In this document: piece after piece, positions 1-64,000 of the stretch
Layout of the letters: every line of letters starts with the position of its first letter
How positions within the stretch are numbered: the first letter of the stretch is position 1
Source: a virus
Length of the DNA stretch: 64,000 bases
IMG/VR virus record: IMGVR_UViG_3300027759_000063
Span: 1 to 64,000 of that record
Direction: 5' to 3' (one strand)
The notes under the pieces: model-generated
Databases searched by the model: none
What the model saw: the letters and a program-made list of their open reading frames with translations, nothing else
Told to the model about the DNA's origin: nothing
Program-made: the position numbers and the translations under genes

Positions 1-110
1 CTCATCCTACGGGATTTACGTTTCTGATGCCACGGCGCACGGCAGGACCGGTTACAGATCTATTCCTACAGTGCCCATTAAACAACCCACCTCCCTGGTC
101 ATGCACAGTT
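1..110 (-). other. Window edge downstream of an early promoter; no clear gene
   Basis: This stretch lies just downstream of the strong minus-strand promoter at 111..139, so it should be the 5' part of a transcript running out of the window. It has a purine-rich GGGAGG (about 91-97 on the minus strand). That is followed by a TTG-initiated reading frame of 27 codons (about 85 down to 2) and an ATG frame of only 8 codons. I cannot fold it into a tRNA: no T-arm consensus is visible. It may be a leader or a very small gene; nothing firmer can be said. Confidence 0.25.
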
Positions 111-139
111 ATTATACTGCACAAGTCAGGTGTTGTCAA
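111..139 (-). promoter_or_regulatory. Perfect sigma-70-type early promoter
   Basis: On the minus strand a TTGACA (134-139) is followed by exactly 17 bases and TATAAT (111-116), the full bacterial sigma-70 consensus. The -35 hexamer lies inside the last codons of the gene ending at 126, so promoter and upstream gene tail are nested, as at several other promoters in this window. It should drive leftward transcription out of the window by the unmodified host RNA polymerase. Confidence 0.85.
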
Positions 140-593
140 CTTGTTTTTTAGTTAATTCACACACCAGGAGAAACTGCTCGTAGGCCAGTCGCACTGCAGG
201 ATTGGTTAGTAATTGTTCGGCTTCTGCTTGCATGGCCTTTAGACCGGCTTCGGCTATGTCTCTAGCACTGGCCACTTCAATGGTATAGATGTCATCACCC
301 ATGGCTCGGTTCAACCGAGTCCAGGCACGTTGTTGATCATGTGTGAGTTCTTTCCGGCGTGGACGCATTTCACTGGCCTTACGCACTGCCTCACTCATCT
401 TGTCTTCAGCCACACGACCAGCGGCTATCATTGGTGCCAAGGCAGGATCAATGTTATAGCGTGTGCTACGGCCGCCGGGATAGCACATGATCAAATGGTT
501 GCCCCGGGGCATAGCATCCATGAGTTCATAGTCATGTTCCATGACAGGCACATACCTACGTCCACGTTTTTCGTAGTAGATTTTTTTAGTCAT
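126..593 (-). CDS. Conserved phage protein of unknown function
   Basis: A 155-residue soluble protein with a basic N-terminus (TKKIYYEKRGRR), a central segment with MCYPGG and NIDPALAPMIAAG, and a helix-rich C-terminus. It has no membrane segment and no catalytic motif I can name. I chose the ATG at 593 because it overlaps the stop of the upstream gene (586) by only 8 bases, typical of translational coupling; an in-frame ATG at 638 would force a 53-base overlap. It resembles a hypothetical family I associate with T4-type phages of aquatic bacteria. The 3' end contains the -35 box of the promoter at 111..139. Function unknown. Confidence 0.75.
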   Translation of the reverse strand: MTKKIYYEKRGRRYVPVMEHDYELMDAMPRGNHLIMCYPGGRSTRYNIDPALAPMIAAGRVAEDKMSEAVRKASEMRPRRKELTHDQQRAWTRLNRAMGDDIYTIEVASARDIAEAGLKAMQAEAEQLLTNPAVRLAYEQFLLVCELTKKQVDNT

Positions 594-867
594 TGGCTGC
601 CCAGGTGTTGGCATGATAATCCCAATGTCTACTGTCATATAGATTAAACGTCAGCTCGTAGCCAAATAAGCCTAATTTTAATTTAACGCCTGCATGGTCA
701 CATCTAGTGGTCCAATCAAAATTAAAATGCAATAGATTTTCACAGTCTTGAAATACTTCCAATTCAAGATATTTGTGTTTGAATGGCGTACTCCAAACAC
801 GATTGAAAATATGATTGAATGACACCCTGGTCAAAGGATACTCAATTGCAAATTTTAAATTGATCAT
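586..867 (-). CDS. Hypothetical protein, 93 aa
   Basis: A small aromatic-rich protein (many F, Y, W, H) predicted to be mainly beta strand, without membrane helix or known motif. It starts 4 bases inside the end of the ligase gene (ATG at 867, ligase stop at 864), an ATGA-type overlap that suggests it is co-translated with DNA ligase. Its stop overlaps the start of the next small gene. Not recognised; the dense coupling on both sides is the main evidence that it is real. Confidence 0.7.
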   Translation of the reverse strand: MINLKFAIEYPLTRVSFNHIFNRVWSTPFKHKYLELEVFQDCENLLHFNFDWTTRCDHAGVKLKLGLFGYELTFNLYDSRHWDYHANTWAAND

Positions 868-2237
868 ACTTTTTCGCCGGCTTCAAAATCTCTAAAGCGC
901 AAGAATCTTGGGAATCTCAGACTGTATGATCCGTCTTGGTTTTGCGTAACTGCGTCAGCTTGCACTTCCACCAAGTGACCAAGAAGAAGATCCCGGCTGC
1001 TCCAGTACTCATCCCTATCGCTATCAGACAGGCCACTGCCAACATTAACTCGTATGTGTCTTCCATTGTCATCTCCTTCACAGATTATAGCACCCAACCG
1101 GTCAGCATTGCGACCAGTACCTTGTTCGAAACCCACAATGCTCAAATCAACTGTGATTGTGGGTTTCCATTTCATCCATGAATCTGTGCGTTTGCACAGG
1201 TACGGTGCATCCATGCTCTTGATCATGATGCCTTCAAATCCACCCTCCACAGCGGCTTCAGCATAACGGTTCATGATATCATGCCCTTCGGCTGTGTCCA
1301 GGTCCACTTCCAGACCGTTCATGATCTGGATAGCACCTTCCGCAGGCAACGAGGCACGTACACATTCCAACATTTCAATGCGTTTGTATTGTTGTGCGTT
1401 GTAGTGACCTTCAACAAAACTGTCCAGCGGTATGATATCAAACACATGATATATCATGCCGTCAGTGACAGCGTCCGATTTGCGATGTGCTTGCTTCATC
1501 AACTTCTGGAAACTTTCGCCCACAATCTCACCATCCAATACAAAACGACCGCCATGTGGAATTTGAAAAAATGCCTTGCGATTGTCTTCTATGGCCTGAG
1601 CAATCTGCGGAAAGTTTTCAAACTCTTTGCCATTGCGGCTGTACAATGTAACGCTGGTACCTTGTACCACTGCCAACACACGCACACCATCCAGTTTGCA
1701 TTCCAGGCGTTTGATGCCTTTCAGCTTCTTGGGTTGGTCCGTTGAGTCCTGTGCCAGTTGGCATGAGAACACAGGAATCCGCCACTGTGTTTTGCCCAGC
1801 ACTTTGTTCAAAGTTTTTTCTGAAATGCCACAGCGCAGGTCTTTTATGAGTACACGTCTACAAAGATTGTTCCATTCTAGACTGTCAAACTGTTTCATTG
1901 TTTCCAAGATAGCATCTCTAGCACGATGTCCAGTGAATGTTCTTGTGCGCAGGCCTTCCAACAATCCCCAAAACACAGGCCAGGGATTTTCCGCATGTTC
2001 AATGCCCTCGCTTTCGGGCACTTGTCGCACATGGAATGTGTAGTAGGGATTGTAGGCTTGATAGCAATTGAACAAAAAACACTGGGCATTTGCACTGCCC
2101 AATTTTGCCGCCATCAAGGCTTTCTCAATCACTCGTTCTTTGTGCAAGCGACTGTCAGAACTTTCAAGGTCCCTTATCCAATCGGCTGCCACTGGGATAC
2201 CGTTGAATTGTTTGTGTGTGAAGTCAATGTCATTCAT
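864..2237 (-). CDS. 30: ATP-dependent DNA ligase (T4 gp30-like)
   Basis: Seals nicks in double-stranded DNA during replication and repair through an enzyme-AMP intermediate. The 457-residue length is close to T4 gp30. The N-terminal about 170 residues form the DNA-binding domain. The adenylation motif I is ECKLDGVR with the catalytic lysine at K181. Motif III-like FVLDGEIVG, motif IV-like EGIMIK and motif V-like WMKWKP follow in order, then a C-terminal OB-fold region. The ATG at 2237 is the first in frame, and the 3' end overlaps the following 93-aa gene by 4 bases. The protein looks intact. A GTAAATA lies one base upstream of the ATG, too close to be a usable late promoter. Confidence 0.95.
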   Translation of the reverse strand: MNDIDFTHKQFNGIPVAADWIRDLESSDSRLHKERVIEKALMAAKLGSANAQCFLFNCYQAYNPYYTFHVRQVPESEGIEHAENPWPVFWGLLEGLRTRTFTGHRARDAILETMKQFDSLEWNNLCRRVLIKDLRCGISEKTLNKVLGKTQWRIPVFSCQLAQDSTDQPKKLKGIKRLECKLDGVRVLAVVQGTSVTLYSRNGKEFENFPQIAQAIEDNRKAFFQIPHGGRFVLDGEIVGESFQKLMKQAHRKSDAVTDGMIYHVFDIIPLDSFVEGHYNAQQYKRIEMLECVRASLPAEGAIQIMNGLEVDLDTAEGHDIMNRYAEAAVEGGFEGIMIKSMDAPYLCKRTDSWMKWKPTITVDLSIVGFEQGTGRNADRLGAIICEGDDNGRHIRVNVGSGLSDSDRDEYWSSRDLLLGHLVEVQADAVTQNQDGSYSLRFPRFLRFRDFEAGEKV

Positions 2238-2249
2238 ATATTTACAGGG

Positions 2250-2675
2250 TTACCATGATGAATTATAGAATACTTTCAAACCCAAGAACATTTCTGCACG
2301 GGCGGCCTGGATGAATTTCAAGTCTTCATTGTAGTAGTGCTGATCTGCATCACTGCCAAAAAAGAATCCCGATGTGGCCGGCAGTTGACGTTTTTTCACT
2401 GCCAACTCCAAATCATCCAAGTCCTCAGCAGTGAGCTCGAATTCAATGCCGTTGAAGTTGTCTGTTTCACGTAGCGCATTACCTTCACGACGGAGCCATC
2501 GTTGTGCCATCCAGCCATGCAGATTGGGATGTTTGCGCCAGTATGCAATGTCTCTTGGCTTGTTGACATTGGGGTTGCGGTGTTCTTTGTGATCTGGATC
2601 CCACTCAGAGCCTTCGTAAAATTCAGCTTGCTGGCCTGCCCGGGCGGCCACGTATGCGTACATGTCAAGTCCCAT
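2250..2675 (-). CDS. Conserved MGLDMYAY-type phage protein
   Basis: A 141-residue protein beginning MGLDMYAYV, the hallmark start of a family common in tailed phages that is sometimes mislabelled as phosphoglycerate kinase. It contains WDPDHKEHRNPN, a YWRKHPNLHGWM segment and a FFFGSDADQHYYNEDL segment with clustered acidic and histidine residues that could bind metal (inference). No function is established to my knowledge. The start is preceded by GGAGAG on the minus strand at a good distance. It lies just upstream of the ligase gene and is probably co-transcribed with it. Confidence 0.8.
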   Translation of the reverse strand: MGLDMYAYVAARAGQQAEFYEGSEWDPDHKEHRNPNVNKPRDIAYWRKHPNLHGWMAQRWLRREGNALRETDNFNGIEFELTAEDLDDLELAVKKRQLPATSGFFFGSDADQHYYNEDLKFIQAARAEMFLGLKVFYNSSW

Positions 2676-2686
2676 GTTTCTCTCCG

Positions 2687-2905
2687 TTAATCAAGTGGAA
2701 CATTTTTCATTGGCTCAGTGCCTGTCCAGTGTGCCTGTGTCACACACACGCCTCGATACTGCACACCCATTGGGTGCTCACCTTTTTTGGGCAGTGTTTT
2801 GATTGCTCGCTCGCATGCAGTTTTGGTGGGCATGGTCACAGGCACTTTGTCTATGAAGTTGCCACCGGGGCTGAGCATGGCAACGATCAATATCCATTCA
2901 TTCAT
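2687..2905 (-). CDS. Small hypothetical protein, 72 aa
   Basis: Begins MNEWILIVAML, a short hydrophobic start followed by a basic, cysteine-containing body (TKTACERAIKTLPKKG) and a C-terminal QYRGVCVTQ segment. This pattern resembles small periplasmic or secreted proteins, but the hydrophobic part is too short to call a signal peptide confidently. It is coupled by a TAATG overlap to the stop of the 41-residue gene upstream (2905..3030). Function unknown. Confidence 0.6.
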   Translation of the reverse strand: MNEWILIVAMLSPGGNFIDKVPVTMPTKTACERAIKTLPKKGEHPMGVQYRGVCVTQAHWTGTEPMKNVPLD

Positions 2906-3030
2906 TATGCAGCCTTCAAAAAATTTTGGTGCACCATGAACGACCCGGCACCGTGACGGGTAGGCGCAATCTCTACTATCTCTCCATATGTAGAAATCAC
3001 AAAATACTGTTGACCTTGATATGTGACCAT
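2905..3030 (-). CDS. 41-residue coupled microprotein
   Basis: A complete reading frame (start 3030, stop TAA at 2905-2907) beginning MVTYQGQQYFVISTYGEIVE. It is too short for ordinary ORF thresholds. Its ATG overlaps the stop of the 94-aa gene upstream as TAATG, and its own stop overlaps the ATG of the 72-aa gene downstream in the same way. Coupling at both ends and gapless packing strongly suggest that it is translated. The predicted structure is a small beta protein. Function unknown. Confidence 0.6.
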   Translation of the reverse strand: MVTYQGQQYFVISTYGEIVEIAPTRHGAGSFMVHQNFLKAA

Positions 3031-3314
3031 TATGCGGCCTCCAACATGTTAGCGGGCACCTTCCACAGCATCACACCGTCTTTGACTGTGACATACTTGA
3101 TGGCCACCTTGGTCACTGTGCCTTGTACCACAAGGCCACCACGCTTGGCGCTGGTGAACTTGACTGTGTCACCTTTGGTGAACGTGCGGATTTTCTGCTT
3201 GCCCAACTGAGCGCGAGCATACTGCACCGCACTCACAATGCTGTTGAGTTGTTCGTTTGTGAAGTTGCCAAACATGATGGCAGTGTTGACTTCTTGGATT
3301 GTTGCGTATGTCAT
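3030..3314 (-). CDS. Small hypothetical protein, possible KOW/SH3-like fold
   Basis: A 94-residue protein. The first half is helical (NEQLNSIVSAVQYARAQ). The second half is beta-rich with FTKGDTVKFTSAKRGG, VVQGTVTKVAIKYVTV and a terminal MLWKVPANML, reminiscent of a small SH3/KOW-like barrel (inference only). It is the first gene behind the cassette promoter at 3345..3373 and has an AGGAGCC-type ribosome binding site. It heads a run of tiny early genes that ends at the ligase. Function unknown. Confidence 0.65.
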   Translation of the reverse strand: MTYATIQEVNTAIMFGNFTNEQLNSIVSAVQYARAQLGKQKIRTFTKGDTVKFTSAKRGGLVVQGTVTKVAIKYVTVKDGVMLWKVPANMLEAA

Positions 3315-3344
3315 CTCAGGCTCCTTTTGTTACAATATGTTCAT

Positions 3345-3373
3345 ATTATAGCATTTTGGCAATTATTGGTCAA
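3345..3373 (-). promoter_or_regulatory. Early promoter of the repeated cassette family, copy 1
   Basis: TTGACC (3368-3373), 17 bases, TATAAT (3345-3350) on the minus strand. The spacer AATAATTGCCAAAATGC is the same as in the copies near 37.8 kb. Downstream comes AAAAGGAGCC, the cassette's ribosome binding site, ending about 8 bases before the ATG at 3314. A stem-loop lies directly upstream (3385..3402). Confidence 0.85.
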
Positions 3374-3379
3374 CCGCCA

Positions 3380-3402
3380 AAAAGGTAATACTCAAGTATT
3401 AC
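3380..3402 (-). terminator. AT-rich stem-loop with T-run (cassette stem-loop)
   Basis: On the minus strand GTAATACT-TG-AGTATTAC is a near-perfect palindrome followed by CTTTTT, fitting a weak intrinsic terminator for the gene ending at 3399. The TAA stop codon of that gene is part of the stem. The stem-loop sits directly upstream of the early promoter at 3345..3373, giving a terminator-promoter cassette. Confidence 0.6.
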
Positions 3403-3674
3403 ATGCTCCAGAAAGTTTCGCTGGCGGGTGAGCAACAGTTGGGGGTGTTGACATCTTCCAGGAATTCTTTGCCAGTCATGAGATTGGTGCGTACAACCAT
3501 CTTGGGTGTGTAGTACTTGGTGGCAATGATGCTGAGTTGGTCCACGCTCCACCCTGCTTTGTTGCAAAGACGAGTGCGGGTGGCACGTGCGGCACCGAAC
3601 GTTTTGTATGCACGGGTTTTCATGGGACCATCTGTTACAATAAGTCCAGTACCTCTAGAAACAATGTAGTACAT
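3399..3674 (-). CDS. Small early ORFan, 91 aa
   Basis: A basic, threonine-rich protein starting MYYIVSRGTGLIVTDG, with a helical KTFGAARATRTRLCNKAGW segment and YTPKMVVRTNLMTGKEFLE. No membrane segment and no known motif. It has its own copy of the cassette promoter (3704..3732) and the cassette ribosome binding site AAAAAGGAGCC directly before the ATG, and it ends in the stem-loop at 3380..3402. It is thus an independently transcribed early module. Function unknown; host takeover is the usual guess for such genes, and here only a guess. Confidence 0.7.
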   Translation of the reverse strand: MYYIVSRGTGLIVTDGPMKTRAYKTFGAARATRTRLCNKAGWSVDQLSIIATKYYTPKMVVRTNLMTGKEFLEDVNTPNCCSPASETFWSM

Positions 3675-3703
3675 TTTGGCTCCTTTTTGCTTTGTATGCC
3701 ACT

Positions 3704-3732
3704 ATTATAGCAAAAAGGGAATTTTTGGTCAA
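3704..3732 (-). promoter_or_regulatory. Early promoter of the repeated cassette family, copy 2
   Basis: TTGACC (3727-3732), 17 bases, TATAAT (3704-3709) on the minus strand, with AAAAAGGAGCC in front of the ATG at 3674. Immediately upstream (3732-3748) is AGTACT-N5-AGTACT, two self-complementary hexamers that can pair as a small stem-loop or act as an operator. The same element recurs at 38126-38142 and 38408-38424. Confidence 0.85.
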
Positions 3733-3754
3733 GTACTACTAGAGTACTACTTTT

Positions 3755-4603
3755 TTACACTTGTGCTCGGGCTTCTGCAGGTGTGTATTCACTGCCGCTC
3801 AGCGTGGCCTGTGGTGGCACTGAGGCAGGTTGTTGGGGCACGCCATTGTCAGACTTGAGTCCAATACTGTCCAATCCAGCGGTGTTGCGTCCTTCACGTA
3901 GCGCACCTACCAGGGCCTGACCCGATTCATTGGCTGTGTTGGCAATGCTTTCCAAAAACTGTGCAGCCATGCCTTCTTGCGTGTCTTTGCCATATCCGGC
4001 CAAGGCAGGAATAAAAGCAGTGATGGGCAATTGAGCGCCAGCAGTGAGTGTGGCATAGTCAATGCTGGCCTTAGTCTGAAATATGGATTCGTTATAGCTG
4101 TGAGTAACCATTTCGGTCCATGCGGTGTTTAATGTTGTGGTTGCAGTGCCCATGGCAGTGATGGCTGTGCCAATGGCCGCATTGGCCTCAGTTATCAATC
4201 TAGCCAATGCTGCATCATATGTGGCATAGGTTGGTACGTTGTAAGGAGCAGGAAGAGTAATTGTGGGTGGCACACCGTAAGTGGCAGTACTCACCAGGGT
4301 CTTCATGTAAGAATAAATGGTATTGAGTGTTGTGAGTGTGCCGGCTGTAAGTTGTGCTGTGATGGTGCTGGTAACTGTGGTCAAATCAGTGTTGTAGGGA
4401 ATGCCAGCAGCTGATCCAAAAAAGTCTGTGGTCAAAAAAGTACCGCTGGGTCCTGAGCCCAGCGCCAAGTTTGTGGCATAGTAAGTGGCCACTGCGGCAG
4501 GCACAGGTGTTGTGGTATTGGCCACCAAGTCCAGGCCTTTGAGTGTGCCTAGTTTTTGTGAATATGCCGCAGTTTCTGCGGCGGTTTGTGTTATTGTGGT
4601 CAT
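3755..4603 (-). CDS. Putative virion structural protein (282 aa)
   Basis: A low-complexity protein rich in Thr, Ala, Leu and Gly, typical of phage structural or baseplate-associated proteins, starting MTTITQTAAETAAYSQKLG. Most of the chain looks like long helices with few charges, and the C-terminus carries a proline-rich linker (NGVPQQPASVPPQA). The start overlaps the end of the upstream 384-aa gene by 4 bases (ATGA), and both lie downstream of the PAAR gene. The function is inferred from composition and from the neighbouring spike-tip gene. No catalytic motif is visible. Confidence 0.65.
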   Translation of the reverse strand: MTTITQTAAETAAYSQKLGTLKGLDLVANTTTPVPAAVATYYATNLALGSGPSGTFLTTDFFGSAAGIPYNTDLTTVTSTITAQLTAGTLTTLNTIYSYMKTLVSTATYGVPPTITLPAPYNVPTYATYDAALARLITEANAAIGTAITAMGTATTTLNTAWTEMVTHSYNESIFQTKASIDYATLTAGAQLPITAFIPALAGYGKDTQEGMAAQFLESIANTANESGQALVGALREGRNTAGLDSIGLKSDNGVPQQPASVPPQATLSGSEYTPAEARAQV

Positions 4604-5754
4604 TGTAGTATTGCCGCCAGTTTAGGTGCAGTGGTGGTGCGTATGCCTTTGATTTGTTGAAAAGAAATCTGCAAGGCACGGTTGGCCGCGGCATTGGCTG
4701 CAGGTATAATTTTTGCCAAGTCATCACACCCTACAGGTGCCAATGTGCCTGAATTCAATATAGGAGCAATAACAGTGTTGACTGCACCCGTGGTGTCATA
4801 TATCAACACAGGACCATCAGGTGTGGGCAGTGTGAGACTGCTGTAACTTGTGGGAAATATTTTGGCAGGATTCAACAACTCACACATCTGTGTGATGTTG
4901 GGTGTGGTACAATTGAGAATACTCAGTACATTGGTCAAACAGGCGCCAGTGACTGTACAGAGTGCAGGATAAGCTCGCTGTTGAAGAACATCAAAAGCAT
5001 TTTTGGTCAGTCCCGTGGGGTTGAACAGGCTTTGTACATTGAGATTCACCAAGTCGGCAATGTTTTGATCTGTGAGTCCTTGTGCTTTTAACGCTTCAGT
5101 CACACACGGGGTTGATCCATTCAACATGTTGCCTTTTACAGCCAATTGATGTAACAACACAGCTGGTGTGCCAAACTGATCAACATTTTCAAAGTCGATC
5201 AAATCCCCAGTGTCTGCAAGGTCGGCCCCAAATGCTGGAAAAGCCAAGTTGACCTGTGCAATGTCCCCAGTGATCAAATTGTTCATGTTGGTGAATGTGG
5301 GACCAAGATAGTCATCACTGTTGACATTGACTGCACTGAGTATGACATTGTTTGTGAGACTGATATATCCCTGAGCGGCACCAAATGCCTGTGCAAATTT
5401 TCCAAAATCGCCGCCGCCCAATTGAGTGCTGGCTGCTGTGGTAATAGTAGTAGCATAACCGGCATTGCCCACGGTCCAGGACACATTGCTGGGCACACTG
5501 TCACCTAACGCAGGACAATAGTTGCCACTCACATTGGCTCCCAGCGTCTTGAGATTGGCCAGGGTACCTGCACCAATACTCAATGACACATTGCTTGCGG
5601 CTTGCCCAATGGTGTAGATCAAGTTGGCTATGGGTGCTAATGAGTTGTAACTGGCAATGCTGTTGGCCAATTGTGTGTTGGCTGTTATGGCATTGCCTGC
5701 GTAAAATCCCACACCTGCTGTGAGTTGTAGTGGTGTTGCTGTTGACTCTGCCAT
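4600..5754 (-). CDS. Putative virion structural protein (384 aa)
   Basis: A large Ala/Asn/Thr/Leu-rich protein starting MAESTATPLQLTAGVGFYAG, composed of helices with scattered cysteines (for example GNYCPALGDSV and TVTGACLTNVLSILNC). It shares composition and probably origin with the following 282-aa protein, to which it is coupled by ATGA. Its own ATG at 5754 overlaps the stop of the PAAR spike gene. Position and composition suggest a protein that accompanies the tail spike or is delivered with it (inference). No enzymatic motif was recognised. Confidence 0.65.
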   Translation of the reverse strand: MAESTATPLQLTAGVGFYAGNAITANTQLANSIASYNSLAPIANLIYTIGQAASNVSLSIGAGTLANLKTLGANVSGNYCPALGDSVPSNVSWTVGNAGYATTITTAASTQLGGGDFGKFAQAFGAAQGYISLTNNVILSAVNVNSDDYLGPTFTNMNNLITGDIAQVNLAFPAFGADLADTGDLIDFENVDQFGTPAVLLHQLAVKGNMLNGSTPCVTEALKAQGLTDQNIADLVNLNVQSLFNPTGLTKNAFDVLQQRAYPALCTVTGACLTNVLSILNCTTPNITQMCELLNPAKIFPTSYSSLTLPTPDGPVLIYDTTGAVNTVIAPILNSGTLAPVGCDDLAKIIPAANAAANRALQISFQQIKGIRTTTAPKLAAILQ

Positions 5755-6038
5755 TATCCTGCTCTCACTGTGCTAGAACCTGCTACTCTAGGGTGACCAC
5801 AGGTGTCTGAATCGCCATCACGTATGACGGGCTTCCCACCTGCACGTACAGATCCTGAACCACCCGAAGTCACTGCTGAACAATGTATGCCACAACCGGG
5901 TTGTCCGCAACAAGGATGCGGGGTTACTGAAATACCAGGTACAACAATGGGACGGCCGTTCACACGTACCGAAGCCACACCCGAGGTGTTGACACCACCT
6001 GATGAGTTTGGATCCCCTTGACGTTGCACTGCTGGCAT
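5754..6038 (-). CDS. PAAR-type tail spike tip protein
   Basis: Sharpens the tip of the central tail spike that pierces the host outer membrane (T4 gp5.4 analogue). The 94-residue protein is made of glycine-rich beta turns in PAAR style: GDPNSSGG, VRVNGRPIVVPG, VRAGGKPVIRDGDSDTCGHP and STVRAG. It has histidine/cysteine residues (PHPCCGQPGCGIHC) suited to hold a metal at the apex. Length and repeats match the PAAR family. It is coupled on the 3' side to the two structural genes above, which may be cargo or extension proteins of the spike. Confidence 0.85.
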   Translation of the reverse strand: MPAVQRQGDPNSSGGVNTSGVASVRVNGRPIVVPGISVTPHPCCGQPGCGIHCSAVTSGGSGSVRAGGKPVIRDGDSDTCGHPRVAGSSTVRAG

Positions 6039-6039
6039 G

Positions 6040-6339
6040 TTATCCCATTAAGATTTTACTGCGCACAGGTTTGATGCCTGTTGTGGCTTCCAGGTAACTG
6101 TCCCCCACGTCTTCACGCACAGGAGCAATCATGGCCACGCTAGATCTATTTACCGTGACATCCGACTCGGGATCTGCGGTAAACAAGCTATTCATCAGTT
6201 GTATGCCTTGCTGTCCAGGCACCACTGCCACAGGTTTGCTCAGGGTGAGAGTACTGCTGTCATATGCTGTGACTTTGGCCACTATTTCTTCACCATAGCC
6301 CATGCGCATGGTGTATGTTTTTCCCGCTTCGATGCTCAT
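6040..6339 (-). CDS. Conserved small beta protein, unknown function
   Basis: A 99-residue protein whose first half (GKTYTMRMGYGEEIVAKVTA, then DSSTLTLSKPVAVVP) has the strand-turn-strand pattern of small SH3/Sm-like barrels. The second half ends in a flexible acidic-to-basic tail (EATTGIKPVRSKILMG). I associate this type with T4-like phages of aquatic bacteria, where it has no assigned role. It sits 1 base before the PAAR gene and overlaps the methyltransferase gene end by 4 bases. The Sm-like fold is an inference only. Confidence 0.65.
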   Translation of the reverse strand: MSIEAGKTYTMRMGYGEEIVAKVTAYDSSTLTLSKPVAVVPGQQGIQLMNSLFTADPESDVTVNRSSVAMIAPVREDVGDSYLEATTGIKPVRSKILMG

Positions 6340-6941
6340 TCTAGTTCCTTTTTAACTATTGCCAACTGATAATTTACCAACCCCAATTTGAGCCTGTGAT
6401 AAAACATGTTCACAAAGGCATCAATACTTTGTTTGCAACGACCCAGGTAATGCTGTTCATCTTCCCAGAGATAGTCGTCAAACAACATCACGCCGCCAGG
6501 GCGCAACAATCCAAAACACATCACAGCATCTGCTAGTGCATCATCTGCGTTGTGACTACCATCCACGTAGACGAAGTCATACTGACGTTGATCCACAATC
6601 AGCTGTGCCAATGCAGGGAAACTCATGTTGGCATGCACTTCCACAGTTTGTCCAGGTTTTTTAACCTCTCCTGTGTTGGTACGGAAGATTTGTTCAATAC
6701 TGCGATCTTCAGGGATTGAATCATAACTGAATGCTGTGACCGGACGGTCAGCAAATGGATCAATGCAGGTAATGGTGCCTGTGTCTGCCAGCATGTTTTC
6801 CAACATCCAGCAGGTGCTACGGCCTTCGTGGCTGCCTATTTCCAATATGCTGTCAACTGTTTTTTGTTTTTGTAAGTAGTTGGTGATGTAATCAAAATTG
6901 ACCAGTGCATTGCTGAACCAGTCAGATGTGAATTGTGGCAT
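6336..6941 (-). CDS. Class I SAM-dependent methyltransferase (Methyltransf_24-like)
   Basis: A 201-residue Rossmann methyltransferase. Motif I is ILEIGSHEGRSTCWM (residues 32-46), motif II-like region GTITCIDPFADRP, and motif IV-like YDFVYVDGSHNADD followed by LLRPGGVMLFDDYLWE. This pattern is typical of the Methyltransf_24 / cephalosporin-hydroxylase-like group that often acts on glycans or small molecules. The substrate cannot be read from the sequence. It overlaps the downstream gene by ATGA and starts on the stop codon of the glutaredoxin gene, so it is probably in the nrd operon. Confidence 0.85.
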   Translation of the reverse strand: MPQFTSDWFSNALVNFDYITNYLQKQKTVDSILEIGSHEGRSTCWMLENMLADTGTITCIDPFADRPVTAFSYDSIPEDRSIEQIFRTNTGEVKKPGQTVEVHANMSFPALAQLIVDQRQYDFVYVDGSHNADDALADAVMCFGLLRPGGVMLFDDYLWEDEQHYLGRCKQSIDAFVNMFYHRLKLGLVNYQLAIVKKELE

Positions 6942-7162
6942 TACATCAACCTTTGACGCAGTTCCTGAAATCCACCCACATACTCTTCATCCAAGAAGAT
7001 CTGTGGCACTGATCGTGCAGTGGGCACTGACTCCAACAGTTGTTCACGTGTCCAGTCTTGACTGATGTTGCGTACTTCATATTCTATGCCTTTCATTTCC
7101 AACAAGCCCTTGGCTTGTTCGCAGAAGGTGCATTGGTCTTTTGACCATACTATTGCTTTCAT
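6941..7162 (-). CDS. Glutaredoxin
   Basis: A 73-residue thiol-disulfide oxidoreductase likely to re-reduce the phage ribonucleotide reductase (role of T4 NrdC). The redox motif is CTFC (C11, C14) after the first strand, then the cis-proline SVPQIF and the glutathione-binding GGFQEL segment. Complete for a minimal glutaredoxin. It lies in the operon nrdA - methyltransferase - nrdB - 75 aa - glutaredoxin, which fits its proposed partner. Its start overlaps the preceding gene by 4 bases. Confidence 0.92.
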   Translation of the reverse strand: MKAIVWSKDQCTFCEQAKGLLEMKGIEYEVRNISQDWTREQLLESVPTARSVPQIFLDEEYVGGFQELRQRLM

Positions 7163-7386
7163 TTTGTTTTTCCTTTGGAGTCTAGTTTAATAATACACGG
7201 TGAATCAATACGATCCGACATGGCTTTGACACCATCTGCCCAGGTGTGCATTTTTGCTGACAACCAGTCTAAAAATTGCACTCGCAGACAGCGATTCTTT
7301 TCTTCAATGCGTTCAAACTTGCTCATTACATTGCGAATGTTTTGAAAGTCTTCCGACTCTCGTATTGCAGGATTAGGTTTATACAT
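7159..7386 (-). CDS. Small hypothetical protein between nrdB and glutaredoxin
   Basis: A 75-residue, charged, mostly helical protein (MYKPNPAIRESEDFQNIRN, then FERIEEKNRCLRVQFLDWL). Its ribosome binding site (AAAAGGAA) lies in the 9-base gap after nrdB, and it overlaps the glutaredoxin gene by 4 bases, so it is expressed with the ribonucleotide reductase genes. No known motif; an accessory role in the reductase operon is inference from position only. Confidence 0.65.
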   Translation of the reverse strand: MYKPNPAIRESEDFQNIRNVMSKFERIEEKNRCLRVQFLDWLSAKMHTWADGVKAMSDRIDSPCIIKLDSKGKTK

Positions 7387-7395
7387 ATTTTCCTT

Positions 7396-8499
7396 TTATA
7401 AATTTGGTAATTCGTCGTAGTCTAACTGGTCAGACATCACGCCAATAACATAGTTAGTTGATTCGTTCTCCTGCAAGGCAGTTTGTTTCTTGCTGGTGTC
7501 CACATGCTTCATAAACCAAGGAATGGGTGTGCTACGCGGTGCAGGCTCCAAATACTTGACACCAATTTCTTTGAGTGCGCCCACTGCTGTGTAGTCCACA
7601 AAGTCCTTGAGAATGTTGGCATTGAGTCCAATCACAGGACCTTTCTGGAACAAGTAGTCAGCCCAGGTCTTTTCCTCACAAATCACATCCAGGTACAACT
7701 GATATACTTCGGCTTCACATTCGGCCTTGGCAGCGGCAAAGCGGGGATCTTCTTTGACCACTTGATTGATCATCCAAGCAGTCCAATCCCGGTGCAGGAT
7801 TTCATCTTGCAGGATCAGGCTGATGATGTTGCCGTTACCAATAAAGATACGATTCTCAACCATGGCCAGGCTTGTGGCAAAGCTCACCATGAAGCGGAAT
7901 GCTTCTAGTGCGTAACTGGCATTGAGTGCCAGCCAAATTGCCTTGATGTGTGCCTTTTCTGTCACGGACTCTGGATTGTTTTCTTTGTGGCAATTTATTC
8001 TGTGTAGTTCGTCGTAGTACTTGCCCACACTTGATGCCATGTCTACAATTTCTTTGGTGTCGTGAATGGTGTTGAACACATCCTTGGGCACGTTGTAGAT
8101 ATTGCGAATGATGTGACTGTATGAACGGCTATGGATGTTGGTTTCAAAGAAACTCCAGTTATACATCAGTGCTTCCAGTTCAGGAATGCCCACAACAGGA
8201 GTAAACACCTGTGCCGGGCCACGACCTTGCAAACTGTCCAAGGCTGTTTGGCGCAACAAGTTGCTGGTAAAGATGTGCCGCACAGTGTCTGACGCTTCCT
8301 TGAAGTCGTTGGCATCTTTGGTTAGCGATACTTCTTCAGGGATCCAAAAGAAGCCACGTGCCTCTTGCTCAAATTTCACAAGTTTGTTGTACTTGACTTC
8401 TTCAAAGCGTTGGATGGTGACAGGTCCTGCAGGGTCAAGAAACATCTTGCGATGAAGATAATCAGTTTTGGTGGTAAGATTGTATTGTGCTTGGCTCAT
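7396..8499 (-). CDS. nrdB: Ribonucleotide reductase class Ia, beta subunit
   Basis: Houses the diiron-tyrosyl radical cofactor that NrdA uses to make deoxyribonucleotides. The 367-residue ferritin-like protein keeps the metal/radical motifs. These include the E-x2-H-x3-Y pattern in FETNIHSRSYSH (Glu, His and the radical Tyr), EAFRFMVSF and LQDEILHRDW (Glu and His ligands). The C-terminal tail DQLDYDELPNL matches the acidic tail that docks on the alpha subunit. The gene starts by an ATGA overlap with the PRMT-like methyltransferase gene that separates it from nrdA. Confidence 0.95.
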   Translation of the reverse strand: MSQAQYNLTTKTDYLHRKMFLDPAGPVTIQRFEEVKYNKLVKFEQEARGFFWIPEEVSLTKDANDFKEASDTVRHIFTSNLLRQTALDSLQGRGPAQVFTPVVGIPELEALMYNWSFFETNIHSRSYSHIIRNIYNVPKDVFNTIHDTKEIVDMASSVGKYYDELHRINCHKENNPESVTEKAHIKAIWLALNASYALEAFRFMVSFATSLAMVENRIFIGNGNIISLILQDEILHRDWTAWMINQVVKEDPRFAAAKAECEAEVYQLYLDVICEEKTWADYLFQKGPVIGLNANILKDFVDYTAVGALKEIGVKYLEPAPRSTPIPWFMKHVDTSKKQTALQENESTNYVIGVMSDQLDYDELPNL

Positions 8500-9410
8500 G
8501 TTTTTTCCTTTATTTTATATGAGATTTTTCCTGTACGGAAATCATGTTCTACTGTGACTCTACTGTTGGGAGCATTTATCACAGCAGGGTTGGCTGGTGG
8601 TTTCCAATGCCCTGTGTCCAGGTAAAGACAGTTGCTGCCGTGTTGCATGCCGGCTCTGGGCACAATCAACACTGGTTGATCACTTGTGTCAACTTGCAAT
8701 TCATGAACAGGTATATCCACAAAAGCTGCGTTGGCATCAACTGTGTATCTTCCAACACAGGTGCTGTTGGTGATCCAGTCTAGGTAGGTCAGCCCAGGAG
8801 TCAGTTGGTTTACTCCTGTGGGCAACACTGTTTTTGATTTGATACTTTTTTTGTATTTTTTTGACAGCAACAGGTTGATGTATGACACAAACCGAGATTC
8901 AACATCCACACCTGGAGAAAAATAATTTTCTTCATATGATTGCGTCAAACTGCTGGCAACATCTACAGATATTGGGATAGCATGTATTTCTAAAAAATAC
9001 TCACCTGGTAAAAATCGTTGGCCAGGCTGCCTAGGCAAACTGTTGTAAAGGCCTTCGCCCCAGATATTGTCGTCCACAGTTTCTGTGAAAATTACTGGTC
9101 GAGCATGCTCACAAGAGTGATCATAGCGTTGATTGATCAGTGTGATGCGGTCTTGCAGACTGAGTAGTTTGATCATTTCACTACCCAGTTGATAACGATC
9201 CGGATCTGACTCATAGGCCACAATACTACGGGCACCGTGCTTCAAGGCCAGCATACTCAGTAGTCCTGTACCAAATCCAATTTCCACACAGTCTTGGTCT
9301 TGAACTTCGGTCAGTACATGATCGTAGAAATGGTTACGGGCAACATCATTCAGCATGGAGAGATATACCCCATCGTGATTTTTAAAGTCCACGCGATCTA
9401 AAAAGTCCAT
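8496..9410 (-). CDS. Methyltransferase resembling protein arginine methyltransferases
   Basis: A 304-residue class I SAM methyltransferase. After the helical start (DGVYLSMLNDVARNHFYDHV), motif I is CVEIGFGTGLLSMLA (41-55), then ARSIVAYESDPDRYQLG (adenosine-binding acidic residue). The segment around FTETVDDNIWGEGLYNSL sits where PRMTs carry the double-E loop. The C-terminal half is beta-rich, as in the PRMT barrel domain. The substrate could be a protein, which is inference. It sits between nrdA and nrdB, 2 bases after nrdA and overlapping nrdB by ATGA, an unusual place for a methyltransferase. Confidence 0.75.
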   Translation of the reverse strand: MDFLDRVDFKNHDGVYLSMLNDVARNHFYDHVLTEVQDQDCVEIGFGTGLLSMLALKHGARSIVAYESDPDRYQLGSEMIKLLSLQDRITLINQRYDHSCEHARPVIFTETVDDNIWGEGLYNSLPRQPGQRFLPGEYFLEIHAIPISVDVASSLTQSYEENYFSPGVDVESRFVSYINLLLSKKYKKSIKSKTVLPTGVNQLTPGLTYLDWITNSTCVGRYTVDANAAFVDIPVHELQVDTSDQPVLIVPRAGMQHGSNCLYLDTGHWKPPANPAVINAPNSRVTVEHDFRTGKISYKIKEKT

Positions 9411-9412
9411 GA

Positions 9413-11734
9413 TTACAGTTTACAGCTTTCGCAGTCTTCCGCTGCATCAAAGTCTATTGCTTCCAGCGGTGCTGTTTCCTTTTCTGCTCTAGAACCCTGC
9501 TTGTTGATTAGACTGTAATAGAATGTCTTGATGCCCCAGTGATGTGCCTGCATCAAGTTCTTGGCAATCAAGGTGGTGGGCACTTTGCGATCTGGCCAGT
9601 GTGCAGGATTGTAGAATGTGTTGGTTGAAATTGACTGATCAATGTAGGCTGCCAACACAGCGGCTGTTTTCAAATAGCCAATGCAATCTTGTTGTGCCCA
9701 CATCAATTGATATCGGTTCTTGAGTCTGTGATACTCGGGTACGACCTGTGTGAGGCTGCCTGCTTTGGATTCTTTTACACTGATCAAGCTCATGGGCATT
9801 TCAATACCATTGGTTGAGTTGATCACCACACTTGAACTTTCAACCGGTGCCACTGCCATTAGTGTGGCGTTGCGCACACCGTAGGCTCGCATGTTGCCAC
9901 GCAGGGTATTCCAGTCCAGCGCAGGATCAGGTGTGAAGTCTGTGAGTTCATTCACACCTCTGGCACGTAGTTCCCAAGGGAAGATGCCTTGTCCGTAGCG
10001 TGTCTTATCACTGTCTTGGCAACGACCACGTTCCCGGGCCAGTTCTACTGTGGCTTCGGTCAAGTAGTAGGCTTGATGCTCCATCCACGTCTTGACTTCA
10101 GCCAAGGCGTCTCGTTCTCCGTATTTGAGACTGCGTTTGGCGTGCCAGTAGGCAAGGTTGGTGATTCCGATACCCAAGGGCTGGATCTCGTCGTTGGATA
10201 GTTGAGACTGGATGGAGAGAAAGTCTTGATAGTCAAGAATGTTACACAGGCTACGCTGAAGTATACGACAAGCACGGCGCATGTCTTCTGGATTACGGAA
10301 CGCACCCCAGTTGATTGAGCCCAGTGTGCAAAGAGCGATACGACCATCACGGTCATCCAGACGTTTAAAGGGTTTAGTAGGAAGAAGAATTTCACAGCAA
10401 AGGTTACTCTGGTAAATGGTATGATATTCAGGATCAAATGGTCCTTGGCTCATGACATTGTCAATGAACACTAGATAGATACGTCCAGTATCGGTTCGTT
10501 CCTTGAGAATACCACTTTTGAAAACTTCCTCCGCAGCCATCGTTTTCTTACGGAGGCCGGGCGCTTTTTCATATTTGACATAAAGTTCTTCAAAGCGAGC
10601 GGTATCTTGATAAAATGCTTCATAAAGGTCAGGTACTTGGTTAGGATCAAAGAATGTGATGTTTTCTTTGTTCTTGAAACGTCTCCAAAAGAACGCACTC
10701 AGCACAACACCATAGTCCATGTGTCGCACACGAGTTTCTTCTGTGCCTTGATTGTTTTTCAGCACAATGAGATCATCAAACTGCAGGTGCCATATGGGAT
10801 AGAACACAGTGGCCGATGCATTGCGAATACCGCCTTGTGAACACGAGCGCAGGTCACCAAACCATTTCTTCAAGAATGGTATCATGCCTGTGTGCATGAT
10901 CTCACCGCCGCGAATAGGTGATCCCAAGGGACGCAGTCGTCCAATCTCTAAACCAATGCCAGCACGTTTGCTGGCATACTTGGCCATCATCTCACCGCTG
11001 GCAAATATACTATCGAGGTCATCATCGGATCGGATAAGAACACAACTGCTAAATTGCTTAGTAGGAGTACCAAGGCCAGCAAGCACAGGAGTTGCCAAAG
11101 TGAAAAGCCCATCACTTGCGGCAGTGTAATACTCTTTGATATAACGCATGCGAGCTGTGTTAGGTTCTTCTTTATGGAAAACAGTGGCCGCTGCCACCAT
11201 GTATCTAACTTGCGGAGTTTCATATGTTTGTCCTGTTGATCGATTCTTCACTAGGTATTTTTCAATCAGTTGTTCCACTGCGGCATAACTGTAACTTTCG
11301 TCCTTGGCATGATCAATCATGTCTTGCATGCGGTTCCAGTCATCTTCTGAGTACCATTCTAAGAGTTCAGGAGTGTACAGGCCAGTGGCCACGTTGGTCT
11401 TTACAATGTCATACAAGTGAGGAGGATCGTATAAACCGTACACATCTTTGCGTAGCATTGATAAACGTTGTTTACCCGCCACGTACTGATAGTTGGTGTG
11501 CCCCACATCCGGATTTGATTCCACGTCAATCAAGTCCACAATGGCACGTAAGGTAATACCGTCAATCTCTTTGGTGGTAATACCATCATAAAAGTGCAAC
11601 TGTGCCTTGATTTCCACCATGCTCTGACTTACGTCTGCTATGCCTGCGCATACTTTGGCAATTTGAGTTTGCCATTTCTCCAATGCCAGCGGCTCACGAA
11701 GGCCACTGCGCTTTACAACTGTAATGCTTTTCAT
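9413..11734 (-). CDS. nrdA: Ribonucleotide reductase class Ia, alpha subunit
   Basis: Catalytic subunit that reduces ribonucleoside diphosphates in the cytoplasm. At 773 residues it is full length. The N-terminal ATP-cone-like start (TVVKRSGLREPLALEKWQ) is followed by the barrel, with active-site segment SSCVLIRSDDD, the thiyl-radical loop NLCCEILLPT, CTLGSINWG, and the phosphate-binding APVESSSVVINSTNGIEMP. The C-terminal shuttle cysteines DCESCKL are present. It is the first gene of the nrd operon, and its ATG at 11734 follows a GGAAGAG ribosome binding site. No intron or intein is seen. Confidence 0.96.
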   Translation of the reverse strand: MKSITVVKRSGLREPLALEKWQTQIAKVCAGIADVSQSMVEIKAQLHFYDGITTKEIDGITLRAIVDLIDVESNPDVGHTNYQYVAGKQRLSMLRKDVYGLYDPPHLYDIVKTNVATGLYTPELLEWYSEDDWNRMQDMIDHAKDESYSYAAVEQLIEKYLVKNRSTGQTYETPQVRYMVAAATVFHKEEPNTARMRYIKEYYTAASDGLFTLATPVLAGLGTPTKQFSSCVLIRSDDDLDSIFASGEMMAKYASKRAGIGLEIGRLRPLGSPIRGGEIMHTGMIPFLKKWFGDLRSCSQGGIRNASATVFYPIWHLQFDDLIVLKNNQGTEETRVRHMDYGVVLSAFFWRRFKNKENITFFDPNQVPDLYEAFYQDTARFEELYVKYEKAPGLRKKTMAAEEVFKSGILKERTDTGRIYLVFIDNVMSQGPFDPEYHTIYQSNLCCEILLPTKPFKRLDDRDGRIALCTLGSINWGAFRNPEDMRRACRILQRSLCNILDYQDFLSIQSQLSNDEIQPLGIGITNLAYWHAKRSLKYGERDALAEVKTWMEHQAYYLTEATVELARERGRCQDSDKTRYGQGIFPWELRARGVNELTDFTPDPALDWNTLRGNMRAYGVRNATLMAVAPVESSSVVINSTNGIEMPMSLISVKESKAGSLTQVVPEYHRLKNRYQLMWAQQDCIGYLKTAAVLAAYIDQSISTNTFYNPAHWPDRKVPTTLIAKNLMQAHHWGIKTFYYSLINKQGSRAEKETAPLEAIDFDAAEDCESCKL

Positions 11735-11740
11735 CTCTTC

Positions 11741-12166
11741 CTAACGAATTTTTTGTTTTATTTCTTCTTGATTGACACGCCGTCTGGGTTTTGACTTCTC
11801 CAGGCTGATATTTAACACTTGATCTGGGTCCCAATTCAATATATATTTCTCATGGTCAACTAGGACTAAATTGTCCCCCAAATACTCAATCATGCAGACA
11901 TCCTGCAGATCTTCACGATCCAACATTGCTATAGTATACAGGATTCCCAGCCCTCGCGCAAGTGGACAATACATGTTGTCACTCAATAACTGCCAAGGAT
12001 CCGGCCAGTCTGCCTGATCATCCCAGTGCAAATGGTAAGCGCACCAGGGTGCCCGAAACCACCAGCGATTGATGGTGGACACTGTGGCGTCCACTGTGGT
12101 GGTTTGACATTGTTGTCTCAGCTGATTCCAAGACTCTAGCCTTTCGGCAAAACTAACAGGCCACAT
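11741..12166 (-). CDS. Conserved hypothetical protein, 141 aa
   Basis: A Trp-rich soluble protein (MWPVSFAERLESWNQL, RWWFRAPWCAYHLHWDD, WPDPWQLL) with a central EDLQDVCMIEYLGDNLVLVD region and a basic C-terminal tail (KPRRRVNQEEIKQKIR). No membrane segment or catalytic motif that I know. It lies 6 bases upstream of nrdA and 9 bases after the tail spike gene, transcribed in the same direction, so it may be co-transcribed with either. Function unknown. Confidence 0.65.
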   Translation of the reverse strand: MWPVSFAERLESWNQLRQQCQTTTVDATVSTINRWWFRAPWCAYHLHWDDQADWPDPWQLLSDNMYCPLARGLGILYTIAMLDREDLQDVCMIEYLGDNLVLVDHEKYILNWDPDQVLNISLEKSKPRRRVNQEEIKQKIR

Positions 12167-12175
12167 AAGATGCGA

Positions 12176-13927
12176 TTAAGAGCTTGGTCCTAGGTAGGTA
12201 ATACTGTAGTAAATCAAACCAGATGGTCTAGTGCTGCTTGAGGTATATGTGACTGTGATTGTTGTGCCCACATCAGTCACAGCCAAACTAACGTCTGGGT
12301 CTGAATTTTGCACAAAGTCATCGCTGTAGCTCAATCCATCTCCTGCTGAATCGTCAGCATCATTGACCACTGTGAGTGTACCAGTTCTCACTGATGTTTC
12401 TCTCACAATTGTGTAATCCATTCTGAATGCTTTGATGTACACTGAGCTTTGATTGAACAATGTTGCACCACTGGCTCCCACATCCAGCGTGGCCTGAACA
12501 CCAGTGTTTCTAACATAGCTTCCCAGTTGCGATCTTACTGCACTGTCAACACCAATACTGGCAGGAATAGTTGAAGTGACCGAATTGTATAATTTTATTC
12601 TAGGATACACCACAGACTGAGTGGTACTGCGCTGAAACATGTCACCGACGCTGATATTGTTGTCTGCATCAATACTGATAATTGCACTGGCAGGGATACT
12701 CACACCATTGAAGTGATTGCCTACGTCATAAAAAATATTATATCCTGTGGCATTCAAACTCACATTGTTGATCACAACACCTTCCACATACACAGTGTCA
12801 AATTCATTGTGTAATACTTTGAATCCAGTGGCTCCACCATTGACAGGACTGGTACCACCTAGTACTACGCCTTGATACAATGTGTCAAATCTACTGTTGC
12901 TGATCACTGCACCTTTGATCTGTTGATCAGTGTTGGTGCCGTATGTGAACCCAGAAAATCTACAGTTGGTCCAATTGATTTGAGTACATGGCAAACTGGT
13001 GGTGCTGGCCCAGCGAATGGCCGCAATATCATCCGCCGCAGTAGTAAGATCACCGGTGTCAAGTGGACCCAGTAAATCCATGCTGTCAAAGTCACAATGA
13101 GTGGCATTTTCAATCAGTACAGCATTGATCATCTGATCAGAACTGATACCTATACCACTCATTTGAATATTTGTGGGTGCTGTGGCACCATTGGTGCCAA
13201 TGTTTACTCCAGTTTGTTGCAGACTATCTGCTGTTCTTACCACATAACTGGGCAACGATTCAGCAACCCAGTAACTGGCATTGGTAATTGCAATACCAGT
13301 AGCTGGCACAATGGCCAGACTACGATAGTAAGTGCTGGTACTGGTATAATACACCAATACACCTTGTGCATAACCAGTGTTGGCTGCCCAATTTTGTACT
13401 GAAAAATTGATAATTGAACTGTTGGCTCCTTCGCCATACAGCCTAGCCCAGGTGGGAACAAGAATGGTATCAGTTACTATGTATTTGCCAGCTGGAAAAA
13501 ACAAACTGCGTCTAATTTGTGTGTTGGTTTGTACACAGTACAATTGAAACAATGCACGATTGATAGCATCTGTGTCATCGGTTACCCCATCACCAACAGC
13601 GCCAAAGTCTGTGACCACTGCGTAGCTGTCTAGTCTGCTTTGAATACTCTGTGTGACTGGTGTGCCTGATGTGGCACCAGTTTGCACGGTGTATCCAGCA
13701 GCATCTCCTCGGTAGGTGTATTGCCCGGCAAAACTCAAAATGTCTGAGAATTCTGTGAGCACTTCGGTGTTGCCCACAACCGGGGCACCGTCGGCCAGTT
13801 CGCCATTGCCAATGAACAGTCTACGTTCATCTATGGCCCAGCCCAATTCAGCGCCAGCCAAGGGCTGGGGCAGGTCTTCTAATAGGCCCTTGCGGGAGGT
13901 GATTCTTGAAACTTGTACAATTGCCAC
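12176..13927 (-). CDS. Tail spike with pectate-lyase-like beta-helix
   Basis: A host-recognition protein likely to bind or cut surface polysaccharide. Of its 583 residues, the N-terminus (SRITSRKGLLEDLPQPLAGA, then FIGNGELADG) resembles the virion-attachment domain seen in phage receptor-binding proteins (Mtd-N like). VTDFGAVGDGVTDDTDAIN (about residues 107-125) is the classic entry into a pectate_lyase_3 beta-helix, and the rest is repetitive Asn/Gly/Ser-rich beta structure. Start is GTG at 13927, preceded by AAGGAA at 8 bases. A late promoter core lies 24 bases upstream (13951..13958), inside the end of the nuclease gene. Confidence 0.85.
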   Translation of the reverse strand: MAIVQVSRITSRKGLLEDLPQPLAGAELGWAIDERRLFIGNGELADGAPVVGNTEVLTEFSDILSFAGQYTYRGDAAGYTVQTGATSGTPVTQSIQSRLDSYAVVTDFGAVGDGVTDDTDAINRALFQLYCVQTNTQIRRSLFFPAGKYIVTDTILVPTWARLYGEGANSSIINFSVQNWAANTGYAQGVLVYYTSTSTYYRSLAIVPATGIAITNASYWVAESLPSYVVRTADSLQQTGVNIGTNGATAPTNIQMSGIGISSDQMINAVLIENATHCDFDSMDLLGPLDTGDLTTAADDIAAIRWASTTSLPCTQINWTNCRFSGFTYGTNTDQQIKGAVISNSRFDTLYQGVVLGGTSPVNGGATGFKVLHNEFDTVYVEGVVINNVSLNATGYNIFYDVGNHFNGVSIPASAIISIDADNNISVGDMFQRSTTQSVVYPRIKLYNSVTSTIPASIGVDSAVRSQLGSYVRNTGVQATLDVGASGATLFNQSSVYIKAFRMDYTIVRETSVRTGTLTVVNDADDSAGDGLSYSDDFVQNSDPDVSLAVTDVGTTITVTYTSSSTRPSGLIYYSITYLGPSS

Positions 13928-13946
13928 AGTGTGATTCCTTGAGGTA

Positions 13947-14663
13947 TCACATATTTAGCAAGTAATACTGTTCGACCTTTTTCCACCACAAGTCACGATA
14001 CCGATCAAACTCTTGCCCTTCCAGTACAAATTCCTGGTACTCAGGTGGAGAAATCATGTTCATTTGTTCGTCTAGGGTGGGTTTGACACACATCAAAACC
14101 ACGCCTTTTCGGATGTTTGTGCCATGCAGTTCGTTGTGTGCTTCGGCATAGGCGCATAGCTGCACAAAGTAATCATCAATCCACTCGCGCTTTTTGGGCT
14201 TGTTGGTCTGCTTGTAATCTAATATAGCTTCTTCGTTTAAATGTATGCCCGCGCCATCTGTTGTGCCTGCGTACACCTTGGGGAAATACAGAGGAACTTC
14301 TATACCCCAAAACTCTGAAACATTCTTCAATCCGTGTTCCACAACTTTTTGCGCCATAGCATGACTGGCCCAGGAAAACGGATTTGTGCCCCGATCTTTT
14401 ATTGCACCGTCTCGAACATACTGTTCAAGATATGTGTGCATGCGTGTGCCACGATTGGCAGCTTCTGTTGTGATTTGTTGTGCCTGTTCATGTCCTACTC
14501 TATTACGCCAGTTCTGCAGAGCTTTCTTACTTTCTTCACTTTTGGTGGCATCAAGTATTGTGGTCACTGACGGTAATCGGTTGCCATCTGGTGTGGCATA
14601 CAGTCTGCGGCCGTTGACGTTTTCCCGTGGTATGGCTTGATAGTTAAATTTTGGATTGTACAA
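13947..14663 (-). CDS. RecB/Cas4-like PD-(D/E)XK nuclease
   Basis: A 238-residue exonuclease-like protein. PSVTTILDATKSEESKKALQ and RGTRMHTYLE (H76) are followed by the acidic motif TTDGAG (D136), the signature ILDYKQTNK (D149, K151) and a QLCAYA segment (about 169-174), which equals the RecB-family Q-x3-Y motif. Together these make the catalytic core of PD-(D/E)XK nucleases of the RecB/Cas4 type, so metal-dependent DNA cleavage is expected. The start is a TTG at 14663, two bases after the iscA stop, as no nearby ATG exists. The role in DNA processing or recombination is inferred. Confidence 0.8.
   Translation of the reverse strand: MYNPKFNYQAIPRENVNGRRLYATPDGNRLPSVTTILDATKSEESKKALQNWRNRVGHEQAQQITTEAANRGTRMHTYLEQYVRDGAIKDRGTNPFSWASHAMAQKVVEHGLKNVSEFWGIEVPLYFPKVYAGTTDGAGIHLNEEAILDYKQTNKPKKREWIDDYFVQLCAYAEAHNELHGTNIRKGVVLMCVKPTLDEQMNMISPPEYQEFVLEGQEFDRYRDLWWKKVEQYYLLNM
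13951..13958 (-). promoter_or_regulatory. T4-type late promoter core for the tail spike
   Basis: CTAAATAT on the minus strand matches the T4-like late consensus core nTAAATA recognised by the phage gp55 sigma factor. It lies 24 bases before the GTG start of the tail spike, within the last codons of the nuclease gene, giving a short leader with an AAGGAA ribosome binding site. Confidence 0.6.
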
Positions 14664-14665
14664 TG

Positions 14666-14989
14666 TTAAACTCTAAAACTTTCTCCACAACCGCAGCGGT
14701 CGCGTTCGTTGGGGTTGCTGAACTCAAAGCCTTCGTTGAGGCCTTGACGCACATAATCTACTTGTGTGCCACGCAAGTAGACATCATGTTTTTTGTCAAC
14801 TATAACACAAAAATTTGGTTGAGCATAGTTTATGGTACTGTCATCAGCACAGTATTCTTTCACGTATTCTAACACATAAGCCAGCCCTGAGCAACCGGTA
14901 GTTTTTACACCCAGTCGTATGCCGGCATAGCCTTTGGTTGTTACCAATTTTTGTATTTTAGATTGTGCTTGATCAGTTATGGTTATCAT
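14666..14989 (-). CDS. iscA: A-type Fe-S carrier protein IscA/HesB
   Basis: Delivers Fe-S clusters to target apoproteins. The 107-residue protein has the complete A-type signature: TTGCSGLAYVLEY with C33, and near the C-terminus DRCGCGESF with C99 and C101. These are the three cysteines that bind iron or the cluster. It is the third gene of the iscU - radical SAM - iscA operon. A late promoter core (14994..15001) lies exactly 5 bases before its ATG, which predicts a leaderless late mRNA. IscA/HesB genes are known from cyanophages; its pairing with IscU here is the notable point. Confidence 0.92.
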   Translation of the reverse strand: MITITDQAQSKIQKLVTTKGYAGIRLGVKTTGCSGLAYVLEYVKEYCADDSTINYAQPNFCVIVDKKHDVYLRGTQVDYVRQGLNEGFEFSNPNERDRCGCGESFRV

Positions 14990-14993
14990 GTTA

Positions 14994-15001
14994 GTATTTA
15001 C
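14994..15001 (-). promoter_or_regulatory. Late promoter core in front of iscA (leaderless geometry)
   Basis: GTAAATAC on the minus strand overlaps the stop codon of the radical SAM gene and leaves exactly five bases (CTAAC) before the iscA ATG. In T4 late promoters transcription starts about six bases after the TAAATA core, so the mRNA would begin on the initiator codon. No ribosome binding site fits in this gap. Confidence 0.6.
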
Positions 15002-16698
15002 TAGTCAATCTCACTGCATAATTCACTTATGATTTGACTGATATTGGGCTGCAATCTTAAATGAGCAAGTTTTCTTGATGTGTCTTTTGACAAGAATTTT
15101 GTAATGTATAAAATAAAATTTTTGTCTTTGGCCAATGTGATTCCATATGATATGGGCTCGCATGACAACACAACCGGCTGGTCAGAAAAATCTTTTGTGA
15201 AATAGAATTTTTGTTCGGTAGACCAGTTGATATAAAGATTATTGCATAAACTATGATACTGGTGGCTGGTCAAAAAGTCATCAATTATTGGCTCAATCTC
15301 TATGTGCGACCCGGCTTGTTGTGTCAGCACAAATTTTATCACACTTAGTGCATTGTAGACTCCTGACAGCACTGTCATTTCTACCAGCTGTTTTTGATCA
15401 AAAGACACACACTTTTTAGGAATCTCGCTGGTGTAAAAATCAAAACCAGGATCAATACGTGTGGATTTTACATATTCAAATTGAAATCGGCGTTGATACT
15501 CAGGGTCGTACATGGCAGGACTGGCCGGCAATGGTTCATTCAAAAACACAATGGGCAATATGTTTGCCTCAGTTATCTGACGCAGTGTTTGCCGCCAGGT
15601 CAAGGGAGTTTGTCCAGGTAATCCGTAGATCAATTGTGCTTTTACAATCAACTGAGGATGTTTGGTCACCAGTTCACGGGCCATGGCAGCATGAGTTTCC
15701 CAACCAACATCTGGACGATCAATGTTTTTTAATATTTCTTCATTGGTGTCTTGTATGGAAAAATTTAATGTTTTTTGTACCAGGCCGCTTTCGGCCATGA
15801 TGTTGAAAATTTTTAAATTTACATCTTTGCGTAGTTTGCTGTAGTTGCCGCTGATTTTGAATCCAGCATTTTGTTGCAGATTTTTTTGTGCAAAATACTC
15901 TATCATGGCAACATCTTCGTCGTACTGCCCAACGTTGGCATCTGACAGGTAAATTTGTTTGATTCCTAATTCGTAAAACAAATCAATTTCTTCCTGGTAG
16001 GTATTTTTTCGTCGCGATATTTTATTTCCTAGCCCGCTGTTCCAATCACAAAAGGTACACGAATAAGGGCAACCTCTTGTCAAGGTGTACGGCAGATATA
16101 AAACACCGTTGCGTTCCAGCAGAGTGCGAGTCATTTCAGCAAACAGTTTTCTATTGTGCGTAAATGGACTTGTACTGATCATTTTTACAAACTTGTAATC
16201 TGCTGTGATTGTTTGCCCAGTGTTGGAATTTACCCATCCACAGTTGCTAGTGTTAAATGCTATCAACGGAGTTTTACCAACCAGACTTTTGATTATGTCT
16301 GCAAATGCCTGTTCGCCTGCGCCGTAAACTGCATAATCAATATATGGATTTTTTTCAAAAAATGCTGGGTCAAGGTTGATGTTGATACTGGGCCCACCGG
16401 CAATGATCTTGACACGTGCGGATAACTGTGGTTTGATTTTGCTCAGTTGATCGGTCAAGTAGTCATGATTCCACATGTAATGACTGGTACAAAGCACATC
16501 AGGTTTATGCTGTTCCACATAGTCCAGTAACTCTTTATTGGTCAATGTTTGTTGAATAGGAACCAACCATTCCAATTGATCAGCAATCTCTGGGTAGGTT
16601 ACATCAACATAAGTTTTCAAATGTAACACCGCTGGATACAGCCAAGATTTTGTTCCACCAGCATGATACAGCAGTATACGAAATCGTTGACCCGTCAT
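15001..16698 (-). CDS. B12-binding-type radical SAM enzyme
   Basis: A 565-residue radical SAM enzyme of the two-domain type. The N-terminal about 150 residues form a Rossmann domain like cobalamin-binding domains (VLCTSHYMW, KIIAGGPSIN, DYAVYGAGEQAF), though the cobalamin DxHxxG motif is not evident. The radical SAM cluster motif is TRGCPYSCTFCDW (C210, C214, C217), with KIYLSD-like and SGNYSKLRKD strands of the TIM barrel after it. Substrate unknown. It is flanked by iscU (4 bases upstream) and iscA (overlapping late promoter), which could build or repair its [4Fe-4S] cluster (inference). Confidence 0.85.
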   Translation of the reverse strand: MTGQRFRILLYHAGGTKSWLYPAVLHLKTYVDVTYPEIADQLEWLVPIQQTLTNKELLDYVEQHKPDVLCTSHYMWNHDYLTDQLSKIKPQLSARVKIIAGGPSININLDPAFFEKNPYIDYAVYGAGEQAFADIIKSLVGKTPLIAFNTSNCGWVNSNTGQTITADYKFVKMISTSPFTHNRKLFAEMTRTLLERNGVLYLPYTLTRGCPYSCTFCDWNSGLGNKISRRKNTYQEEIDLFYELGIKQIYLSDANVGQYDEDVAMIEYFAQKNLQQNAGFKISGNYSKLRKDVNLKIFNIMAESGLVQKTLNFSIQDTNEEILKNIDRPDVGWETHAAMARELVTKHPQLIVKAQLIYGLPGQTPLTWRQTLRQITEANILPIVFLNEPLPASPAMYDPEYQRRFQFEYVKSTRIDPGFDFYTSEIPKKCVSFDQKQLVEMTVLSGVYNALSVIKFVLTQQAGSHIEIEPIIDDFLTSHQYHSLCNNLYINWSTEQKFYFTKDFSDQPVVLSCEPISYGITLAKDKNFILYITKFLSKDTSRKLAHLRLQPNISQIISELCSEID

Positions 16699-16701
16699 GA
16701 A

Positions 16702-17073
16702 TCAATGTTTCTTTCGATAGTCTTCCACTGCGGCTTTTATAGCATCTTCAGCAAGAATAGAACAATGAATCTTGACTGGTGGCAGTGCGAGTTCCTGAGC
16801 AATCTCTGAATTTTTAAGAGCTGCTGCCTCGTCAAGTGTTCGTCCTTTAACCCACTCGGTAACAAGAGAGGATGAGGCAATGGCACTTCCGCATCCGTAT
16901 GTTTTGAACCTGGCATCTGTGATAATTCCGTTTTCAACTTTGATTTGCAATTTCATCACATCGCCGCAGGCCGGTGCTCCCACCATGCCTGTGCCAATGG
17001 TGTCGTCAAGTTCAAACTTGCCCACATTGCGTGGATTTTCGTAGTGATCAATTACTTTTTCTGAATAGGCCAT
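16702..17073 (-). CDS. iscU: Fe-S cluster scaffold protein IscU
   Basis: The scaffold on which [2Fe-2S] and [4Fe-4S] clusters are assembled. The 123-residue protein is intact: GAPACGDVMKLQI (C36, D38), TYGCGSAIASSS (C61) and the chaperone-recognition motif LPPVK followed by IHCSILAED (H103, C104). It closely resembles bacterial IscU of proteobacteria, so recent acquisition from a host is likely. It is the first gene of an operon with a radical SAM enzyme and iscA. A perfect sigma-70 promoter (17091..17119) and an AAGGAA ribosome binding site precede it. IscS, HscA and HscB are not in the window and would be supplied by the host. Confidence 0.95.
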   Translation of the reverse strand: MAYSEKVIDHYENPRNVGKFELDDTIGTGMVGAPACGDVMKLQIKVENGIITDARFKTYGCGSAIASSSLVTEWVKGRTLDEAAALKNSEIAQELALPPVKIHCSILAEDAIKAAVEDYRKKH

Positions 17074-17090
17074 GTGATATTCCTTCGCTA

Positions 17091-17119
17091 ATTATAGCGT
17101 ATTTACTAACAAGTGTCAA
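17091..17119 (-). promoter_or_regulatory. Perfect early promoter of the iscU operon with nested late core
   Basis: TTGACA (17114-17119), 17 bases, TATAAT (17091-17096) on the minus strand, identical to the sigma-70 consensus. The spacer itself contains GTAAATAC (17099-17106), a late promoter core. The operon could therefore be transcribed immediately by host polymerase and again late by the phage-modified enzyme. The predicted start leaves a short leader with GAAGGAA before the iscU ATG. Confidence 0.88.
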
Positions 17120-17128
17120 TGAGAATGG

Positions 17129-17482
17129 TTATACGCCGCGGTCTTTGCCGGCAGCTGATTTGGCCGAGGCGGCCACAATATCTTGTGCTTTGTTCACCGG
17201 CATCTCGGTTGCACCAGTGTTGGCACCTTTGTACATGATCACACCAGGTTTGCTGGGATCAATTGGTTCTAACACACTGTCCAAGGGTGGCGTACTCACC
17301 ACGCTGATAATATTACGTTGATTGACTGGAAATCCCAAACTTTGTGCGGCACTTATAAATGCATCAGTACTGATTTGCTTTTGTGCATTTTCGTCATCTG
17401 CGCGGCCTGAAAGAAAATTCACCAAACCCATCAGTTTGTTTGGGTCTAGTGAATTTGAATTTTCGACTTCGTCGATTCTCAT
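17129..17482 (-). CDS. Small virion or head-associated protein, unknown
   Basis: A 117-residue acidic protein, MRIDEVENSNSLDPNKLMGL, helical in the middle (NAQKQISTDAFISAAQSLG) and ending in a flexible basic tail (ASAKSAAGKDRGV). Its N-terminus fits loosely the short targeting peptides seen on other proteins here (charged start, IDE). It overlaps the stop of the following 298-aa gene by one base, suggesting a joint transcript from the late promoter at 18402..18409. No enzymatic motif; the head or virion association is inference. Confidence 0.6.
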   Translation of the reverse strand: MRIDEVENSNSLDPNKLMGLVNFLSGRADDENAQKQISTDAFISAAQSLGFPVNQRNIISVVSTPPLDSVLEPIDPSKPGVIMYKGANTGATEMPVNKAQDIVAASAKSAAGKDRGV

Positions 17483-18378
17483 TATCTACGTGCTCGGCCC
17501 AGTGCGGCTCCGGCTGGTGCAGGTTCTTCAGCACCCATTTCAGCACCCATTTCAGCACCCATTTCAGCACCTAGATCAGCGCCAACATCGGCACCCATTT
17601 CAGCACCAGGTACTGGGGCAGGTGCAGCACCTGGCATGCCACTGGCGGCCATGCTGGTGTCTAGTGCGGCAGGTTGACCTGTTACCACACCCAGTGCTGT
17701 TTCTAACTGTTGTTTGGAACCTTGCAAGTTTTGCACAAGGCCTTGCAATGCCGCAGTTACATCACTGTTGAATTGTGTGGCTTGTTCCATGCCAATTTGA
17801 TTACGGATTGAGTCAACCAAGGCAGGCAGTTCTTTGAATTGCATCTCTGTGGTGTCTTCCAGCATTGATTGCATTTTGTCCACCATGTCTTGTGCAGCCA
17901 ACACCACTTGTGCCTGCTGAACTTCGGATTCTTTCAAGAACTGGTATGCTCTACGCAAACGGCTTTCGGCAGTCAGTGTGGCCTGTGCATTGATTAGTTC
18001 TTGTTCTTCAGGGGAAGGCTCCTGACCTTTAGCCAGTTTGTCTTTGGCTGCCTTGAGCTTGGCCGCGGCTGCTGGATCAGCTGCCACGTTGCCTGTTGGC
18101 TTCATCGCGGCACCTGCTGGTGGTACCATGTCTTCGCTCACGCGGTGAGCCAGTGCCTGTTCCATCATGACCAGTTTCAAATACGCAGGGTTGCGTTCAC
18201 TGGTGTGACGACCGGTGCCACGCTGATGTTCAGCAATCACGCCACGCACACGTTTCAACATGGCCTGTGCTTCACGCACTGTGAGCCGGTTCACAGGCAT
18301 TTTTGTACCAAAATAACTTTCAAATACTTGGGCTACTTGGCGGCTCTTTTTTGGTGTGGCCAGTTCGGTTAATTTCAT
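17482..18378 (-). CDS. Structural or core-like protein with AEMG repeats
   Basis: A 298-residue protein starting MKLTELATPKKSRQVAQVFE. The first about 210 residues are long amphipathic helices (for example RLRRAYQFLKESEVQQAQVVLAAQ), like scaffold or prohead core proteins. The C-terminal 60 residues are low complexity Pro/Ala/Gly with tandem AEMG/ADVG units ending in a basic RARR. A late promoter core (18402..18409) and a GAGGAT ribosome binding site precede the ATG at 18378. The function is inferred from architecture and expression class only. The repeats are encoded by 12-base units and could vary in number without frameshift. Confidence 0.65.
   Translation of the reverse strand: MKLTELATPKKSRQVAQVFESYFGTKMPVNRLTVREAQAMLKRVRGVIAEHQRGTGRHTSERNPAYLKLVMMEQALAHRVSEDMVPPAGAAMKPTGNVAADPAAAAKLKAAKDKLAKGQEPSPEEQELINAQATLTAESRLRRAYQFLKESEVQQAQVVLAAQDMVDKMQSMLEDTTEMQFKELPALVDSIRNQIGMEQATQFNSDVTAALQGLVQNLQGSKQQLETALGVVTGQPAALDTSMAASGMPGAAPAPVPGAEMGADVGADLGAEMGAEMGAEMGAEEPAPAGAALGRARR
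17529..17600 (+). repeat. 12-base tandem repeat inside a structural gene
   Basis: CAGCACCCATTT is repeated in tandem three times and more loosely once or twice beyond (17529-17600), encoding AEMG units on the minus strand near the C-terminus of the 298-residue protein. The unit length is a multiple of three, so copy number changes keep the frame. A further copy at 17598-17610 follows degenerate units. Confidence 0.85.
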
Positions 18379-18827
18379 TTGGCAAATCCTCTTAGTTGTA
18401 GATATTTAGCCGAATTTAAACATTTTTCAAGTTCTTGATTCAGCAGTGTAAGGTTCTCAATTTTGGGTGCAAGTTTGGTGTGCACCATTTCACGGAATTC
18501 AGGGCGACTACTACCATCTGCTTGCCCGCGTCGGCAATGGATATCAGCAGTGAGCGTTTGTTTTTTGTTGTCCAGTATGCGGATGTTTTGTGCTAGTCTG
18601 TACTGTTGTAAATGATCAGCCACACACCAAGACATGGCTGTTCGTTTACTGCTGAATGTGCTCACCAGATCATCATTGTGGTACACAGCAAAACCTGCTG
18701 ATTGTGGTTTTACATGATAACGTCCAAACGCTACATATCCACCTTGTTCGTCATCAATTATGAGTTCGGTGTACACACGCTTGAGCTCGCGTTCAGCAAA
18801 GCGTTCTAATTTTTGATCACGGGTCAT
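18375..18827 (-). CDS. Hypothetical protein, 150 aa
   Basis: A charged helical protein beginning MTRDQKLERFAERELKRVY, with a short beta region (GGYVAFGRYHVKPQSAGFAVY) and a helical C-terminal part (KIENLTLLNQELEKCLNSAK). The start at 18827 overlaps the stop of the upstream holin-like gene by 4 bases (ATGA), better than the ATG at 18857. The 3' end overlaps the 298-aa structural gene by 4 bases. No motif recognised; co-expression with structural genes suggests a virion or morphogenesis role (inference). Confidence 0.65.
   Translation of the reverse strand: MTRDQKLERFAERELKRVYTELIIDDEQGGYVAFGRYHVKPQSAGFAVYHNDDLVSTFSSKRTAMSWCVADHLQQYRLAQNIRILDNKKQTLTADIHCRRGQADGSSRPEFREMVHTKLAPKIENLTLLNQELEKCLNSAKYLQLRGFAK
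18402..18409 (-). promoter_or_regulatory. Late promoter core for the 298-aa structural gene
   Basis: CTAAATAT on the minus strand, 24 bases before the ATG at 18378, with GAGGAT as ribosome binding site between. The core lies inside the end of the 150-aa gene. Confidence 0.6.
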
Positions 18828-19090
18828 AGTGTTTTTACATAGTGAGTGGCCAGCCACCCCACGATGCCTAGCAGCACACCAATGATGCCTATGCCCCAGG
18901 TAATGATTTGATCGTTGCGTTTTTCGCCCATCTTGCGCACAATGCCATGCACTTCAGTGACCATGTGTTTGACGTGACCAACTTCTTGTTCCACTGTTTC
19001 TATCTTGAGTTCCAGCATGCGGTAACGTTCAGCACATAACTCCACGTGGGCTTCGAGGCTTTTCTTTTCAATGTCAGTAGTATCAACCAT
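18824..19090 (-). CDS. Coiled-coil protein with C-terminal membrane helix (XhlA/holin-like)
   Basis: An 88-residue protein. Residues 1-60 form a charged coiled coil (EKKSLEAHVELCAERYRMLE, then KIETVEQEVGHVKHMVTEV). Residues about 64-84 form one strongly hydrophobic helix (ITWGIGIIGVLLGIVGWLA), followed by a basic-ended tail. This layout equals the XhlA haemolysin family, whose members help phage lysis or act as holin-like membrane anchors. No endolysin is recognisable nearby, so the lysis role is an inference. A late promoter core (19108..19115) and GGAGCC ribosome binding site precede it. Confidence 0.65.
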   Translation of the reverse strand: MVDTTDIEKKSLEAHVELCAERYRMLELKIETVEQEVGHVKHMVTEVHGIVRKMGEKRNDQIITWGIGIIGVLLGIVGWLATHYVKTL

Positions 19091-19526
19091 GGTCAGGCTC
19101 CAATGACGTATTTATGGCAGTAAACCAAATGTTCTGATTGGTTCCTTGAGCATGCAGTGTGGCGGTGACCGCTTCTGCTTCATCCAGGCCTGTGACCATG
19201 GGCACAGCTTCACAGTCTGCCACCAGCCCTGCTAGATCACTGCTGCCAAACTCACTGCTGAGAACCCCTTCTGCTTCTACTTCAAACGCAAAGTGCCAAC
19301 CATCCGTGTGCTTGGTAGGCGGTACAACATTCATGGGCTGTGTTCTTAAGCTGACAATTTGCAATAGGCTTTCCCAGTTGCGTTGTTGATTACGACTGCG
19401 GTTCCACTGTTCAGGCGTGTCAATTGTGAGTCCTGTTTTTGTGACAAAAGGCAACTGTTGTGGTCGGAGATGTCCTGTGACACCAGTATGGGTACAATCA
19501 AAAAGGGTACGGCACAAGACTTTCAT
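19083..19526 (-). CDS. Conserved T4-type phage protein, MKVLCRTLFDCT type
   Basis: A 147-residue protein starting MKVLCRTLFDCTHTGVTGHL, a start I associate with a hypothetical family of T4-like phages of aquatic bacteria. A central segment (NRSRNQQRNWESLLQIVSLR) is helical. The C-terminal half (WHFAFEVEAEGVL, GLVADCEAVPMV) is beta-rich. I chose the ATG at 19526 because it lies 8 bases after a late promoter core (19534..19541) and begins the conserved motif; an ATG 21 bases upstream exists. The 3' end overlaps the holin-like gene by 8 bases. Function unknown. Confidence 0.65.
   Translation of the reverse strand: MKVLCRTLFDCTHTGVTGHLRPQQLPFVTKTGLTIDTPEQWNRSRNQQRNWESLLQIVSLRTQPMNVVPPTKHTDGWHFAFEVEAEGVLSSEFGSSDLAGLVADCEAVPMVTGLDEAEAVTATLHAQGTNQNIWFTAINTSLEPDHG
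19108..19115 (-). promoter_or_regulatory. Late promoter core for the holin-like gene
   Basis: ATAAATAC on the minus strand lies 17-18 bases before the ATG at 19090, leaving room for a GGAGCC ribosome binding site. It is embedded in the 3' end of the upstream gene. Confidence 0.6.
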
Positions 19527-19533
19527 TATGTGC

Positions 19534-19541
19534 ATATTTAA
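19534..19541 (-). promoter_or_regulatory. Late promoter core just after a terminator
   Basis: TTAAATAT on the minus strand lies 8 bases before the ATG at 19526 and directly after the intrinsic terminator at 19546..19580. Terminator and new late promoter together separate two transcription units. Confidence 0.55.
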
Positions 19542-19545
19542 CGCC

Positions 19546-19580
19546 AAAAAGAAACCCTGGATTTTTTACGTCCAGGGTTT
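19546..19580 (-). terminator. Strong intrinsic terminator
   Basis: A perfect 10-base-pair stem (AAACCCTGGA at 19552-19561 pairing with TCCAGGGTTT at 19571-19580) with a 9-base loop is followed on the minus strand by CTTTTT. It ends transcription of the 135-aa structural gene. Confidence 0.9.
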
Positions 19581-19597
19581 GGTTGGAACTAAACTGA

Positions 19598-20005
19598 TTA
19601 CAGGTTAGTAAATGTTGCACTAGCAGCAACGTTGCCGGTTGGGATACCAATGTTCAAGCCGCCTGTGGCATTGGCTGTTTGAGCAGCGGCAACCAAGGTA
19701 GCTGTGGTGTAAGCACCTGTTGGGTAGATAGCCAAGTTGATTGTGCCAGCTGTTGCACCTGCTTGGTACATAGCAATAGTGCCAGTTTGTTGGATTGCTG
19801 TCAACACATTGTTTAAGTAACCGTTGACGTTACCAGCATTGGTAAGGGCAGCGTTGGCTGTGAGTGAGAAGAAGTCCAGTTTTGGACCAGCAACTTGTAC
19901 TGGGCCTTGTGCCGCAACGTTGGCTGTGCCAGATATACTGCCATTAGCAACGTCCAGTGCAAATACTGGTTGTGTAGTTCCATTTACTTTTGTAAATTGT
20001 GCCAT
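19598..20005 (-). CDS. Small virion protein, likely decoration-type
   Basis: A 135-residue Ala/Thr/Asn/Gly-rich protein with few charges (MAQFTKVNGTTQPVFALDVA, ANAALTNAGNVNGYLNNVL, TGNVAASATFTNL), a composition typical of abundant beta-structured head or tail decoration proteins. It stands alone between a consensus late promoter (20050..20057) and a strong intrinsic terminator (19546..19580), an arrangement that fits a highly expressed virion component. The ATG at 20005 follows a TAAAGGAAA ribosome binding site. The exact location in the virion is unknown. Confidence 0.7.
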   Translation of the reverse strand: MAQFTKVNGTTQPVFALDVANGSISGTANVAAQGPVQVAGPKLDFFSLTANAALTNAGNVNGYLNNVLTAIQQTGTIAMYQAGATAGTINLAIYPTGAYTTATLVAAAQTANATGGLNIGIPTGNVAASATFTNL

Positions 20006-20049
20006 GATAAATTTCCTTTAGGGTTAAGTGGTCTCGGTGGACCTGCTTT

Positions 20050-20057
20050 TATTTATA
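20050..20057 (-). promoter_or_regulatory. Consensus T4 late promoter TATAAATA
   Basis: The full octamer TATAAATA on the minus strand, 45 bases before the start of the 135-aa virion protein. It is the only other exact match to the T4 late consensus I found besides the one at 51195..51202. This supports a gp55-type late system. Confidence 0.75.
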
Positions 20058-20070
20058 CCTTTGGTAAAAA

Positions 20071-21984
20071 TTACCCCGGTTGTGGATTATTTCTAGCCGC
20101 ATTTCTTGCTGTAAAGTCAAATCTATTTACCGCTTTGCCATAACCTGCAGGGGTGGCCATGACCCAGCCCTCGTGCCCAGGATCCTTTAAATCCAGCTGG
20201 CGTAGCACACCTAATTTTAAATCATGCAACATTATAAACAAGGTAAATGCCGCTGCCATGCCTTGTGTGTTTGAAGTAGGGCTCTGCAAGTATTCCACAA
20301 TGTTAGCAAATTTACGTGGGCTTACCTTGGTTTGTAACCATTCACCAAATCCTGGCAGCAAATTGTCAAAGTTGCCACTGCTTTTAATTCTGTAGTTGAT
20401 GTAGTCCACACACAGTTTTGCTAAATCTGTGATCTGTTGTGCTCGCAGTTCTGCAGGATTAAACAAGGTATCAATGGCAGAACCGTGGCTGGCAATCAAA
20501 GATTTGATTTGTTTGACTTGTTCAATGTCAGGAGTCATTTCTTTGGCAAATATGGGTTCAATCAACAACAAGCCCGGAACATCGTTAAACTTCACCCGTT
20601 TCAGTGGCTGCTTGGGTTCACCTGCATCTGAGTACATGGTGTGCATGGCAATTCCAATTTCGCTGTTGCCTATGCGCTGTCCTAGAGAACTTTTTGCAGG
20701 AATACGATATTGTACAGTGTTGGGTTTGAACACATAGTTTCCGGATTCCAAAGGCGGAGTATTTTGATACAACAAGTCGCCTTGTACATAGCCACGAAAG
20801 TTTGTGGGCAATGCTGCTTCTAATGCAGGGAACAATCTAGCATAGGTCTGAATTAATGCACTTCTATCACCCGAACGTGTGCGCTGTATCTGCGCCATCA
20901 TTTCTGGCGAAGTGGCCAGTCCATCATACCCTTTGGCTTCAAACCCTGATCCGTCTGTGAGTACAAACTCTCCGGTGTCGGGCTTGCGTCCAAAGTATAC
21001 AGCAGGCATGCCGTCCCATTTGACACTGGTTGTAGTGCCAGGACTAACAGCGGCATGATCAAGTATGCTCAATGCTTCTGTCGCACCGCGCGAACCTTTG
21101 CGAAAGATTAAATCTTCCAAGTGTTCAATGCCCTTGGCTCTGCCGCCCACATTGCCTTCATCAGCTTCGTAGATTCTATAGGGATTGGCTGCTTCGCGTT
21201 CTACCAAGGGCTGCATGCCTTGGTTCACAATCCTATCACGTAGGCGTGCCAGGAAGTAGGTGTCTGTATTTTCTGTCACAGCGTCAGGCTGTGGTAAACC
21301 TTCTTTGGTCAAGTACTCACGGAAGTCTCGGATCTTGACTTCCCGATCTTTGTCTCGAGTCAAGGCAGCAAATATGGTTTCCACTGTGCTGAGATTGGCT
21401 CGTGTGGCACTGGGTCCAAGGATCATACGTGCTGCCTCGTCAGGATCCATGGTCAACAATTCATTACTGGTCCTACTGAACACACCATTGGCGCCTATTT
21501 TGAGTCCCAGTTGTTTGGCAATGCTTGACATCAACACAGCACGGTTCATGCCTTTGTAGGCTGATCCTGCGCCTTGGTTGTAGTAGAATGTGCCCCAGTC
21601 CAGGTTGGGGAAGAACATGAAGTCTGTTTGCACATAGCCCAGTTCGGGACGTCCTTGAATGGGTGTGCGCAGGTGTACTTCGCCGCCTTTTTTGATCCAC
21701 TCTGCAGGAGGCAGTTTGTGACTGGCAATCCACTGTGTGAGTTTGGCAGCCAATTGATCTTTGGAAATTTCACCAGCGTCCACAGCCAGGTCCATGTCAC
21801 CAGATGTGGCGGCCTTGCCGGTTGAGCCCAACCAACGCTCGCGTGGAAATTGCAAACCTGTGAGCTGTTCCAGCCAGGCCACAGTGGCAGGTACATCGCT
21901 TTGGTTGATACGTTGTGTGAGTGGTTGGCCATCTGCATCTTTGAATACATTGCCACCTTCTAATAACATGCGTAGGCTTTTCAT
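20071..21984 (-). CDS. Double nucleotidyltransferase-like protein with capsid-targeting N-terminus (DUF6267-like)
   Basis: A 637-residue protein with two apparent nucleotidyl-transfer domains. Residues 51-66 (WLGSTGKAATSGDMDL) fit the polymerase-beta-type NTase motif GS-x8-DxD (D63, D65), with a third acidic residue in VQTDFMFF (D121). Around residue 322, SVKWDGMPAVYFG matches motif I (KxDG) of covalent ligase/capping nucleotidyltransferases. A GYVQGDLLYQ strand and VFKPNTVQYRIP later resemble motifs III and V. The N-terminus MKSLRMLLEGG looks like a T4 capsid-targeting peptide with an LxE|G protease site. It overlaps the preceding gene by ATGA. Function unproven; packaging and injection are inference. 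Confidence 0.7.
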   Translation of the reverse strand: MKSLRMLLEGGNVFKDADGQPLTQRINQSDVPATVAWLEQLTGLQFPRERWLGSTGKAATSGDMDLAVDAGEISKDQLAAKLTQWIASHKLPPAEWIKKGGEVHLRTPIQGRPELGYVQTDFMFFPNLDWGTFYYNQGAGSAYKGMNRAVLMSSIAKQLGLKIGANGVFSRTSNELLTMDPDEAARMILGPSATRANLSTVETIFAALTRDKDREVKIRDFREYLTKEGLPQPDAVTENTDTYFLARLRDRIVNQGMQPLVEREAANPYRIYEADEGNVGGRAKGIEHLEDLIFRKGSRGATEALSILDHAAVSPGTTTSVKWDGMPAVYFGRKPDTGEFVLTDGSGFEAKGYDGLATSPEMMAQIQRTRSGDRSALIQTYARLFPALEAALPTNFRGYVQGDLLYQNTPPLESGNYVFKPNTVQYRIPAKSSLGQRIGNSEIGIAMHTMYSDAGEPKQPLKRVKFNDVPGLLLIEPIFAKEMTPDIEQVKQIKSLIASHGSAIDTLFNPAELRAQQITDLAKLCVDYINYRIKSSGNFDNLLPGFGEWLQTKVSPRKFANIVEYLQSPTSNTQGMAAAFTLFIMLHDLKLGVLRQLDLKDPGHEGWVMATPAGYGKAVNRFDFTARNAARNNPQPG

Positions 21985-23588
21985 AGTTGTCTAATTTTTT
22001 TCAATAGTGTTCGGCTAGGGTCAAAATTGCCACTCCAGATCAAGGATTCGTTAAGTTTACCTGCAAGTCCTAATTTTATAGCATCTTGTTCACTTGTGCC
22101 TGGTGGAACTTTGGCTGCCATGGCCGCAGCTTGTGGAACTGTGAACCCCATCTTTATCAGCGCCTGTGCTATATCAGATGGTTGTTGAGCAGCTGGTCCA
22201 GGCGCAACTGGTGCTTGCTGTTGTTTCTTCTGAGGTGCAGCAACTTGATTTAAATCACTAGTTTGTTGCTTGATAATTTTTACTGCTTTTGCCTCGGCAC
22301 CAGCAGCTAGATTAAGTTCATGGTTGCCAATTTGGTATGTGCCTTTAGGTCCGATTGAAATGTTGGGTAGTTTGCCATCTTTGAACTGATCTTTAATAAT
22401 GTTACCAATCAGTTTGTCTGTGGTGTCCTGCATGTTTAATGGGTAATTTCCAATTTTAAATGCTCCGCCAGGAATGCTTGTAATAAGTGGCATTTTTTTA
22501 CCAGCACCATGTTCTATGGTTTTGGGGTAGAACTCCAATAACGATCGCATGTCGTAGGTGGCCTGTGACAGATCTTGCCAACGTTGTAATTCAGCAGCCG
22601 GAGCACTTTTGGGTGCATTAAAATTCAATATGGCTTTTATGGCATTATTTAATTTGGCCACTTGTGCGGCTGCTTCTTGTGTGGCTTTGCCATTGACATA
22701 TTCTGGAAGTTTTTTGTAATCTTTGCCTAATTTGCCTTGCAAGAAGTTGGTGTATATTTGATTCATTAGACTTTGGGCCAAGGCTTGTTTGGTCGGGGTG
22801 GGCAATTTTGCAGGGCTAGCCACGCCGTTCTGTTGCAATGCTGCGGCCATGGCCTGATTCCACTTGGCTAGTTCTTGGCGGGCCTGTTGACTGATGAGTG
22901 GTCCAGCAGCCTTGGCGGCGGCAGCACGTTGGTCACCGTAAGCATTGTTGTCGCCAGTATCAGGTACACTAAGTCCAACTGATGCGGCATTGTGTGCTGC
23001 CAATTTGTTGCCCAAGGAACCCACTATGGCAGCCATTCTGGACCCTTGCACACCAGGTGTGCTGGGAGCTGCTGCCACGGGAGTTACTTTTGATTTTTGA
23101 GTAGGGTCTACTGAACTTGCCGGGGAAGGTTGTGGCACTGGTATAGCAGCCGTATTTTGGTAGCTTTGTATACCTTGAGATGCTTGCCTAGCAGAGGGCA
23201 CTGTTGCTGAATCCACAGCAGGAGTTTCTGTAGGCGCTGGCAATGTTGGTGCAGAAGATGTATTTGATTTCTCTTTGGCCACAACATCAGTTACATCAGA
23301 CGTGTCCGTACCAAATTGTTTTGTGGCAGCTGGTCCTGTCAATTGTGCTGGTGCATCAATTGTTTGTAGTTCAGGAGCAGTAGTAGTGTTAGCCACTGCA
23401 TTGGTTGCAGGTGCTGCCAGCCTTGGTGTCGCGGCGGCCTGCGGGGCTCCTTTTATTCTGGGAGTCCCAGTCATTTGTGGTTGCACACCTGGACCCACGC
23501 CTGTGCCATAGTCTTTTTTGGGTGGGGGTCTGCTGGGATCGTATTCTTTTAAATTTCTTTTGCTAGAGGTAAGTTCAAATATCTGCAT
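21981..23588 (-). CDS. Low-complexity virion or head-core protein
   Basis: A 535-residue protein starting MQIFELTSSKRNLKEYDPSR. Residues about 20-210 are a disordered Pro/Ala/Thr-rich region; later parts are helical (QQARQELAKWNQAMAAALQQ) and the end is LIWSGNFDPSRTLLKKIRQL. The short charged start resembles targeting peptides of head proteins; LKE|Y could be a protease site (weak). I placed the start at 23588 (14-base overlap with the upstream gene) rather than an ATG at 23696, which would bury most of that gene. It shares a late transcript with the nucleotidyltransferase-like gene. No enzymatic motif seen. Confidence 0.65.
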   Translation of the reverse strand: MQIFELTSSKRNLKEYDPSRPPPKKDYGTGVGPGVQPQMTGTPRIKGAPQAAATPRLAAPATNAVANTTTAPELQTIDAPAQLTGPAATKQFGTDTSDVTDVVAKEKSNTSSAPTLPAPTETPAVDSATVPSARQASQGIQSYQNTAAIPVPQPSPASSVDPTQKSKVTPVAAAPSTPGVQGSRMAAIVGSLGNKLAAHNAASVGLSVPDTGDNNAYGDQRAAAAKAAGPLISQQARQELAKWNQAMAAALQQNGVASPAKLPTPTKQALAQSLMNQIYTNFLQGKLGKDYKKLPEYVNGKATQEAAAQVAKLNNAIKAILNFNAPKSAPAAELQRWQDLSQATYDMRSLLEFYPKTIEHGAGKKMPLITSIPGGAFKIGNYPLNMQDTTDKLIGNIIKDQFKDGKLPNISIGPKGTYQIGNHELNLAAGAEAKAVKIIKQQTSDLNQVAAPQKKQQQAPVAPGPAAQQPSDIAQALIKMGFTVPQAAAMAAKVPPGTSEQDAIKLGLAGKLNESLIWSGNFDPSRTLLKKIRQL

Positions 23589-23823
23589 TGGTTCTCCTAA
23601 CACTCCGTGAGAACTTGCCAGTATCTCTATGACGTATGGCATTGAGTAATTTACGTTGTAGATTTTCAGCCTGTTCAACAGAAAATTCTGCATCAATCTG
23701 TTCCATCAAGCGAATAGCACTCTCGATTAGATTGCTGGCACGAGTTTCAATGACCGCACGACGATCACGTTCTATGTACAAACTATCTAGTTCTTCTAAG
23801 ATGCTGCGTGTTTTCTTTTGCAT
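23575..23823 (-). CDS. Small coiled-coil protein, 82 aa
   Basis: An almost wholly helical, highly charged protein (KKTRSILEELDSLYIERDRR, then IRLMEQIDAEFSVEQAENLQ) with a basic C-terminus. Probably an oligomeric coiled coil. It is the first gene behind the leftward late promoter core at 23842..23850 and overlaps the 535-aa gene by 14 bases. Function unknown; a role in head or tail assembly is suggested only by expression context. Confidence 0.65.
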   Translation of the reverse strand: MQKKTRSILEELDSLYIERDRRAVIETRASNLIESAIRLMEQIDAEFSVEQAENLQRKLLNAIRHRDTGKFSRSVRRTNADI

Positions 23824-23841
23824 TTGTTCACGGGCCTTTGG

Positions 23842-23850
23842 ATTATTTAG
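23842..23850 (-). promoter_or_regulatory. Leftward late promoter core
   Basis: CTAAATAAT on the minus strand, about 20 bases before the ATG at 23823. Together with the rightward core at 23866..23873 it forms a divergent late promoter pair in a 69-base intergenic region. Confidence 0.55.
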
Positions 23851-23865
23851 CGGAAATGCTGTTGC

Positions 23866-23873
23866 AATAAATA
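23866..23873 (+). promoter_or_regulatory. Rightward late promoter core for the tail fibre
   Basis: AATAAATA on the plus strand, about 20 bases before the ATG at 23893, with an AAGGAA ribosome binding site between. It is the right half of a divergent late promoter pair. Confidence 0.6.
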
Positions 23874-23892
23874 TCTAATACAAGGAACACTT

Positions 23893-25314
23893 ATGACCAG
23901 TCAGATCAATCCCAACAACATTGATGGTAATTATCCCATAGCCGGTGTGTCAAACAACACCCAAGGCATGCGTGACAATTTTACCAATATCAAACAGAAT
24001 TTTCAATACGCAGAAACTGAAATAGATGATTTGCAATCCAAAGCTGTGTTAAAATCTGCACTGACTGGCACCACATTGGACAATAACTTGGGCAACAATC
24101 TGGTGTACAATGCTCAAGTGCAAGGTATATCTGGCACTCTTGTGCAAATTGCCAACACATCAGGGGCAATTACCCTTGATGCCAGTGCAGGACCGTTTCA
24201 AAGCATTGTGATGGCCGGCAACATAAGCCTGGGATTCGTGGCCAATACTTGGCCCATTGCCGGAACTGCTGGCAAGGTTCGATTACAAATCACTGGCACT
24301 TCAGGACAAACTATCACACTGCCATCTGCGGTGAACAATGGGATAACAGGAGTTCAGGGCATTAGTGGCAATGTGATTACTCTGGCCTCAACTGGCACCT
24401 ATCAATTTGATTTTTCGACCACAGATGGTGGTACCACTGTCACCTTTTTTGATCTAAATCGTCCGCTGAATTATTATACCAATCCAGTGACCATTGCCAG
24501 CACCGCGGTGAGCAGCAGCAGTGGGTCTGGTGCATTGATAGTTGCTGGCGGAGTTGGCATTAGTGGCAATCTGTATGTTAGTGGTAATATTGTGGGCAGT
24601 GTTGTGGCAACCGGCAACACTTTTGTGGGCAATACCACAGTGGGCAATTTGTTGACTTCGGGATTTGTTTCGGCTACAGCCAACGTCACTGGTGGCAACA
24701 TAGCAACTGGTGGTGTTGTTTTGGCCACAGGCAACATCACAGGTGGCAATTTAAATGCTGCTGGACTCAGCTTGAGCGGCAATGTGGTCAGTGCCGTTAA
24801 TCTCACAGCAAACATCACAACCACTGCCAACATAGCAGGAGGCAACTTAAAATCATCCGGCATCATGAGTGCCACTGCCAATGTCACAGGTGGAAACATA
24901 CTCACAGGTGGATTGATTTCGGCAACTTCTACGATCACAAGTACAGCCAACATCACGGGCGGTAATATATTAACTGGTGGATTGGTTTCAGTCACAGGCA
25001 ACATCACAGGTGGCAACATCGTCACTGGCGGCAACGTAACTGGTATCAATTTGTTGTCTAGTGCAGTAATATCTGCAGTGGGTGCAGCCACCATACTTTC
25101 TGGAACTGCTGTGCCTGCAGGTGGTACCACAGGTTCAGGTTACAAATTCTCCAGTACTACTAATCTTGGCGTATTCTTTGGTTCTGGTGTGCCAACGCTG
25201 AGTGCGGCACAAGGATCATTATACCTGCGTACAGATGGCAGCTCAACCAGCACCAGAATGTACATCAACACCAATGGCGCAACAACCTGGACTGCTGTGA
25301 CCACAGCGGCTTAA
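23893..25314 (+). CDS. Tail fibre protein with GNITGGN-type repeats
   Basis: A 473-residue fibre, one of few plus-strand genes. Its N-terminus (INPNNIDGNYPIAGVSNNTQ, DNFTNIKQNFQYAETEID) matches the start of fibre proteins I know from T4-like phages of aquatic bacteria. Residues about 195-400 are imperfect repeats built on TANVTGGNI / TGNITGGN, expected to form a repetitive beta structure. The C-terminal SGYKFSSTTNLGVFFGSG and LYLRTDGSSTSTRMYIN form the tip domain. Likely a trimeric adhesin or shaft. Its stop overlaps the convergent helicase gene by 4 bases. Confidence 0.8.
   Translation: MTSQINPNNIDGNYPIAGVSNNTQGMRDNFTNIKQNFQYAETEIDDLQSKAVLKSALTGTTLDNNLGNNLVYNAQVQGISGTLVQIANTSGAITLDASAGPFQSIVMAGNISLGFVANTWPIAGTAGKVRLQITGTSGQTITLPSAVNNGITGVQGISGNVITLASTGTYQFDFSTTDGGTTVTFFDLNRPLNYYTNPVTIASTAVSSSSGSGALIVAGGVGISGNLYVSGNIVGSVVATGNTFVGNTTVGNLLTSGFVSATANVTGGNIATGGVVLATGNITGGNLNAAGLSLSGNVVSAVNLTANITTTANIAGGNLKSSGIMSATANVTGGNILTGGLISATSTITSTANITGGNILTGGLVSVTGNITGGNIVTGGNVTGINLLSSAVISAVGAATILSGTAVPAGGTTGSGYKFSSTTNLGVFFGSGVPTLSAAQGSLYLRTDGSSTSTRMYINTNGATTWTAVTTAA
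24600..25060 (+). repeat. Imperfect coding repeats of the tail fibre shaft
   Basis: Degenerate copies of a unit like ACAGCCAACATCACTGGTGG recur throughout this part of the fibre gene and encode the TANITGGN shaft repeats. Spacing varies, so this is a coding repeat and not an array. Such runs are likely sites of recombination between fibre genes (inference). Confidence 0.8.
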
Positions 25315-26729
25315 CCAGTTTTGATCTTGCCCAGCAGTTGTTTTAGTTTTGCACTTTGAACATCTGCTGTGACTTTGCCTGGTTCCGCACTGTCCCATGG
25401 AGGTGTGTTTGCGTTATCACTAGCCGGGCTAACTTGACTGCGGGCCTTGATTGAGTCCATGATGGATACAGATGGTTTCTTCGAATAAGCATCTCCATCT
25501 TCTCCGCCTTCATCAGTAATGCGCATGGTTTCAATATTGTACTCCAAATCAATTTTTTGACCAACGCCGGTCGAGCTTCGAGACTTCATACACTGTATCT
25601 GATACTTGCCACGCTCTTTCATGGCGCGACTAGTAAAGATACCAAACACGTTATCTGCTGTGTTGATTTTAGATATACCACCTGAAATATGACTGTGATC
25701 AAATTCAATTTCTTCCACAGCTGATCGATTCAACTGCGAAGCTGTTACCATCAAGAATCCCAGTTCTTTGGCCAAGTTACGCAGTTCTTCACTCACATAC
25801 TTGTCTTTCACAAACAGGTCATTGGGTGAAACTTTGGCACTCACTGGCATCAACAGGTCCAAGTAGTCAATCATCACAAAGTCCACACGCTTGCCTGTTT
25901 GTATTTGGTACTCTTTCAAGTACGCACGTATGTCATTGATGTTGCTCTGTGCCGGCAAACCTTTCACTTGATAGTTGCCCGACTTCTTGGCCACCAGTTT
26001 GACCTTTAGTTCTGTTGTGTCAATGTCCTTGCGAATATCCTTGGTGCTCATGTTGGTTAGCATAGCATCTGTTCGCAAACTTGTGAGTTCTTCACTCAGT
26101 TCCAGTGTGATGTACACACCACTGAGTCCTTGTTGCAACCAGTTCAGCGCAATGTTCATCATCACAAGTGATTTACCCGAGCCTGATCCACCGGCAAAGA
26201 TGTTGAGTTCTCCGCGGCTGAATCCACCATACAACAATCTGTCCAGCTGTGGCCACCCTGTTGACACTTGCCCGCCACTGTTGAAATATTTTTCAATACG
26301 TGCCTTGGGATCACTGAAGTAGTCTGTGCCCATGTCCTTAGTCAAACTGATCTGTACAGCATCTTTGATCAGTTTCTCCACCGGTTCAAAGTCGCCTTTT
26401 TCCAGCATGTCTGCTGCTTTTAAAATAGCACGTTCCAGTTCTTGACGTTTGGTAAACTGTTCAAACTCACCCATGAACCAATCAAAATGACCTTGGTTCA
26501 AGTCAGGTACTGCTTGCAGTTTGATGCCTGTGGTGGCTGCAATCTGTGTACGGTCTGGCAATGTCTTGTGTTTGTCACTGTGTTCTTTTATGAACTCAGC
26601 CGCAGGTCTCAAACTCTTGTCAAAGTTCTGGGGATTGTAGATATTTTGAACACGCACATAACTCTGTGCATCTTCCAACATCATTTCTAGAAATAATCGT
26701 TGAACGTCAAGTCCGTATTCTTTTAACAA
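25311..26729 (-). CDS. 41: Replicative DNA helicase (T4 gp41, DnaB-like)
   Basis: Hexameric 5'-3' helicase that unwinds the replication fork with the gp61 primase. Of 472 residues, the N-terminal about 130 form the helical domain. The RecA-like core has Walker A AGGSGSGKS (179-187), Walker B-like FVMIDYLDLLM, and TASQLNRS with the arginine/polar sensor region FDHSHISGG. STGWPQLDRLLYGG precedes the Walker A as in DnaB. The gene overlaps the primase gene by 23 bases, so the primosome pair is translationally linked. Intact. Confidence 0.95.
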   Translation of the reverse strand: MLKEYGLDVQRLFLEMMLEDAQSYVRVQNIYNPQNFDKSLRPAAEFIKEHSDKHKTLPDRTQIAATTGIKLQAVPDLNQGHFDWFMGEFEQFTKRQELERAILKAADMLEKGDFEPVEKLIKDAVQISLTKDMGTDYFSDPKARIEKYFNSGGQVSTGWPQLDRLLYGGFSRGELNIFAGGSGSGKSLVMMNIALNWLQQGLSGVYITLELSEELTSLRTDAMLTNMSTKDIRKDIDTTELKVKLVAKKSGNYQVKGLPAQSNINDIRAYLKEYQIQTGKRVDFVMIDYLDLLMPVSAKVSPNDLFVKDKYVSEELRNLAKELGFLMVTASQLNRSAVEEIEFDHSHISGGISKINTADNVFGIFTSRAMKERGKYQIQCMKSRSSTGVGQKIDLEYNIETMRITDEGGEDGDAYSKKPSVSIMDSIKARSQVSPASDNANTPPWDSAEPGKVTADVQSAKLKQLLGKIKTG

Positions 26730-27693
26730 GTGCTTTCTTCCTTAGTTCTATCTTGATCTTGCTGGTTTCTCTTGATTGCATTATAGTTAGTAAGGCTCCT
26801 AATCGTCCCAACTTTATCACAGCATCGTTGACATCCTTGCAGCCCTCTGGCCAGTCAGGTATGCTCACTGCCCAGCCCAGTTCTAATGCACGGTCAACTA
26901 GTTCAACACCAGCCCGGTCTTGGTCTGGCACCACAGTTATTGATTTATCTAGACTGCGTATCAGTCTAACTTGTGCATCGCTGACAGTGTTGTGCATCAC
27001 TGCCACACCACCTATGCTGAGTGCATCAAATATGCCTTCTGTTACAATCACATGCTGCCAATCTGCCGGCTGTAAGTCTACGCCAAACACATAACCTGGT
27101 TGACTATCACTGATGAACTTGGGCTGTCGGTCATCTAAAAATCTACAGGTGTATCCCACAATCTTGTTGTCGTAAGTGAATGGGATGACCACGTGCGATC
27201 TTGTCCAGTGGACCCCGTCATTTTGTATCTGCACCATAACTGGAAAGTCTTCTGGCACATGTCTGCCACGCACATAGTTCCAATAGAATTCATGCTCGGG
27301 AGTCAGCAACTCAGCAAACGGTGGCAAGTCTCGTTCTTCAAATGTAACACCACTCAGTGTGTTCCACAGTTGTTGCCGATCTTGTATTATGCCATGTATG
27401 CTTCGATGTCGCAGACTTTCAAGATTCAACATCTCTATTTCTACTTCAGGAACATTCATCCAGCCCAGAAGTTTACGTGCTTTGTAACTTACACTACGAC
27501 CCAATATAAAACTGGCTGTGTAACTGCAATTGAAGCAGTGATAACTCCAGCCTGCTTCGGTGGCTTTGAGTCCACCGCGCCCTCGACGATCCTGTGTGCC
27601 GCCCGTGTGCTGGCAGCACACCGCATTGAAACTCAACCAACCCGAGGGTGTTTGTTTCTTTTTTGCAGGTAGATAAGCAAGGATGTCAAGCAT
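26707..27693 (-). CDS. 61: DNA primase (T4 gp61-like)
   Basis: Makes RNA primers for lagging-strand synthesis as partner of gp41. Of 328 residues, the N-terminal zinc-binding part has FNAVCCQHTGG and YHCFNC (C26/C27, H29, C53, C56). The TOPRIM part has VIVTEGIFDALS (E219) and VVPDQDRAG (D257, D259), the metal-binding acidic residues. The ATG at 27693 follows a promoter whose -10 box lies only 6 bases upstream, predicting a leaderless mRNA; no ribosome binding site is visible. Confidence 0.93.
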   Translation of the reverse strand: MLDILAYLPAKKKQTPSGWLSFNAVCCQHTGGTQDRRGRGGLKATEAGWSYHCFNCSYTASFILGRSVSYKARKLLGWMNVPEVEIEMLNLESLRHRSIHGIIQDRQQLWNTLSGVTFEERDLPPFAELLTPEHEFYWNYVRGRHVPEDFPVMVQIQNDGVHWTRSHVVIPFTYDNKIVGYTCRFLDDRQPKFISDSQPGYVFGVDLQPADWQHVIVTEGIFDALSIGGVAVMHNTVSDAQVRLIRSLDKSITVVPDQDRAGVELVDRALELGWAVSIPDWPEGCKDVNDAVIKLGRLGALLTIMQSRETSKIKIELRKKALVKRIRT

Positions 27694-27699
27694 CTGTAC

Positions 27700-27728
27700 A
27701 GTGTAGCAGATTTGTCACACAAATGCAA
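27700..27728 (-). promoter_or_regulatory. Early promoter of primase, leaderless geometry
   Basis: TTGCAT (27723-27728), 17 bases, TACACT (27700-27705) on the minus strand. Six bases (GTACAG) separate the -10 from the primase ATG, so transcription should begin at the start codon. Confidence 0.65.
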
Positions 27729-27731
27729 TGC

Positions 27732-28811
27732 TTAACGATAAAAGATATTGGTAACGTAGCCAGTTGTGATCAGCACAGTCACAGCCTGTGCTTCGGTGCC
27801 ACCGTAATTTAACGGCAAGTATCCCGAACCACCATTGGTCACTGTAATTTGACCAATGCCACTTGGGCCGACAAATGGTTCACCAATGGCAGTTGCACCA
27901 GCACCATTGCCTAGAATTTGAACACAGGGCGCAGCCATGTATCCCGAACCGGCGTTGTTTACAGCAATGCCAGTCACAACTCCATCAACTACAGTGGCAG
28001 TTGCACTTGCCCCATAACCTTGGCTGTTGTTCAATCCCAGACGCAACAAGGGATGGAAGCCCACAACATTGATGTAAAAAGTGCCGGACTCGTCAAAATA
28101 CTCACGGCTCTCAGTAACATCCACCCAAACGGCTTCATAGTCTTGCGCTGCCTGTACTTTGAGTGTGCCAGTGTAATGCACCAGATCATACTTGATTGTG
28201 GTCAAGCTGGCACCTGTGGTATCAATATGGCTTGAATAGTATTCAGTTAGATAATGAGTACTCAATGGCTGTGGGTTCAGAGCCCAGTCTGGCCATGAAC
28301 TTGGTCCTGCCTGTGGCCAGGAGTTTTTGCCATTTATTGTGGGAATTGTGACAGGTTGGCTGGCTATAAATTCAGGCAAGACTGAGTCCACAATGTCACA
28401 GTCAGCTCTGGCACCGGCATTGTCGTCTGTGAATGCTGCTTGTACATAATTGCCTTGTGTGCGCTCGATGCTGTAACTGCCTGGTTGTGCTAGAATATTG
28501 ATAGTGTCAGCAGTGTCCAAAACAACTTTGACCCGGCCCAAACTGGCACTGAGTACAGTCATGTCTTTTTCAAGTAATAATTCATCACCAGTTTGGTTTA
28601 GCAATCTAAAGCGGAATGTGCTGCCTGTGATATTCACAGGTTTTTGGTCTTGGTTGATGAATTCAAAGAGCAGAACGTTGTCTACACCTTTGTTAACAGT
28701 TAAAGTTTTTGCGTACACAGGGTCGTACCTCGCAGTAAAGTATCCACCACTGGTGTCAATCAATAATACCCTAATGATTTGTTGATATAAGTAAATGGTG
28801 GTTGAATACAT
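27732..28811 (-). CDS. Structural protein with glycine-rich GSGY repeats
   Basis: A 359-residue protein starting MYSTTIYLYQQIIRVLLIDT. The first two thirds look like beta-sandwich domains (KPVNITGSTFRFRLLNQTGD, QDYEAVWVDVTESREYF). The last third has repeats of the type VTGIAVNNAGSGYMAAPCV and ITVTNGGSGYLPL, a short beta module found in many phage fibre or baseplate proteins. A late promoter core is 15 bases upstream (28826..28833) and the ribosome binding site is GAGGAT. Probably a tail or fibre-associated protein (inference). Confidence 0.7.
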   Translation of the reverse strand: MYSTTIYLYQQIIRVLLIDTSGGYFTARYDPVYAKTLTVNKGVDNVLLFEFINQDQKPVNITGSTFRFRLLNQTGDELLLEKDMTVLSASLGRVKVVLDTADTINILAQPGSYSIERTQGNYVQAAFTDDNAGARADCDIVDSVLPEFIASQPVTIPTINGKNSWPQAGPSSWPDWALNPQPLSTHYLTEYYSSHIDTTGASLTTIKYDLVHYTGTLKVQAAQDYEAVWVDVTESREYFDESGTFYINVVGFHPLLRLGLNNSQGYGASATATVVDGVVTGIAVNNAGSGYMAAPCVQILGNGAGATAIGEPFVGPSGIGQITVTNGGSGYLPLNYGGTEAQAVTVLITTGYVTNIFYR

Positions 28812-28825
28812 AGGATCCTCAAAAC

Positions 28826-28833
28826 GTATTTAT
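28826..28833 (-). promoter_or_regulatory. Late promoter core for the GSGY-repeat structural gene
   Basis: ATAAATAC on the minus strand, 15 bases before the ATG at 28811, overlapping the first codon of the divergent gene at 28832. A GAGGAT ribosome binding site fits between. Confidence 0.6.
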
Positions 28834-29209
28834 GGGCAATAACATCTTTGAAAAACTGGCGGAAAAATACCCGTTTATAACTCTTTGCATCTACGCCAGC
28901 AATGAGTATATTGGCATAGTCCAGAACAGGGATGATGCTGTCACAACCATCTACGACTTTGGTGCTGTGCTTGTACAAGATGACAAGCTGGAATTCTTAG
29001 AATTGGCCAACACTTGGTGGTGGGAAAGCAATAGAAGTATTCCTATCAACATATTCTTACGCAGAGACTGGGACAAGTTCAAGTTCACTCTACGCACATT
29101 CAGCAACAAAGATCTTGAAATACTGCACGGGCCAGTTTGCAGTCTAATAGATATCAGCCGCAAAAAAAGCAAAAGAAAATCAATTACCCTGGTCCGTCGT
29201 ATTGAGTAA
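28832..29209 (+). CDS. Conserved hypothetical protein, 125 aa
   Basis: A plus-strand gene for a soluble alpha/beta protein (MGNNIFEKLAEKYPFITLCI, DKLEFLELANTWWWESNRSI, NIFLRRDWDKFKF) with a strongly basic C-terminus (DISRKKSKRKSITLVRRIE) that could contact nucleic acid. It lies among replication genes and overlaps the convergent gene at 29180 by 30 bases. I recognise no domain. No clear ribosome binding site precedes the ATG. Confidence 0.65.
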   Translation: MGNNIFEKLAEKYPFITLCIYASNEYIGIVQNRDDAVTTIYDFGAVLVQDDKLEFLELANTWWWESNRSIPINIFLRRDWDKFKFTLRTFSNKDLEILHGPVCSLIDISRKKSKRKSITLVRRIE

Positions 29210-29758
29210 GTTCATGTGCAGGGCCACCAAGGCTGCATAGCTCACAGCGTGTGACTTCTTGAACGTGTACCCACGCGATTCATCACCGTCCCATACTTCT
29301 GCAAATACTTGATCCCAGGGCTTTCGCTGTAGATGTGCCTTGCCCGGTCTAATGATTGATATAAAAGCAGCCATCCTGGGTATGGAGTCAGGTTGCATAG
29401 CCACCATCAAATCCACGTAGTTGCCCACGTGTACCAACTGAGAGGCCCAGGGTCTGTCTGTCCACAGTCGACTCCATGGAGGTACGGCTGACAACATGGC
29501 ATCGTAATGTGCAGGATCCCGGATCAACTGATACACACTCATGTTCAACAAGTCAATTTTGAAGTAGCCACGCTGTTCTGCTGACTCATAGTCTATGGCA
29601 GCACATCCATGCTCTGGATCCTGCGGAATGTCTGTGACGTAGATGCCAGAATTATGACGACGTGGTCGACCATCAACAACCTGTCTAGCAGGTGTGTGCC
29701 GGATCACTTCCAATATCTTGCTACGATCCGGAACGTCAATATCAATGTCTGCACTCAT
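29180..29758 (-). CDS. Miniature DnaE/PolC-like protein
   Basis: A 192-residue protein whose motifs follow the order of the bacterial replicative polymerase III alpha core. ADIDIDVPDRSKILEVI matches the palm motif PDIDIDF...R..V. HNSGIYVTDIP matches the HxxGVVI segment, RGYFKIDLLNMSVYQLI matches GLxKxDxLGLxxL, SIIRPGKAHL matches the YRPGP loop, and YTFKKSHAVSYAALVALHM matches FxKSHAxxYA. All long linkers are missing. The start is chosen at 29758 (ATGA overlap). T4 phages replicate with a family B polymerase, so this is not the main polymerase. Catalytic activity is unproven; it may be a remnant or regulator. Confidence 0.6.
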   Translation of the reverse strand: MSADIDIDVPDRSKILEVIRHTPARQVVDGRPRRHNSGIYVTDIPQDPEHGCAAIDYESAEQRGYFKIDLLNMSVYQLIRDPAHYDAMLSAVPPWSRLWTDRPWASQLVHVGNYVDLMVAMQPDSIPRMAAFISIIRPGKAHLQRKPWDQVFAEVWDGDESRGYTFKKSHAVSYAALVALHMNLLNTTDQGN

Positions 29759-30114
29759 GTTCTGCACAGCGCCACAACCATTTTCAATTGCTGTTCGGCC
29801 TCACGAACAGCACCCATGGCATCAGCCACAGCAGGATACTGTTCAGCCATGCGTCGGGCTTCCCTTTCTTGTTCCATTTTGTCCAGTGCCCAGTCAATTG
29901 CTGTTTCAGCTGCGCCAGTGAGCCCCACAGTGGCCTGTGCCATAATAAATATTTGCCAGTTCTGACCGTTGTAGAATTCAATTTGCTGAGTGCTGGTGTT
30001 GAATCGTAGGTCACCCACACCCATCATGCCAGCACCGGTGTTGATGTAGTTGCTGGCACTGTTGCCACCACCTACTATGACGTGTTTGCCCATGGACATT
30101 ATTGAGTTGATCAT
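29755..30114 (-). CDS. Small virion-like protein, 119 aa
   Basis: Starts MINSIMSMGKHVIVGGGNSA, then NTGAGMMGVGDLRFNTSTQQIEFYNGQ, a segment typical of the fibre-attachment or fibre-tip regions of phage adhesins (LRFNTSTQQIEFYNG). A helical C-terminus follows (AIDWALDKMEQEREARRMAE). It is coupled to the DnaE-like gene by ATGA. The start at 30114 follows the SGNH gene stop by one base and is better than the ATG at 30141. Probable small structural or fibre-related protein. Confidence 0.6.
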   Translation of the reverse strand: MINSIMSMGKHVIVGGGNSASNYINTGAGMMGVGDLRFNTSTQQIEFYNGQNWQIFIMAQATVGLTGAAETAIDWALDKMEQEREARRMAEQYPAVADAMGAVREAEQQLKMVVALCRT

Positions 30115-30115
30115 A

Positions 30116-31069
30116 TTAGTCTTTATTATAGATGGTTTCAATATATTTTACTAGCGTATTGGCAATAAACTTATTAGATTCTACACCTGGATGTAAATTA
30201 TCAGTTGCACAATCCATATTATAATTTTTCATCCAACTGGCTGGAACAAACTCAGGCATGTCATAAAAGTATGTTTGATCTATTTTAGAATACACCAACT
30301 CATTTTTATAATTTATTAACCAAAAAACTAGTTTCAACTGCCTTGCTCTAGCAATCGCAACCATGGCTCTTATCTTGGCCAGTAGTTCATAAAATAAAAA
30401 ATCTTTGTGATAAACTTCTACCATTTTTTGATTTAGATTCGCATTGGCAGCATGTGCAAACAGTATTTTTTCTAACTGTTGATTCTGTTTACAATAATGT
30501 AATCTATCCAGTGTGGTAAGTTGCACCACAACAATCTGTCCTGGAAAAAAATCCAGTTGTGTAAAGCGATCAAATATTAAACTATTACTGCCGCCACCTG
30601 TTCCTAAATTTAATAACTCTTTGTTGAAATATTTTGCCACTTGGGTAGAATATCTTGTTTCAACATCCGGCAACCCAACTCCGGCTGTGAAGCTACAACC
30701 TAAAAAAACAGCATGATTCTTTTTGACAATCGAATGATGATTCCATTTGTATACATCAAATTTAATTTTGTCAAGGTTTACAACATTGTTATATTTTAAG
30801 TTGTAGTCTTTTAACCAGTTAAGAAAATCATAATAACTGTCTACGTTGGCAAATTCTTCAATGGTAGATTCTGCCCAGTACACAGATTTTGCCTGACTTA
30901 GAATACATTCAAGTTCTTGTAAATCTGGAACATCACCTACTGACGTGTGTGCTACTGGCTGATTATGATATTGATTAGTAATTAACACACTTGGCGGGGC
31001 ACCAAGCTGTTTGTAATACTCCGAAGTCTTAACATTGGTACTTCCTACAATAATAATTGATTTTACCAT
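30116..31069 (-). CDS. SGNH/GDSL-type hydrolase
   Basis: A 317-residue protein with an SGNH esterase core: block I FLGCSFTAGVGLPD (nucleophile S126), block II/III-like LLNLGTGGGSNSLIFDR, a QLTTLDRL strand and the C-terminal DNLHPG with the catalytic Asp-His pair. The N-terminal about 115 residues form a separate Rossmann-like part (VKSIIIVGSTNVKTSEYY). Such enzymes remove O-acetyl or other acyl groups from glycans. A link to the glycan genes of this phage is inference. A second, shorter SGNH protein is at 56008..56763. The codon use is AT-richer than its neighbours. Confidence 0.75.
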   Translation of the reverse strand: MVKSIIIVGSTNVKTSEYYKQLGAPPSVLITNQYHNQPVAHTSVGDVPDLQELECILSQAKSVYWAESTIEEFANVDSYYDFLNWLKDYNLKYNNVVNLDKIKFDVYKWNHHSIVKKNHAVFLGCSFTAGVGLPDVETRYSTQVAKYFNKELLNLGTGGGSNSLIFDRFTQLDFFPGQIVVVQLTTLDRLHYCKQNQQLEKILFAHAANANLNQKMVEVYHKDFLFYELLAKIRAMVAIARARQLKLVFWLINYKNELVYSKIDQTYFYDMPEFVPASWMKNYNMDCATDNLHPGVESNKFIANTLVKYIETIYNKD

Positions 31070-31752
31070 CCTGCTTGCTTCAATATTAGTTTTGCGTATT
31101 CAGCGTCAGCGGCATAGTCTGCAAACCGTTTCTGCCATATGTCTGAGTCTATATAGGGCCATATCATGGACACTTGGTCAGCTGTGAGTTCACCCAGGAA
31201 CTTCTGTCCTGACTCTGAGTTGTATATCACCCAAGGACTAATGCGTCCGGTTGTGACAGCATGACACATGGCATGTGTGCTGCCATAACGCAAACAATCA
31301 TGTGGCGATGCTGAGTGTCGCTCACTCCAGTCTATGCCAAACTCCACTGCACGGGCCAGTGCATCTGCCACTGCTTCTACCTTCAAATAGTCCAACAAAT
31401 ACTCAGTGTAGATTTTGTCACTACCCCAGTTGTCGATCTTTTTGTTGTGTTTTAACAACCACTCTGTGAACTGTCTAGGATTGATTGCTCGTGTGTTGTG
31501 GCAGTATCTACCAAATTTTACAAAGGCTCGATAGTAAGGTGAGTCTGCAAAGTCATCAAATGTTTTGAGTCTGGCCGAACCTTGTGCAATCTCATAAAAT
31601 CTCAAGTAGGATTGAAAGCCCAGTTCAACACCACGCTCTGACCGTTCTGATCTGCGGCGCTTGGGCTCACACATGTGAACCACAAGACTTTCTGCACGAC
31701 GAAATGTTTTCTTGCAGTAGCCGCAAGTGAGTTCACTTAGTGTCTCGGCCAT
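31063..31752 (-). CDS. Zinc-finger protein of unknown function (229 aa)
   Basis: The N-terminus carries a C2H2/C2HC-like finger, ELTCGYCKKTFRRAESLVVH followed by MCEP, an architecture rare in bacteria but seen in phages. The remaining about 190 residues are helical and rich in Tyr and Trp (GVELGFQSYLRFYEIAQGS, FVKFGRYCHNTRAINPRQF). DNA or protein binding is likely, from the finger. The ATG at 31752 was preferred over 31773 because the conserved segment begins with MAETLSELTCGYC. It overlaps the upstream gene by 20 bases. I believe it is a conserved T4-type gene without known role. Confidence 0.7.
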   Translation of the reverse strand: MAETLSELTCGYCKKTFRRAESLVVHMCEPKRRRSERSERGVELGFQSYLRFYEIAQGSARLKTFDDFADSPYYRAFVKFGRYCHNTRAINPRQFTEWLLKHNKKIDNWGSDKIYTEYLLDYLKVEAVADALARAVEFGIDWSERHSASPHDCLRYGSTHAMCHAVTTGRISPWVIYNSESGQKFLGELTADQVSMIWPYIDSDIWQKRFADYAADAEYAKLILKQAGW

Positions 31753-32185
31753 GGTCTCTGAGGTATTGATCAAGTTCTTTCTTTGTGGTCATTGAGGCCA
31801 GCAAGGCTATCTCATCTTCTTTGTGTGTGGGAAATAACTCTGCCAGTTGTTTTTTGATAGCACTTGTACCCGCACCTGTTTCTTTTTTCTTGGGAGAGAT
31901 CCAGTTGTGTCTGGAGGTGCCCATGTTTGGACTCACAGTGGTAGCACACAACCATTGCAGTTCAGGATGCCGACTGATGTTGAAGAAGTGTTTGTTGAGT
32001 CGCTCGTTGGTGGCAATCAAATAAAACTCTTGCAAGTCTCTTGAGCCTTCCACACATGACGCCCAACGAATCATAAGATAGTTTGAAAACTTCTTGCGTT
32101 CCTCGTCTGTGAGGTCACGATAAAAACTTCTGTTCTTGCGATCCAGTTGTCGCATCTCATTAGCAATGTTTAGTTTGTCGCTCAC
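31733..32185 (-). CDS. Conserved T4-type protein, unknown function (150 aa)
   Basis: A helical, charged protein starting (GTG) with VSDKLNIANEMRQLDRKNRS, with LMIRWASCVEGSRDLQEFYL, a central LQWLCATTVSPNMGTSRHNW segment and a basic PKKK followed by a helical C-terminus. The GTG at 32185 overlaps the upstream stop as GTGA and follows AAGGT, so an upstream GTG (32281) is unlikely. It looks like a conserved phage protein; I considered but could not support a clamp-loader assignment. The neighbourhood of uvsW suggests DNA metabolism or late transcription. Confidence 0.7.
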   Translation of the reverse strand: MSDKLNIANEMRQLDRKNRSFYRDLTDEERKKFSNYLMIRWASCVEGSRDLQEFYLIATNERLNKHFFNISRHPELQWLCATTVSPNMGTSRHNWISPKKKETGAGTSAIKKQLAELFPTHKEDEIALLASMTTKKELDQYLRDHGRDTK

Positions 32186-32481
32186 TTGTTTACCTTGATC
32201 AGTCGATATATCATTATAACACGGTCCACAGCATCTTGTAAAGTGGGATTGGTCCGGGCCAGGCGGCGTATTTCGCCCCACATTTTGTCTTCCTGCAGAC
32301 GATCAAACAAACTATCTCCAGTTGATGTTTGTTTAGTGTAATCAATTTGATGTCCGGTCACAGGATCGTAACTGTAGCCCATGAGTTGTCGGGTACTGGG
32401 ATCGGCACCTGCTTCACGTGCATATACCTCATTGCCCACACGTTCGTAGATAAGGGTAGCGCCGGGTTTAAGTGTTCCCAT
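32182..32481 (-). CDS. Conserved small T4-type protein (99 aa)
   Basis: Begins MGTLKPGATLIYERVGNEVY, with AREAGADPSTRQLMGYSYDP and a helical C-terminal part (MWGEIRRLARTNPTLQDAVD). This pattern matches a hypothetical family I associate with T4-like phages of aquatic bacteria. The start at 32481 gives a 14-base overlap with the 48-residue gene upstream; in-frame ATGs at 32493 and 32502 are possible. It overlaps the following gene by GTGA. Function unknown. Confidence 0.7.
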   Translation of the reverse strand: MGTLKPGATLIYERVGNEVYAREAGADPSTRQLMGYSYDPVTGHQIDYTKQTSTGDSLFDRLQEDKMWGEIRRLARTNPTLQDAVDRVIMIYRLIKVNK

Positions 32482-32614
32482 ATTTGTAACCATATTGGGC
32501 ATGCGCCCAGCGCAGGAATCGTTCTAGGCCCTCCTGATCTTCTGGATAACTTTCCAAGTAGATCTTGGCCAAACGATTGACTATTTCAAATATTTCGGGT
32601 TCGGTGTATGCCAT
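32468..32614 (-). CDS. 48-residue microprotein
   Basis: A complete short reading frame (ATG at 32614, TAA at 32468-32470) reading MAYTEPEIFEIVNRLAKIYL and ending in WAHAQYGYKYGNT, predicted as two amphipathic helices. It fills the gap between the genes at 32616 and 32481 exactly: one base after the upstream stop and 14 bases of overlap downstream. The position and the amphipathic pattern support translation. The small size and location next to the uvsW cluster could fit a transcription or replication co-factor, but this is speculation. Confidence 0.6.
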   Translation of the reverse strand: MAYTEPEIFEIVNRLAKIYLESYPEDQEGLERFLRWAHAQYGYKYGNT

Positions 32615-32615
32615 A

Positions 32616-33116
32616 TTACCAGGCCTTGTTGTAGTCTACTATCTCACAGTTGCGACTGATGTCTTTCACAAAGTACACACAGTCAGGATCTGGATTGTCA
32701 TTTAGCGGCACAGCCAGTAGTTGTCCATTCTTTAGTTTGGGTGCATACCACGACACCTCATGATACACATCCAAGATTTCAATGTCAGGAAAGCTGGGAC
32801 GGAAACTTGTGAGTGGATTGAACTGAAACACTTTGAATCCACGATCATTTATGGATGTCAGTGGTAACACTTCCAAGTCACCTACTTCCGGCTCGCCTAT
32901 GAGTATTTGCCAGTCCATGGGCATCTTGACTGTGTTCTCACCAATGCGTAATACCAAGGCAGGTGCATTAAAACTTTCCAAAAAGATCAAGGGAATGAAA
33001 TGATAGTCTGGCTCTTGTGGGTTTGAGTTGTCTAATATGGCAAATCGCATGTCATCTACTTCTTCGGGCAAATGATCTAGGTCGTAATGAATGTTGTCTA
33101 ATGTTAATATTCGCAT
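32616..33116 (-). CDS. Conserved T4-type protein adjacent to uvsW (166 aa)
   Basis: A beta-rich soluble protein starting MRILTLDNIHYDLDHLPEEV, with VLRIGENTVKMPMDWQILIG and VYFVKDISRNCEIVDYNKAW. I recognise this as a family conserved next to uvsW in T4-like phages of aquatic bacteria, without assigned function. It has its own promoter (33123..33151) overlapping the uvsW stop, with only 6 bases between the -10 box and the ATG, so the mRNA should be leaderless. Confidence 0.75.
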   Translation of the reverse strand: MRILTLDNIHYDLDHLPEEVDDMRFAILDNSNPQEPDYHFIPLIFLESFNAPALVLRIGENTVKMPMDWQILIGEPEVGDLEVLPLTSINDRGFKVFQFNPLTSFRPSFPDIEILDVYHEVSWYAPKLKNGQLLAVPLNDNPDPDCVYFVKDISRNCEIVDYNKAW

Positions 33117-33122
33117 GTTGTT

Positions 33123-33151
33123 ATAATATACTGTTGCGTGATAAAAGTCAA
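33123..33151 (-). promoter_or_regulatory. Early promoter overlapping the uvsW stop, leaderless geometry
   Basis: TTGACT (33146-33151), 17 bases, TATTAT (33123-33128) on the minus strand. The TGA stop of uvsW is part of TTGACT. Six bases (AACAAC) separate the -10 from the ATG at 33116. Confidence 0.7.
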
Positions 33152-34617
33152 CCTAATTTCATCCAATCAAGTTTTTCTTGTGTAAAGGGATAGTTGGCCT
33201 CTTTATAGAATTGCTTGCGCTTGGTCAAATGACGTTTGGCAAATTTACAGGTGCTGGTCAAGTCCCAGATTTGAACATGATCCTTGTCTTCTGCTTTGCG
33301 TATTCCACGACCGATTGACTGAATGACACGCACAAAACTCTTGCCAGGTTCAACAAGCACAAGATTAAAAATCCTGGGAATATTGATACCCACAGCAGCC
33401 ACACCATATGTGGCCACAATAATTTTGTCTGTTGCTTCGGCCACTTCATCATATTCTGCTTGCCGATTTTTTGTTTTGGTTGCACCTGACACAAACACTG
33501 CACGGTCGCCCAGTCGTTCCACCAGTTGTCTACCGCACTCGGTACGGTCTACCAGCACCAAGGTATTGCCGGTTTCGTTTACTTGCCGCACAAGATCTGC
33601 CATGGTGTCCAGGCGCCCTGACTCTTCCAGCAGGTACTTGAGTTCGCTTTGATAGTCTTTGTATTCTACATGATCGATCAGTTGTACAATGTTCACATGG
33701 CAGTTGGCTAATACGCCTTGTTGTTGCAGTTCACTGGCACTGAGACGACCAATAACAGGACCAAGACTTACTAGTAGTGCTTGACTTTCAAACTTCTCTT
33801 TAGGCACAGTTCCGGTTAGCCCCCAGCGAATTGGCACTCTCGACATCACACCTGTGAGCAAGGTTTTTAATGCATCTGCCTTGGCCATGTGTACTTCGTC
33901 TACAATAACGCACACAACATCTTCCAAAAACTCACCAATGGTACAGTCACCCACTCCTGCCTTGGTATTTTTCAACAAATTGTTTAGGCTCTGCCATGTG
34001 CATATGGTGTGCTGACGCCCGTATTCTTTTCTGTCACCAAAGTATACACCAACATCCTGCTCCATGTTCTTGTAGTCTGCTTCGGTTTGTGTGACCAAGC
34101 TCTTGTTGGGCACAATCACAATGCTCCGACCATAAGGTGTGACAGCATTGCTCAAGGCTGCTGTCATTATGGTCTTGCCTGCACCTGTGGCCACTTCTTG
34201 TATGCACTGCGGGTTGGCTAAAAAGTTGTTGACAATCTCCACTTGGTAGTCACGTAACATGATGGACTCGCCTGCGGCAGGATGTGTCTTGGGCCATTTC
34301 ACGTGCTCAAAACTTGTTTCAGTTACTTGTTCAAACGTGAACGTGTTTGAGTAGTCGCGCTGATCATCCAATTCAACATCATAGTCAAGCCGTTCAAGTA
34401 TGGGCACGATCTCTGGCAACAGGTTCACATAAGTTGATCCGCCCAGTTGGAAGTATGCTACCTTGCCATCCCATCGTCCCAGTCGCACTGCTGGCAAATA
34501 ACGTGCGGCAGGGTTTTCATATTTGAAAGCATTGACCAAGGCCTTGCGAGCATCCAGGTCCAGGCCTTCTATCTTGATGTTTACTTCGTCTTTGATTACT
34601 ATTGTTGCTTGTTTCAT
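33148..34617 (-). CDS. uvsW: UvsW helicase (recombination, branch migration)
   Basis: SF2 helicase that unwinds R-loops and branched DNA and switches replication from origin to recombination mode in T4. Of 489 residues, the N-terminal DNA-binding domain (about 1-110) is followed by motif I ATGAGKT (143-149), motif II DEVH (240-243), motif III LTGTVP, motif IV/V IVATYGVAAVGINIP and motif VI QSIGRGIRKAEDK. Complete. The start (ATG 34617) overlaps the upstream gene by 4 bases; the stop is nested in the next promoter. Confidence 0.95.
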   Translation of the reverse strand: MKQATIVIKDEVNIKIEGLDLDARKALVNAFKYENPAARYLPAVRLGRWDGKVAYFQLGGSTYVNLLPEIVPILERLDYDVELDDQRDYSNTFTFEQVTETSFEHVKWPKTHPAAGESIMLRDYQVEIVNNFLANPQCIQEVATGAGKTIMTAALSNAVTPYGRSIVIVPNKSLVTQTEADYKNMEQDVGVYFGDRKEYGRQHTICTWQSLNNLLKNTKAGVGDCTIGEFLEDVVCVIVDEVHMAKADALKTLLTGVMSRVPIRWGLTGTVPKEKFESQALLVSLGPVIGRLSASELQQQGVLANCHVNIVQLIDHVEYKDYQSELKYLLEESGRLDTMADLVRQVNETGNTLVLVDRTECGRQLVERLGDRAVFVSGATKTKNRQAEYDEVAEATDKIIVATYGVAAVGINIPRIFNLVLVEPGKSFVRVIQSIGRGIRKAEDKDHVQIWDLTSTCKFAKRHLTKRKQFYKEANYPFTQEKLDWMKLG

Positions 34618-35432
34618 ATTTTATATATTAATTGTTTCATGTGATTGGAGTCTTTGGGAAATTGGTCAAGTCCATTACAACGAATTTCATATCCGTGCTC
34701 TCGCAGTTTCGCCTGTACATAAATTTCATCTAAAAATGTCCTGCAAGGATTAGCAGTTACGGTCGTGTTGTGGGTGACAAGATCTTGTATCCATTGATCA
34801 ATTGCCAATTGAGTATTATGGTATATTTGTCTTTGCAAAAACGTTTCATGTGTATTGAGTAGCTCAGTTACATCAAGATCTAAATTCAGTAGTCGACAAA
34901 GATTTTCCAGCACCGGAACAAAATTTACAAAAAAATCTTGTGCAGAAATTGCTGCCACGCATTCACTATCTATATAAGTTTGTCTATTGTAATTTTTTTC
35001 TAGAAAATCTAAAAACACAAAAGAATGATATTCTCTCAAAATCCATAGAGGAATTGGCTGCTCTTGATTTTGAATATTCCATACCGTGTGTAATTTTGAT
35101 TTCAAATCTTGGTGCCACCATTTATCTTGTAAAAATTTATCAAAATCGTAGTTGTAAAATTTACAGTACTGGTTGTTGATGTAATCAAGATAGTGATCTG
35201 GTTCGGGAATGATTGTGACAGTAGTTGTAGGTCCGTCATACTTGTCGCCACCACCAAAACAGTGTTGATTTATAATTTTTGTTTTGCAATCACTGTGATT
35301 CCAAAATACATGACTACTGCCATTGTTATCCAGTGCAAATTCAAAATTGGTAGTGTTGAGATTGGTGTAACTGTACAAACAACCAGTCAAATAATGACCA
35401 TAGCATCCTGGCGGAAATAAAACTCTAATCAT
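34614..35432 (-). CDS. Unknown protein, possibly sulfotransferase- or glycan-related
   Basis: A 272-residue AT-rich gene. The protein starts MIRVLFPPGCYGHYLTGCLY, a strand followed by a G/P loop reminiscent of nucleotide- or PAPS-binding loops of sulfotransferases. The expected downstream motifs are not clear. Later parts contain many aromatic residues and IYVQAKLREHGYEIRCNGL near the end. Codon use differs from the replication genes, suggesting separate acquisition. It overlaps the neighbouring 287-aa gene by 8 bases. Substrate or reaction cannot be assigned. Confidence 0.55.
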   Translation of the reverse strand: MIRVLFPPGCYGHYLTGCLYSYTNLNTTNFEFALDNNGSSHVFWNHSDCKTKIINQHCFGGGDKYDGPTTTVTIIPEPDHYLDYINNQYCKFYNYDFDKFLQDKWWHQDLKSKLHTVWNIQNQEQPIPLWILREYHSFVFLDFLEKNYNRQTYIDSECVAAISAQDFFVNFVPVLENLCRLLNLDLDVTELLNTHETFLQRQIYHNTQLAIDQWIQDLVTHNTTVTANPCRTFLDEIYVQAKLREHGYEIRCNGLDQFPKDSNHMKQLIYKI

Positions 35433-36288
35433 ATTCTATCATCACATTGTGAACATATTGTCGTGACTGCATTTGTGATATTAACATGTCCTGGGTACCG
35501 GTGTATTGCATATCTGCTACAGGAAACACAAACGGCAGAGCCTGTGTGTCATGCACTGTTTCAATGCCACGATCATGAAAAAATTCAGCATGCTGATTGA
35601 TGTAATCTTGCATGCCTGCCAGTTTGGGTCTTAGATCTTGATCATACATGGTTACATTGAAGTCAGCACTGTAGTAACCAAACGGGCGAAACGCATCATC
35701 ACCTATGTATGTATCATTGTCGTGTGCAAGATGTTCTAGAGTTTTTCCTATTTCACAATAATTGAGATATACAGTGCCAAATTTGATCTCAAGCTCACCA
35801 TGCTCACGCATGATTTCTGAATTTAACCATTTGGTTTTTGGCATGCCAAACCAAGTACAAACGAATCTAGGACAAGGTGAATTCAGTGCAGTTTCACATC
35901 TGTGAACTGCCAAATTCAAATTGGCCAATGCTGTGCGTACTTCGACCGGAGCATCAAGCCAATACTGTGATGTTTGTTGGTCTAGCAAACCGTGATACTG
36001 TTCAAAAATATTGTGCAAATAGTTTAAACAATCTTGTGTGTATTCAAATTCGCGATCAACTATTGGCTGGTGTTGATTGATCGTAGCAATGCATTGTTGA
36101 ATCATATCAACTGCTCGATCTTGCTCTTGTTGGGCGGTGCCAAATCCATAAAATCTATCCGGATTGTCCATGGGCCAAGCATGTCGTTGGCTCATGCGCT
36201 CAAGCCACAGTTTGGCCAAGGGTGTTTGTCTTATGTTAAAACACAATTCAAAATTGTCGGCCAATGTAATTACAAGATGCTGAGACAT
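35425..36288 (-). CDS. Unknown conserved protein (287 aa)
   Basis: Starts MSQHLVITLADNFELCFNIR, then TPLAKLWLERMSQRHAWPMD, long helices with many Gln/His, a CTWFGMPKTKWLNSEIM segment, an LGYY-like beta region (AFRPFGYYSADFNVTMYDQD) and a C-terminal helical part. No catalytic motif recognised. The start at 36288 is chosen because a sigma-70 promoter (36294..36322) ends 5 bases upstream, which excludes the ATG at 36315 and predicts a leaderless mRNA. It is transcribed with the following gene. Confidence 0.6.
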   Translation of the reverse strand: MSQHLVITLADNFELCFNIRQTPLAKLWLERMSQRHAWPMDNPDRFYGFGTAQQEQDRAVDMIQQCIATINQHQPIVDREFEYTQDCLNYLHNIFEQYHGLLDQQTSQYWLDAPVEVRTALANLNLAVHRCETALNSPCPRFVCTWFGMPKTKWLNSEIMREHGELEIKFGTVYLNYCEIGKTLEHLAHDNDTYIGDDAFRPFGYYSADFNVTMYDQDLRPKLAGMQDYINQHAEFFHDRGIETVHDTQALPFVFPVADMQYTGTQDMLISQMQSRQYVHNVMIEYD

Positions 36289-36293
36289 AACAC

Positions 36294-36322
36294 AGTATAT
36301 ACTCTTGCAAAACAAAAGTCAA
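36294..36322 (-). promoter_or_regulatory. Early promoter directly after tandem terminators
   Basis: TTGACT (36317-36322), 17 bases, TATACT (36294-36299) on the minus strand. The -35 begins in the T-run of the terminator at 36321..36347. Only 5 bases lie between the -10 and the ATG at 36288, so a leaderless transcript is predicted. Confidence 0.75.
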
Positions 36323-36347
36323 AAAAACAGGCTCCGAAGAGCCTGTT
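36321..36347 (-). terminator. Intrinsic terminator with UUCG loop
   Basis: On the minus strand AACAGGCTC-TTCG-GAGCCTGTT is followed by a run of T (36321-36327). The 9-base-pair stem with the extra-stable UUCG tetraloop is a textbook intrinsic terminator. It is the second of two in tandem. Confidence 0.93.
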
Positions 36348-36349
36348 GT

Positions 36350-36382
36350 AAAAACCCGGGGCGGAGCCAACCAATCCCCGGG
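36350..36382 (-). terminator. Upstream intrinsic terminator of a tandem pair
   Basis: On the minus strand CCCGGGG, a 13-base loop and CCCCGGG are followed by TTTTT (36350-36354). With the terminator at 36321..36347 it forms a double stop after the AAA+ ATPase and TM-peptide genes. Confidence 0.8.
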
Positions 36383-36389
36383 GTAAAAC

Positions 36390-36482
36390 TCAATCAGTGA
36401 ATATTAATAGCAGTACAGTTAAGAACAGTGCCCACCACAGTTCACCTAACAGTACTAAGATGAGCACTCCAATCCAAGCCAT
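36390..36482 (-). CDS. 30-residue single-span membrane peptide
   Basis: A complete reading frame (ATG at 36482, TGA at 36390-36392) encoding MAWIGVLILVLLGELWWALF and ten more mostly hydrophobic residues, so nearly the whole peptide is a transmembrane helix with one Glu in the middle and an acidic end. The ATG follows the ATPase stop by one base, and two terminators follow within 10 bases. Tiny membrane peptides of this type can affect superinfection or lysis; here this is inference from hydrophobicity alone. Confidence 0.6.
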   Translation of the reverse strand: MAWIGVLILVLLGELWWALFLTVLLLIFTD

Positions 36483-36483
36483 G

Positions 36484-37512
36484 TTAGGCACTCTTCATAC
36501 AAGTTGTCTCAGCCATGCGCTTCCAATTGCCTGCAAAGCTCTTGCGCAAGTCTGCAATCTTCAGGGCCATGCGCAAGCTCATCTCACGCAAGCGATTCTG
36601 ATTTGCTTCCATGAACTCCACAATCTCGTCCTGTACTACAGGCTCAAAATCGTAATCTGAAAACAGCACACCGTCCTTGGCAATCTGCTTGATACGCAAC
36701 ACCTTGTCACGCATGGTGTCAAGTGTCAAGTCCAGGTAGTGACAGCGTGATTGCAGTGCATCCAAGTGATCACGCAACTTTTGCGATTTCATTGTGTCAA
36801 ACTTCAAGTTGGTGATAAAAATCACACTGCCTTTGAACTCGAAACGATCTGGGATGCCTTCACGACGCAGAGCACTAGACTCTGACAACCATGAAATTGT
36901 GCGCTTCTTGCCTGAGTCCAAGGCACCCTTCAGCAAGTTCAAGGCTACGTCATCAAGCAAAATGCTGTCACAGTCATCAAACACCAACACACAATTGGCA
37001 TCTGAATACTTGTACAGTGTCTGATACAAGCCAATAGGCGTTGCACTACCTTTCACAACTTCAGCACGGAGGCGCTTGCCTGCCAACTTGTCAAACAAGG
37101 TGGCCTTTTCGATCTCACGCTCGACGCCAAAGCTCTTGCCAACTCCAGGAGGGCCGCTCACAATCATGGCACGGATGTCACCGTTCACACAAGCCTTTGT
37201 CATCTCATTCAAGATGTCAAAACGCTCGCGAATGCGAGTCATAATTTGATCTTCAGTTTCAGTTTCAGTCTGTGCGGCAACAAAGGCCACGGTGTTGTCA
37301 TTACTCACTGCTTCTCCATTGACATACTCGATGTCGCTAATGTTGTTGACTTTGATACGAACTACATCAAACTCGGGACCAAAGTAGCCTGCGCTTTGTA
37401 CAGTCACAAAGCCACCCTTGGCACCAGTTTGAAATCCTTTTACAAGATTGAATGTTGCATTCTTAACTGGGTTGTTGCGATACACACCATTAATCACTCG
37501 AATTGCACTCAT
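36484..37512 (-). CDS. AAA+ ATPase
   Basis: A 342-residue protein. The N-terminal about 85 residues are a beta-rich domain. An AAA+ module follows with Walker A SGPPGVGKSFGVE (119-131), Walker B CVLVFDDCDSILL (174-186), a sensor-1 FITNLKFD and an arginine-containing lid (QSRCHYLDLTLDTMRDK). The class is common in large phages but its substrate is unknown. It is single, driven by a cassette promoter (37558..37586) with GGAGCC ribosome binding site, and is followed by a TM peptide and tandem terminators, so it is an early gene. Confidence 0.88.
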   Translation of the reverse strand: MSAIRVINGVYRNNPVKNATFNLVKGFQTGAKGGFVTVQSAGYFGPEFDVVRIKVNNISDIEYVNGEAVSNDNTVAFVAAQTETETEDQIMTRIRERFDILNEMTKACVNGDIRAMIVSGPPGVGKSFGVEREIEKATLFDKLAGKRLRAEVVKGSATPIGLYQTLYKYSDANCVLVFDDCDSILLDDVALNLLKGALDSGKKRTISWLSESSALRREGIPDRFEFKGSVIFITNLKFDTMKSQKLRDHLDALQSRCHYLDLTLDTMRDKVLRIKQIAKDGVLFSDYDFEPVVQDEIVEFMEANQNRLREMSLRMALKIADLRKSFAGNWKRMAETTCMKSA

Positions 37513-37557
37513 TGTTGGCTCCTTTGAAATGCGTTGTTGTTTACTGTTTATGTTTCT

Positions 37558-37586
37558 ATTATAGCAAAAGTTGAATTAATGGTCAA
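37558..37586 (-). promoter_or_regulatory. Early cassette promoter of the AAA+ ATPase
   Basis: TTGACC (37581-37586), 17 bases, TATAAT (37558-37563) on the minus strand. The last codons and the TAA stop of the upstream 60-aa gene run through the -35 and into the spacer. A cassette-type AAAGGAGCC ribosome binding site precedes the ATG at 37512. Confidence 0.87.
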
Positions 37587-37758
37587 CCGGGGCAAACAGT
37601 TCTTGCCCTTGTTGCACAAAAACAACAAACGCTTCCATTGTGCGTTCACTGTAGATCATGAGACCATGTTGTTTGATGTCTTGTAAAACTTCCAACAGGC
37701 CCATGCCCTGAAAGTCTGCTTCTTTTTGTATTTGTTTGACTGCTGTTGCAATCTGCAT
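37576..37758 (-). CDS. Early ORFan, 60 aa
   Basis: A small helical acidic protein starting MQIATAVKQIQKEADFQGMG, ending VQQGQELFAPVDH. The ATG at 37758 is directly behind AAAAAGGAGCC and its own cassette promoter (37789..37817); an upstream ATG at 37806 would lie before the promoter and is rejected. The stop codon lies in the next promoter's spacer. Function unknown. Confidence 0.65.
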   Translation of the reverse strand: MQIATAVKQIQKEADFQGMGLLEVLQDIKQHGLMIYSERTMEAFVVFVQQGQELFAPVDH

Positions 37759-37788
37759 TGCTGGCTCCTTTTTGCTTTGTATGTGGTT

Positions 37789-37817
37789 ATTATAGCATTT
37801 TGGCAATTATTGGTCAA
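37789..37817 (-). promoter_or_regulatory. Early cassette promoter, copy at 37.8 kb
   Basis: TTGACC (37812-37817), 17 bases, TATAAT (37789-37794) on the minus strand; the spacer is identical to that at 3345..3373. The stop codon of the upstream 86-aa gene (37807) lies within the spacer. Followed by AAAAAGGAGCC. Confidence 0.88.
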
Positions 37818-38067
37818 GTGCTACAAAAGTGTTACTTTTTGTTTTCTCAGCGCCAACAATTTCCCAATGACTTCCGTCACACTTGACAAAAATCTTACGA
37901 CCAAAAACCGTCACAAAACCATACTCACCGTCTTGATACACATTGACCGGATCAGGAATAATGGTCACTGTACGGGGCGTCTCACAGTAATCCCAGCGTC
38001 TGGTGGGCAGTTTATTTTTGAAGTACATGTAATTTTGACTACCTGTAACAAAAAGTTTTACCTTCAT
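37807..38067 (-). CDS. Early ORFan, 86 aa
   Basis: A beta-rich basic protein (MKVKLFVTGSQNYMYFKNKL, RTVTIIPDPVNVYQDGEYGF, VTVFGRKIFVKCDG). No motif recognised. It has its own cassette promoter (38098..38126) and its 3' end reads through the upstream part of the next cassette: the last codons TTT GTA GCA CTT GAC CAA overlap the -35 TTGACC. This shows how tightly promoter and gene are nested. Function unknown. Confidence 0.65.
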   Translation of the reverse strand: MKVKLFVTGSQNYMYFKNKLPTRRWDYCETPRTVTIIPDPVNVYQDGEYGFVTVFGRKIFVKCDGSHWEIVGAEKTKSNTFVALDQ

Positions 38068-38097
38068 AATCTGCCCTCTTTTGCGTTGTATGTCCGT

Positions 38098-38126
38098 ATT
38101 ATAGCATTTTGGGAATTATTGGTCAA
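38098..38126 (-). promoter_or_regulatory. Early cassette promoter, copy at 38.1 kb
   Basis: TTGACC (38121-38126), 17 bases, TATAAT (38098-38103) on the minus strand. Upstream (38126-38142) is the cassette stem-loop element with AGTACT and a diverged second arm, overlapping the stop codon of the 69-aa gene. Confidence 0.87.
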
Positions 38127-38140
38127 GTACTACTAGAGTG

Positions 38141-38350
38141 TTACTTTTTAAAAGCTTCAAAGAAACGAGTATTTATTTCGTCCATTTCTGCTTGCTCCAC
38201 ATAGAAGTCAGTAGTAGGATCGTAGTACTGGCCCTCTTTGTTGTCATAATACAACACACGGCCACTAAAGTTAAACGGGCCTTCCAGTCCTGCACGAGCA
38301 CTGTATCGGTCACGCATGACGTCTTGGGTGTCAACCACACGATATCCCAT
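38141..38350 (-). CDS. Early ORFan, 69 aa
   Basis: Starts MGYRVVDTQDVMRDRYSARA, with NFSGRVLYYDNKEGQYYDPT and a helical end VEQAEMDEINTRFFEAFKK; mixed alpha/beta, acidic. The ATG at 38350 follows the cassette ribosome binding site (CAGGAGCC) and promoter (38380..38408). An ATG at 38380 is excluded because it would sit on the -10 box. Ends in the next cassette. Function unknown. Confidence 0.65.
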   Translation of the reverse strand: MGYRVVDTQDVMRDRYSARAGLEGPFNFSGRVLYYDNKEGQYYDPTTDFYVEQAEMDEINTRFFEAFKK

Positions 38351-38379
38351 TGCTGGCTCCTGTTTGTTTGTAAGCCACA

Positions 38380-38408
38380 ATTATAGCATTTTGAGAATTA
38401 TTGGTCAA
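38380..38408 (-). promoter_or_regulatory. Early cassette promoter, copy at 38.4 kb
   Basis: TTGACC (38403-38408), 17 bases, TATAAT (38380-38385) on the minus strand. The stem-loop element AGTACT-N5 with second arm GTATT (38408-38424) lies directly upstream and contains the TAA stop of the glycosyltransferase gene. It marks the border between the ORFan train and the glycan island. Confidence 0.88.
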
Positions 38409-38422
38409 GTACTACTAGAGTA

Positions 38423-39163
38423 TTACTGCCAAAAATTGGCTATTATGGGGTCATTGATTTCGTGTGGCTTGGGACGACCGTGGAATACTAGTACACTGGT
38501 GCCTGGATTAAGTTTAGCCCCGGACCCAGGATTGATAGCCTGCCGGCGTTGAAAATTGTATCCACCATCTGCCACTTGCCAACGCCAACTTTGAATATAT
38601 TGTTGATCAAAATTTCTTCTCTGCCGGTGATCAATTACTGCACCCAAGTAGTCTTGATCGCCTTGATATCTACGCACAGTGTCATCAATGTTGAGTCGAT
38701 CAAAATCTGTCCAAACGTGTGCAAATCGTTCGGTGTTCCAATACATTATGCTTGAATTCATTCCTGAAAAAGAAGCCTGTTGCAAATATCTAAAATCTCG
38801 TATGGTCCAAAAATAATCAAGATGACAGTCTAACATCCAATCCAGTTGATCTATTATAACCACGTCAAGATCCATGTACAACAAATTGCCTGAATGATGC
38901 TCGGGATTGAACAACTGCATCTTGTACCACCATTCACGTTTGGGTCCTGAAATGCCGGGCCATTCTTTCACCACATGTTTGATCATGTGCGAGGGCACTG
39001 ACCTGTCTGCTTCAGTGTACACATGAAAACGTATACCATCTTGCAAATTACGGCTCAGCATGTTGTACAGTTTTTCCACATACTGCCAGTCATAACCTGT
39101 ACCGTGAATAACACAAGCACAGTCAGTTATGCTGTCAGGGCGGGCGCGATTCTTTTTAGCCAT
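38423..39163 (-). CDS. GT-A-type glycosyltransferase
   Basis: A 246-residue sugar transferase. CACVIHGTGYDWQYVEKLYN begins the nucleotide-sugar fold, followed by FHVYTEADRSVP, KREWWYKMQLF, and the metal-binding DxD-type motif LLYMDLDVVII (D98-D100). FSGMNSSIMYWNTE and QDYLGAVI continue the acceptor side, as in GT8-like enzymes. The C-terminal FHGRPKPHEI is typical of this group. It overlaps the next gene by 37 bases. Substrate unknown; a role in surface-glycan synthesis is inferred from the island. Confidence 0.82.
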   Translation of the reverse strand: MAKKNRARPDSITDCACVIHGTGYDWQYVEKLYNMLSRNLQDGIRFHVYTEADRSVPSHMIKHVVKEWPGISGPKREWWYKMQLFNPEHHSGNLLYMDLDVVIIDQLDWMLDCHLDYFWTIRDFRYLQQASFSGMNSSIMYWNTERFAHVWTDFDRLNIDDTVRRYQGDQDYLGAVIDHRQRRNFDQQYIQSWRWQVADGGYNFQRRQAINPGSGAKLNPGTSVLVFHGRPKPHEINDPIIANFWQ

Positions 39164-39978
39164 AGTCCTTGTCTCAATTCTTCCACAGTGTATTCAGTGT
39201 GGCATATTTTAGCCAGCCATAATTCTCTATCAATATCATAAGGTTGTTCAATGTCAGGCATGCCCACTGCCACGGGATATGCCAGACTGCTGTGTGCCAC
39301 AATGGGCCTGCAGCCTGCAATGCCTGCTTGGATGCCTGGTCCTGAGTTGTGATTTACCACAGCATGACAATTGAAGTGCATGTCAAAACTGTCGTAGGTG
39401 TTGGCCATGGGTTTAGCAACTTCCATTGTAACGTTGTCAGGCAGGTGTGGCATGCGTAATGGTGAACGTGGGTGAGCACGAATGCGTATGGGACGGTCAG
39501 TGGAGTTGCGTAACTGTTGAATTTGCATCAACACCCATGATTCCATGCTGTCAATGCCAGCAACTTGCAAACTGTTTCGATGTTGTGCGGCAATAATAAT
39601 TTCGGGACCTGGATTCACCTGTTGGGCTAAACTTATTTGCAGATGCCGTGGACGACCTAGATCTAAATTGTGCTCATGACCGTAATAGCCATCTCTGGTG
39701 ATGTGATTAACTGCCAGTTTCCAGGTTGTGCCACGATACAGCGCACCAATGTCTATCACAATCACCGGCCGGTTTTGGCTGCGATAATGTTCGTACACGG
39801 CTTGGTTAGGCCGCATTCTGCCATTCCACAGCACTGACCAAATCACTGCGGCATCTGCGGTCATGGAGTTTTCTTGTGTTTGTATGCCTGCGGCTTGGCA
39901 GCAGTCCAAAAACGCCGACATCACAGGTTTACTGTTCAATGCACATTGGGCAGGAAAATAGGCTATGGTTTTGATCAA
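39127..39978 (-). CDS. Capsule-synthesis-like GT-B protein
   Basis: A 283-residue protein with the C-terminal pattern of capsule polysaccharide transferases (KpsC/KpsS-like): IRIRAHPRSPLR, then AVVNHNSGPGIQAGIAGCRP, the nucleotide-sugar site with a conserved Gly-rich loop, and later LWLAKICHTEYTVEEL. Three relatives occur in this island. The start is a TTG at 39976-39978, 14 bases from the divergent gene at 39993; later starts are possible. Likely transfers or modifies a sugar; substrate unknown. Confidence 0.7.
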   Translation of the reverse strand: MIKTIAYFPAQCALNSKPVMSAFLDCCQAAGIQTQENSMTADAAVIWSVLWNGRMRPNQAVYEHYRSQNRPVIVIDIGALYRGTTWKLAVNHITRDGYYGHEHNLDLGRPRHLQISLAQQVNPGPEIIIAAQHRNSLQVAGIDSMESWVLMQIQQLRNSTDRPIRIRAHPRSPLRMPHLPDNVTMEVAKPMANTYDSFDMHFNCHAVVNHNSGPGIQAGIAGCRPIVAHSSLAYPVAVGMPDIEQPYDIDRELWLAKICHTEYTVEELRQGLWLKRIAPALTA

Positions 39979-39980
39979 CT

Positions 39981-39988
39981 GTAAATAC
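39981..39988 (+). promoter_or_regulatory. Rightward late promoter core, leaderless geometry
   Basis: GTAAATAC on the plus strand in the 14-base gap between divergent glycosyltransferase genes. Exactly five bases (CTCTT) separate the TAAATA core from the ATG at 39993, so the transcript should start at the initiator codon. Confidence 0.55.
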
Positions 39989-39992
39989 TCTT

Positions 39993-40796
39993 ATGAAATA
40001 CACTGTAGTTACCACTTTTAATGCTGATGGATACAAGACCTATGGATCCAGAATGATTGATACTTTTTTGCGCACTTGGCCCAAAGAAGTGCAACTACAA
40101 GTGTACGCCGAAGGTTGTGTTGTCAATCAGACTGCACCCAATTTACAAGTGTTAAGTTTAGAAGGGTCAAGCCCTAAACTTGTGGCATTTAAAAATACCT
40201 GGCGTGATGTGCCCAAGGCCAATGGTGATGTTTCTGCAGATCTTGTTAGATCAAAAAGAAAAGATGCAGGCAAAGGATTCAAATGGCATGCTGTGAGATT
40301 TGCTCACAAGGTGTATGCTATATTTCATGCCGCCCAGCATGCCACAACAGATTGGTTGATCTGGATGGATGCTGATATGATTTGCCATAGTCCCATGACA
40401 GTGGCAAAACTATCCGAGTTTTTTCCAGACTCCGCAGATCTTTGTTTTGCTGGACGCAGTAGAAAATTCACCGAATGTGGCCTGTACGGCATGCGCATAA
40501 CCGAGCCTACAATCAAATCCTGGTTGTCAGATTTCCAACACATGTATGATCATGCTGAATCAGGTATATTTGCCCTGGATGAATGGCATGACAGTTATGT
40601 ATTTGACGCCGTAAGAAAACGTCATGCCTTGCGTGAACTCAACTGGACGGCACACCTGCAAATGGGCGAAGGTCATCCACTAATCAATTGCGAATGGGGT
40701 GCATATATTGATCACCTCAAGGGTGAGAGAAAAAGTCTTGGCCGTAGCCGGTCATCAGACATACGAGTCAAAAGAAACGAAAGTTACTGGAGATGA
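39993..40796 (+). CDS. GT-A-type glycosyltransferase
   Basis: A 267-residue sugar transferase starting MKYTVVTTFNADGYKTYGSR. The DxD motif is WLIWMDADMICH (D126, D128), after a helix KWHAVRFAHKVYAIFHAAQ. ALDEWHDSYVFDAV and the C-terminal INCEWGAYIDHLKGERKSL (acceptor loop) follow. It is first of seven plus-strand glycan genes with overlaps of 4-16 bases, so one operon. No ribosome binding site upstream: see the late promoter core at 39981..39988. Confidence 0.85.
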   Translation: MKYTVVTTFNADGYKTYGSRMIDTFLRTWPKEVQLQVYAEGCVVNQTAPNLQVLSLEGSSPKLVAFKNTWRDVPKANGDVSADLVRSKRKDAGKGFKWHAVRFAHKVYAIFHAAQHATTDWLIWMDADMICHSPMTVAKLSEFFPDSADLCFAGRSRKFTECGLYGMRITEPTIKSWLSDFQHMYDHAESGIFALDEWHDSYVFDAVRKRHALRELNWTAHLQMGEGHPLINCEWGAYIDHLKGERKSLGRSRSSDIRVKRNESYWR

Positions 40797-41596
40797 TATT
40801 TCTCAGCAAGAACGGTGATGACGAGTACATTGATATGTATGCACAAGGACTTGGACTTGAGCCCACACCGTTGGAGTCATGGCGTTATGAGGACAGCACA
40901 GAGCCACTCATGCTACGTGGCATCATGAAACACAAGATCATCAAACAGTGCTGGGCAGATAACCGACCGTTTAGATACATGGATTCAGGTTACCTGGGTA
41001 ATCGTCCCAGTTTTAAAAATCCACATGGCTGGAAGCACTGGCATAGGATTGTGCCCAACAACCTACAACATGATCAAGTGATACCACGACCCAGTGATCG
41101 ATGGAATCAACTGGGACTAGAAGCGGCCAATCGCCGACGTGGCAGTGCAATACTGATTGTGGCACCAGATGAAAAGCCTTGCAAGTTTTATGACATAGAA
41201 TTAGACACCTGGCTGGCAGAAACTGTGGCCACTATCAAACAACATACTGATAGACCCATCGTCATACGTGAACGCAACAAGAGTCGTACTGATAGAAAAA
41301 TCAATCGTGTGGAACATGCACTAAATGATGTGCATGCAGTTGTGACCTTTAACAGCATAGCAGGTACTGAAGCCATATTGGCAGGTACCCCAGTATTTGC
41401 CATGGCACCATCAAACGCTGCCAGACCAGTCAGCAACACAGACTTGAGTTGCATAGACAATCCATGGTTTCCAGATCGGGATCAGGTGTTGGCCTGGGCA
41501 TATCATTTGGCCTATGCGCAGTTTCACATAGACGAATTCAAGAACGGACGAGCAGAACGTATAATTAAACAAACTGAGGAGATACTGAATGGTTGA
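40793..41596 (+). CDS. Capsule-synthesis-like GT-B protein (paralogue of 45700..46662)
   Basis: A 267-residue protein. The segments LRGIMKHKIIKQCW, FRYMDSGYLGN, VIPRPSDRW, FYDIELDTWLAETV, HTDRPIVIRE, VVTFNSIAGTEAILAGTPVF and WAYHLAYAQFHIDEF align with the same order of motifs in the minus-strand protein at 45700..46662, so the two are clear paralogues. The fold suggested is the GT-B C-terminal half of capsule-type transferases. Coupled by ATGA to the upstream glycosyltransferase. Exact reaction unknown. Confidence 0.72.
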   Translation: MIFLSKNGDDEYIDMYAQGLGLEPTPLESWRYEDSTEPLMLRGIMKHKIIKQCWADNRPFRYMDSGYLGNRPSFKNPHGWKHWHRIVPNNLQHDQVIPRPSDRWNQLGLEAANRRRGSAILIVAPDEKPCKFYDIELDTWLAETVATIKQHTDRPIVIRERNKSRTDRKINRVEHALNDVHAVVTFNSIAGTEAILAGTPVFAMAPSNAARPVSNTDLSCIDNPWFPDRDQVLAWAYHLAYAQFHIDEFKNGRAERIIKQTEEILNG

Positions 41597-42236
41597 GCAT
41601 TATGGATGGAAATTCCCGGACTTTGAAACACACCTTCCGCGAATGTTGAAGAAAAGTGTGGACAAAGGTCTCTCAGCTGAATATCAAGTTGCTGTGCGAC
41701 GCCGAAGTATTGAACTGTGTAAAAATCGGGACCTGGCTCTGGACATTGGCGCTAATGTGGGCTTGTGGAGTCGTGACTTTGTTGGCAGTTTTGCTCGTGT
41801 GATAGCATTTGAACCAGTGGCTGTGTTCAGAGAATGTTTAGAACACAATGTGCAAGGCACAAATTTTGAAGTTCAACCAATTGCCTTGGGCGATCAAGAC
41901 ACCCAAGGCACCATGATCATCACAGAAGATAATTCTGGTCACAGTCACCTGGACCCTGCTACCATGGGCACAGGCAACGTGCAAGTTGTTCGATTGGACA
42001 CACTGAATTTTCATGATGTCAGTTATATCAAAATTGACTGCGAAGGATATGAGTATCGTATTTTGCAAGGTGCAGAACAAACCATTCGCCGTTGTAGGCC
42101 TGTGATAGTGATAGAGCAAAAACCACATGATGCCTACAGCAAACAATACGGGCAGTTTGCGGCAGTGAAACTGTTGCAAGAATGGGGCATGATCAAACTA
42201 GATCAAGTACGTGACGACTGGATCATGGGGTGGTAA
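41589..42236 (+). CDS. FkbM-family methyltransferase
   Basis: A 215-residue SAM methyltransferase with the FkbM layout: motif I LALDIGANVGLWS (49-61), VIAFEPVAVFRECLEHNV (post-motif), IALGDQDTQGTMI, then the signature YIKIDCEGYEYRILQGAE and VIVIEQKPHD. FkbM enzymes O-methylate sugars or small glycan-like substrates, so methylation of a sugar in the island's product is probable (inference). It overlaps the upstream gene by 8 bases and the next FkbM gene as TAATG. Confidence 0.88.
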   Translation: MVEHYGWKFPDFETHLPRMLKKSVDKGLSAEYQVAVRRRSIELCKNRDLALDIGANVGLWSRDFVGSFARVIAFEPVAVFRECLEHNVQGTNFEVQPIALGDQDTQGTMIITEDNSGHSHLDPATMGTGNVQVVRLDTLNFHDVSYIKIDCEGYEYRILQGAEQTIRRCRPVIVIEQKPHDAYSKQYGQFAAVKLLQEWGMIKLDQVRDDWIMGW

Positions 42237-42886
42237 TGACTGCACTTGATCTAGTAGAAATTAAAGAAGGATGGTATTGGCCAAAAGATGATACCAATAC
42301 TTGGAAATTTTTATTAGAAAATTTTGATTTGCCCGGCCGAATATCCAGTTATGTTGATGACAAAAAAGTTGTGGTACAAGCTGGCGGCAACTGCGGTATG
42401 TATCCAAAACAATATTCAAAAATTTTTGATGCTGTTTATACTTTTGAACCAGACTGGCTAAATTTTTATTGTTTAGCAATGAATTGCCCTGAAGAAAATA
42501 TAGTTAAATCTCAAGGATGTCTTGGTAGTGATCCTGGATTGGTCGATCTTCATATCAAATCTAAGAGTAGAGGAAAAAGTTTTATCAACGGTGATGGTCT
42601 TTATCCAATCTATCTGATAGATAATTTGGGACTGACAGCATGTGATTTGATACACTTGGACATAGAAGGCTATGAATATTTTGCTCTTAGCGGTGCTGTG
42701 TCTACTATCAAAAAATTCCAACCAATCATAGCCATCGAAATGTGGGATCCACCTCCAAATAAATATCTAAATAGATTTGGGGACAACATCAATCAAAAAA
42801 CCAAAGACCTACTGGCATCATTGGGGTACTCACATGTTGATACACTGAACGAATCTGATTGGATATACACATGCAAACAAAAATAA
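42236..42886 (+). CDS. FkbM-family methyltransferase, second copy
   Basis: A 216-residue protein with VVVQAGGNCGMYPKQYSK (46-63) as motif I, VYTFEPDWLNFYCLAMNC and the FkbM signature LIHLDIEGYEYFALSGA followed by IIAIEMWDPP. The motif I variant (QAGGNCG instead of DIGANVG) is noticeable but occurs in this family. The ATG at 42236 overlaps the upstream stop (TAATG); a GTG at 42230 is not needed. AT-richer than its neighbour, so probably not a recent duplicate. Confidence 0.85.
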   Translation: MTALDLVEIKEGWYWPKDDTNTWKFLLENFDLPGRISSYVDDKKVVVQAGGNCGMYPKQYSKIFDAVYTFEPDWLNFYCLAMNCPEENIVKSQGCLGSDPGLVDLHIKSKSRGKSFINGDGLYPIYLIDNLGLTACDLIHLDIEGYEYFALSGAVSTIKKFQPIIAIEMWDPPPNKYLNRFGDNINQKTKDLLASLGYSHVDTLNESDWIYTCKQK

Positions 42887-43557
42887 TTGTGTTACAAAAT
42901 AATCAGCTGTCGCAAACAGTGGCACAGGATTGCATAGAACAGGCCGCAAAATTTGGAATCACTGCTGAAGTGTTTGATGCTGTAAACGGATTTGATGCGC
43001 CAAGACATTTGGAATTATTAAACATCAAACCACTGGGAAAATTCAAAAAAGGGCGAGTGGGGATAATTGGCTGTTTTTTAAGTCATTATTACTTGTGGCT
43101 TGATTGTGTCAAACACAATGTTCCGTATCTTGTGCTAGAACACGATGGATATTTAATCAAACCACTGCCAGACAACATTTTAGACTTGTTTGATGATGTT
43201 ATAAAATTAGATTCTGGAAATCCTTACAGCAATTTGTATGAACACTGGTTGGCCACACACTCAAATGATTCATCATCAATTTGGACCATTCGAGATGGTG
43301 AACACGGCAGAGGTAATCACGAAACTGCTGCTGGCTGGAATACCATGGGAGCCTATGCCTACATCATCAAACCACATGCCGCAGTCAAGCTGATTGACTG
43401 GGTCAAAGACCATGGTTTTCTTCCAACTGACTGGTTGATAGGTACAAAAATTGTGTCGGTGAGCCATCACTGTCCCTCTATTGCAAGATTACATCCACTG
43501 TATGCAAAAGATGGTAATATTAAAAAATTATCTACAGAAATGAATCTGGAGAAATAA
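42871..43557 (+). CDS. Family 25 (LPS-type) glycosyltransferase
   Basis: A 228-residue transferase of the lipooligosaccharide (GT25) type. AKFGITAEVFDAVNG, the hallmark GIIGCFLSHYYLWLDCV (64-80), then YLVLEHDGYLI (E90-x-D92) and the acceptor-side region GAYAYIIKPHAAVKLIDWV, all diagnostic of the family. It adds sugars to LPS or glycoprotein in bacteria. It overlaps the previous gene by 16 bases, so the ATG at 42871 is internal to that gene's end. Confidence 0.88.
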   Translation: MQTKIIVLQNNQLSQTVAQDCIEQAAKFGITAEVFDAVNGFDAPRHLELLNIKPLGKFKKGRVGIIGCFLSHYYLWLDCVKHNVPYLVLEHDGYLIKPLPDNILDLFDDVIKLDSGNPYSNLYEHWLATHSNDSSSIWTIRDGEHGRGNHETAAGWNTMGAYAYIIKPHAAVKLIDWVKDHGFLPTDWLIGTKIVSVSHHCPSIARLHPLYAKDGNIKKLSTEMNLEK

Positions 43558-43558
43558 A

Positions 43559-44239
43559 ATTACAAGCCCTAGCCAATATTATGAAGAATCAGTACGACTG
43601 GGTCGTGAGTTTCAACTTAGCAACAAAAATTGGGCTGGATATGATGTTGTAAAATATCAAAAGCTCATCAAGGACCTGGTGACTCGATACAATGCTAAAA
43701 CTCTATTAGACTATGGCTGCGGCAAAGGACAACAATACCAAGACCCACTGCCATATGGCATGTTGTCTGGTGAGGCTATGCCTGAAAGTCAGTGGCAAAC
43801 TTTTGATCAATATCTTGGTGTCACTGTGTATCGTTACGATCCTTGTGTGGCAGAATTTGAAACCCCACCGCCTACAGATGCCAAATTTGATGGTGTGATA
43901 TGTACACAGGTATTGAACAGCATACCCGATGATGACATGACCTGGGTGCGTGAGAAACTTGAGTATCATGCTGAAAAGTTTTGTTTTGTTGGCATAAATT
44001 TTCAACGTGCTGCCAAGGGCAAAAAAATCATATACGATTCTGACTATTTTCGTGTGCCACGCACTAGAGAATTTTTCCGCAGCTACTATCAAGATTGGAC
44101 CGGAAGTGACTTGTTTTGGTGGTTCAAAGATCGTCCATACTACGCGGAGTGGGCCGACGATCAATTGAGCGGCACCTGGCATGATGTACCAGAAACATTT
44201 GTTGGTAAGTATGAGTTTGTGGAAGTGAACCATCGATGA
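43559..44239 (+). CDS. SAM methyltransferase with probable ATT start
   Basis: A class I methyltransferase. TLLDYGCGKGQQY is motif I, VYRYDPCVAEFE the acidic post-motif, FDGVICTQVLNSIPDDDM motif IV/V and FFRSYYQDWTGSD part of the substrate side. The reading frame stays open with protein-like sequence (ITSPSQYYEESVRLGREFQL) far upstream of the only GTG (43679), up to 43544. GGAG at 43548-43551 is followed after 7 bases by ATT at 43559, so initiation at ATT is likely, one base after the GT25 stop. If only the GTG is used, the protein is 186 residues. Confidence 0.75.
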   Translation: MTSPSQYYEESVRLGREFQLSNKNWAGYDVVKYQKLIKDLVTRYNAKTLLDYGCGKGQQYQDPLPYGMLSGEAMPESQWQTFDQYLGVTVYRYDPCVAEFETPPPTDAKFDGVICTQVLNSIPDDDMTWVREKLEYHAEKFCFVGINFQRAAKGKKIIYDSDYFRVPRTREFFRSYYQDWTGSDLFWWFKDRPYYAEWADDQLSGTWHDVPETFVGKYEFVEVNHR

Positions 44240-44793
44240 TAATTGATCCTGAATATCAAGCCCAACTGGCTGACATGCACAGTCAAGGAAAATTTACTAA
44301 CGGCAGTAAAGTTATTAAAAACATAAAGAGATTTCTAAATCAATATAATTTGACTAGTGTGTTAGATTTTGGATGTGGTCATGGTGCCCTGATGGCTAGT
44401 ATCAATCAAGCATATCCCAACATAGCAATAGATGGCTATGACCCCGGCAATCCCAAACACAATCGCATGCCTCAACGATCATTTGATGCAGTGGTCAGTG
44501 CTGATGTATTTGAACACATAGAGCCTGAACACCTAGCCAGCACGTTGCAGTTGATCAGTAGTAAGATACAAGTTGCAGGATGGTTTAGAATTGCCTGCTA
44601 TCCTGCAAAAAAACACCTGCCCGACGGACGCAATGCTCACTTGATTGTACAATCACCCACGTGGTGGCGCCAACAACTGTTGGCCAACATGAATGTGACC
44701 ATAGTTGCGGAAGAGATTGCTGTGTTTGACAAAAGCCACAAATGGCCAGGCATTGTGGGCGAAGTTTACGACGTCACTGTAGAAGTCAAGTAA
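44236..44793 (+). CDS. SAM methyltransferase (UbiE/Methyltransf_11-like)
   Basis: A 185-residue methyltransferase. VLDFGCGHGALMASI (43-57) is motif I, IAIDGYDPGNPKHN post-motif I, FDAVVSADVFEHIEPEHLA motif II-like with the EHI/E signature, and WFRIACYPAKKHLPDGRNAH a distinctive late segment. Likely modifies a sugar or lipid of the island's product. ATGA-coupled to the preceding methyltransferase; its stop overlaps the convergent gene at 44766 by 28 bases. Confidence 0.83.
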   Translation: MIIDPEYQAQLADMHSQGKFTNGSKVIKNIKRFLNQYNLTSVLDFGCGHGALMASINQAYPNIAIDGYDPGNPKHNRMPQRSFDAVVSADVFEHIEPEHLASTLQLISSKIQVAGWFRIACYPAKKHLPDGRNAHLIVQSPTWWRQQLLANMNVTIVAEEIAVFDKSHKWPGIVGEVYDVTVEVK

Positions 44794-45734
44794 GGCAAAA
44801 ATTTTTGATAGACACGACCTTGGCTGGCATCTGCATCACTCCAGTGTGCGGCTGCTAGATCATAAATCCACTGTTGCCTTTTAAATTCAACAGGAGATTC
44901 AATAGTTAGAATATCATGATTGGCCACTGCCCATGCCACACAACTGCAATCATCCACAAACACCGGTATGCCAGCACACACCGCTGCCACACTGGCCGAG
45001 CTGTTGAAAAACACCGCTGAGTGTGCATTTTGCAAATTGTCTACTAGTCGGCTGTGGCTGGGATCAATCAATTTGATGTTTTGTCGTTTAGCGTGTTTTT
45101 CAGTATAAGCACTGAATTCCAGCATGTCATACTTGCCTGGATGTGGTCTAACGTGTATGGCACGTTGTGTCACAGTTCTAATTTGATTTATTTTGTCTCG
45201 TAGCCAATCCATGGGATTCAAAGTTTTCATTGCAAATCCACCATCGCGTTGCATGCAAATCAAGATATGCCCATGCTCGTTATGTTGTGTTGGTTGCAAA
45301 CTCACGCCTAAATTGTGACTGATCTCTTGCCACTTGGCATCAGTACTGCTGTGATTGGCGTATTCTGCACGATCATAAAATGGTCCGCCAAGGCTGTATC
45401 GCAAGTAGCTGCCGTGGTTGTCAAGATATTTCCAACAACTGGCATCAATACACATGGTGTGATTGCCAAGTCTTCGTTGATCAGCAATGATTTGTTTGCG
45501 CAAGGTGATATTGCGACCACCGGTGTTTGTTGTGGCCCATCCTAACATCACGGCTAGTCGGCTGGGGGTGTATTGATGTTCCCATTCTACCACAACCGAA
45601 TCTCCGGTGGCACGTACACCTTGGGCAAAGCTCTCTAAACACTCAATTTTCCTTGTGTGTTTTCGAGCATTGGCCACACTACTGATGTACACCACAACGT
45701 CAACCACCTTGCAAGATTCTCCAGGCTGTGCCAT
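44766..45734 (-). CDS. Capsule-synthesis-like GT-B protein
   Basis: A 322-residue protein with two Rossmann-like halves: VVDVVVYISSVANARKHTRK at the start, HILICMQRDGGFAMKTLN, AIHVRPHPGKYDMLEF in the middle, and AVFFNSSASVAAVCAGIPVF at the sugar-nucleotide site. The HPGKYD region equals the capsule polysaccharide synthesis pattern. The ATG at 45734 lies inside the preceding gene's end; GTGs within the next 14 codons (for example at V10) after a GGAG are alternatives. Fourth member of the capsule-like group in this window. Confidence 0.7.
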   Translation of the reverse strand: MAQPGESCKVVDVVVYISSVANARKHTRKIECLESFAQGVRATGDSVVVEWEHQYTPSRLAVMLGWATTNTGGRNITLRKQIIADQRRLGNHTMCIDASCWKYLDNHGSYLRYSLGGPFYDRAEYANHSSTDAKWQEISHNLGVSLQPTQHNEHGHILICMQRDGGFAMKTLNPMDWLRDKINQIRTVTQRAIHVRPHPGKYDMLEFSAYTEKHAKRQNIKLIDPSHSRLVDNLQNAHSAVFFNSSASVAAVCAGIPVFVDDCSCVAWAVANHDILTIESPVEFKRQQWIYDLAAAHWSDADASQGRVYQKFLPYLTSTVTS

Positions 45735-46662
45735 CGCGCATTTCTACTTCGGTGAATTGGCAGTAGGCCATATGATGTGCCCAGGCTCTAATTTCGTCAA
45801 GACTGGGTCGTCGAATTTTTTCTATATCTGCAATAGAAGTACTACACACCGCGGCTGCGGCGTTGGGCCCAAGTGTGATGGCTGGTTTGCCATGCAGTAT
45901 GGCTTCGCCGGCAGCAATGCTGGAGTAAGTTATCAAACAATATATGTCTTGATCCAAGGCCATTTCTATTGTGTCGTCATTGATTCGAACACTGCGCCCT
46001 TGTTTGCGACGAATCACCACTTCCCTATCAGTATGAGCACTAATTTCTGCTAATGTCTGTTTCAACCATGTTTCAAGATCTATGTCGTACAGATTCAATA
46101 GTTTTTGACTGGGTGGTGCCAACAGTATCTTACTGCCATCCGCACGTACTTTTTTAAGTTGAACTCCTGTGCAATCAAATCTATCACTAGGACGAGCAAT
46201 CACGGGCCCAAAGTTTTGTACATCATTTTTTGTAATTCTGTGATAGAGTTTTTTCTTGCCATTGCCAAAGTAACCAGTGTCAATATAGTAAAAGTCTTTG
46301 CCCAGGGCTCGACACGCATCCATTTGTTTACGTTTGGTAATACCACGCAACACCACAGGAGTAGGCGTTGATTCAGTTTTACTCCAGGTAGTTATTTGTC
46401 CGCCACAACCGCGCACAAAACTTTCTAATGTAGGATCGTACATATATCCTTTTCTTTCATATCTATATTCGCTGTCTATGGCGTGTACTGCCTGTGTGTC
46501 CAACGCACAAATTTTTGCCGACAATGTGTCAAAGTTCATACCATAATAATCGCCTGCAGGATCCACACGATATTTTATTATGTCGTAAAATATATCACGA
46601 ACTTCGGCTGGCAGTAAATCAAATTCGTGTTGTTCAAATGGTATTAGTTCTTCATCATCCAT
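45700..46662 (-). CDS. Capsule-synthesis-like GT-B protein (paralogue of 40793..41596)
   Basis: A 320-residue protein with LRGITKRKQMDACR, FYYIDTGYFGN, VIARPSDRF, NLYDIDLETWLKQTL, HTDREVVIRRK, LITYSSIAAGEAILHGKPAI and WAHHMAYCQFTEVEM. This is the same motif series as its plus-strand paralogue, with an extra N-terminal acidic region (MDDEELIPFEQHEFDLLPAE). The start is set at 46662 because the frame before it overlaps the upstream gene. Likely GT-B transferase of unknown substrate. Confidence 0.72.
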   Translation of the reverse strand: MDDEELIPFEQHEFDLLPAEVRDIFYDIIKYRVDPAGDYYGMNFDTLSAKICALDTQAVHAIDSEYRYERKGYMYDPTLESFVRGCGGQITTWSKTESTPTPVVLRGITKRKQMDACRALGKDFYYIDTGYFGNGKKKLYHRITKNDVQNFGPVIARPSDRFDCTGVQLKKVRADGSKILLAPPSQKLLNLYDIDLETWLKQTLAEISAHTDREVVIRRKQGRSVRINDDTIEMALDQDIYCLITYSSIAAGEAILHGKPAITLGPNAAAAVCSTSIADIEKIRRPSLDEIRAWAHHMAYCQFTEVEMRDGTAWRILQGG

Positions 46663-47347
46663 TATGTGTTCTTTGCTGACAGTGGTCGGTAAGTGTGCGT
46701 TCGTGATGCCAGTCTGGTGCAAAGTCACCAGCTGTAGCAAATTCATCAAAGCAGGGCGTTCCCAAAGTGTAGTGTACTAATTTTGCTAGAGGATTCCATT
46801 CATACTCAACATCCAGCCAATTCCACTCAGGCGGTAGTTCACCTATGCGTTCATCTTCTATCCAGGAGAATCTGTGCAGTTCGGCACCTGTTGATTTTTG
46901 CACAAACTCAGGAGTTAGTTTGCGGTTAGGAAAACTGTTGCAGTTCCACAGTATCACACTTGACCAATTTTTGCGTGGATAGTCTTCGTTTGGGCTGCCA
47001 AGATATTTCACAGGCATGCGAGTTTTGTAGTCGTGTTTGACCACCATGACGTCTTTGGAGACATCGCGCAAGTTCCACAGTTTCACAATGTCGTCACGCA
47101 GGATCATGTCACCGTCAATGAATATGGCCCAGCCCGAATAGCCCATTAGATGCGGCACAAGGAAACGGCTGTAGATAAATTGGTTGCTGCCGTCAGTGTG
47201 CGTTTCGTCATAATCTCGAAACAGGTTCAAGGCCACAGGGATAATGGCCACTGGCTGGCTGGCATGTCTAATAATTGAGTTTACACACACATGATAGGCC
47301 ACTGCTTCTCTAGGATCGTAGCCCACAAAGATTGGTATAGGGGTCAT
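46655..47347 (-). CDS. GT-A-type glycosyltransferase (GT8-like)
   Basis: A 230-residue sugar transferase starting MTPIPIFVGYDPREAVAYHV, a typical GT8 start. The metal-binding motif is AIFIDGDMIL (D78, D80), after RFLVPHLMGYSG. Later come NWSSVILWNCNSFPN and DEFATAGDFAPDWHHE. Length and motifs fit GT8-like family members in phages and LPS operons. It overlaps the preceding gene by 8 bases and the next (nucleotidyltransferase-cupin) by 4, so co-translated with a protein that could supply an activated sugar. Confidence 0.85.
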   Translation of the reverse strand: MTPIPIFVGYDPREAVAYHVCVNSIIRHASQPVAIIPVALNLFRDYDETHTDGSNQFIYSRFLVPHLMGYSGWAIFIDGDMILRDDIVKLWNLRDVSKDVMVVKHDYKTRMPVKYLGSPNEDYPRKNWSSVILWNCNSFPNRKLTPEFVQKSTGAELHRFSWIEDERIGELPPEWNWLDVEYEWNPLAKLVHYTLGTPCFDEFATAGDFAPDWHHERTLTDHCQQRTHNG

Positions 47348-48111
47348 GTCTTGCGCTCTATATCTTCCTCAACACAGTGTTCACCGTATTGTATTTCAAT
47401 CAATTTGAGTGGTTGATCACTTTCGTTGCAAAGTTGATGCCATTCATTCACAGCAATAAAAGTGTTCTCATGCACAGTCAAGTGGCATTTGATTTCTTGA
47501 TCAGTGCTGGCTTCGTCCAAGGTGTACACAGTAGCGTCACCTTCGGCCACAAACCAAAACTCTGCACGACTATTATGGCGTTGCATACTCAAGCATGTGT
47601 TAGGCATGACTGTGAGTTCTTTTAGTTTGGTACTTGGTGGCACCTCATGCAACACTCGATAGTAACCCCAGGTGCGTTCAGTCTTGGGTTTTTTCCAATC
47701 TTCAAGTATCCAAGAGCTGGAATTCTTTTTGTTCTTGCCTCCTACCCCAAACGCAAATTCTACATCGGGTTCGGTCATTTCGGGAATGTTGTCCTGAGTC
47801 CTGTCGCCGCCATTGGCAAAGATAAATTTAGAGCCAGGCATGGGATAGTACAACTTGGCCAGGCGGATGGCATCTCGAGCACTGTCATCAGAGTCGTCAA
47901 ACTCAATCACTCGATCTACCATGGAGAGATTTTCCACAATGGCTCTACGCTCGGTCATGGGCATGAAAGGTCTGCCCTTTTTGCGTATCAACCAGTCGTC
48001 GGAATTAAGTCCAACAACCAGTCTGTGCCCCAAGGCCTTGGCTGCTTGGAAGTAGGCTATGTGCCCGGAATGTAGTGGGTCAAATCCACCCGTGACAATT
48101 ATGATTTTCAT
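47344..48111 (-). CDS. Cytidylyltransferase-cupin fusion protein
   Basis: A 255-residue bifunctional protein. Residues 1-130 form a nucleotidyltransferase of the RfaE/glycerol-3-phosphate cytidylyltransferase type: VTGGFDPLHSGHI with the HxGH motif (H14-H17) and later SKFIFANGGDR. Residues about 155-255 form a cupin like the C-terminal domain of type II mannose-6-phosphate isomerases (LKELTVMPNTCLSMQRHNSR, then FWFVAEGDATVYTL). It would activate and isomerise or bind a sugar (inference). A TAAATA core lies 5 bases before the ATG at 48111. Confidence 0.82.
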   Translation of the reverse strand: MKIIIVTGGFDPLHSGHIAYFQAAKALGHRLVVGLNSDDWLIRKKGRPFMPMTERRAIVENLSMVDRVIEFDDSDDSARDAIRLAKLYYPMPGSKFIFANGGDRTQDNIPEMTEPDVEFAFGVGGKNKKNSSSWILEDWKKPKTERTWGYYRVLHEVPPSTKLKELTVMPNTCLSMQRHNSRAEFWFVAEGDATVYTLDEASTDQEIKCHLTVHENTFIAVNEWHQLCNESDQPLKLIEIQYGEHCVEEDIERKT

Positions 48112-48115
48112 GTGG

Positions 48116-48123
48116 ATATTTAA
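48116..48123 (-). promoter_or_regulatory. Late promoter core before the nucleotidyltransferase-cupin gene
   Basis: TTAAATAT on the minus strand, exactly five bases before the ATG at 48111, and overlapping the stop of the small TM gene at 48120. Leaderless geometry; it would start the leftward part of the glycan island as a late transcript. Confidence 0.55.
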
Positions 48124-48233
48124 CTGACATGACTCACACACCACCAAAAAGCTGTCCAGGCCTCAATGAACAATATCAGCAGAAAGAATTCCATTTCTGC
48201 CAGATCTCTTTGCCAACGTTCTTGATCAGTCAT
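48120..48233 (-). CDS. 37-residue membrane peptide before uvsY
   Basis: A complete reading frame (ATG at 48233, TAA at 48120-48122): MTDQERWQRDLAEMEFFLLI continuing with a hydrophobic Trp/Phe-rich stretch and ending VSHVS. It has a charged cytoplasmic start and one membrane helix. It sits one base after the uvsY stop, typical of this genome's packing. Not recognised; a membrane-active role is inference from the helix. Confidence 0.55.
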   Translation of the reverse strand: MTDQERWQRDLAEMEFFLLILFIEAWTAFWWCVSHVS

Positions 48234-48234
48234 G

Positions 48235-48687
48235 TTATACTGTGATGTCTTCCATGCCGGCTGTGCGCAGTCTGACCACGTGACCCATTTGCCACTGCTT
48301 GGTGTCCAGGCCCTTCATGATGCCTAACCAACGATTACGTAGTAATGCCACTTCGTTGATGATGGTTTCAAAGTCCACAACTTCTTCTTCACCATCCACG
48401 TACTTTTCAGCATCTCGTGCTGTGAGCGCACGAGCATAGCCTTCAAGATATTTCTTGAAGTGCCGAGTACGTATCTTGCGCAGTTGGATGTTGAGAAAGT
48501 TTAGCACAGCCTCGATCTCTTGTAACTGATTGAATCTGTGCTCGGTTATACCCGGCAAGGCAGTGATGTTCTTTTCTACTAGGCCGCCAATTTTGCAGTC
48601 ACGCTTGGCATCAGTCAATTCTGATTCAAAGTGTGCAATGAAATCAGGTATGTTGCCAAGATCAGCGACTACTCGGCTGTACCACAT
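48235..48687 (-). CDS. uvsY: Recombination mediator UvsY
   Basis: Loads the UvsX recombinase on gp32-covered ssDNA. The 150-residue, strongly helical protein (MWYSRVVADLGNIPDFIAHF, LNFLNIQLRKIRTRHFKKYL, EVVDFETIINEVALLRNRWL) has the length of the family, the KIRTRHF basic patch and a heptad-like helical C-terminus for hexamer formation. It ends KQWQMGHVVRLRTAGMEDIT, as in UvsY of phages of aquatic bacteria. Order uvsX - 87 aa - uvsY, with gp32 upstream, is the expected recombination cluster; the ATG overlaps the stop of the 87-aa gene by one base. Confidence 0.88.
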   Translation of the reverse strand: MWYSRVVADLGNIPDFIAHFESELTDAKRDCKIGGLVEKNITALPGITEHRFNQLQEIEAVLNFLNIQLRKIRTRHFKKYLEGYARALTARDAEKYVDGEEEVVDFETIINEVALLRNRWLGIMKGLDTKQWQMGHVVRLRTAGMEDITV

Positions 48688-48950
48688 CAGTAGTCATCTT
48701 CTTGGTTGTAGTTGTCCTCTTCGTCCAAATCTTCTTCTTCCTCTTCTGCGTAGTCTTTGTCGTTGTCCAAATATGCAGTCAAGGCTTTCTTGATGTCCGA
48801 ATCACCTTTAAATGCGTTTCGAATTTCTTCAACATCATGATCGTGATCAATCAGGATAGACACAATGCTTTCGGCAGCATCTATACGATCCACCACATTG
48901 ACATATCTTTTTAATTCGCCCCAAATTTCGCTTGCTACTTCTGCTGACAT
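48687..48950 (-). CDS. Acidic protein between uvsX and uvsY
   Basis: An 87-residue protein: helical N-terminal 60 residues (EVASEIWGELKRYVNVVDRI, EEIRNAFKGDSDIKKALTAY) and a strongly acidic tail (EEEEEDLDEEDNYNQEDDY) like the acidic C-termini of ssDNA-protein-binding partners. It has a GGAGG ribosome binding site two bases after uvsX. A role with UvsX, UvsY or gp32 is suggested by position and the acidic tail (inference). Confidence 0.7.
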   Translation of the reverse strand: MSAEVASEIWGELKRYVNVVDRIDAAESIVSILIDHDHDVEEIRNAFKGDSDIKKALTAYLDNDKDYAEEEEEDLDEEDNYNQEDDY

Positions 48951-48951
48951 T

Positions 48952-50007
48952 TTATTCCTCCGTTGTGTCGGCTGTACTTACCTCAGTCTTGATATTCTTG
49001 AAGTCAATCATCACCTTGTCCAAGCAACCATCATCATTCTTTTCCCATGCTTTGCGAAACTTCTTGATAACTTCGCCATCACTTGTGGTAAACACCAGAC
49101 TGTTGCCTTCACGCTTGAGCATTTCTTTTTTCTCAATCAAGTCCACCAGGCCTGAGTAAGGACTCATGCCTGTTGTGTAAGGAATCTTGACCTGCACACC
49201 TTCAAACGGTTTGGCATAGCGTGTTTTCATGACTTTGCAGCCTGCACGAATACCGTTTACGTCACTCACCTTGTTGCCATCCTCGTCCTCTTTCAGCTTC
49301 ATCTTCTTCATGGCCACAACAATTGAGCTGGCGTAAATGAAACCTTGACCGCCGGAGATCTTGTCATCTGGATCAAACATATCCTGGCTGGCGTAGGTGT
49401 GGTTGGTACAAACCAAACCTACGTTGTATGAACCAAACATGTTCACACAGTTACGCACCAAGGCAGTGAGAGCTTTGGGTTTACGACCCAAGTCGCCCTT
49501 CATTTCACCTGCATCAAATTGGTTCACGTCTGTGGGAGTTAACAACATGCCCAATGAGTCAATCACAAACATGACCTTGGGACGTTCGCCTTCGGGCAGA
49601 GCTTTGTAGTCGCTCATGAATGTGGAGATGGTCTTGGCCACGTCATCTATCATGGCCATGCTCAACTTCAACAGTTTGTTTTCACTAGTGTCCACACCCA
49701 AGGCTTTGAGCCAATCTTCGTCTAGTGCGTTCTCCGAATCAATCAACACCACAAAGATGCCTTGCTCTTGTGCGTTCTTGATAATGTTGCCTGAACAGAT
49801 GTAGCTTTTGCCTGCACCTGAGTCGCCAGCAAATACTGTGACCTTGCCCAGGGGAATGCCACGATTGAAGTCACCGCTGATCAAATAGTTCAAAGCGTAG
49901 TTGCCTGTTGAGATCCAGTCTGTTGGATCGTTGAAACCGATGCTTAATCCATCGATTGATTTTGTAATTTCTTTACGGAATTTTGAAACGTCAAAGGGTT
50001 TGCCCAT
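48952..50007 (-). CDS. uvsX: UvsX recombinase (RecA-like)
   Basis: Strand-exchange ATPase for T4-type recombination-dependent replication. Of 351 residues, the core has Walker A VFAGDSGAGKSYICSG, Walker B VMFVIDSLGML, a DNA-binding loop region near LGRKPKALTALVRNC and GLVCTNHTYASQDM. The C-terminus is acidic and short (TEVSTADTTEE). Start ATG at 50007 follows AGGTGA. gp32 lies directly upstream, separated by a stem-loop terminator, with uvsY downstream. Confidence 0.95.
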   Translation of the reverse strand: MGKPFDVSKFRKEITKSIDGLSIGFNDPTDWISTGNYALNYLISGDFNRGIPLGKVTVFAGDSGAGKSYICSGNIIKNAQEQGIFVVLIDSENALDEDWLKALGVDTSENKLLKLSMAMIDDVAKTISTFMSDYKALPEGERPKVMFVIDSLGMLLTPTDVNQFDAGEMKGDLGRKPKALTALVRNCVNMFGSYNVGLVCTNHTYASQDMFDPDDKISGGQGFIYASSIVVAMKKMKLKEDEDGNKVSDVNGIRAGCKVMKTRYAKPFEGVQVKIPYTTGMSPYSGLVDLIEKKEMLKREGNSLVFTTSDGEVIKKFRKAWEKNDDGCLDKVMIDFKNIKTEVSTADTTEE

Positions 50008-50032
50008 GAATCACCTATTATTTTTTTAAAGA

Positions 50033-50057
50033 ACACAGAGGGAGAGCCCCTCTGTGT
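50033..50057 (-). terminator. Stem-loop terminator between gp32 and uvsX
   Basis: A 10-base-pair perfect stem (ACACAGAGGG at 50033-50042 with CCCTCTGTGT at 50048-50057), 5-base loop, followed on the minus strand by TTCTTTAAA. The T-run is broken, so it may be a partial terminator or mRNA-end stabiliser after gp32. Confidence 0.7.
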
Positions 50058-50068
50058 AGTATTGTCAA

Positions 50069-51061
50069 TTACTTGGCTTGACGGCTACGGATCATGGCCA
50101 AGATGTCCTGGGCATTTTGTCCACTGGCTGCAGGCCTGGCAACTGGTGCGGCTGCTACCGGAACATCGTCCTCGTCAAAGTCACTTGCTGGCGCAGGTGT
50201 TGTCTTGATCGTGGGCTTGGCTGCTGGTGCAGGTGTGTCCTCATCCACCGGTGCGGCTCCAGCTCCACCCGGTGTTTGAACACCAGCAGGACGGAAGTAC
50301 TGACCCCAACGTTCTGTGTCGTAAGGTTGTCCATCCACGCTTGCCTCAAACATCTCTTTGATCACCTTCAACTCAACATCGCCTGGCTTCTTGGGCAGGA
50401 ATGTGCTCAAGTCAAATGCGCCATGCGTGGCAACAGCGGCTTGTTCGGCTTCGGTCAATGCGGATTCTTTACGTGCCCACTTTGAAGTGCTGTAGTCAGC
50501 GTAGCCACCTTTGGATGTCTTGGTGATACGGAAGTCCAAGCCACGCAGGGTGTCTGTGGGCATTTCTTCCAGCTCAGGGTCCATCAGTGCCCCTTTGATG
50601 GTGGCAAAGATTTGTGGTCCAATGATGAAACGTCGGATGGGATTCTCTGGAGTCTTGTCTTCACTCAGGGGGTTCTCACGCACAAAGCCTTGAAAGATGT
50701 ATGAACGTTTCTTCCAATACTTGCGACCCATTTCTTCAAGGCTCTTGTCCTTGAACCAGGTGCGTACTTCTGCCAAGATGGGACAGGCTTCGCCCCACAT
50801 TTCCACACAAGGCACTTGCACGTACACCTGTTTGCTATCGCCTTCGCCCCGGATGCCAGCAAAAGGCAAACGAATCATTGCTCGTTCTTGCCAGAAAAAT
50901 GTGTTTTTGGTATTTGCATCGGGAAGGAATCGCAGTGTTGCACTTTGTCCTTCTTCCATGTTCCAGTGAGCGTAAATGGAATTGTCTCCACCTGTTTGTC
51001 CGCCACCTTTGTTGCCTTCTGCTGCCTGTAGTCGTGCTCTGATTTCTGCTAATGATGCCAT
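50069..51061 (-). CDS. 32: Single-stranded DNA-binding protein gp32
   Basis: Coats ssDNA in replication, recombination and repair and organises UvsX/UvsY and the polymerase. At 330 residues the protein (start MASLAEIRARLQAAEGNKGG) has the OB-fold core with HWNMEEGQSATLRFLPD, FFWQERAMIRLPF and the Cys pair region CVEMWGEAC (C85, C93) at the zinc-site position. The tail is acidic/Pro-Ala rich (ASDFDEDDVPVAAAPVARPA) ending in QDILAMIRSRQAK. AAGGAG precedes the start at 51061; an upstream in-frame ATG (51142) is rejected. It has its own early and late promoters. Confidence 0.93.
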   Translation of the reverse strand: MASLAEIRARLQAAEGNKGGGQTGGDNSIYAHWNMEEGQSATLRFLPDANTKNTFFWQERAMIRLPFAGIRGEGDSKQVYVQVPCVEMWGEACPILAEVRTWFKDKSLEEMGRKYWKKRSYIFQGFVRENPLSEDKTPENPIRRFIIGPQIFATIKGALMDPELEEMPTDTLRGLDFRITKTSKGGYADYSTSKWARKESALTEAEQAAVATHGAFDLSTFLPKKPGDVELKVIKEMFEASVDGQPYDTERWGQYFRPAGVQTPGGAGAAPVDEDTPAPAAKPTIKTTPAPASDFDEDDVPVAAAPVARPAASGQNAQDILAMIRSRQAK

Positions 51062-51079
51062 AGTTTTTCTCCTTAGTAA

Positions 51080-51127
51080 GTTGCCTATGTTATGTTGCCT
51101 ATCTAAATGTTTAGATCTTGGTTGCCT
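51080..51127 (-). promoter_or_regulatory. gp32 leader with three AGGCAAC repeats and a hairpin
   Basis: In the untranslated leader the heptamer AGGCAAC occurs three times on the minus strand (51080-51086, 51094-51100, 51121-51127). The last two flank a palindrome ATCTAAACATTTAGAT (51101-51116), able to form a hairpin. In T4, gp32 represses its own translation by binding leader RNA; these elements are candidates for such an operator (inference). Confidence 0.5.
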
Positions 51128-51141
51128 GTGACTCACAAACA

Positions 51142-51178
51142 AAAAAGCGCAAACACTGTAGTAGTATATGCGCTTTTT
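51142..51178. terminator. AAAAAGCGCA hairpin between the 1075-aa gene and gp32
   Basis: AAAAAGCGCA (51142-51151) pairs with TGCGCTTTTT (51169-51178), a 10-base-pair stem with a T-run on both strands. It can stop transcripts of the upstream 1075-aa gene. The loop contains the -10 box of the gp32 promoter, so promoter and terminator occupy the same DNA. Confidence 0.75.
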
Positions 51179-51191
51179 GTCTACGTGTCAA
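51163..51191 (-). promoter_or_regulatory. Early promoter of gp32, inside a hairpin
   Basis: TTGACA (51186-51191), 17 bases, TATACT (51163-51168) on the minus strand. The -10 lies in the loop of the hairpin at 51142..51178. Transcripts from it start after the hairpin's second arm begins. Confidence 0.8.
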
Positions 51192-51194
51192 GTG

Positions 51195-51202
51195 TATTTA
51201 TA
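51195..51202 (-). promoter_or_regulatory. Consensus late promoter TATAAATA of gp32
   Basis: TATAAATA on the minus strand, directly after the TGA stop of the 1075-aa gene and directly before the early -35 box at 51186..51191. Early and late promoters for gp32 are thus stacked within 40 bases. Confidence 0.75.
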
Positions 51203-54200
51203 TCATCTGAGCAAAGCCAGTGATTTTATTCTTGCCAGAAGCGCATCGCCTTCTTGAATGTCCGTTTCTTTGCCTTCGTAGTATGAACCGGTCATTGCAC
51301 TGTTGCTGTTGATTGGATCATCTACGCCTTCGCCCATGCTGTAGGGCATGCCCACTGCACCACCATCTTCCTGCATCCCTGGCTGCACAGGACGAAGTGC
51401 TTCTTTATTAACTTTAAGTGGGTCTCTAACACCGCCGCCGCCTGTTTTGGATATTCCATACCACTCTGCGCCACCAAGACCACCATCTGCAGGAAATGGT
51501 TTGGCTTCAAATTTGTTTTGATATTCGCCAGTTCCAACGGTTACATATTCGTGATCAACAGGATCATAGTATATGGTAAACTTATCATAGACCATATAAG
51601 GTCTTAATTCTCCTGCGGCTTTTTTCTTCTTCTCTGTGCCAAATAACTTTCCAAGGAAACCTTCTTCCATGTAACATTCAGCCAAGCCGTGTTCCGGGCA
51701 GTATTCACCTTCAGCTGTCATATTGCAGGAGCCTTCACTCACAGGTTTTTGCTGTTGTTTTTGTAATTTCTGGCGGGCGTTGTATTCTTTATCTGGATCA
51801 CTAAATCCTTGGTCACCTAATTTGTGCCCTGCATAAGCACCAGCAATACCGCCAGCCACAGTGCCTAGGGCAGGAACCACACTGCCCAATCCTGCACCAG
51901 CAAGTCCTCCGGCCAGGGCACCTTTCCAACCTTCGTCAAGACCGATGTCTTGGGCAAAGCGATCACTGATCCATTCATGAGGATCACCATCTCTGGCTTT
52001 CTTTGTGCCATAGGGCATGTCATCAAAGTAGTAGTCATACAGCGCATCATACAGTGCATCACTCATGTCACCGGTTTGAGTGAAGTCTTTGACGTCACGT
52101 CGGAATGTGTCTTTGATGTGTTCCAGTGTGCTGCCTGTGGAATCTGTCAACACACTTTCTTTCACAGGTACGCCGGCGTATTTCAGCATTTCAGCCAATT
52201 CACGATCTTGCTCAAATGTACTCATGTTGTCGCCTTCTGCCACACCTTTGCCGTCACCTGCACTAGGTATCATTTTCCATTTTTTAGGATTAGCTACTGC
52301 GTTATCGTGTTGCGCTCTAACCCGTGAGTTCTCATCTTCGGGCGCTTTCCATACACCGTCCCAACCAAATGATCCCGATTGAGCTCCTGTTCTAGGGGTG
52401 CCAGACTTACTAAAGTCTTTGTTATCTTTTCTATTCTTTTTTACTGCGGCAGCAAGTTCATCACGTCCAGCTTGGTTATAAGGTCTGCTTAACTGAGTTG
52501 TAGGAGCACCATATGCACCCTGGCGTTGCGTATGCTTCCAGTCTGGTACTACGTAGCCAGCACGAACAGCTTCATCCATTTCACCTTCTGCCATGCCTTG
52601 TTGTATATCATGAATATTCACAGTGGTCATATCACCATTTGATGCCTTGACTGTGACAGTGTTGCCTTCTACAGAGACCACAGTCCCGTATTGAGTTTTC
52701 ATGCCAGGTTTGATCTGTGAGTCACCGGAGTCTTCTGCTACCCCTTGCTGTTGTGGTCCTTTGATGGCCTGCAACAATGCTCGTGCAACCACACGGTCTT
52801 TTTCTTTTTCTTCTTCAGGCAACTGAGCATAATTTTGTTTCATCAACTGTGCTCGTTGTTGAAGCTTGGCTTCTAGTTTGCCGGCTGCTGCCAACTTTGC
52901 TGTGTCATCGAACTGGTCTGGATCTTGCACAAATGCTTGAGCAGTGGTGTTCCAACCTTTGTGAATAGCATCACTGATGGCTTCAATGTCTGTGACGCCT
53001 TGATCAATCATTTGTTTGGCATAGGCTGCTGACTTCAAGTTGGCTTGCCATCCAAATGTGTTGCCTGGTGCGCTACGTCCATAGCCATATGCTTTGTCCA
53101 GTGCTTCATCACTGATGGTAGCCAGTTGTTGAACACTGAGTTGGCCAGCGTTTTCTTTCACAGGGGGTGCTGTGTCTTGTGGCACATCAGCAGGTTCTGC
53201 CTCAGTGCTTTGAGGGGTTTGTACACCCAGTTCGGCCAGTCTGCGTTGCACATCTGAGTCGTCCCAAATGTTGGCACGGCCTTGACTCTTTTCAGCTAAG
53301 TCGTTAAGAATGTCAAACAGTTCATCATCGCCCACAATGTCATACAACAACTCGGTGGCATTGGTGGCATCAGGACCAACGATCAATTCTGCACTCATGA
53401 GTTGATTGAGTTTTTCCATTTGGTCAGGAGTTTCTGGCAGGGCCCAGGTGCCTTCACTTAGATTGTTGATCCAGCTTTCAAATATTTCGGCTTCTTTCAT
53501 GTTGTTTCCTTGTTGTTGTATCTTGGCCAGTGTGGGCAAGGCAGCTTCAATTCTAGCGTCCAAGGTCTGTTCCACAAACAGGTCGCGTAGATTTTCTACC
53601 AGGGCTTCGGCTTCACCAATGTGATCAGGAGCCCAGGTTTCAAAGTATGCTTGATAGCCACGTGGGCTGCCAAGATGCTTCATTGTTTCTTGTAGATTAT
53701 GATAGTATTGTCTTGCGTTTTCCACCAGCTCTTGTGTGACACCTTCGTATACACGGCGGTGTTGCGCACGGTTGAATCGACTTAGCACAGCCATTTCACG
53801 CACAATCTCTGTTATGTGGTTGCCACGTACATCGTATGGTCGACCACCTTGGCGCACATGTTCCAGCATGGCTCTACCGCCTGCTAAACTTTTGAATCCC
53901 AGTCGAAAACGTTCTTGGTCAGCTGTTTCAATAAACAAACTTTCCACATAGCGAAAACGCTTGTCCTCTTCGCCTAGCTGACGATTGTGATTGATTACTA
54001 GTCGGGCTTGTGTCTGCTCGCCCATGTAGCTGGTCTTGCGATTGCCGTAGTAGCCTTCAAACAGGCCTTCCTTGATGGCAGCAATGCCAGCAAGTGTGTG
54101 CTTGAGTTGATTGATGTCTTTGGGGCTCCAGGTTACACCATTACTGGCCGCATGGTTGCTGAGTTGCTCTAAAAAGTTGTACCATTCTTCTTTGTCGTCA

Positions 54201-54430
54201 GGTTCCATGCCCCGGCCCAAATTGTCGCCATAAAACAACCCCAAATCGTCATCACCGATTACAACAACTGCTGTGCCGTAGTTTTTGCCTGTTTCGGCCA
54301 CGTAGTCAAATTTTATAGTTTTGGCGTCGCCGGCTTCGGCAGGTTGCCCTTGCTTGTCAAAGTATTCAGGGTCAAAATTCTTTGTGACCAGGAAATCTGC
54401 TAGATCTTGAGATAATGCTTCTTTTGCCAT
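51203..54430 (-). CDS. Giant virion-associated protein (1075 aa) with glycine zipper
   Basis: Starts MAKEALSQDLADFLVTKNFD; the first about 330 residues look like a globular helical domain, then long linker regions with repeated GVAEGD/GMAEGE-type peptides. A small KOW-like segment (KPGMKTQYGTVVSVEGNTVT), a glycine zipper (GGLAGAGLGSVVPALGTVAG) able to insert in membranes, and a cysteine-rich AEGEYCPEHGLAEC motif follow. The motif LAEMLKYAGVPVK recurs in other head proteins here. Late promoter core (54437..54444) in front. Probably packaged or ejected; no enzymatic motif recognised. The ATG at 54430 is preferred to 54475. Confidence 0.7.
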   Translation of the reverse strand: MAKEALSQDLADFLVTKNFDPEYFDKQGQPAEAGDAKTIKFDYVAETGKNYGTAVVVIGDDDLGLFYGDNLGRGMEPDDKEEWYNFLEQLSNHAASNGVTWSPKDINQLKHTLAGIAAIKEGLFEGYYGNRKTSYMGEQTQARLVINHNRQLGEEDKRFRYVESLFIETADQERFRLGFKSLAGGRAMLEHVRQGGRPYDVRGNHITEIVREMAVLSRFNRAQHRRVYEGVTQELVENARQYYHNLQETMKHLGSPRGYQAYFETWAPDHIGEAEALVENLRDLFVEQTLDARIEAALPTLAKIQQQGNNMKEAEIFESWINNLSEGTWALPETPDQMEKLNQLMSAELIVGPDATNATELLYDIVGDDELFDILNDLAEKSQGRANIWDDSDVQRRLAELGVQTPQSTEAEPADVPQDTAPPVKENAGQLSVQQLATISDEALDKAYGYGRSAPGNTFGWQANLKSAAYAKQMIDQGVTDIEAISDAIHKGWNTTAQAFVQDPDQFDDTAKLAAAGKLEAKLQQRAQLMKQNYAQLPEEEKEKDRVVARALLQAIKGPQQQGVAEDSGDSQIKPGMKTQYGTVVSVEGNTVTVKASNGDMTTVNIHDIQQGMAEGEMDEAVRAGYVVPDWKHTQRQGAYGAPTTQLSRPYNQAGRDELAAAVKKNRKDNKDFSKSGTPRTGAQSGSFGWDGVWKAPEDENSRVRAQHDNAVANPKKWKMIPSAGDGKGVAEGDNMSTFEQDRELAEMLKYAGVPVKESVLTDSTGSTLEHIKDTFRRDVKDFTQTGDMSDALYDALYDYYFDDMPYGTKKARDGDPHEWISDRFAQDIGLDEGWKGALAGGLAGAGLGSVVPALGTVAGGIAGAYAGHKLGDQGFSDPDKEYNARQKLQKQQQKPVSEGSCNMTAEGEYCPEHGLAECYMEEGFLGKLFGTEKKKKAAGELRPYMVYDKFTIYYDPVDHEYVTVGTGEYQNKFEAKPFPADGGLGGAEWYGISKTGGGGVRDPLKVNKEALRPVQPGMQEDGGAVGMPYSMGEGVDDPINSNSAMTGSYYEGKETDIQEGDALLARIKSLALLR

Positions 54431-54436
54431 AGTGGT

Positions 54437-54444
54437 GTATTTAG
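54437..54444 (-). promoter_or_regulatory. Late promoter core before the 1075-aa gene
   Basis: CTAAATAC on the minus strand, seven bases before the ATG at 54430, overlapping the terminase stop. A very short or absent leader is predicted. Confidence 0.6.
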
Positions 54445-56030
54445 CGCAACATTGATATGAACGGCATTGGTTCAATGATGTTGTCGCCGTGATCTTTCAT
54501 GTGTGTGTCCAGTTCAGCATGATAAGTCTGTAACAGCATGAGCATGCGCACCACCAACAACGAACTCATCACAAGATCATCAGTTTCTCCAGGTTTGGCA
54601 GCATAACTACCGCCAGATGCAACAAAAGTTTTGAGCTCTGAGATCAAGGGTCTGCTGTGCAGTCGCATGCGCCCAGACTCCACAAGGATTTTAAACTTGT
54701 TACAGGCAGTGAGTTTGGCCTTGTTTGTGGTGTTGAATCCTTTGCGGAATCTACGTCCTGTAGTGCCTGTTACTGAGTTGTCGCTTAAAAAGTAGCCACG
54801 GATGTTTTCTTCCCCATATTCGTTTATTGAAATCAAGGCAGCTTCACCAATGGTGTTGTTTTCTACGCTGTAATAAATTTTCTTGTCATCTTTTACCACA
54901 TCATATAATTCATTCACAATGTCTACCAATAGCTTGATCTGTGTGGGAATGTCTGTTTTGTTGTGGCGCCATTCAGCCACTTGCTCTGTGGTTTCTGCTT
55001 CAAACACCTGTATGGCAGCAGGATCGCCTCCGGTGCCTAGACTTGGATCCAAGGCCACAATGTATATCTTGTCTTTGGCAGGAGTTTTGTACCAACGCAC
55101 TTGTCCTGTGCGGCGGTTGGGTTCTATTCCTTCCAGATCAATCAATTTGGTAGGAGCAATCAGTGTTTCATCATTGATGACGAAATCACAATCCATTTCT
55201 CTGCGGAATCGATCTTCTCCCAGTTGTGCCAGCTGCTCTGCACCCCAGGTATCGTCACGATCGGGGTGTTCACGCCAGTAACTTCTAAACGCACGAAATC
55301 CATTGATACCTAACTTGGTGGTGTTGCCATGCTCGTCCTGCGTTTTGTTTGCTCCTTTCCACAGCAGTGCAAACTGATCTTCGTCTGAGTTGGGAGTACT
55401 TGTGATAATGGCCTTACCACCTGTGGCCAGGGTGGGTGAGATAGAAGTCCAGAACTCTCGAGCAATGGTGGGTCGCACAAACGCAAATTCGTCAGCATAC
55501 AAGAGTGAAATACTCATACCCCGACCAGTTGTTTCAGTAGTGGTCTGCGCCACAATACGTGATCCGTTTTCAAATTCCAAGCTGTTCTTGTTGTAACTGG
55601 TGGCACCGGCTCTGATATGATTGGGGCACAGTTCATATGCATACCGAATACGTTGCATGATCTCTTGTGCGCCTGTGTATTTGTGTGCGGCCACAAGGAT
55701 AGTTGAGTCTGGCACAAACATTGCATACCACAGCAGGTAGCCGGCGGCCGATGTTGATTTGCCGGTTTGTCGAGGCATTAGACTTATTGAATATCTGTAG
55801 TTGTGATAGGTTTCAATCAGTCGTTTCTGATATTCAAATGGATGATACAACATCTTGCCGCGTGTGGGGTGTTGAATCATAAAGAAGTTGTCCATGAAGT
55901 ACAAGGGACCTGTCACAGGATCTGCGCAGGCAGCAAACTCAACAAGTTCTTGTTCAGTGTAGACTTCTTTGCGGTGTGGTGCCTTGACCAGCACCGTTTC
56001 TAGATTCTTACTTGGTGTTGGTGAAATCAT
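54441..56030 (-). CDS. 17: Terminase large subunit (T4 gp17-like)
   Basis: ATPase-nuclease motor that packages DNA into the prohead. Of 529 residues, the ATPase part has the adenine-binding YQKRLIETYHNY region, Walker A LMPRQTGKS (84-92), Walker B SLLYADEFAF (176-184 with catalytic Glu E181) and the coupling motif TSTPNSDED. The RNase H-like nuclease has IVALDPSLGTGGD, VENNTIGEAA and GETDDLVMS with the acidic residues. Complete. The small subunit gp16 is not in the window. It overlaps the upstream SGNH gene by 23 bases and is followed by a late promoter. Confidence 0.96.
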   Translation of the reverse strand: MISPTPSKNLETVLVKAPHRKEVYTEQELVEFAACADPVTGPLYFMDNFFMIQHPTRGKMLYHPFEYQKRLIETYHNYRYSISLMPRQTGKSTSAAGYLLWYAMFVPDSTILVAAHKYTGAQEIMQRIRYAYELCPNHIRAGATSYNKNSLEFENGSRIVAQTTTETTGRGMSISLLYADEFAFVRPTIAREFWTSISPTLATGGKAIITSTPNSDEDQFALLWKGANKTQDEHGNTTKLGINGFRAFRSYWREHPDRDDTWGAEQLAQLGEDRFRREMDCDFVINDETLIAPTKLIDLEGIEPNRRTGQVRWYKTPAKDKIYIVALDPSLGTGGDPAAIQVFEAETTEQVAEWRHNKTDIPTQIKLLVDIVNELYDVVKDDKKIYYSVENNTIGEAALISINEYGEENIRGYFLSDNSVTGTTGRRFRKGFNTTNKAKLTACNKFKILVESGRMRLHSRPLISELKTFVASGGSYAAKPGETDDLVMSSLLVVRMLMLLQTYHAELDTHMKDHGDNIIEPMPFISMLR

Positions 56031-56763
56031 TTATAATTCTCTCTGCAAATATTGCATGTCCTCGTGGACCAGCATGCATGCGATCCCTGGCATATTCTAC
56101 TTCTTCACGGCTTTTGGCAAACCAATCATGTGCATTGTAAGTCAAACAACGGATGCCCAGTCTGGTGCACAATCCTTCAACAGCTAAACGGTTACGTGCA
56201 TTATTTAAGTCTGCATTGCGATCATTCAAAAACCAAGTTTTAATATAACCATCTTGATCAGCACCGCCAATTTCACTGCTGGGCATGTAGGTATCATGCG
56301 TGTGATCAGTTTTTTCTGTTATCAAATCAAATCGATGTTTTGGGGGTGCTGCCATTACCACCAATTTAGGTTGTAGTATTGGCAGCCAATGCTCTGCTAT
56401 CATAAAACAAGTATCTGCGCTGGTCCCTCCCCAGGCCAGGTTATAATTTTTCAAGCCCAAGGCCTGTGATACCAAATAACTCCATGTGGCTTGTTCTGGT
56501 AACCCAATACCAATGGTATAACTACACCCCAGTGATACCATGCTAGTCGCTTGCGGATCAAACTCTTCAGATCTAAATCCTGAACTGTTAATACGATATG
56601 TTATAGCATCTGGTTCGAGCCAGCCTTTGGTGCGAAAATATTCTCGATATTCTTCATTCTGAATCAGTCGCTGAAAACTTTCTTCGGTGTCTGTGGGCAT
56701 CCACTGTAATGTTTTTCCAGCTGACTTTGTGCCAAAGTGCCAAAGTGTTTTATTTTTCTTCAT
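56008..56763 (-). CDS. SGNH/GDSL-type hydrolase, short form
   Basis: A 251-residue hydrolase: after YRINSSGFRSEEFD comes block I MVSLGCSYTIGIGLPE (nucleophile S81), block II/III YNLAWGGTSADT, the strand KLVVMAAPPKHRF and the C-terminal DRMHAGPRGH with the Asp-His pair. It relates to the protein at 30116..31069 by the GCSxTxGxGLP core. It overlaps the radical SAM gene by 14 bases, so it belongs to the radical SAM - oxygenase - radical SAM - SGNH run. Probable acyl ester hydrolase on glycan or modified peptide (inference). Confidence 0.78.
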   Translation of the reverse strand: MKKNKTLWHFGTKSAGKTLQWMPTDTEESFQRLIQNEEYREYFRTKGWLEPDAITYRINSSGFRSEEFDPQATSMVSLGCSYTIGIGLPEQATWSYLVSQALGLKNYNLAWGGTSADTCFMIAEHWLPILQPKLVVMAAPPKHRFDLITEKTDHTHDTYMPSSEIGGADQDGYIKTWFLNDRNADLNNARNRLAVEGLCTRLGIRCLTYNAHDWFAKSREEVEYARDRMHAGPRGHAIFAERIINDFTNTK

Positions 56764-57919
56764 TATATTCCTTTACGATATTGGGCCACAGGTCCGCAAA
56801 CCTTGTGGTTTTCTTTAGTGTTGTTTCCATGTCTGTGTGCCAGGCCAATACATCGGGCACAAAATCCTGGTTGATCAAATAACTGTTGTCTTTCAATGTT
56901 GCACGATATCTGTTAAGCACCTCAACGTTGAGATTTATTTGGTTTTGTTTTTGATATTTTTCAACCACACGATCAATTTCATCTACCGCAAGTTGCCTTA
57001 ACCTGGCTGATTGGCGTCTAATATCTAGTGTCCAAGGATTGGTTAACTCGCACCAAAAGATACCCAAATTCTCTTTGGCACAAAAATCGTAGTATGCCAT
57101 GAGATCCAACGCACAATAAACGGAATAAGCCGGATGTGCTTTTATCAACAAATTGTGTTGTTTCATGACGTGAATATTTTTCACAAACTGCGCCCAGCTT
57201 GCACCATGACGTACATATTCAAATTTATCCGCGTCAGCGTTGTCAAAACTGATCATCCACTCCACTTGTGGCCAGGTCCTAAGCCGCTGGTAAATGGCAT
57301 TGGTTTCAAGATCCATGCTAAGATTTGTGGTGATCATAACCCGTGTTGTGGCAGGGTTGATATAGTCAAGAAACTGTTCTAGTCCTTTTTGCAACAAGGG
57401 TTCACCGCCGCCTAGGCTGAGTCCTTGAATGTTGTGCCCTTGTGTGCGGGCAAGTTCAATCAGGTCTGCGTGTTCATTTTTGACATGATTGATGGGAATC
57501 TTTTTTATGCTCTGCCAGGCTGTGCTGGTTTCAGGATTGCAGTACACACAGGCAAGATTGCACAGGTTACTCCAGTTTACCACTAAATGCTCTAGTTTAA
57601 AAAAGTCTGGGTCTGAGTCAATGGCTGCCAGGGTTTCCTGAGAAGTATACTTCACTGTGCGGCCACTAGACCCGGTGGTTTCTTCCAGTCGCTTACACCA
57701 CAAGCATCCAGGTGCCCACTCGCCTCGTGCCATGGCCTGCTTCATACTTGTGACCACTGGCCCTTTGATAATTTCTTGAATGGAGTTTTTCTTTGCATTG
57801 CCAATCATGTCCACACAATGAAAACATGGGCTAACTTCCCCTGCTTGATCAATATTAAGAGTGGTCCAAGGTGCAGGACAAAATGTAGGGCTTTGAGATA
57901 TCATTTTGGGTGTATCCAT
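56750..57919 (-). CDS. Twitch-type radical SAM enzyme A
   Basis: A 389-residue radical SAM enzyme. The core cluster motif is NLCNLACVYCNPE (C120, C124, C127). LGGGEPLL, ITTNLSMDLETNAIY and WMISFDNADADKFEYVRHG build the barrel. The N-terminus holds an auxiliary-cluster-type cysteine set, TFCPAPWTTLNI, SPCFHC and GCLWCKRLEE (C14, C32, C35, C72, C75), a SPASM/twitch arrangement placed before the barrel. Such enzymes install modifications on peptides or sugars; substrate unknown. The 3' end overlaps the SGNH gene; 19-base overlap with the oxygenase upstream. Confidence 0.87.
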   Translation of the reverse strand: MDTPKMISQSPTFCPAPWTTLNIDQAGEVSPCFHCVDMIGNAKKNSIQEIIKGPVVTSMKQAMARGEWAPGCLWCKRLEETTGSSGRTVKYTSQETLAAIDSDPDFFKLEHLVVNWSNLCNLACVYCNPETSTAWQSIKKIPINHVKNEHADLIELARTQGHNIQGLSLGGGEPLLQKGLEQFLDYINPATTRVMITTNLSMDLETNAIYQRLRTWPQVEWMISFDNADADKFEYVRHGASWAQFVKNIHVMKQHNLLIKAHPAYSVYCALDLMAYYDFCAKENLGIFWCELTNPWTLDIRRQSARLRQLAVDEIDRVVEKYQKQNQINLNVEVLNRYRATLKDNSYLINQDFVPDVLAWHTDMETTLKKTTRFADLWPNIVKEYNEEK

Positions 57920-58440
57920 GTGTATGAGGTTACTCTATAAGAGTCTGCGGGTGTAAGCATGGCATGCCATATCAGCGGCCTATATCCTGTGCTGTCTGCT
58001 TGATTGATCATGATATACCCAGCATTGGGCTGTTCTGGTGTTTGATAGCGCAAAGTTTTGGGATCCTTGTACCAGTAAAAGGCAGTGCCAGGACCCTGCC
58101 AGGTCAGATGCATGCTGCCCGGCATCTCGCCGTCGGTGTGCATGCCACAAGTGAATCCTGGTTCATCTAGCCACCATGCTGTGCCCGAGTAAGGGTGTAA
58201 TTTTCTACCCACACCCTGTTCCAGTGTTGACCATTGTTGACCGAGTTCACTGTGCCATTGATCAATCCAAGGTATAGCCGTGTCTGTTATGCGCCGTCGT
58301 GCCCAGTTTTCTTGTCCTTCTTGACGTTGCCAAGGTAGACTGATCCAGTCTGTGGTCAAGACTTGAGCAGCCAGTTCCTTACTCACAGCATGTGCTACCC
58401 TGAACAAATTCATTTCAGAATCTACTGCTGTCACAAGCAT
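57901..58440 (-). CDS. 2-oxoglutarate/Fe(II)-type oxygenase (prolyl-4-hydroxylase-like)
   Basis: A 179-residue double-stranded beta-helix protein. The iron ligands are TCGMHTDGEMPG (H101, D103), a central strand with FYWYKD, and the distal PLIWHAMLTPADSYRVTSYT (H159, R169), the H-x-D ... H with Arg ten residues later that binds 2-oxoglutarate. Likely hydroxylates a peptide, protein or small molecule. Start at 58440: it overlaps the stop of radical SAM B by 10 bases. Sandwiched between two radical SAM enzymes, so a common pathway is likely (inference). Confidence 0.8.
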   Translation of the reverse strand: MLVTAVDSEMNLFRVAHAVSKELAAQVLTTDWISLPWQRQEGQENWARRRITDTAIPWIDQWHSELGQQWSTLEQGVGRKLHPYSGTAWWLDEPGFTCGMHTDGEMPGSMHLTWQGPGTAFYWYKDPKTLRYQTPEQPNAGYIMINQADSTGYRPLIWHAMLTPADSYRVTSYTWIHPK

Positions 58441-59570
58441 TGTGCAATCTCCGGCCATAGTTGCGCAAACTTACCAGCGGTGTCAGGATGATACCGGGTT
58501 TCATTATCGTGTATGTGCTGGCGAAACTGCTGTGCAATTCTGCCACGTGCTTGTGCTACTGAATTGTAATTGCCTAATGCTTGATCAAAAAACTGATGTT
58601 CAGCTGGTGTAGCAATGTTCATGGTATAGAACCGTTCAATCTCTTGTGCAGCCAATTCAGCCACCCGAGGACCATGCAAGAAAGGATCAAGGTATTCGGG
58701 TTGAAACAAGTTTTGCCATAACACAGTGGCGCCTGCATCTTGCACAAACTGTCTAAACTCACAGATGCGTGTGGCATTGTACATGTTGTACACTGCATGA
58801 ACACCACCCCATTGGCCTTGTGACTTCATTAGGCCTTGTATAGTCTTCAAGTTCTCTTGCAACACAGTCCAGTTGCCGCCGTGACGCACATATTCAAAGC
58901 GATCCGCAATGTTGTCAAAGCTCATGCTCCAGCCCACTCGCTTGCGTTCGGCCAGCTTGCGGAATATCCGGTTGATCTGCAGATCCACATTCAAGTTGGT
59001 AATCAGGGTCACAATGGCAGTGTCTGGGATCACATCCAGCAGTCGGTTGTTTTCGGGCAACAACAGTGGCTCGCCACCTACCAAGGCAACTTCATGTATG
59101 TGTTCATAGTGCTGTTCAATAAAGTCACACACCTGTTCATAGTAAGGCCTTGCACCAGACTTAAACGGTATGTTTTTGATTCCTGCCCATTTTGAACTGC
59201 ATGCTTCGCCACAATAGTTGCAACTCAGGTTGCATGTGGTGTTCCAACGCACATCTACTATAACAGGATAGTGATACTGATCACCTGCGGCGGCATAATC
59301 AAAATCAGGATTAACATTGTTGTGCCAGGCACGTTCTGAATCTGCACCAAAGCGTTCGGCACGAACACAGTTAGAGCAATAGTCATGCGCTTGCCCTTGT
59401 GAGAGACTGGTGCGTATTTCTGCCATCAAGTCGGAATTGAGTACTTGTTCTATTGACTGTGAGTTGAGGTTGCCCAGCATGTTGGGGTTGCCAGCACAGC
59501 AGGTTTTAACATCGCCACGGGGATTGATATGCAGGCCACGCCAGGGCGCAGCACAGTAGAAATTGCTCAT
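58431..59570 (-). CDS. Twitch-type radical SAM enzyme B
   Basis: A 379-residue relative of enzyme A: NTTCNLSCNYCGEACSSKW (C113, C117, C120), LVGGEPLLL, LITNLNVDLQINRIF, SMSFDNIADRFEYVRHGGNW. The N-terminal cysteines are NFYCAAPWRGLHINP, VKTCCAGNP and DYCSNCVRAE (C6, C24, C25, C65, C68). The two enzymes share the FEYVRHG segment and domain order, hence paralogues with probably distinct substrates. First gene of the run, behind the late core at 59574..59581 (4 bases before the ATG). Confidence 0.88.
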   Translation of the reverse strand: MSNFYCAAPWRGLHINPRGDVKTCCAGNPNMLGNLNSQSIEQVLNSDLMAEIRTSLSQGQAHDYCSNCVRAERFGADSERAWHNNVNPDFDYAAAGDQYHYPVIVDVRWNTTCNLSCNYCGEACSSKWAGIKNIPFKSGARPYYEQVCDFIEQHYEHIHEVALVGGEPLLLPENNRLLDVIPDTAIVTLITNLNVDLQINRIFRKLAERKRVGWSMSFDNIADRFEYVRHGGNWTVLQENLKTIQGLMKSQGQWGGVHAVYNMYNATRICEFRQFVQDAGATVLWQNLFQPEYLDPFLHGPRVAELAAQEIERFYTMNIATPAEHQFFDQALGNYNSVAQARGRIAQQFRQHIHDNETRYHPDTAGKFAQLWPEIAQCL

Positions 59571-59573
59571 GCC

Positions 59574-59581
59574 TTATTTAC
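59574..59581 (-). promoter_or_regulatory. Late promoter core before radical SAM B
   Basis: GTAAATAA on the minus strand, four bases before the ATG at 59570, so the mRNA would have almost no leader. It would drive the radical SAM/oxygenase/SGNH/terminase genes late in infection. Confidence 0.55.
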
Positions 59582-59588
59582 GGCAGTG

Positions 59589-60026
59589 TTATTGACACCA
59601 ACTTGTTTTGGCTTCGCCGTAGTATTCTCTGGCATAGCCATTGGCAATCAACATTTGACGCAGGCTTTGCCCGTTGAGTATGACATCGCCCAACACACGC
59701 CCGCCATACTTGTCCCAGTCCATGAGCACAATTTGGCGTTGTGTGGCTTGTGCAATAGCATTTTTAGTAAATGCTGTGGCTGCTTGACCACGCTCATTTT
59801 CACTCTCGCACTGTGCTCGGTGCCCTTTTTCAGGAGTGTCCACACCAAACACACGGATGCTGAGTTCTTTCTTCAGTGGGTCTGGCAGGAACGGTGCGTG
59901 GAATGCCACTGTGTCCCCATCAATCACCCGAGTGATTTGTGCGTCATATGTGACACCAGGCTTTTGTTTGCCTTGGGCTATGGCCAACGCAGGAACAATG
60001 AGTAAGAGTAGGATGAGTTTTTTCAT
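59589..60026 (-). CDS. Secreted staphylococcal-nuclease-like nuclease
   Basis: A 145-residue protein with an N-terminal signal peptide (MKKLILLLLIVPALAIAQ) and an SNase fold: TRVIDGDTVAFHAP (D36, D38), IRVFGVDTPEKGH (R58, E66) and WDKYGGRVLGDV (R110), corresponding to the calcium-binding acids and catalytic Arg-Glu-Arg. Calcium-dependent cleavage of DNA/RNA outside the cytoplasm is expected. Late context between fibre and radical SAM genes. Possible use: attack on DNA in the periplasm, as in superinfection exclusion, or release of nucleotides (inference). Confidence 0.88.
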   Translation of the reverse strand: MKKLILLLLIVPALAIAQGKQKPGVTYDAQITRVIDGDTVAFHAPFLPDPLKKELSIRVFGVDTPEKGHRAQCESENERGQAATAFTKNAIAQATQRQIVLMDWDKYGGRVLGDVILNGQSLRQMLIANGYAREYYGEAKTSWCQ

Positions 60027-60035
60027 GTTGAAATT

Positions 60036-61034
60036 TTAAGTTGTTATAACAATAATCTCACCTGTGGTGGGATTGTAGTACATGGGTGAGAATCCTGCAG
60101 GTATTGAGCCTGCAGTTGGCGCGGCAAAAGTCACACTGGTCACTGCTCGCACAGGTTTCACTGTGAATGTGTTGGCAGTGGTTTGATTCAAGTTGGCGTT
60201 TGTAGCGTTTATAATGATTGAATTGTTGGCTTGTGAGGTGCGACCAGCAAGGTAGCCAACAGCTACTGAATAGTTACCTTGTCCTGTTTCGGCTGCACCT
60301 GTTCCAATGGCCACTGCTTGAGTACCTTGTGAAGTTAAGCCGGCATTTTGACCAATAGCCACTGATTGAGTACCTTGTAACGCGGCTCCGGCCTGCGTAC
60401 CAATGGCTATTGTGTTGTTTCCTTGTCCCCCGGCACCATAGCCTACGGCCACTGCATTGATACCTTGATTGGTTAATCCAGCAATTGCACCAATAGCCAC
60501 TGCATTTTCACCCTGAAGGGTTTCACCAGCCCGACTGCCAACGGCTACTGAATTTATACCTTGGGTGCTATATCCGGCATTATTTCCAACTGCTACCGCG
60601 CCAACACCTTGTGAGGTTACAGCAGAACGCACACCAACAGCCACTGCATTATTGCCTTGTGACGCGGCTCCAGCCTGCGTACCAATGGCCACTGTATCTA
60701 TGCCTTGTGCGTTGCCGGCCGCGTAGCCAATGGCCACTGAGAAGTTACCTTGAACAATGCCAGCATTGGTTCCCAGGGCTATCTTACTAGGACCACTGGC
60801 ATTGTTTTTATCGCCCAATGTAGCCCAGGTTGTTGCAACAGCTGATGCCACCAGGGTCAATTGACCAACGTTGTTACCTACATATAACAACGGCGGATCT
60901 GTTTCAAGATTTACTACAAGTTCGCCTGGTCTAGCATTGCCGTCATAGTTGACCAGCGTTACTTGAGCATTGTCCTTCATTGCGGCACGGCTAATGCCTG
61001 TGATGTTGTCGTATGGTGGGGGTGGATTGGCCAT
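60036..61034 (-). CDS. Tail fibre with YadA-like 16-residue repeats
   Basis: A 332-residue fibre. The N-terminus (NARPGELVVNLETDPPLLYV) resembles the attachment start of other phage fibres. Residues about 75-275 consist of eleven or so repeats of 16 residues with consensus NSVAIGxxAGxxSQG, the head repeat of trimeric adhesins (YadA-like left-handed roll). The C-terminus (PVRAVTSVTFAAPTAGSIPA) is a short tip. Probably a trimeric adhesin shaft. Late promoter core (61057..61064) with AGGAA ribosome binding site. Confidence 0.82.
   Translation of the reverse strand: MANPPPPYDNITGISRAAMKDNAQVTLVNYDGNARPGELVVNLETDPPLLYVGNNVGQLTLVASAVATTWATLGDKNNASGPSKIALGTNAGIVQGNFSVAIGYAAGNAQGIDTVAIGTQAGAASQGNNAVAVGVRSAVTSQGVGAVAVGNNAGYSTQGINSVAVGSRAGETLQGENAVAIGAIAGLTNQGINAVAVGYGAGGQGNNTIAIGTQAGAALQGTQSVAIGQNAGLTSQGTQAVAIGTGAAETGQGNYSVAVGYLAGRTSQANNSIIINATNANLNQTTANTFTVKPVRAVTSVTFAAPTAGSIPAGFSPMYYNPTTGEIIVITT
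60240..60790. repeat. 48-base coding repeats of the YadA-like fibre
   Basis: Imperfect 48-base units (for example GCCACTGCATTGATACCTTG and GCCACTGATTGAGTACCTTG) recur about eleven times in frame; one unit is 6 bases shorter. They encode the 16-residue adhesin repeats. Spacing and sequence drift show it is coding, not an array. Confidence 0.88.
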
Positions 61035-61056
61035 GTTCTAAATATTCCTAGTTAGA

Positions 61057-61064
61057 GTATTTAG
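61057..61064 (-). promoter_or_regulatory. Late promoter core before the YadA-like fibre
   Basis: CTAAATAC on the minus strand, 23 bases before the ATG at 61034, with TAGGAAT as ribosome binding site between. Confidence 0.6.
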
Positions 61065-61096
61065 CAAAAACGCACTGTTGTTAAACTGCGGAAGAT

Positions 61097-61483
61097 TTAA
61101 CGAGGGTATCCAGCAAATGCCCGTACAGGACTTTGTTTCTGCACAGATGCAGGTTCCAGGCTGTTTGGTGTGCTGATTTGTACTTTTTTAACAGGCAAAC
61201 CAGCCATTTTCAATGCTTGATCAATTATGGGTTCAACACTGGCATTGAATCCACCAACCACTGCTTCTTCCCCAAACGCAGCCTTGGGCGACCAAGCCGG
61301 CAACTTAGCAGTGATGCCATCTGTGCCGGCGTCACTTCTGGCACGGGCCATGGCCACACCCAGTCGATAGATCTGATATGGATCGCTGGACTGTACTCCG
61401 GGCAATGTGAACACATGGTTCATGGGATCTGCTTGCTCAGGAGGCAGTGTTGTTTCTTCAGTGATAAACTCTCTGGCTCTCAT
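61097..61483 (-). CDS. Probable packaged protein with capsid-targeting N-terminus A
   Basis: A 128-residue protein starting MRAREFITEETTLPPEQADP. This start matches the T4 internal-protein targeting peptide (M-x3-EFI-x-E) with a prohead protease site ITE|E. The body is small and mixed (YQIYRLGVAMARARSD, DQALKMAGLPVKKVQI) and the end is SPVRAFAGYPR, nearly identical to the end of the neighbouring 123-residue protein. No enzymatic motif; likely an internal head protein processed and packaged (inference). ATGA-coupled to its paralogue upstream. Confidence 0.7.
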   Translation of the reverse strand: MRAREFITEETTLPPEQADPMNHVFTLPGVQSSDPYQIYRLGVAMARARSDAGTDGITAKLPAWSPKAAFGEEAVVGGFNASVEPIIDQALKMAGLPVKKVQISTPNSLEPASVQKQSPVRAFAGYPR

Positions 61484-61851
61484 CTGGGATAGCCCGCAAA
61501 TGCTTTTACAGGACTGCTTGTGTTCACAGCAGGATGTTCTTGACTGCGGAGGTCACCGTGATTTAAATCTTCATGATGACTGCCCACAGCCTTGTAGGCC
61601 ATTTTCATCATGTCTTGTTCTTCAGGGGTATACGGTGCGGCAATGTTGTTGCGTCCTGCCCAACTCTCGCCATCTATTTCAGGTACAAATGTGCCATCTG
61701 TTGAGGCCACAGCCATCATGATACGATTGAGTTCATACACACGGTCAGCAAATTGCGCATCACGAAACTTGTTCAAGCCCACTGTGCCTATGTCAAGTCG
61801 TTTGCTAATTTTGCCAACTTTGTCTTCAGCAACAAACTCTGTGGCTCTCAC
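61480..61851 (-). CDS. Probable packaged protein with capsid-targeting N-terminus B
   Basis: A 123-residue protein starting MRATEFVAEDKVGKISKRLD, again a T4-like targeting peptide (VAE|D). The body has RVYELNRIMMAVASTDGTFV and PEEQDMMKMAYKAVGSHHED; the C-terminus is SPVKAFAGYPR. Conserved start and end with unrelated middle suggest modular internal head proteins. Two bases after the preceding gene's stop; overlaps its partner by 4. Function unknown. Confidence 0.7.
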   Translation of the reverse strand: MRATEFVAEDKVGKISKRLDIGTVGLNKFRDAQFADRVYELNRIMMAVASTDGTFVPEIDGESWAGRNNIAAPYTPEEQDMMKMAYKAVGSHHEDLNHGDLRSQEHPAVNTSSPVKAFAGYPR

Positions 61852-61853
61852 TG

Positions 61854-62180
61854 TTAAATTCCGTTGCTGCCTGCTGTGGCACTTGTGGCTGTGCCCAATG
61901 CGACGGCTGAAAAATTCGTGCCGGTTATGATCAAATAGTTGCCTGCGCCCACATAAATCTCTGTAGTAGTTCCGTTGGGCACACTTACTGCATTGGCATA
62001 TAGATTGCCAACTGCGCCAGCGCCCATGCTGGCATTGGCAGGTGTGCCATTTGCCTGTTGATAAGTCAACTGCACAGCTTGAACTTGATAGGTAACATTG
62101 TTACTTTCAGAATTGATCTGTGCTTTGTCTGTGGTCCACAACACATTGCCTGCTGTGTCTTTGACTACTTGAACAGCCAT
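61854..62180 (-). CDS. Small virion protein (108 aa)
   Basis: A low-charge Asn/Thr/Ala/Gly-rich protein: VQVVKDTAGNVLWTTDKAQI, TYQVQAVQLTYQQANG, GNYLIITGTNFSAVALG. Beta-structured and typical for decoration or tail-associated proteins; about the size of the other small virion protein at 19598..20005. Overlaps the preceding gene by one base and is followed after two bases by the targeting-peptide gene. Late expression is likely; exact virion location unknown. Confidence 0.65.
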   Translation of the reverse strand: MAVQVVKDTAGNVLWTTDKAQINSESNNVTYQVQAVQLTYQQANGTPANASMGAGAVGNLYANAVSVPNGTTTEIYVGAGNYLIITGTNFSAVALGTATSATAGSNGI

Positions 62181-62368
62181 TATTGATCACCTTCAGGGTT
62201 GGAGACTATGGGTTGAAATATTTCTCGTGCTTGGTACATTACACCTGGAATTTCCACAGGTGTTTGTTTCACGCTGGGCACAGCAGGTGGCACATAATTG
62301 TTGGCATTGCGCTGAGAAATTTCTGCTGCTACTTCACTGTAGGGTCTCATCATGTTGTTTGAACTCAT
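62180..62368 (-). CDS. Small protein before the head-associated cluster (62 aa)
   Basis: Starts MSSNNMMRPYSEVAAEISQR and continues with a proline-rich linker (YVPPAVPSVKQTPVEIPG) and QAREIFQPIVSNPEGDQ. The ATG at 62368 lies 4 bases after the stop of the 541-aa gene; the longer frame from 62470 would overlap it by about 100 bases and is rejected. Probably unstructured; possibly a linker or internal head peptide. Function unknown. Confidence 0.55.
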   Translation of the reverse strand: MSSNNMMRPYSEVAAEISQRNANNYVPPAVPSVKQTPVEIPGVMYQAREIFQPIVSNPEGDQ

Positions 62369-62372
62369 GTTA

Positions 62373-63998
62373 TTATCCTTTGTATGCTTGCCACTGGTTG
62401 GTGAGAGCAAAAATGCTTTCATCAATATCTTTTTTCTTGATTGCATTTGTTCCTGGAATGGTGTCACCAATTTTTACATCATCGTCTTTGAGTCCTTTGG
62501 TGAACAAGTTGCCTTCTTCAGTTTTTTGTTCGTCCATGGGCTTTTTCTTTACGCCTGCAATTTCCATCATTCTGCGAATGCTTTCTTTTACTGTGTCTTC
62601 TTCTTCGTCGGCATCAGCAGCAGCGTCTTTCATGGACTCTTCTTTGTCGCCGTCCTTGTCAAGATCAATGTAATCAGGCTTGGCTGCTTCTGCAAGTCCG
62701 GCCATTTCCATCATTCTACGCAAGGCATCTTCATCTTGTGTGTGCGCAGCCACAACAGGCACAGTGGTTTGTCCATCACCTGCAACGTCTGTCTTGGGCC
62801 TGTTCAAGCCACCTGCATAGCCAAAGTTGTTGTCAGCCTGTTCAGTGTTGGTGGGATAGTCTGGAGCATTGTCGTCCACTGCTTCTTGTACATCGCCGCA
62901 ACCACAGTCTGGCATGCCGCATGTGGCACATGGCTCTTCACCATGTGAGTGCATGTCGCCACCGTGTGCATCTCCGCTGCCAAGCCCGGCGTTCTTCAGC
63001 ATTATGCCCAGTTTCAGTGCGTCTTCATCTGTGGCAGTTATGGTCAAACTTTTTCCACCTTCGGTTGAGTCACTCATGTTGATGGTCATTGATTCGGCAA
63101 TCATGTTTTCTAATTCACGATTCATTGAATCGTAAATGCCTTTGCCAACCATGCCGGCGCCGCCGCTTTTGGCAGCAGAACTTGTGGCAACTGAACCACT
63201 AGTGGTTGACTCTTCAACATCTTCCTCTTTCTTTTTGCTCTTGGCCTTGTCAGGCAAGCCTTTGTGTTTGGTCTTGGCAAAATCTTCAACGTCTTTTGGC
63301 TTCATGGTGCTGGCAACTTTTTTAAGTTCTTTGCTGGCGCCCTTGACCTTTTCACCTTTTTGCATGGCATGTGCCATGCCCATGAACTTTTGTTGTTGCT
63401 TGCTTACTGCTTTTTCAGCAATGGGTTCTTCTTCATCATCTTCTTCTTGATTCTGCATGTACTCGTCGATAGAGATCATCATGCCTTCGATCTTGGACAA
63501 CTTTGATTGTACCCATTCTGGCAAGTTGTCGTTGTCACCCAACACTTTGCTCAAGGCCTGCGCATGACGCACAATGGTCTTGATGTCATCTTTGGCCATG
63601 TCGCCTTCTTGATCGTATTCGCCTTGATCACGGATGTCTACTTCGCCTTCTTTGGTCATCAACTTGGAACGACCGCTGGGTCCTTTGGCACCAATGGCGC
63701 CTTTGGTACCTTTTGGACGTCCACGTCCACGCGGTCCTGCTTGTGTGTCAGAATCATCATCTGCGCCAACACTATTGCCTTGGTCGTCTACTCTGCGTGT
63801 TACCATACGGCCTGTGGCAGTATGTTTGATGTCGTGTTTGTGACCGCGTTCAATGCTGCCAACTTTAGGAGCAGCAGCTCTTGGTGTGCTCATGTCAAAT
63901 GCAGTGCCTTTGGATTTTTCTTCATCCATCTCAGCATTACGACCTTTGCCGCCGCCCAGGGCTTTACGCATGGCTTCAGCGGCCACGTCACCCAGCAT
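62373..63998 (-). CDS. Disordered head-associated protein, 5' end probably outside the window
   Basis: At least 541 residues; the frame starts at an ATG two bases from the window edge and may continue beyond. It is highly charged and low in complexity: KGRNAEMDEEKSKG, RGRGRPKGTKGAIGAKGPSG, EEDDEEEPIAEK, with a C-terminal cysteine cluster (EPCATCGMPDCGCGDVQEAV). Repeated amphipathic motifs occur (LGIMLKNAGLG, LRRMMEMAGLAE, IRRMMEIAGVKK) that recur in other head proteins here. It resembles prohead core or scaffold proteins that are cut by the maturation protease. Late operon with the genes to its left. Confidence 0.65.
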   Translation of the reverse strand: MLGDVAAEAMRKALGGGKGRNAEMDEEKSKGTAFDMSTPRAAAPKVGSIERGHKHDIKHTATGRMVTRRVDDQGNSVGADDDSDTQAGPRGRGRPKGTKGAIGAKGPSGRSKLMTKEGEVDIRDQGEYDQEGDMAKDDIKTIVRHAQALSKVLGDNDNLPEWVQSKLSKIEGMMISIDEYMQNQEEDDEEEPIAEKAVSKQQQKFMGMAHAMQKGEKVKGASKELKKVASTMKPKDVEDFAKTKHKGLPDKAKSKKKEEDVEESTTSGSVATSSAAKSGGAGMVGKGIYDSMNRELENMIAESMTINMSDSTEGGKSLTITATDEDALKLGIMLKNAGLGSGDAHGGDMHSHGEEPCATCGMPDCGCGDVQEAVDDNAPDYPTNTEQADNNFGYAGGLNRPKTDVAGDGQTTVPVVAAHTQDEDALRRMMEMAGLAEAAKPDYIDLDKDGDKEESMKDAAADADEEEDTVKESIRRMMEIAGVKKKPMDEQKTEEGNLFTKGLKDDDVKIGDTIPGTNAIKKKDIDESIFALTNQWQAYKG

Positions 63999-64000
63999 TT

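Follow-up and report, generated by a model that had tools for sequence, protein, structure and literature searches.

Organization of the locus

A single gene in a 64,000-nucleotide stretch of viral DNA (positions 1 to 64,000 of IMG/VR record IMGVR_UViG_3300027759_000063, hereafter the window) encodes a 637-residue protein made up of a short leader, a pol-beta-type nucleotidyltransferase (NTase) domain, a disordered linker and a ligase/capping-type domain (Table 1). The start of the gene is well supported, since its ATG overlaps the stop codon of the upstream gene as ATGA. The protein is assigned to PHROG 455, which is functionally unannotated. The source genome record, a 99.6-kb fragment, contains a gp23 major capsid gene, indicating a T4-type phage and head, and a DNA ligase of the phage itself is encoded at 864-2237 (PF01068, E=1e-19). 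Helicase and primase genes lie near the NTase-ligase gene, and virion genes are also among its neighbors. A search for tRNA genes close to the locus returned nothing informative. Elsewhere in the window, ARAGORN reports a 98-nt tRNA-Tyr (27901-27998, minus strand) that lies within an open reading frame (27732-28811) and may be a false positive, and proteins that by eye resemble IscA, radical-SAM and IscU proteins are clustered at 14666-14989, 15001-16698 and 16702-17073.

Table 1. Features of the NTase-ligase gene and its immediate surroundings (window positions; a slash marks a predicted cut)
Feature	Position	Strand	Basis or remark
Upstream gene	21981..23588	(-)	Overlaps start of NTase-ligase gene; probable start MQIFELTSS (start choice inferred)
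Whole gene, 637 aa	20071..21984	(-)	ORF list; ATGA overlap with upstream gene
Leader MKSLRMLLE, residues 1-9, predicted prohead-protease site LLE9/G10	21958..21984	(-)	Conservation; pLDDT < 50 at 1-7
Pol-beta-superfamily NTase domain, residues 10-235	21280..21957	(-)	AlphaFold2 pLDDT mostly > 90; Foldseek
GSTGKAATSGDMD, metal-binding motif with D63 and D65	21790..21828	(-)	Alignment conservation
QTDFM, third catalytic Asp D121	21616..21630	(-)	Alignment conservation
Disordered interdomain linker, ~residues 236-279	21148..21279	(-)	Low pLDDT at 237-276
Linker sites LVE262/R and IYE273/A, predicted second prohead-protease cut	21166..21207	(-)	Linker conservation
DUF6267 ligase/capping-type covalent nucleotidyltransferase domain, ~residues 280-637	20074..21147	(-)	Pfam, AlphaFold2, Foldseek
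Motif I KWDG, predicted nucleotidylated Lys K322	21010..21021	(-)	Invariant in 56 sequences
Motif III QGD, 401-403	20776..20784	(-)	D403 invariant, G402 nearly invariant
Motif IV EGWV, 605-608	20161..20172	(-)	E605, G606 invariant
Motif V Lys K617	20134..20136	(-)	Invariant
Exact T4-type late promoter core TATAAATA	20050..20057	(-)	Directly after gene; presumably serves next gene 19598-20005

The first-pass annotation had placed the gene in a late unit on the strength of a promoter core at 23842-23850. This argument fails: the site reads CTAAATA, which occurs seven times in the window against 4.4 expected and is not enriched, and no late promoter lies directly before the gene. The exact core TATAAATA that follows the gene is kept in 56 of 80 loci; in 77 close relatives it does not occur in the 130 nt that precede the domain start. 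TATAAATA lies before the DUF6267 gene in 14 of 103 loci and before 92 of 953 other ORFs, with no clear enrichment.

Two nucleotidyl-transfer folds in one chain

AlphaFold2, run on a 66-sequence alignment, gave a whole-chain model (mean pLDDT 88.2) with two well-ordered domains and a poorly ordered leader and linker. Both domains were modelled at high confidence, the first as an NTase fold and the second as a ligase-like fold. The models, Foldseek searches and invariant catalytic residues agree on two nucleotidyl-transfer folds, as had been proposed from the sequence. Searches of PDB sequences with the 637-residue protein and five alignments returned chance matches only. Profile comparisons with bacterial PolX, RlaP, Rnl2-type and ATP-dependent DNA ligases also scored at chance level and yielded no assignment, although for one PolX the alignment did fall on the right motif. 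Neither domain is tied to a characterised enzyme family by sequence alone.

The anticipated pol-beta-type motif, GS-x8-D-x-D (G53, S54, D63 and D65) with D121, is present, and its catalytic aspartates are invariant. Residues G53, G56, S61, G62, D63, D65, D69, Q119 and D121 are unchanged in all NTase-bearing rows of the alignment, and D63, D65 and D121 remain so in a 35-sequence NTase alignment in which identity falls to ~25%. Foldseek comparison of the whole-chain model with the PDB highlights Pol lambda, TdT, Pol mu and Pol beta as the best matches to this domain (Pol lambda 4k4g, E=7e-4, prob 1.00), with TM-scores of 0.3-0.5 on the target for the Pol X fold. The GS, the DxD, the third Asp and the fold place the domain in the pol-beta NTase superfamily.

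The first half of the protein has no match in Pfam. Five records were compared with the RlaP model PF10127; none matched even at E<=10, although the controls did, and RlaP membership is rejected on this family model. The Pol X palm and thumb models do not match the 637-residue protein either (best thumb match in any relative, E=0.085), and the 8-kDa lyase and fingers of Pol X are not recognised in it. Homologs of the NTase occur at one locus among 84,980 cellular species genomes, and the family therefore looks phage-specific.

The second domain belongs to DUF6267, a Pfam family with no assigned function (PF19782, residues 286-628, E=5.8e-32, 111.9 bits against a gathering cut-off of 27); a literature search found no paper mentioning DUF6267. 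The first-pass annotation had described a separate KWDG motif I around K322 with plausible motifs III and V, and this description holds: G402-D403, E605-G606-x-V608 (motif IV) and K617 are also present. Invariant in 56 sequences are K322, W323, D324, G325, D403, E605, G606 and K617, which supply the motif set of covalent nucleotidyltransferases (I, KxDG; III; IV, EG; V, K). Modelled alone, the domain has a pLDDT of 92.8 and a pTM of 0.88, and contains a helical stretch of ~110 residues between motifs III and IV. DNA ligases, RNA/tRNA ligases and capping enzymes account for all of its first 31 Foldseek matches, a consistent list with marginal E-values (best E=3e-3, prob 0.99) that assigns the domain to the covalent nucleotidyltransferase fold. 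The Rnl1, Rnl2 and DNA ligase models PF09511, PF09414 and PF01068 do not match the 637-residue protein, and no OB domain is recognised in it; one DUF6267 relative matches PF09511 weakly (E=0.017).

DNA polymerase X and DNA ligase are the nearest solved folds of the two domains, and the main rival explanation builds on them: a virion-carried Pol X-like gap filler and an ATP-dependent DNA ligase would mend gaps, nicks and ends of the incoming genome. The fold matches of the NTase, among them the palm-thumb fragment 3lqc_B (TMt 0.50), are consistent with DNA repair, as are the DNA ligases at the top of the Foldseek list and the motif GS-x2-K-x4-SGD[MI]D, which resembles the Pol X palm motif of a bacterial PolX (GSLRRGRETVGDLD). 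However, no Pol X or DNA ligase family model matches the protein, and the lyase, fingers and OB accessory parts are not recognised. The phage already encodes a DNA ligase, and the partners of the NTase in jumbo phages match RNA_ligase. On balance, DNA repair is considered unlikely.

Leader, linker and virion evidence

The N-terminus MKSLRMLLE/GG had been singled out as a capsid-targeting start. It is present, and its L-x-E/GG fits the T4 gp21 rule. In T4, gp21 cuts after L-x-E or I-x-E, and a 10-residue segment of IPIII suffices for targeting (PMC9026906); LLE9/G10 provides such a triplet near the N-terminus. Among 62 unique relatives of the GG[NK][VI]F type, Glu precedes GG in every one and [LI]-x-E in 61. 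The leader has 9 residues here and ~5 in 22 of these 62, the latter shorter than the 10-residue CTS of T4. Homologs in jumbo phages begin M-GG or M-SG, at the residue expected after cleavage.

A second conserved site lies in the linker. In the 45-residue stretch that precedes the ligase HxED motif, [LI]xE is found in 42/42 unique fused linkers, followed by A, G or S in 40 of them; by comparison, [LI]xE[AGS] occurs in 7% of random 45-residue segments of other ORFs and in 0.5% of those from the two domains themselves. None of the site counts, in linkers, leaders or N-termini, are independent trials, because the relatives are related by descent. The 637-residue protein has five [LI]xE triplets in all, ending at E9, E262, E273, E476 and E564. 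Leaders such as MRAFEFLTE/A, MNRFAQYISE/A and MKKFRDILAE/A are frequent on free-standing ligases and cytidyltransferases. The motif [LI]xE[AGS] falls within the first 14 residues in 37/61 NTases, 22/53 cytidyltransferases, 14/94 ligases and 62/1043 other ORFs. Many DUF6267 proteins of cyanophages lack a leader (MAKNTHLEH...).

Similar N-termini, as if a common capsid-targeting leader were shared, were seen in several proteins of this phage: MRIDEVENS, MKLTELATP, MRAREFITE, MRATEFVAE and MKNFAHYLAE (window 17129-17482, 17482-18378, 61097-61483 and 61480-61851; L090:2751-3377). In the Methylophilales phage Melnitz-1, the gene before DUF6267 (L087:4887-5972) has the leader MQGFKTFLSE/A, and by eye its product contains a PDDEXK-like nuclease motif (TDILIG...FSLKIG).

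The virion evidence is indirect and comes from two proteins of related systems. The NTase homolog of phage PA5oct, EST35_0231, is annotated 'structural protein, ESI-MS/MS'; the annotation of the ligase-like gene of the same phage, EST35_0228, carries no MS note. The cyanophage cytidyltransferase T4-GC190 is an experimentally found virion protein (PMC3037559) and adjoins DUF6267 (T4-GC71) in P-SSM4. No report of DUF6267 itself as a virion protein was found in the literature. In a 343-kb relative carrying the fused gene (G004), a gene for a gp21-type S77 protease lies a short way upstream of those for the scaffold and gp23; no S77/gp21 protease was found in the 99.6-kb source fragment.

The leader site, the linker site and the virion detection of both a homolog and the cyanophage partner strongly suggest capsid targeting and cleavage. 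The proposal of a capsid-targeted, injected enzyme is thereby supported in part, and it may hold for the source phage itself, although leaders in the family are often of ~5 residues. A different explanation is that the NTase and ligase are produced and act inside the infected cell without being packaged, the [LI]xE motifs being structural or coincidental. Nearby helicase and primase genes, leaderless cyanophage DUF6267 proteins and short leaders would suit such a pair, but the invariant Glu before GG, the conserved linker site, the PA5oct and T4-GC190 virion proteins and the adjoining virion genes all argue for packaging, and we regard an unpackaged pair as improbable.

Recurrent pairing across phages

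Two NTase types in one chain had been called unusual. Both are present, but the description needs qualifying, because the two-domain pairing recurs and is common in environmental T4-like phages. Freshwater viral contigs often contain near full-length relatives (best 80 of 572 stretches). A further 80, more distant loci were fetched with the NTase as the starting point: a DUF6267 gene lies nearby in 51, the two domains are fused in 18, an RNA-ligase-like gene lies upstream in 5, and no partner was found in 6, some of them on short contigs. A ligase-like partner, fused or adjoining, thus accompanies 74/80 NTase relatives, many of which are near copies; clustering leaves 15 groups with fused and 19 with single-domain NTases. 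Fused and split states have interchanged at least twice on the tree.

In Phosso and Atu_ph07, both jumbo phages, a gene containing a KLDG motif lies upstream of the NTase gene and overlaps it. Neighbors of this jumbo type match PF09414 RNA_ligase weakly (E=1e-4, 8e-4 and 2e-3; Phosso, 0.085). Hundreds of T4-like cyanophage records and many freshwater phages contain a match to DUF6267. The cyanophage DUF6267 (T4-GC71), to which the second domain described here belongs with a score far above the curated threshold, pairs instead with the HIGH-motif 'cytidyltransferase' T4-GC190, which lies beside it in 56/80 cases and is fused to it in 2/80; in the present protein it is fused to a pol-beta NTase. 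One contig (L123:701-3997) contains a single 1099-residue frame in which an HD domain is joined to a HIGH-type cytidylyltransferase-like domain, this NTase and what looks by eye like a KIDG ligase-like domain; FKE/GG and LSE/GG occur at two of its domain junctions.

Proposed function

Sequence and models together demonstrate both domains and both active sites, their genetic linkage, and conserved [LI]xE sites at the leader and linker. We give an even chance to the reading that the protein is a capsid-packaged, protease-split NTase and ligase pair, most likely mending cleaved RNA, in which packaging, cleavages, delivery and RNA substrate are inferred. The gene product would be a two-enzyme precursor of a T4-type myovirus that enters the prohead during head assembly. 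A gp21-type maturation protease would cut after E9 and remove the leader, and a second cut, probably after E273 (or E262), would release the NTase and the ligase, so that both could enter the cell together with the DNA at infection. There the NTase would restore or extend broken nucleic-acid ends, using metal ions held by D63, D65 and D121, and the ligase, adenylated on K322, would seal them. The most likely substrate would be RNA cut by host defence nucleases, for example tRNA.

The RNA-end-modifying activity suggested in the first-pass annotation is plausible, because jumbo homologs adjoin RNA-ligase-like genes, although the nearest fold matches are DNA enzymes. RNA is favored since the jumbo partners match RNA_ligase, one DUF6267 member weakly matches Rnl1, and a replicative DNA ligase is already encoded by the phage. 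RlaP (PF10127) with its ATP-grasp RNA ligase is alike: there too a pol-beta-type NTase is linked genetically to a KxDG ligase, and the two are predicted to replace missing nucleotides in cleaved tRNA and rejoin it (PMC7824862). By analogy, the phage NTase and KxDG ligase would follow the logic of RlaP plus RNA ligase, a logic that could also serve DNA. In contrast to the RlaP systems, the phage NTase is not matched by the RlaP model and its ligase is not matched by the Rnl1 or Rnl2 models, and the pair has apparent virion packaging and protease sites.

The protein also resembles polyvalent proteins, multi-domain phage proteins thought to be packaged and injected (PMC5512222), but it is small, has two linked activities, and apparently relies on cleavage by the head protease rather than on its own peptidase. 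Pol-beta NTases of injected polyvalent proteins are predicted to modify proteins (PMC5512222), which raises the alternative of an injected effector acting on host proteins, for example by AMPylation, with the ligase-fold domain donating the nucleotide or serving as a second modifier. Retention of the full ligase motif set I, III, IV and V and the RNA-ligase-like partners in jumbo phages speak against such an effector, which we consider very unlikely.

For the preferred NTase and ligase pair, the T4 internal proteins and Alt, which are processed by gp21, offer a likeness in that their leaders end in L-x-E before a small residue; in the phage family the leader is often shorter, and there is an extra conserved site between two enzyme domains. 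It is tempting to generalize that a widespread phage lineage carries a capsid-packed two-enzyme precursor, split by the head-maturation protease and brought into the cell along with the genome, so that nuclease-based host defence is undone ahead of phage gene expression, a tentative proposal that we place somewhat short of even. DUF6267 gains a testable function from this proposal. T4 expresses nucleic-acid repair early; the present system suggests that such repair can instead arrive in the virion. It also suggests a further use of the head protease, in which a multi-enzyme precursor is split inside the capsid.

Further genes were seen at the loci compared. A third gene, with no Pfam match, lies beside the NTase-ligase pair in marine and jumbo phages (L121:7183-8136, L082:6818-7519, L083:6647-7579, L094, L112 and L149), and another locus (L091:6985-14544) encodes a 2519-residue protein of GNITGGN-like repeats, probably a fibre.
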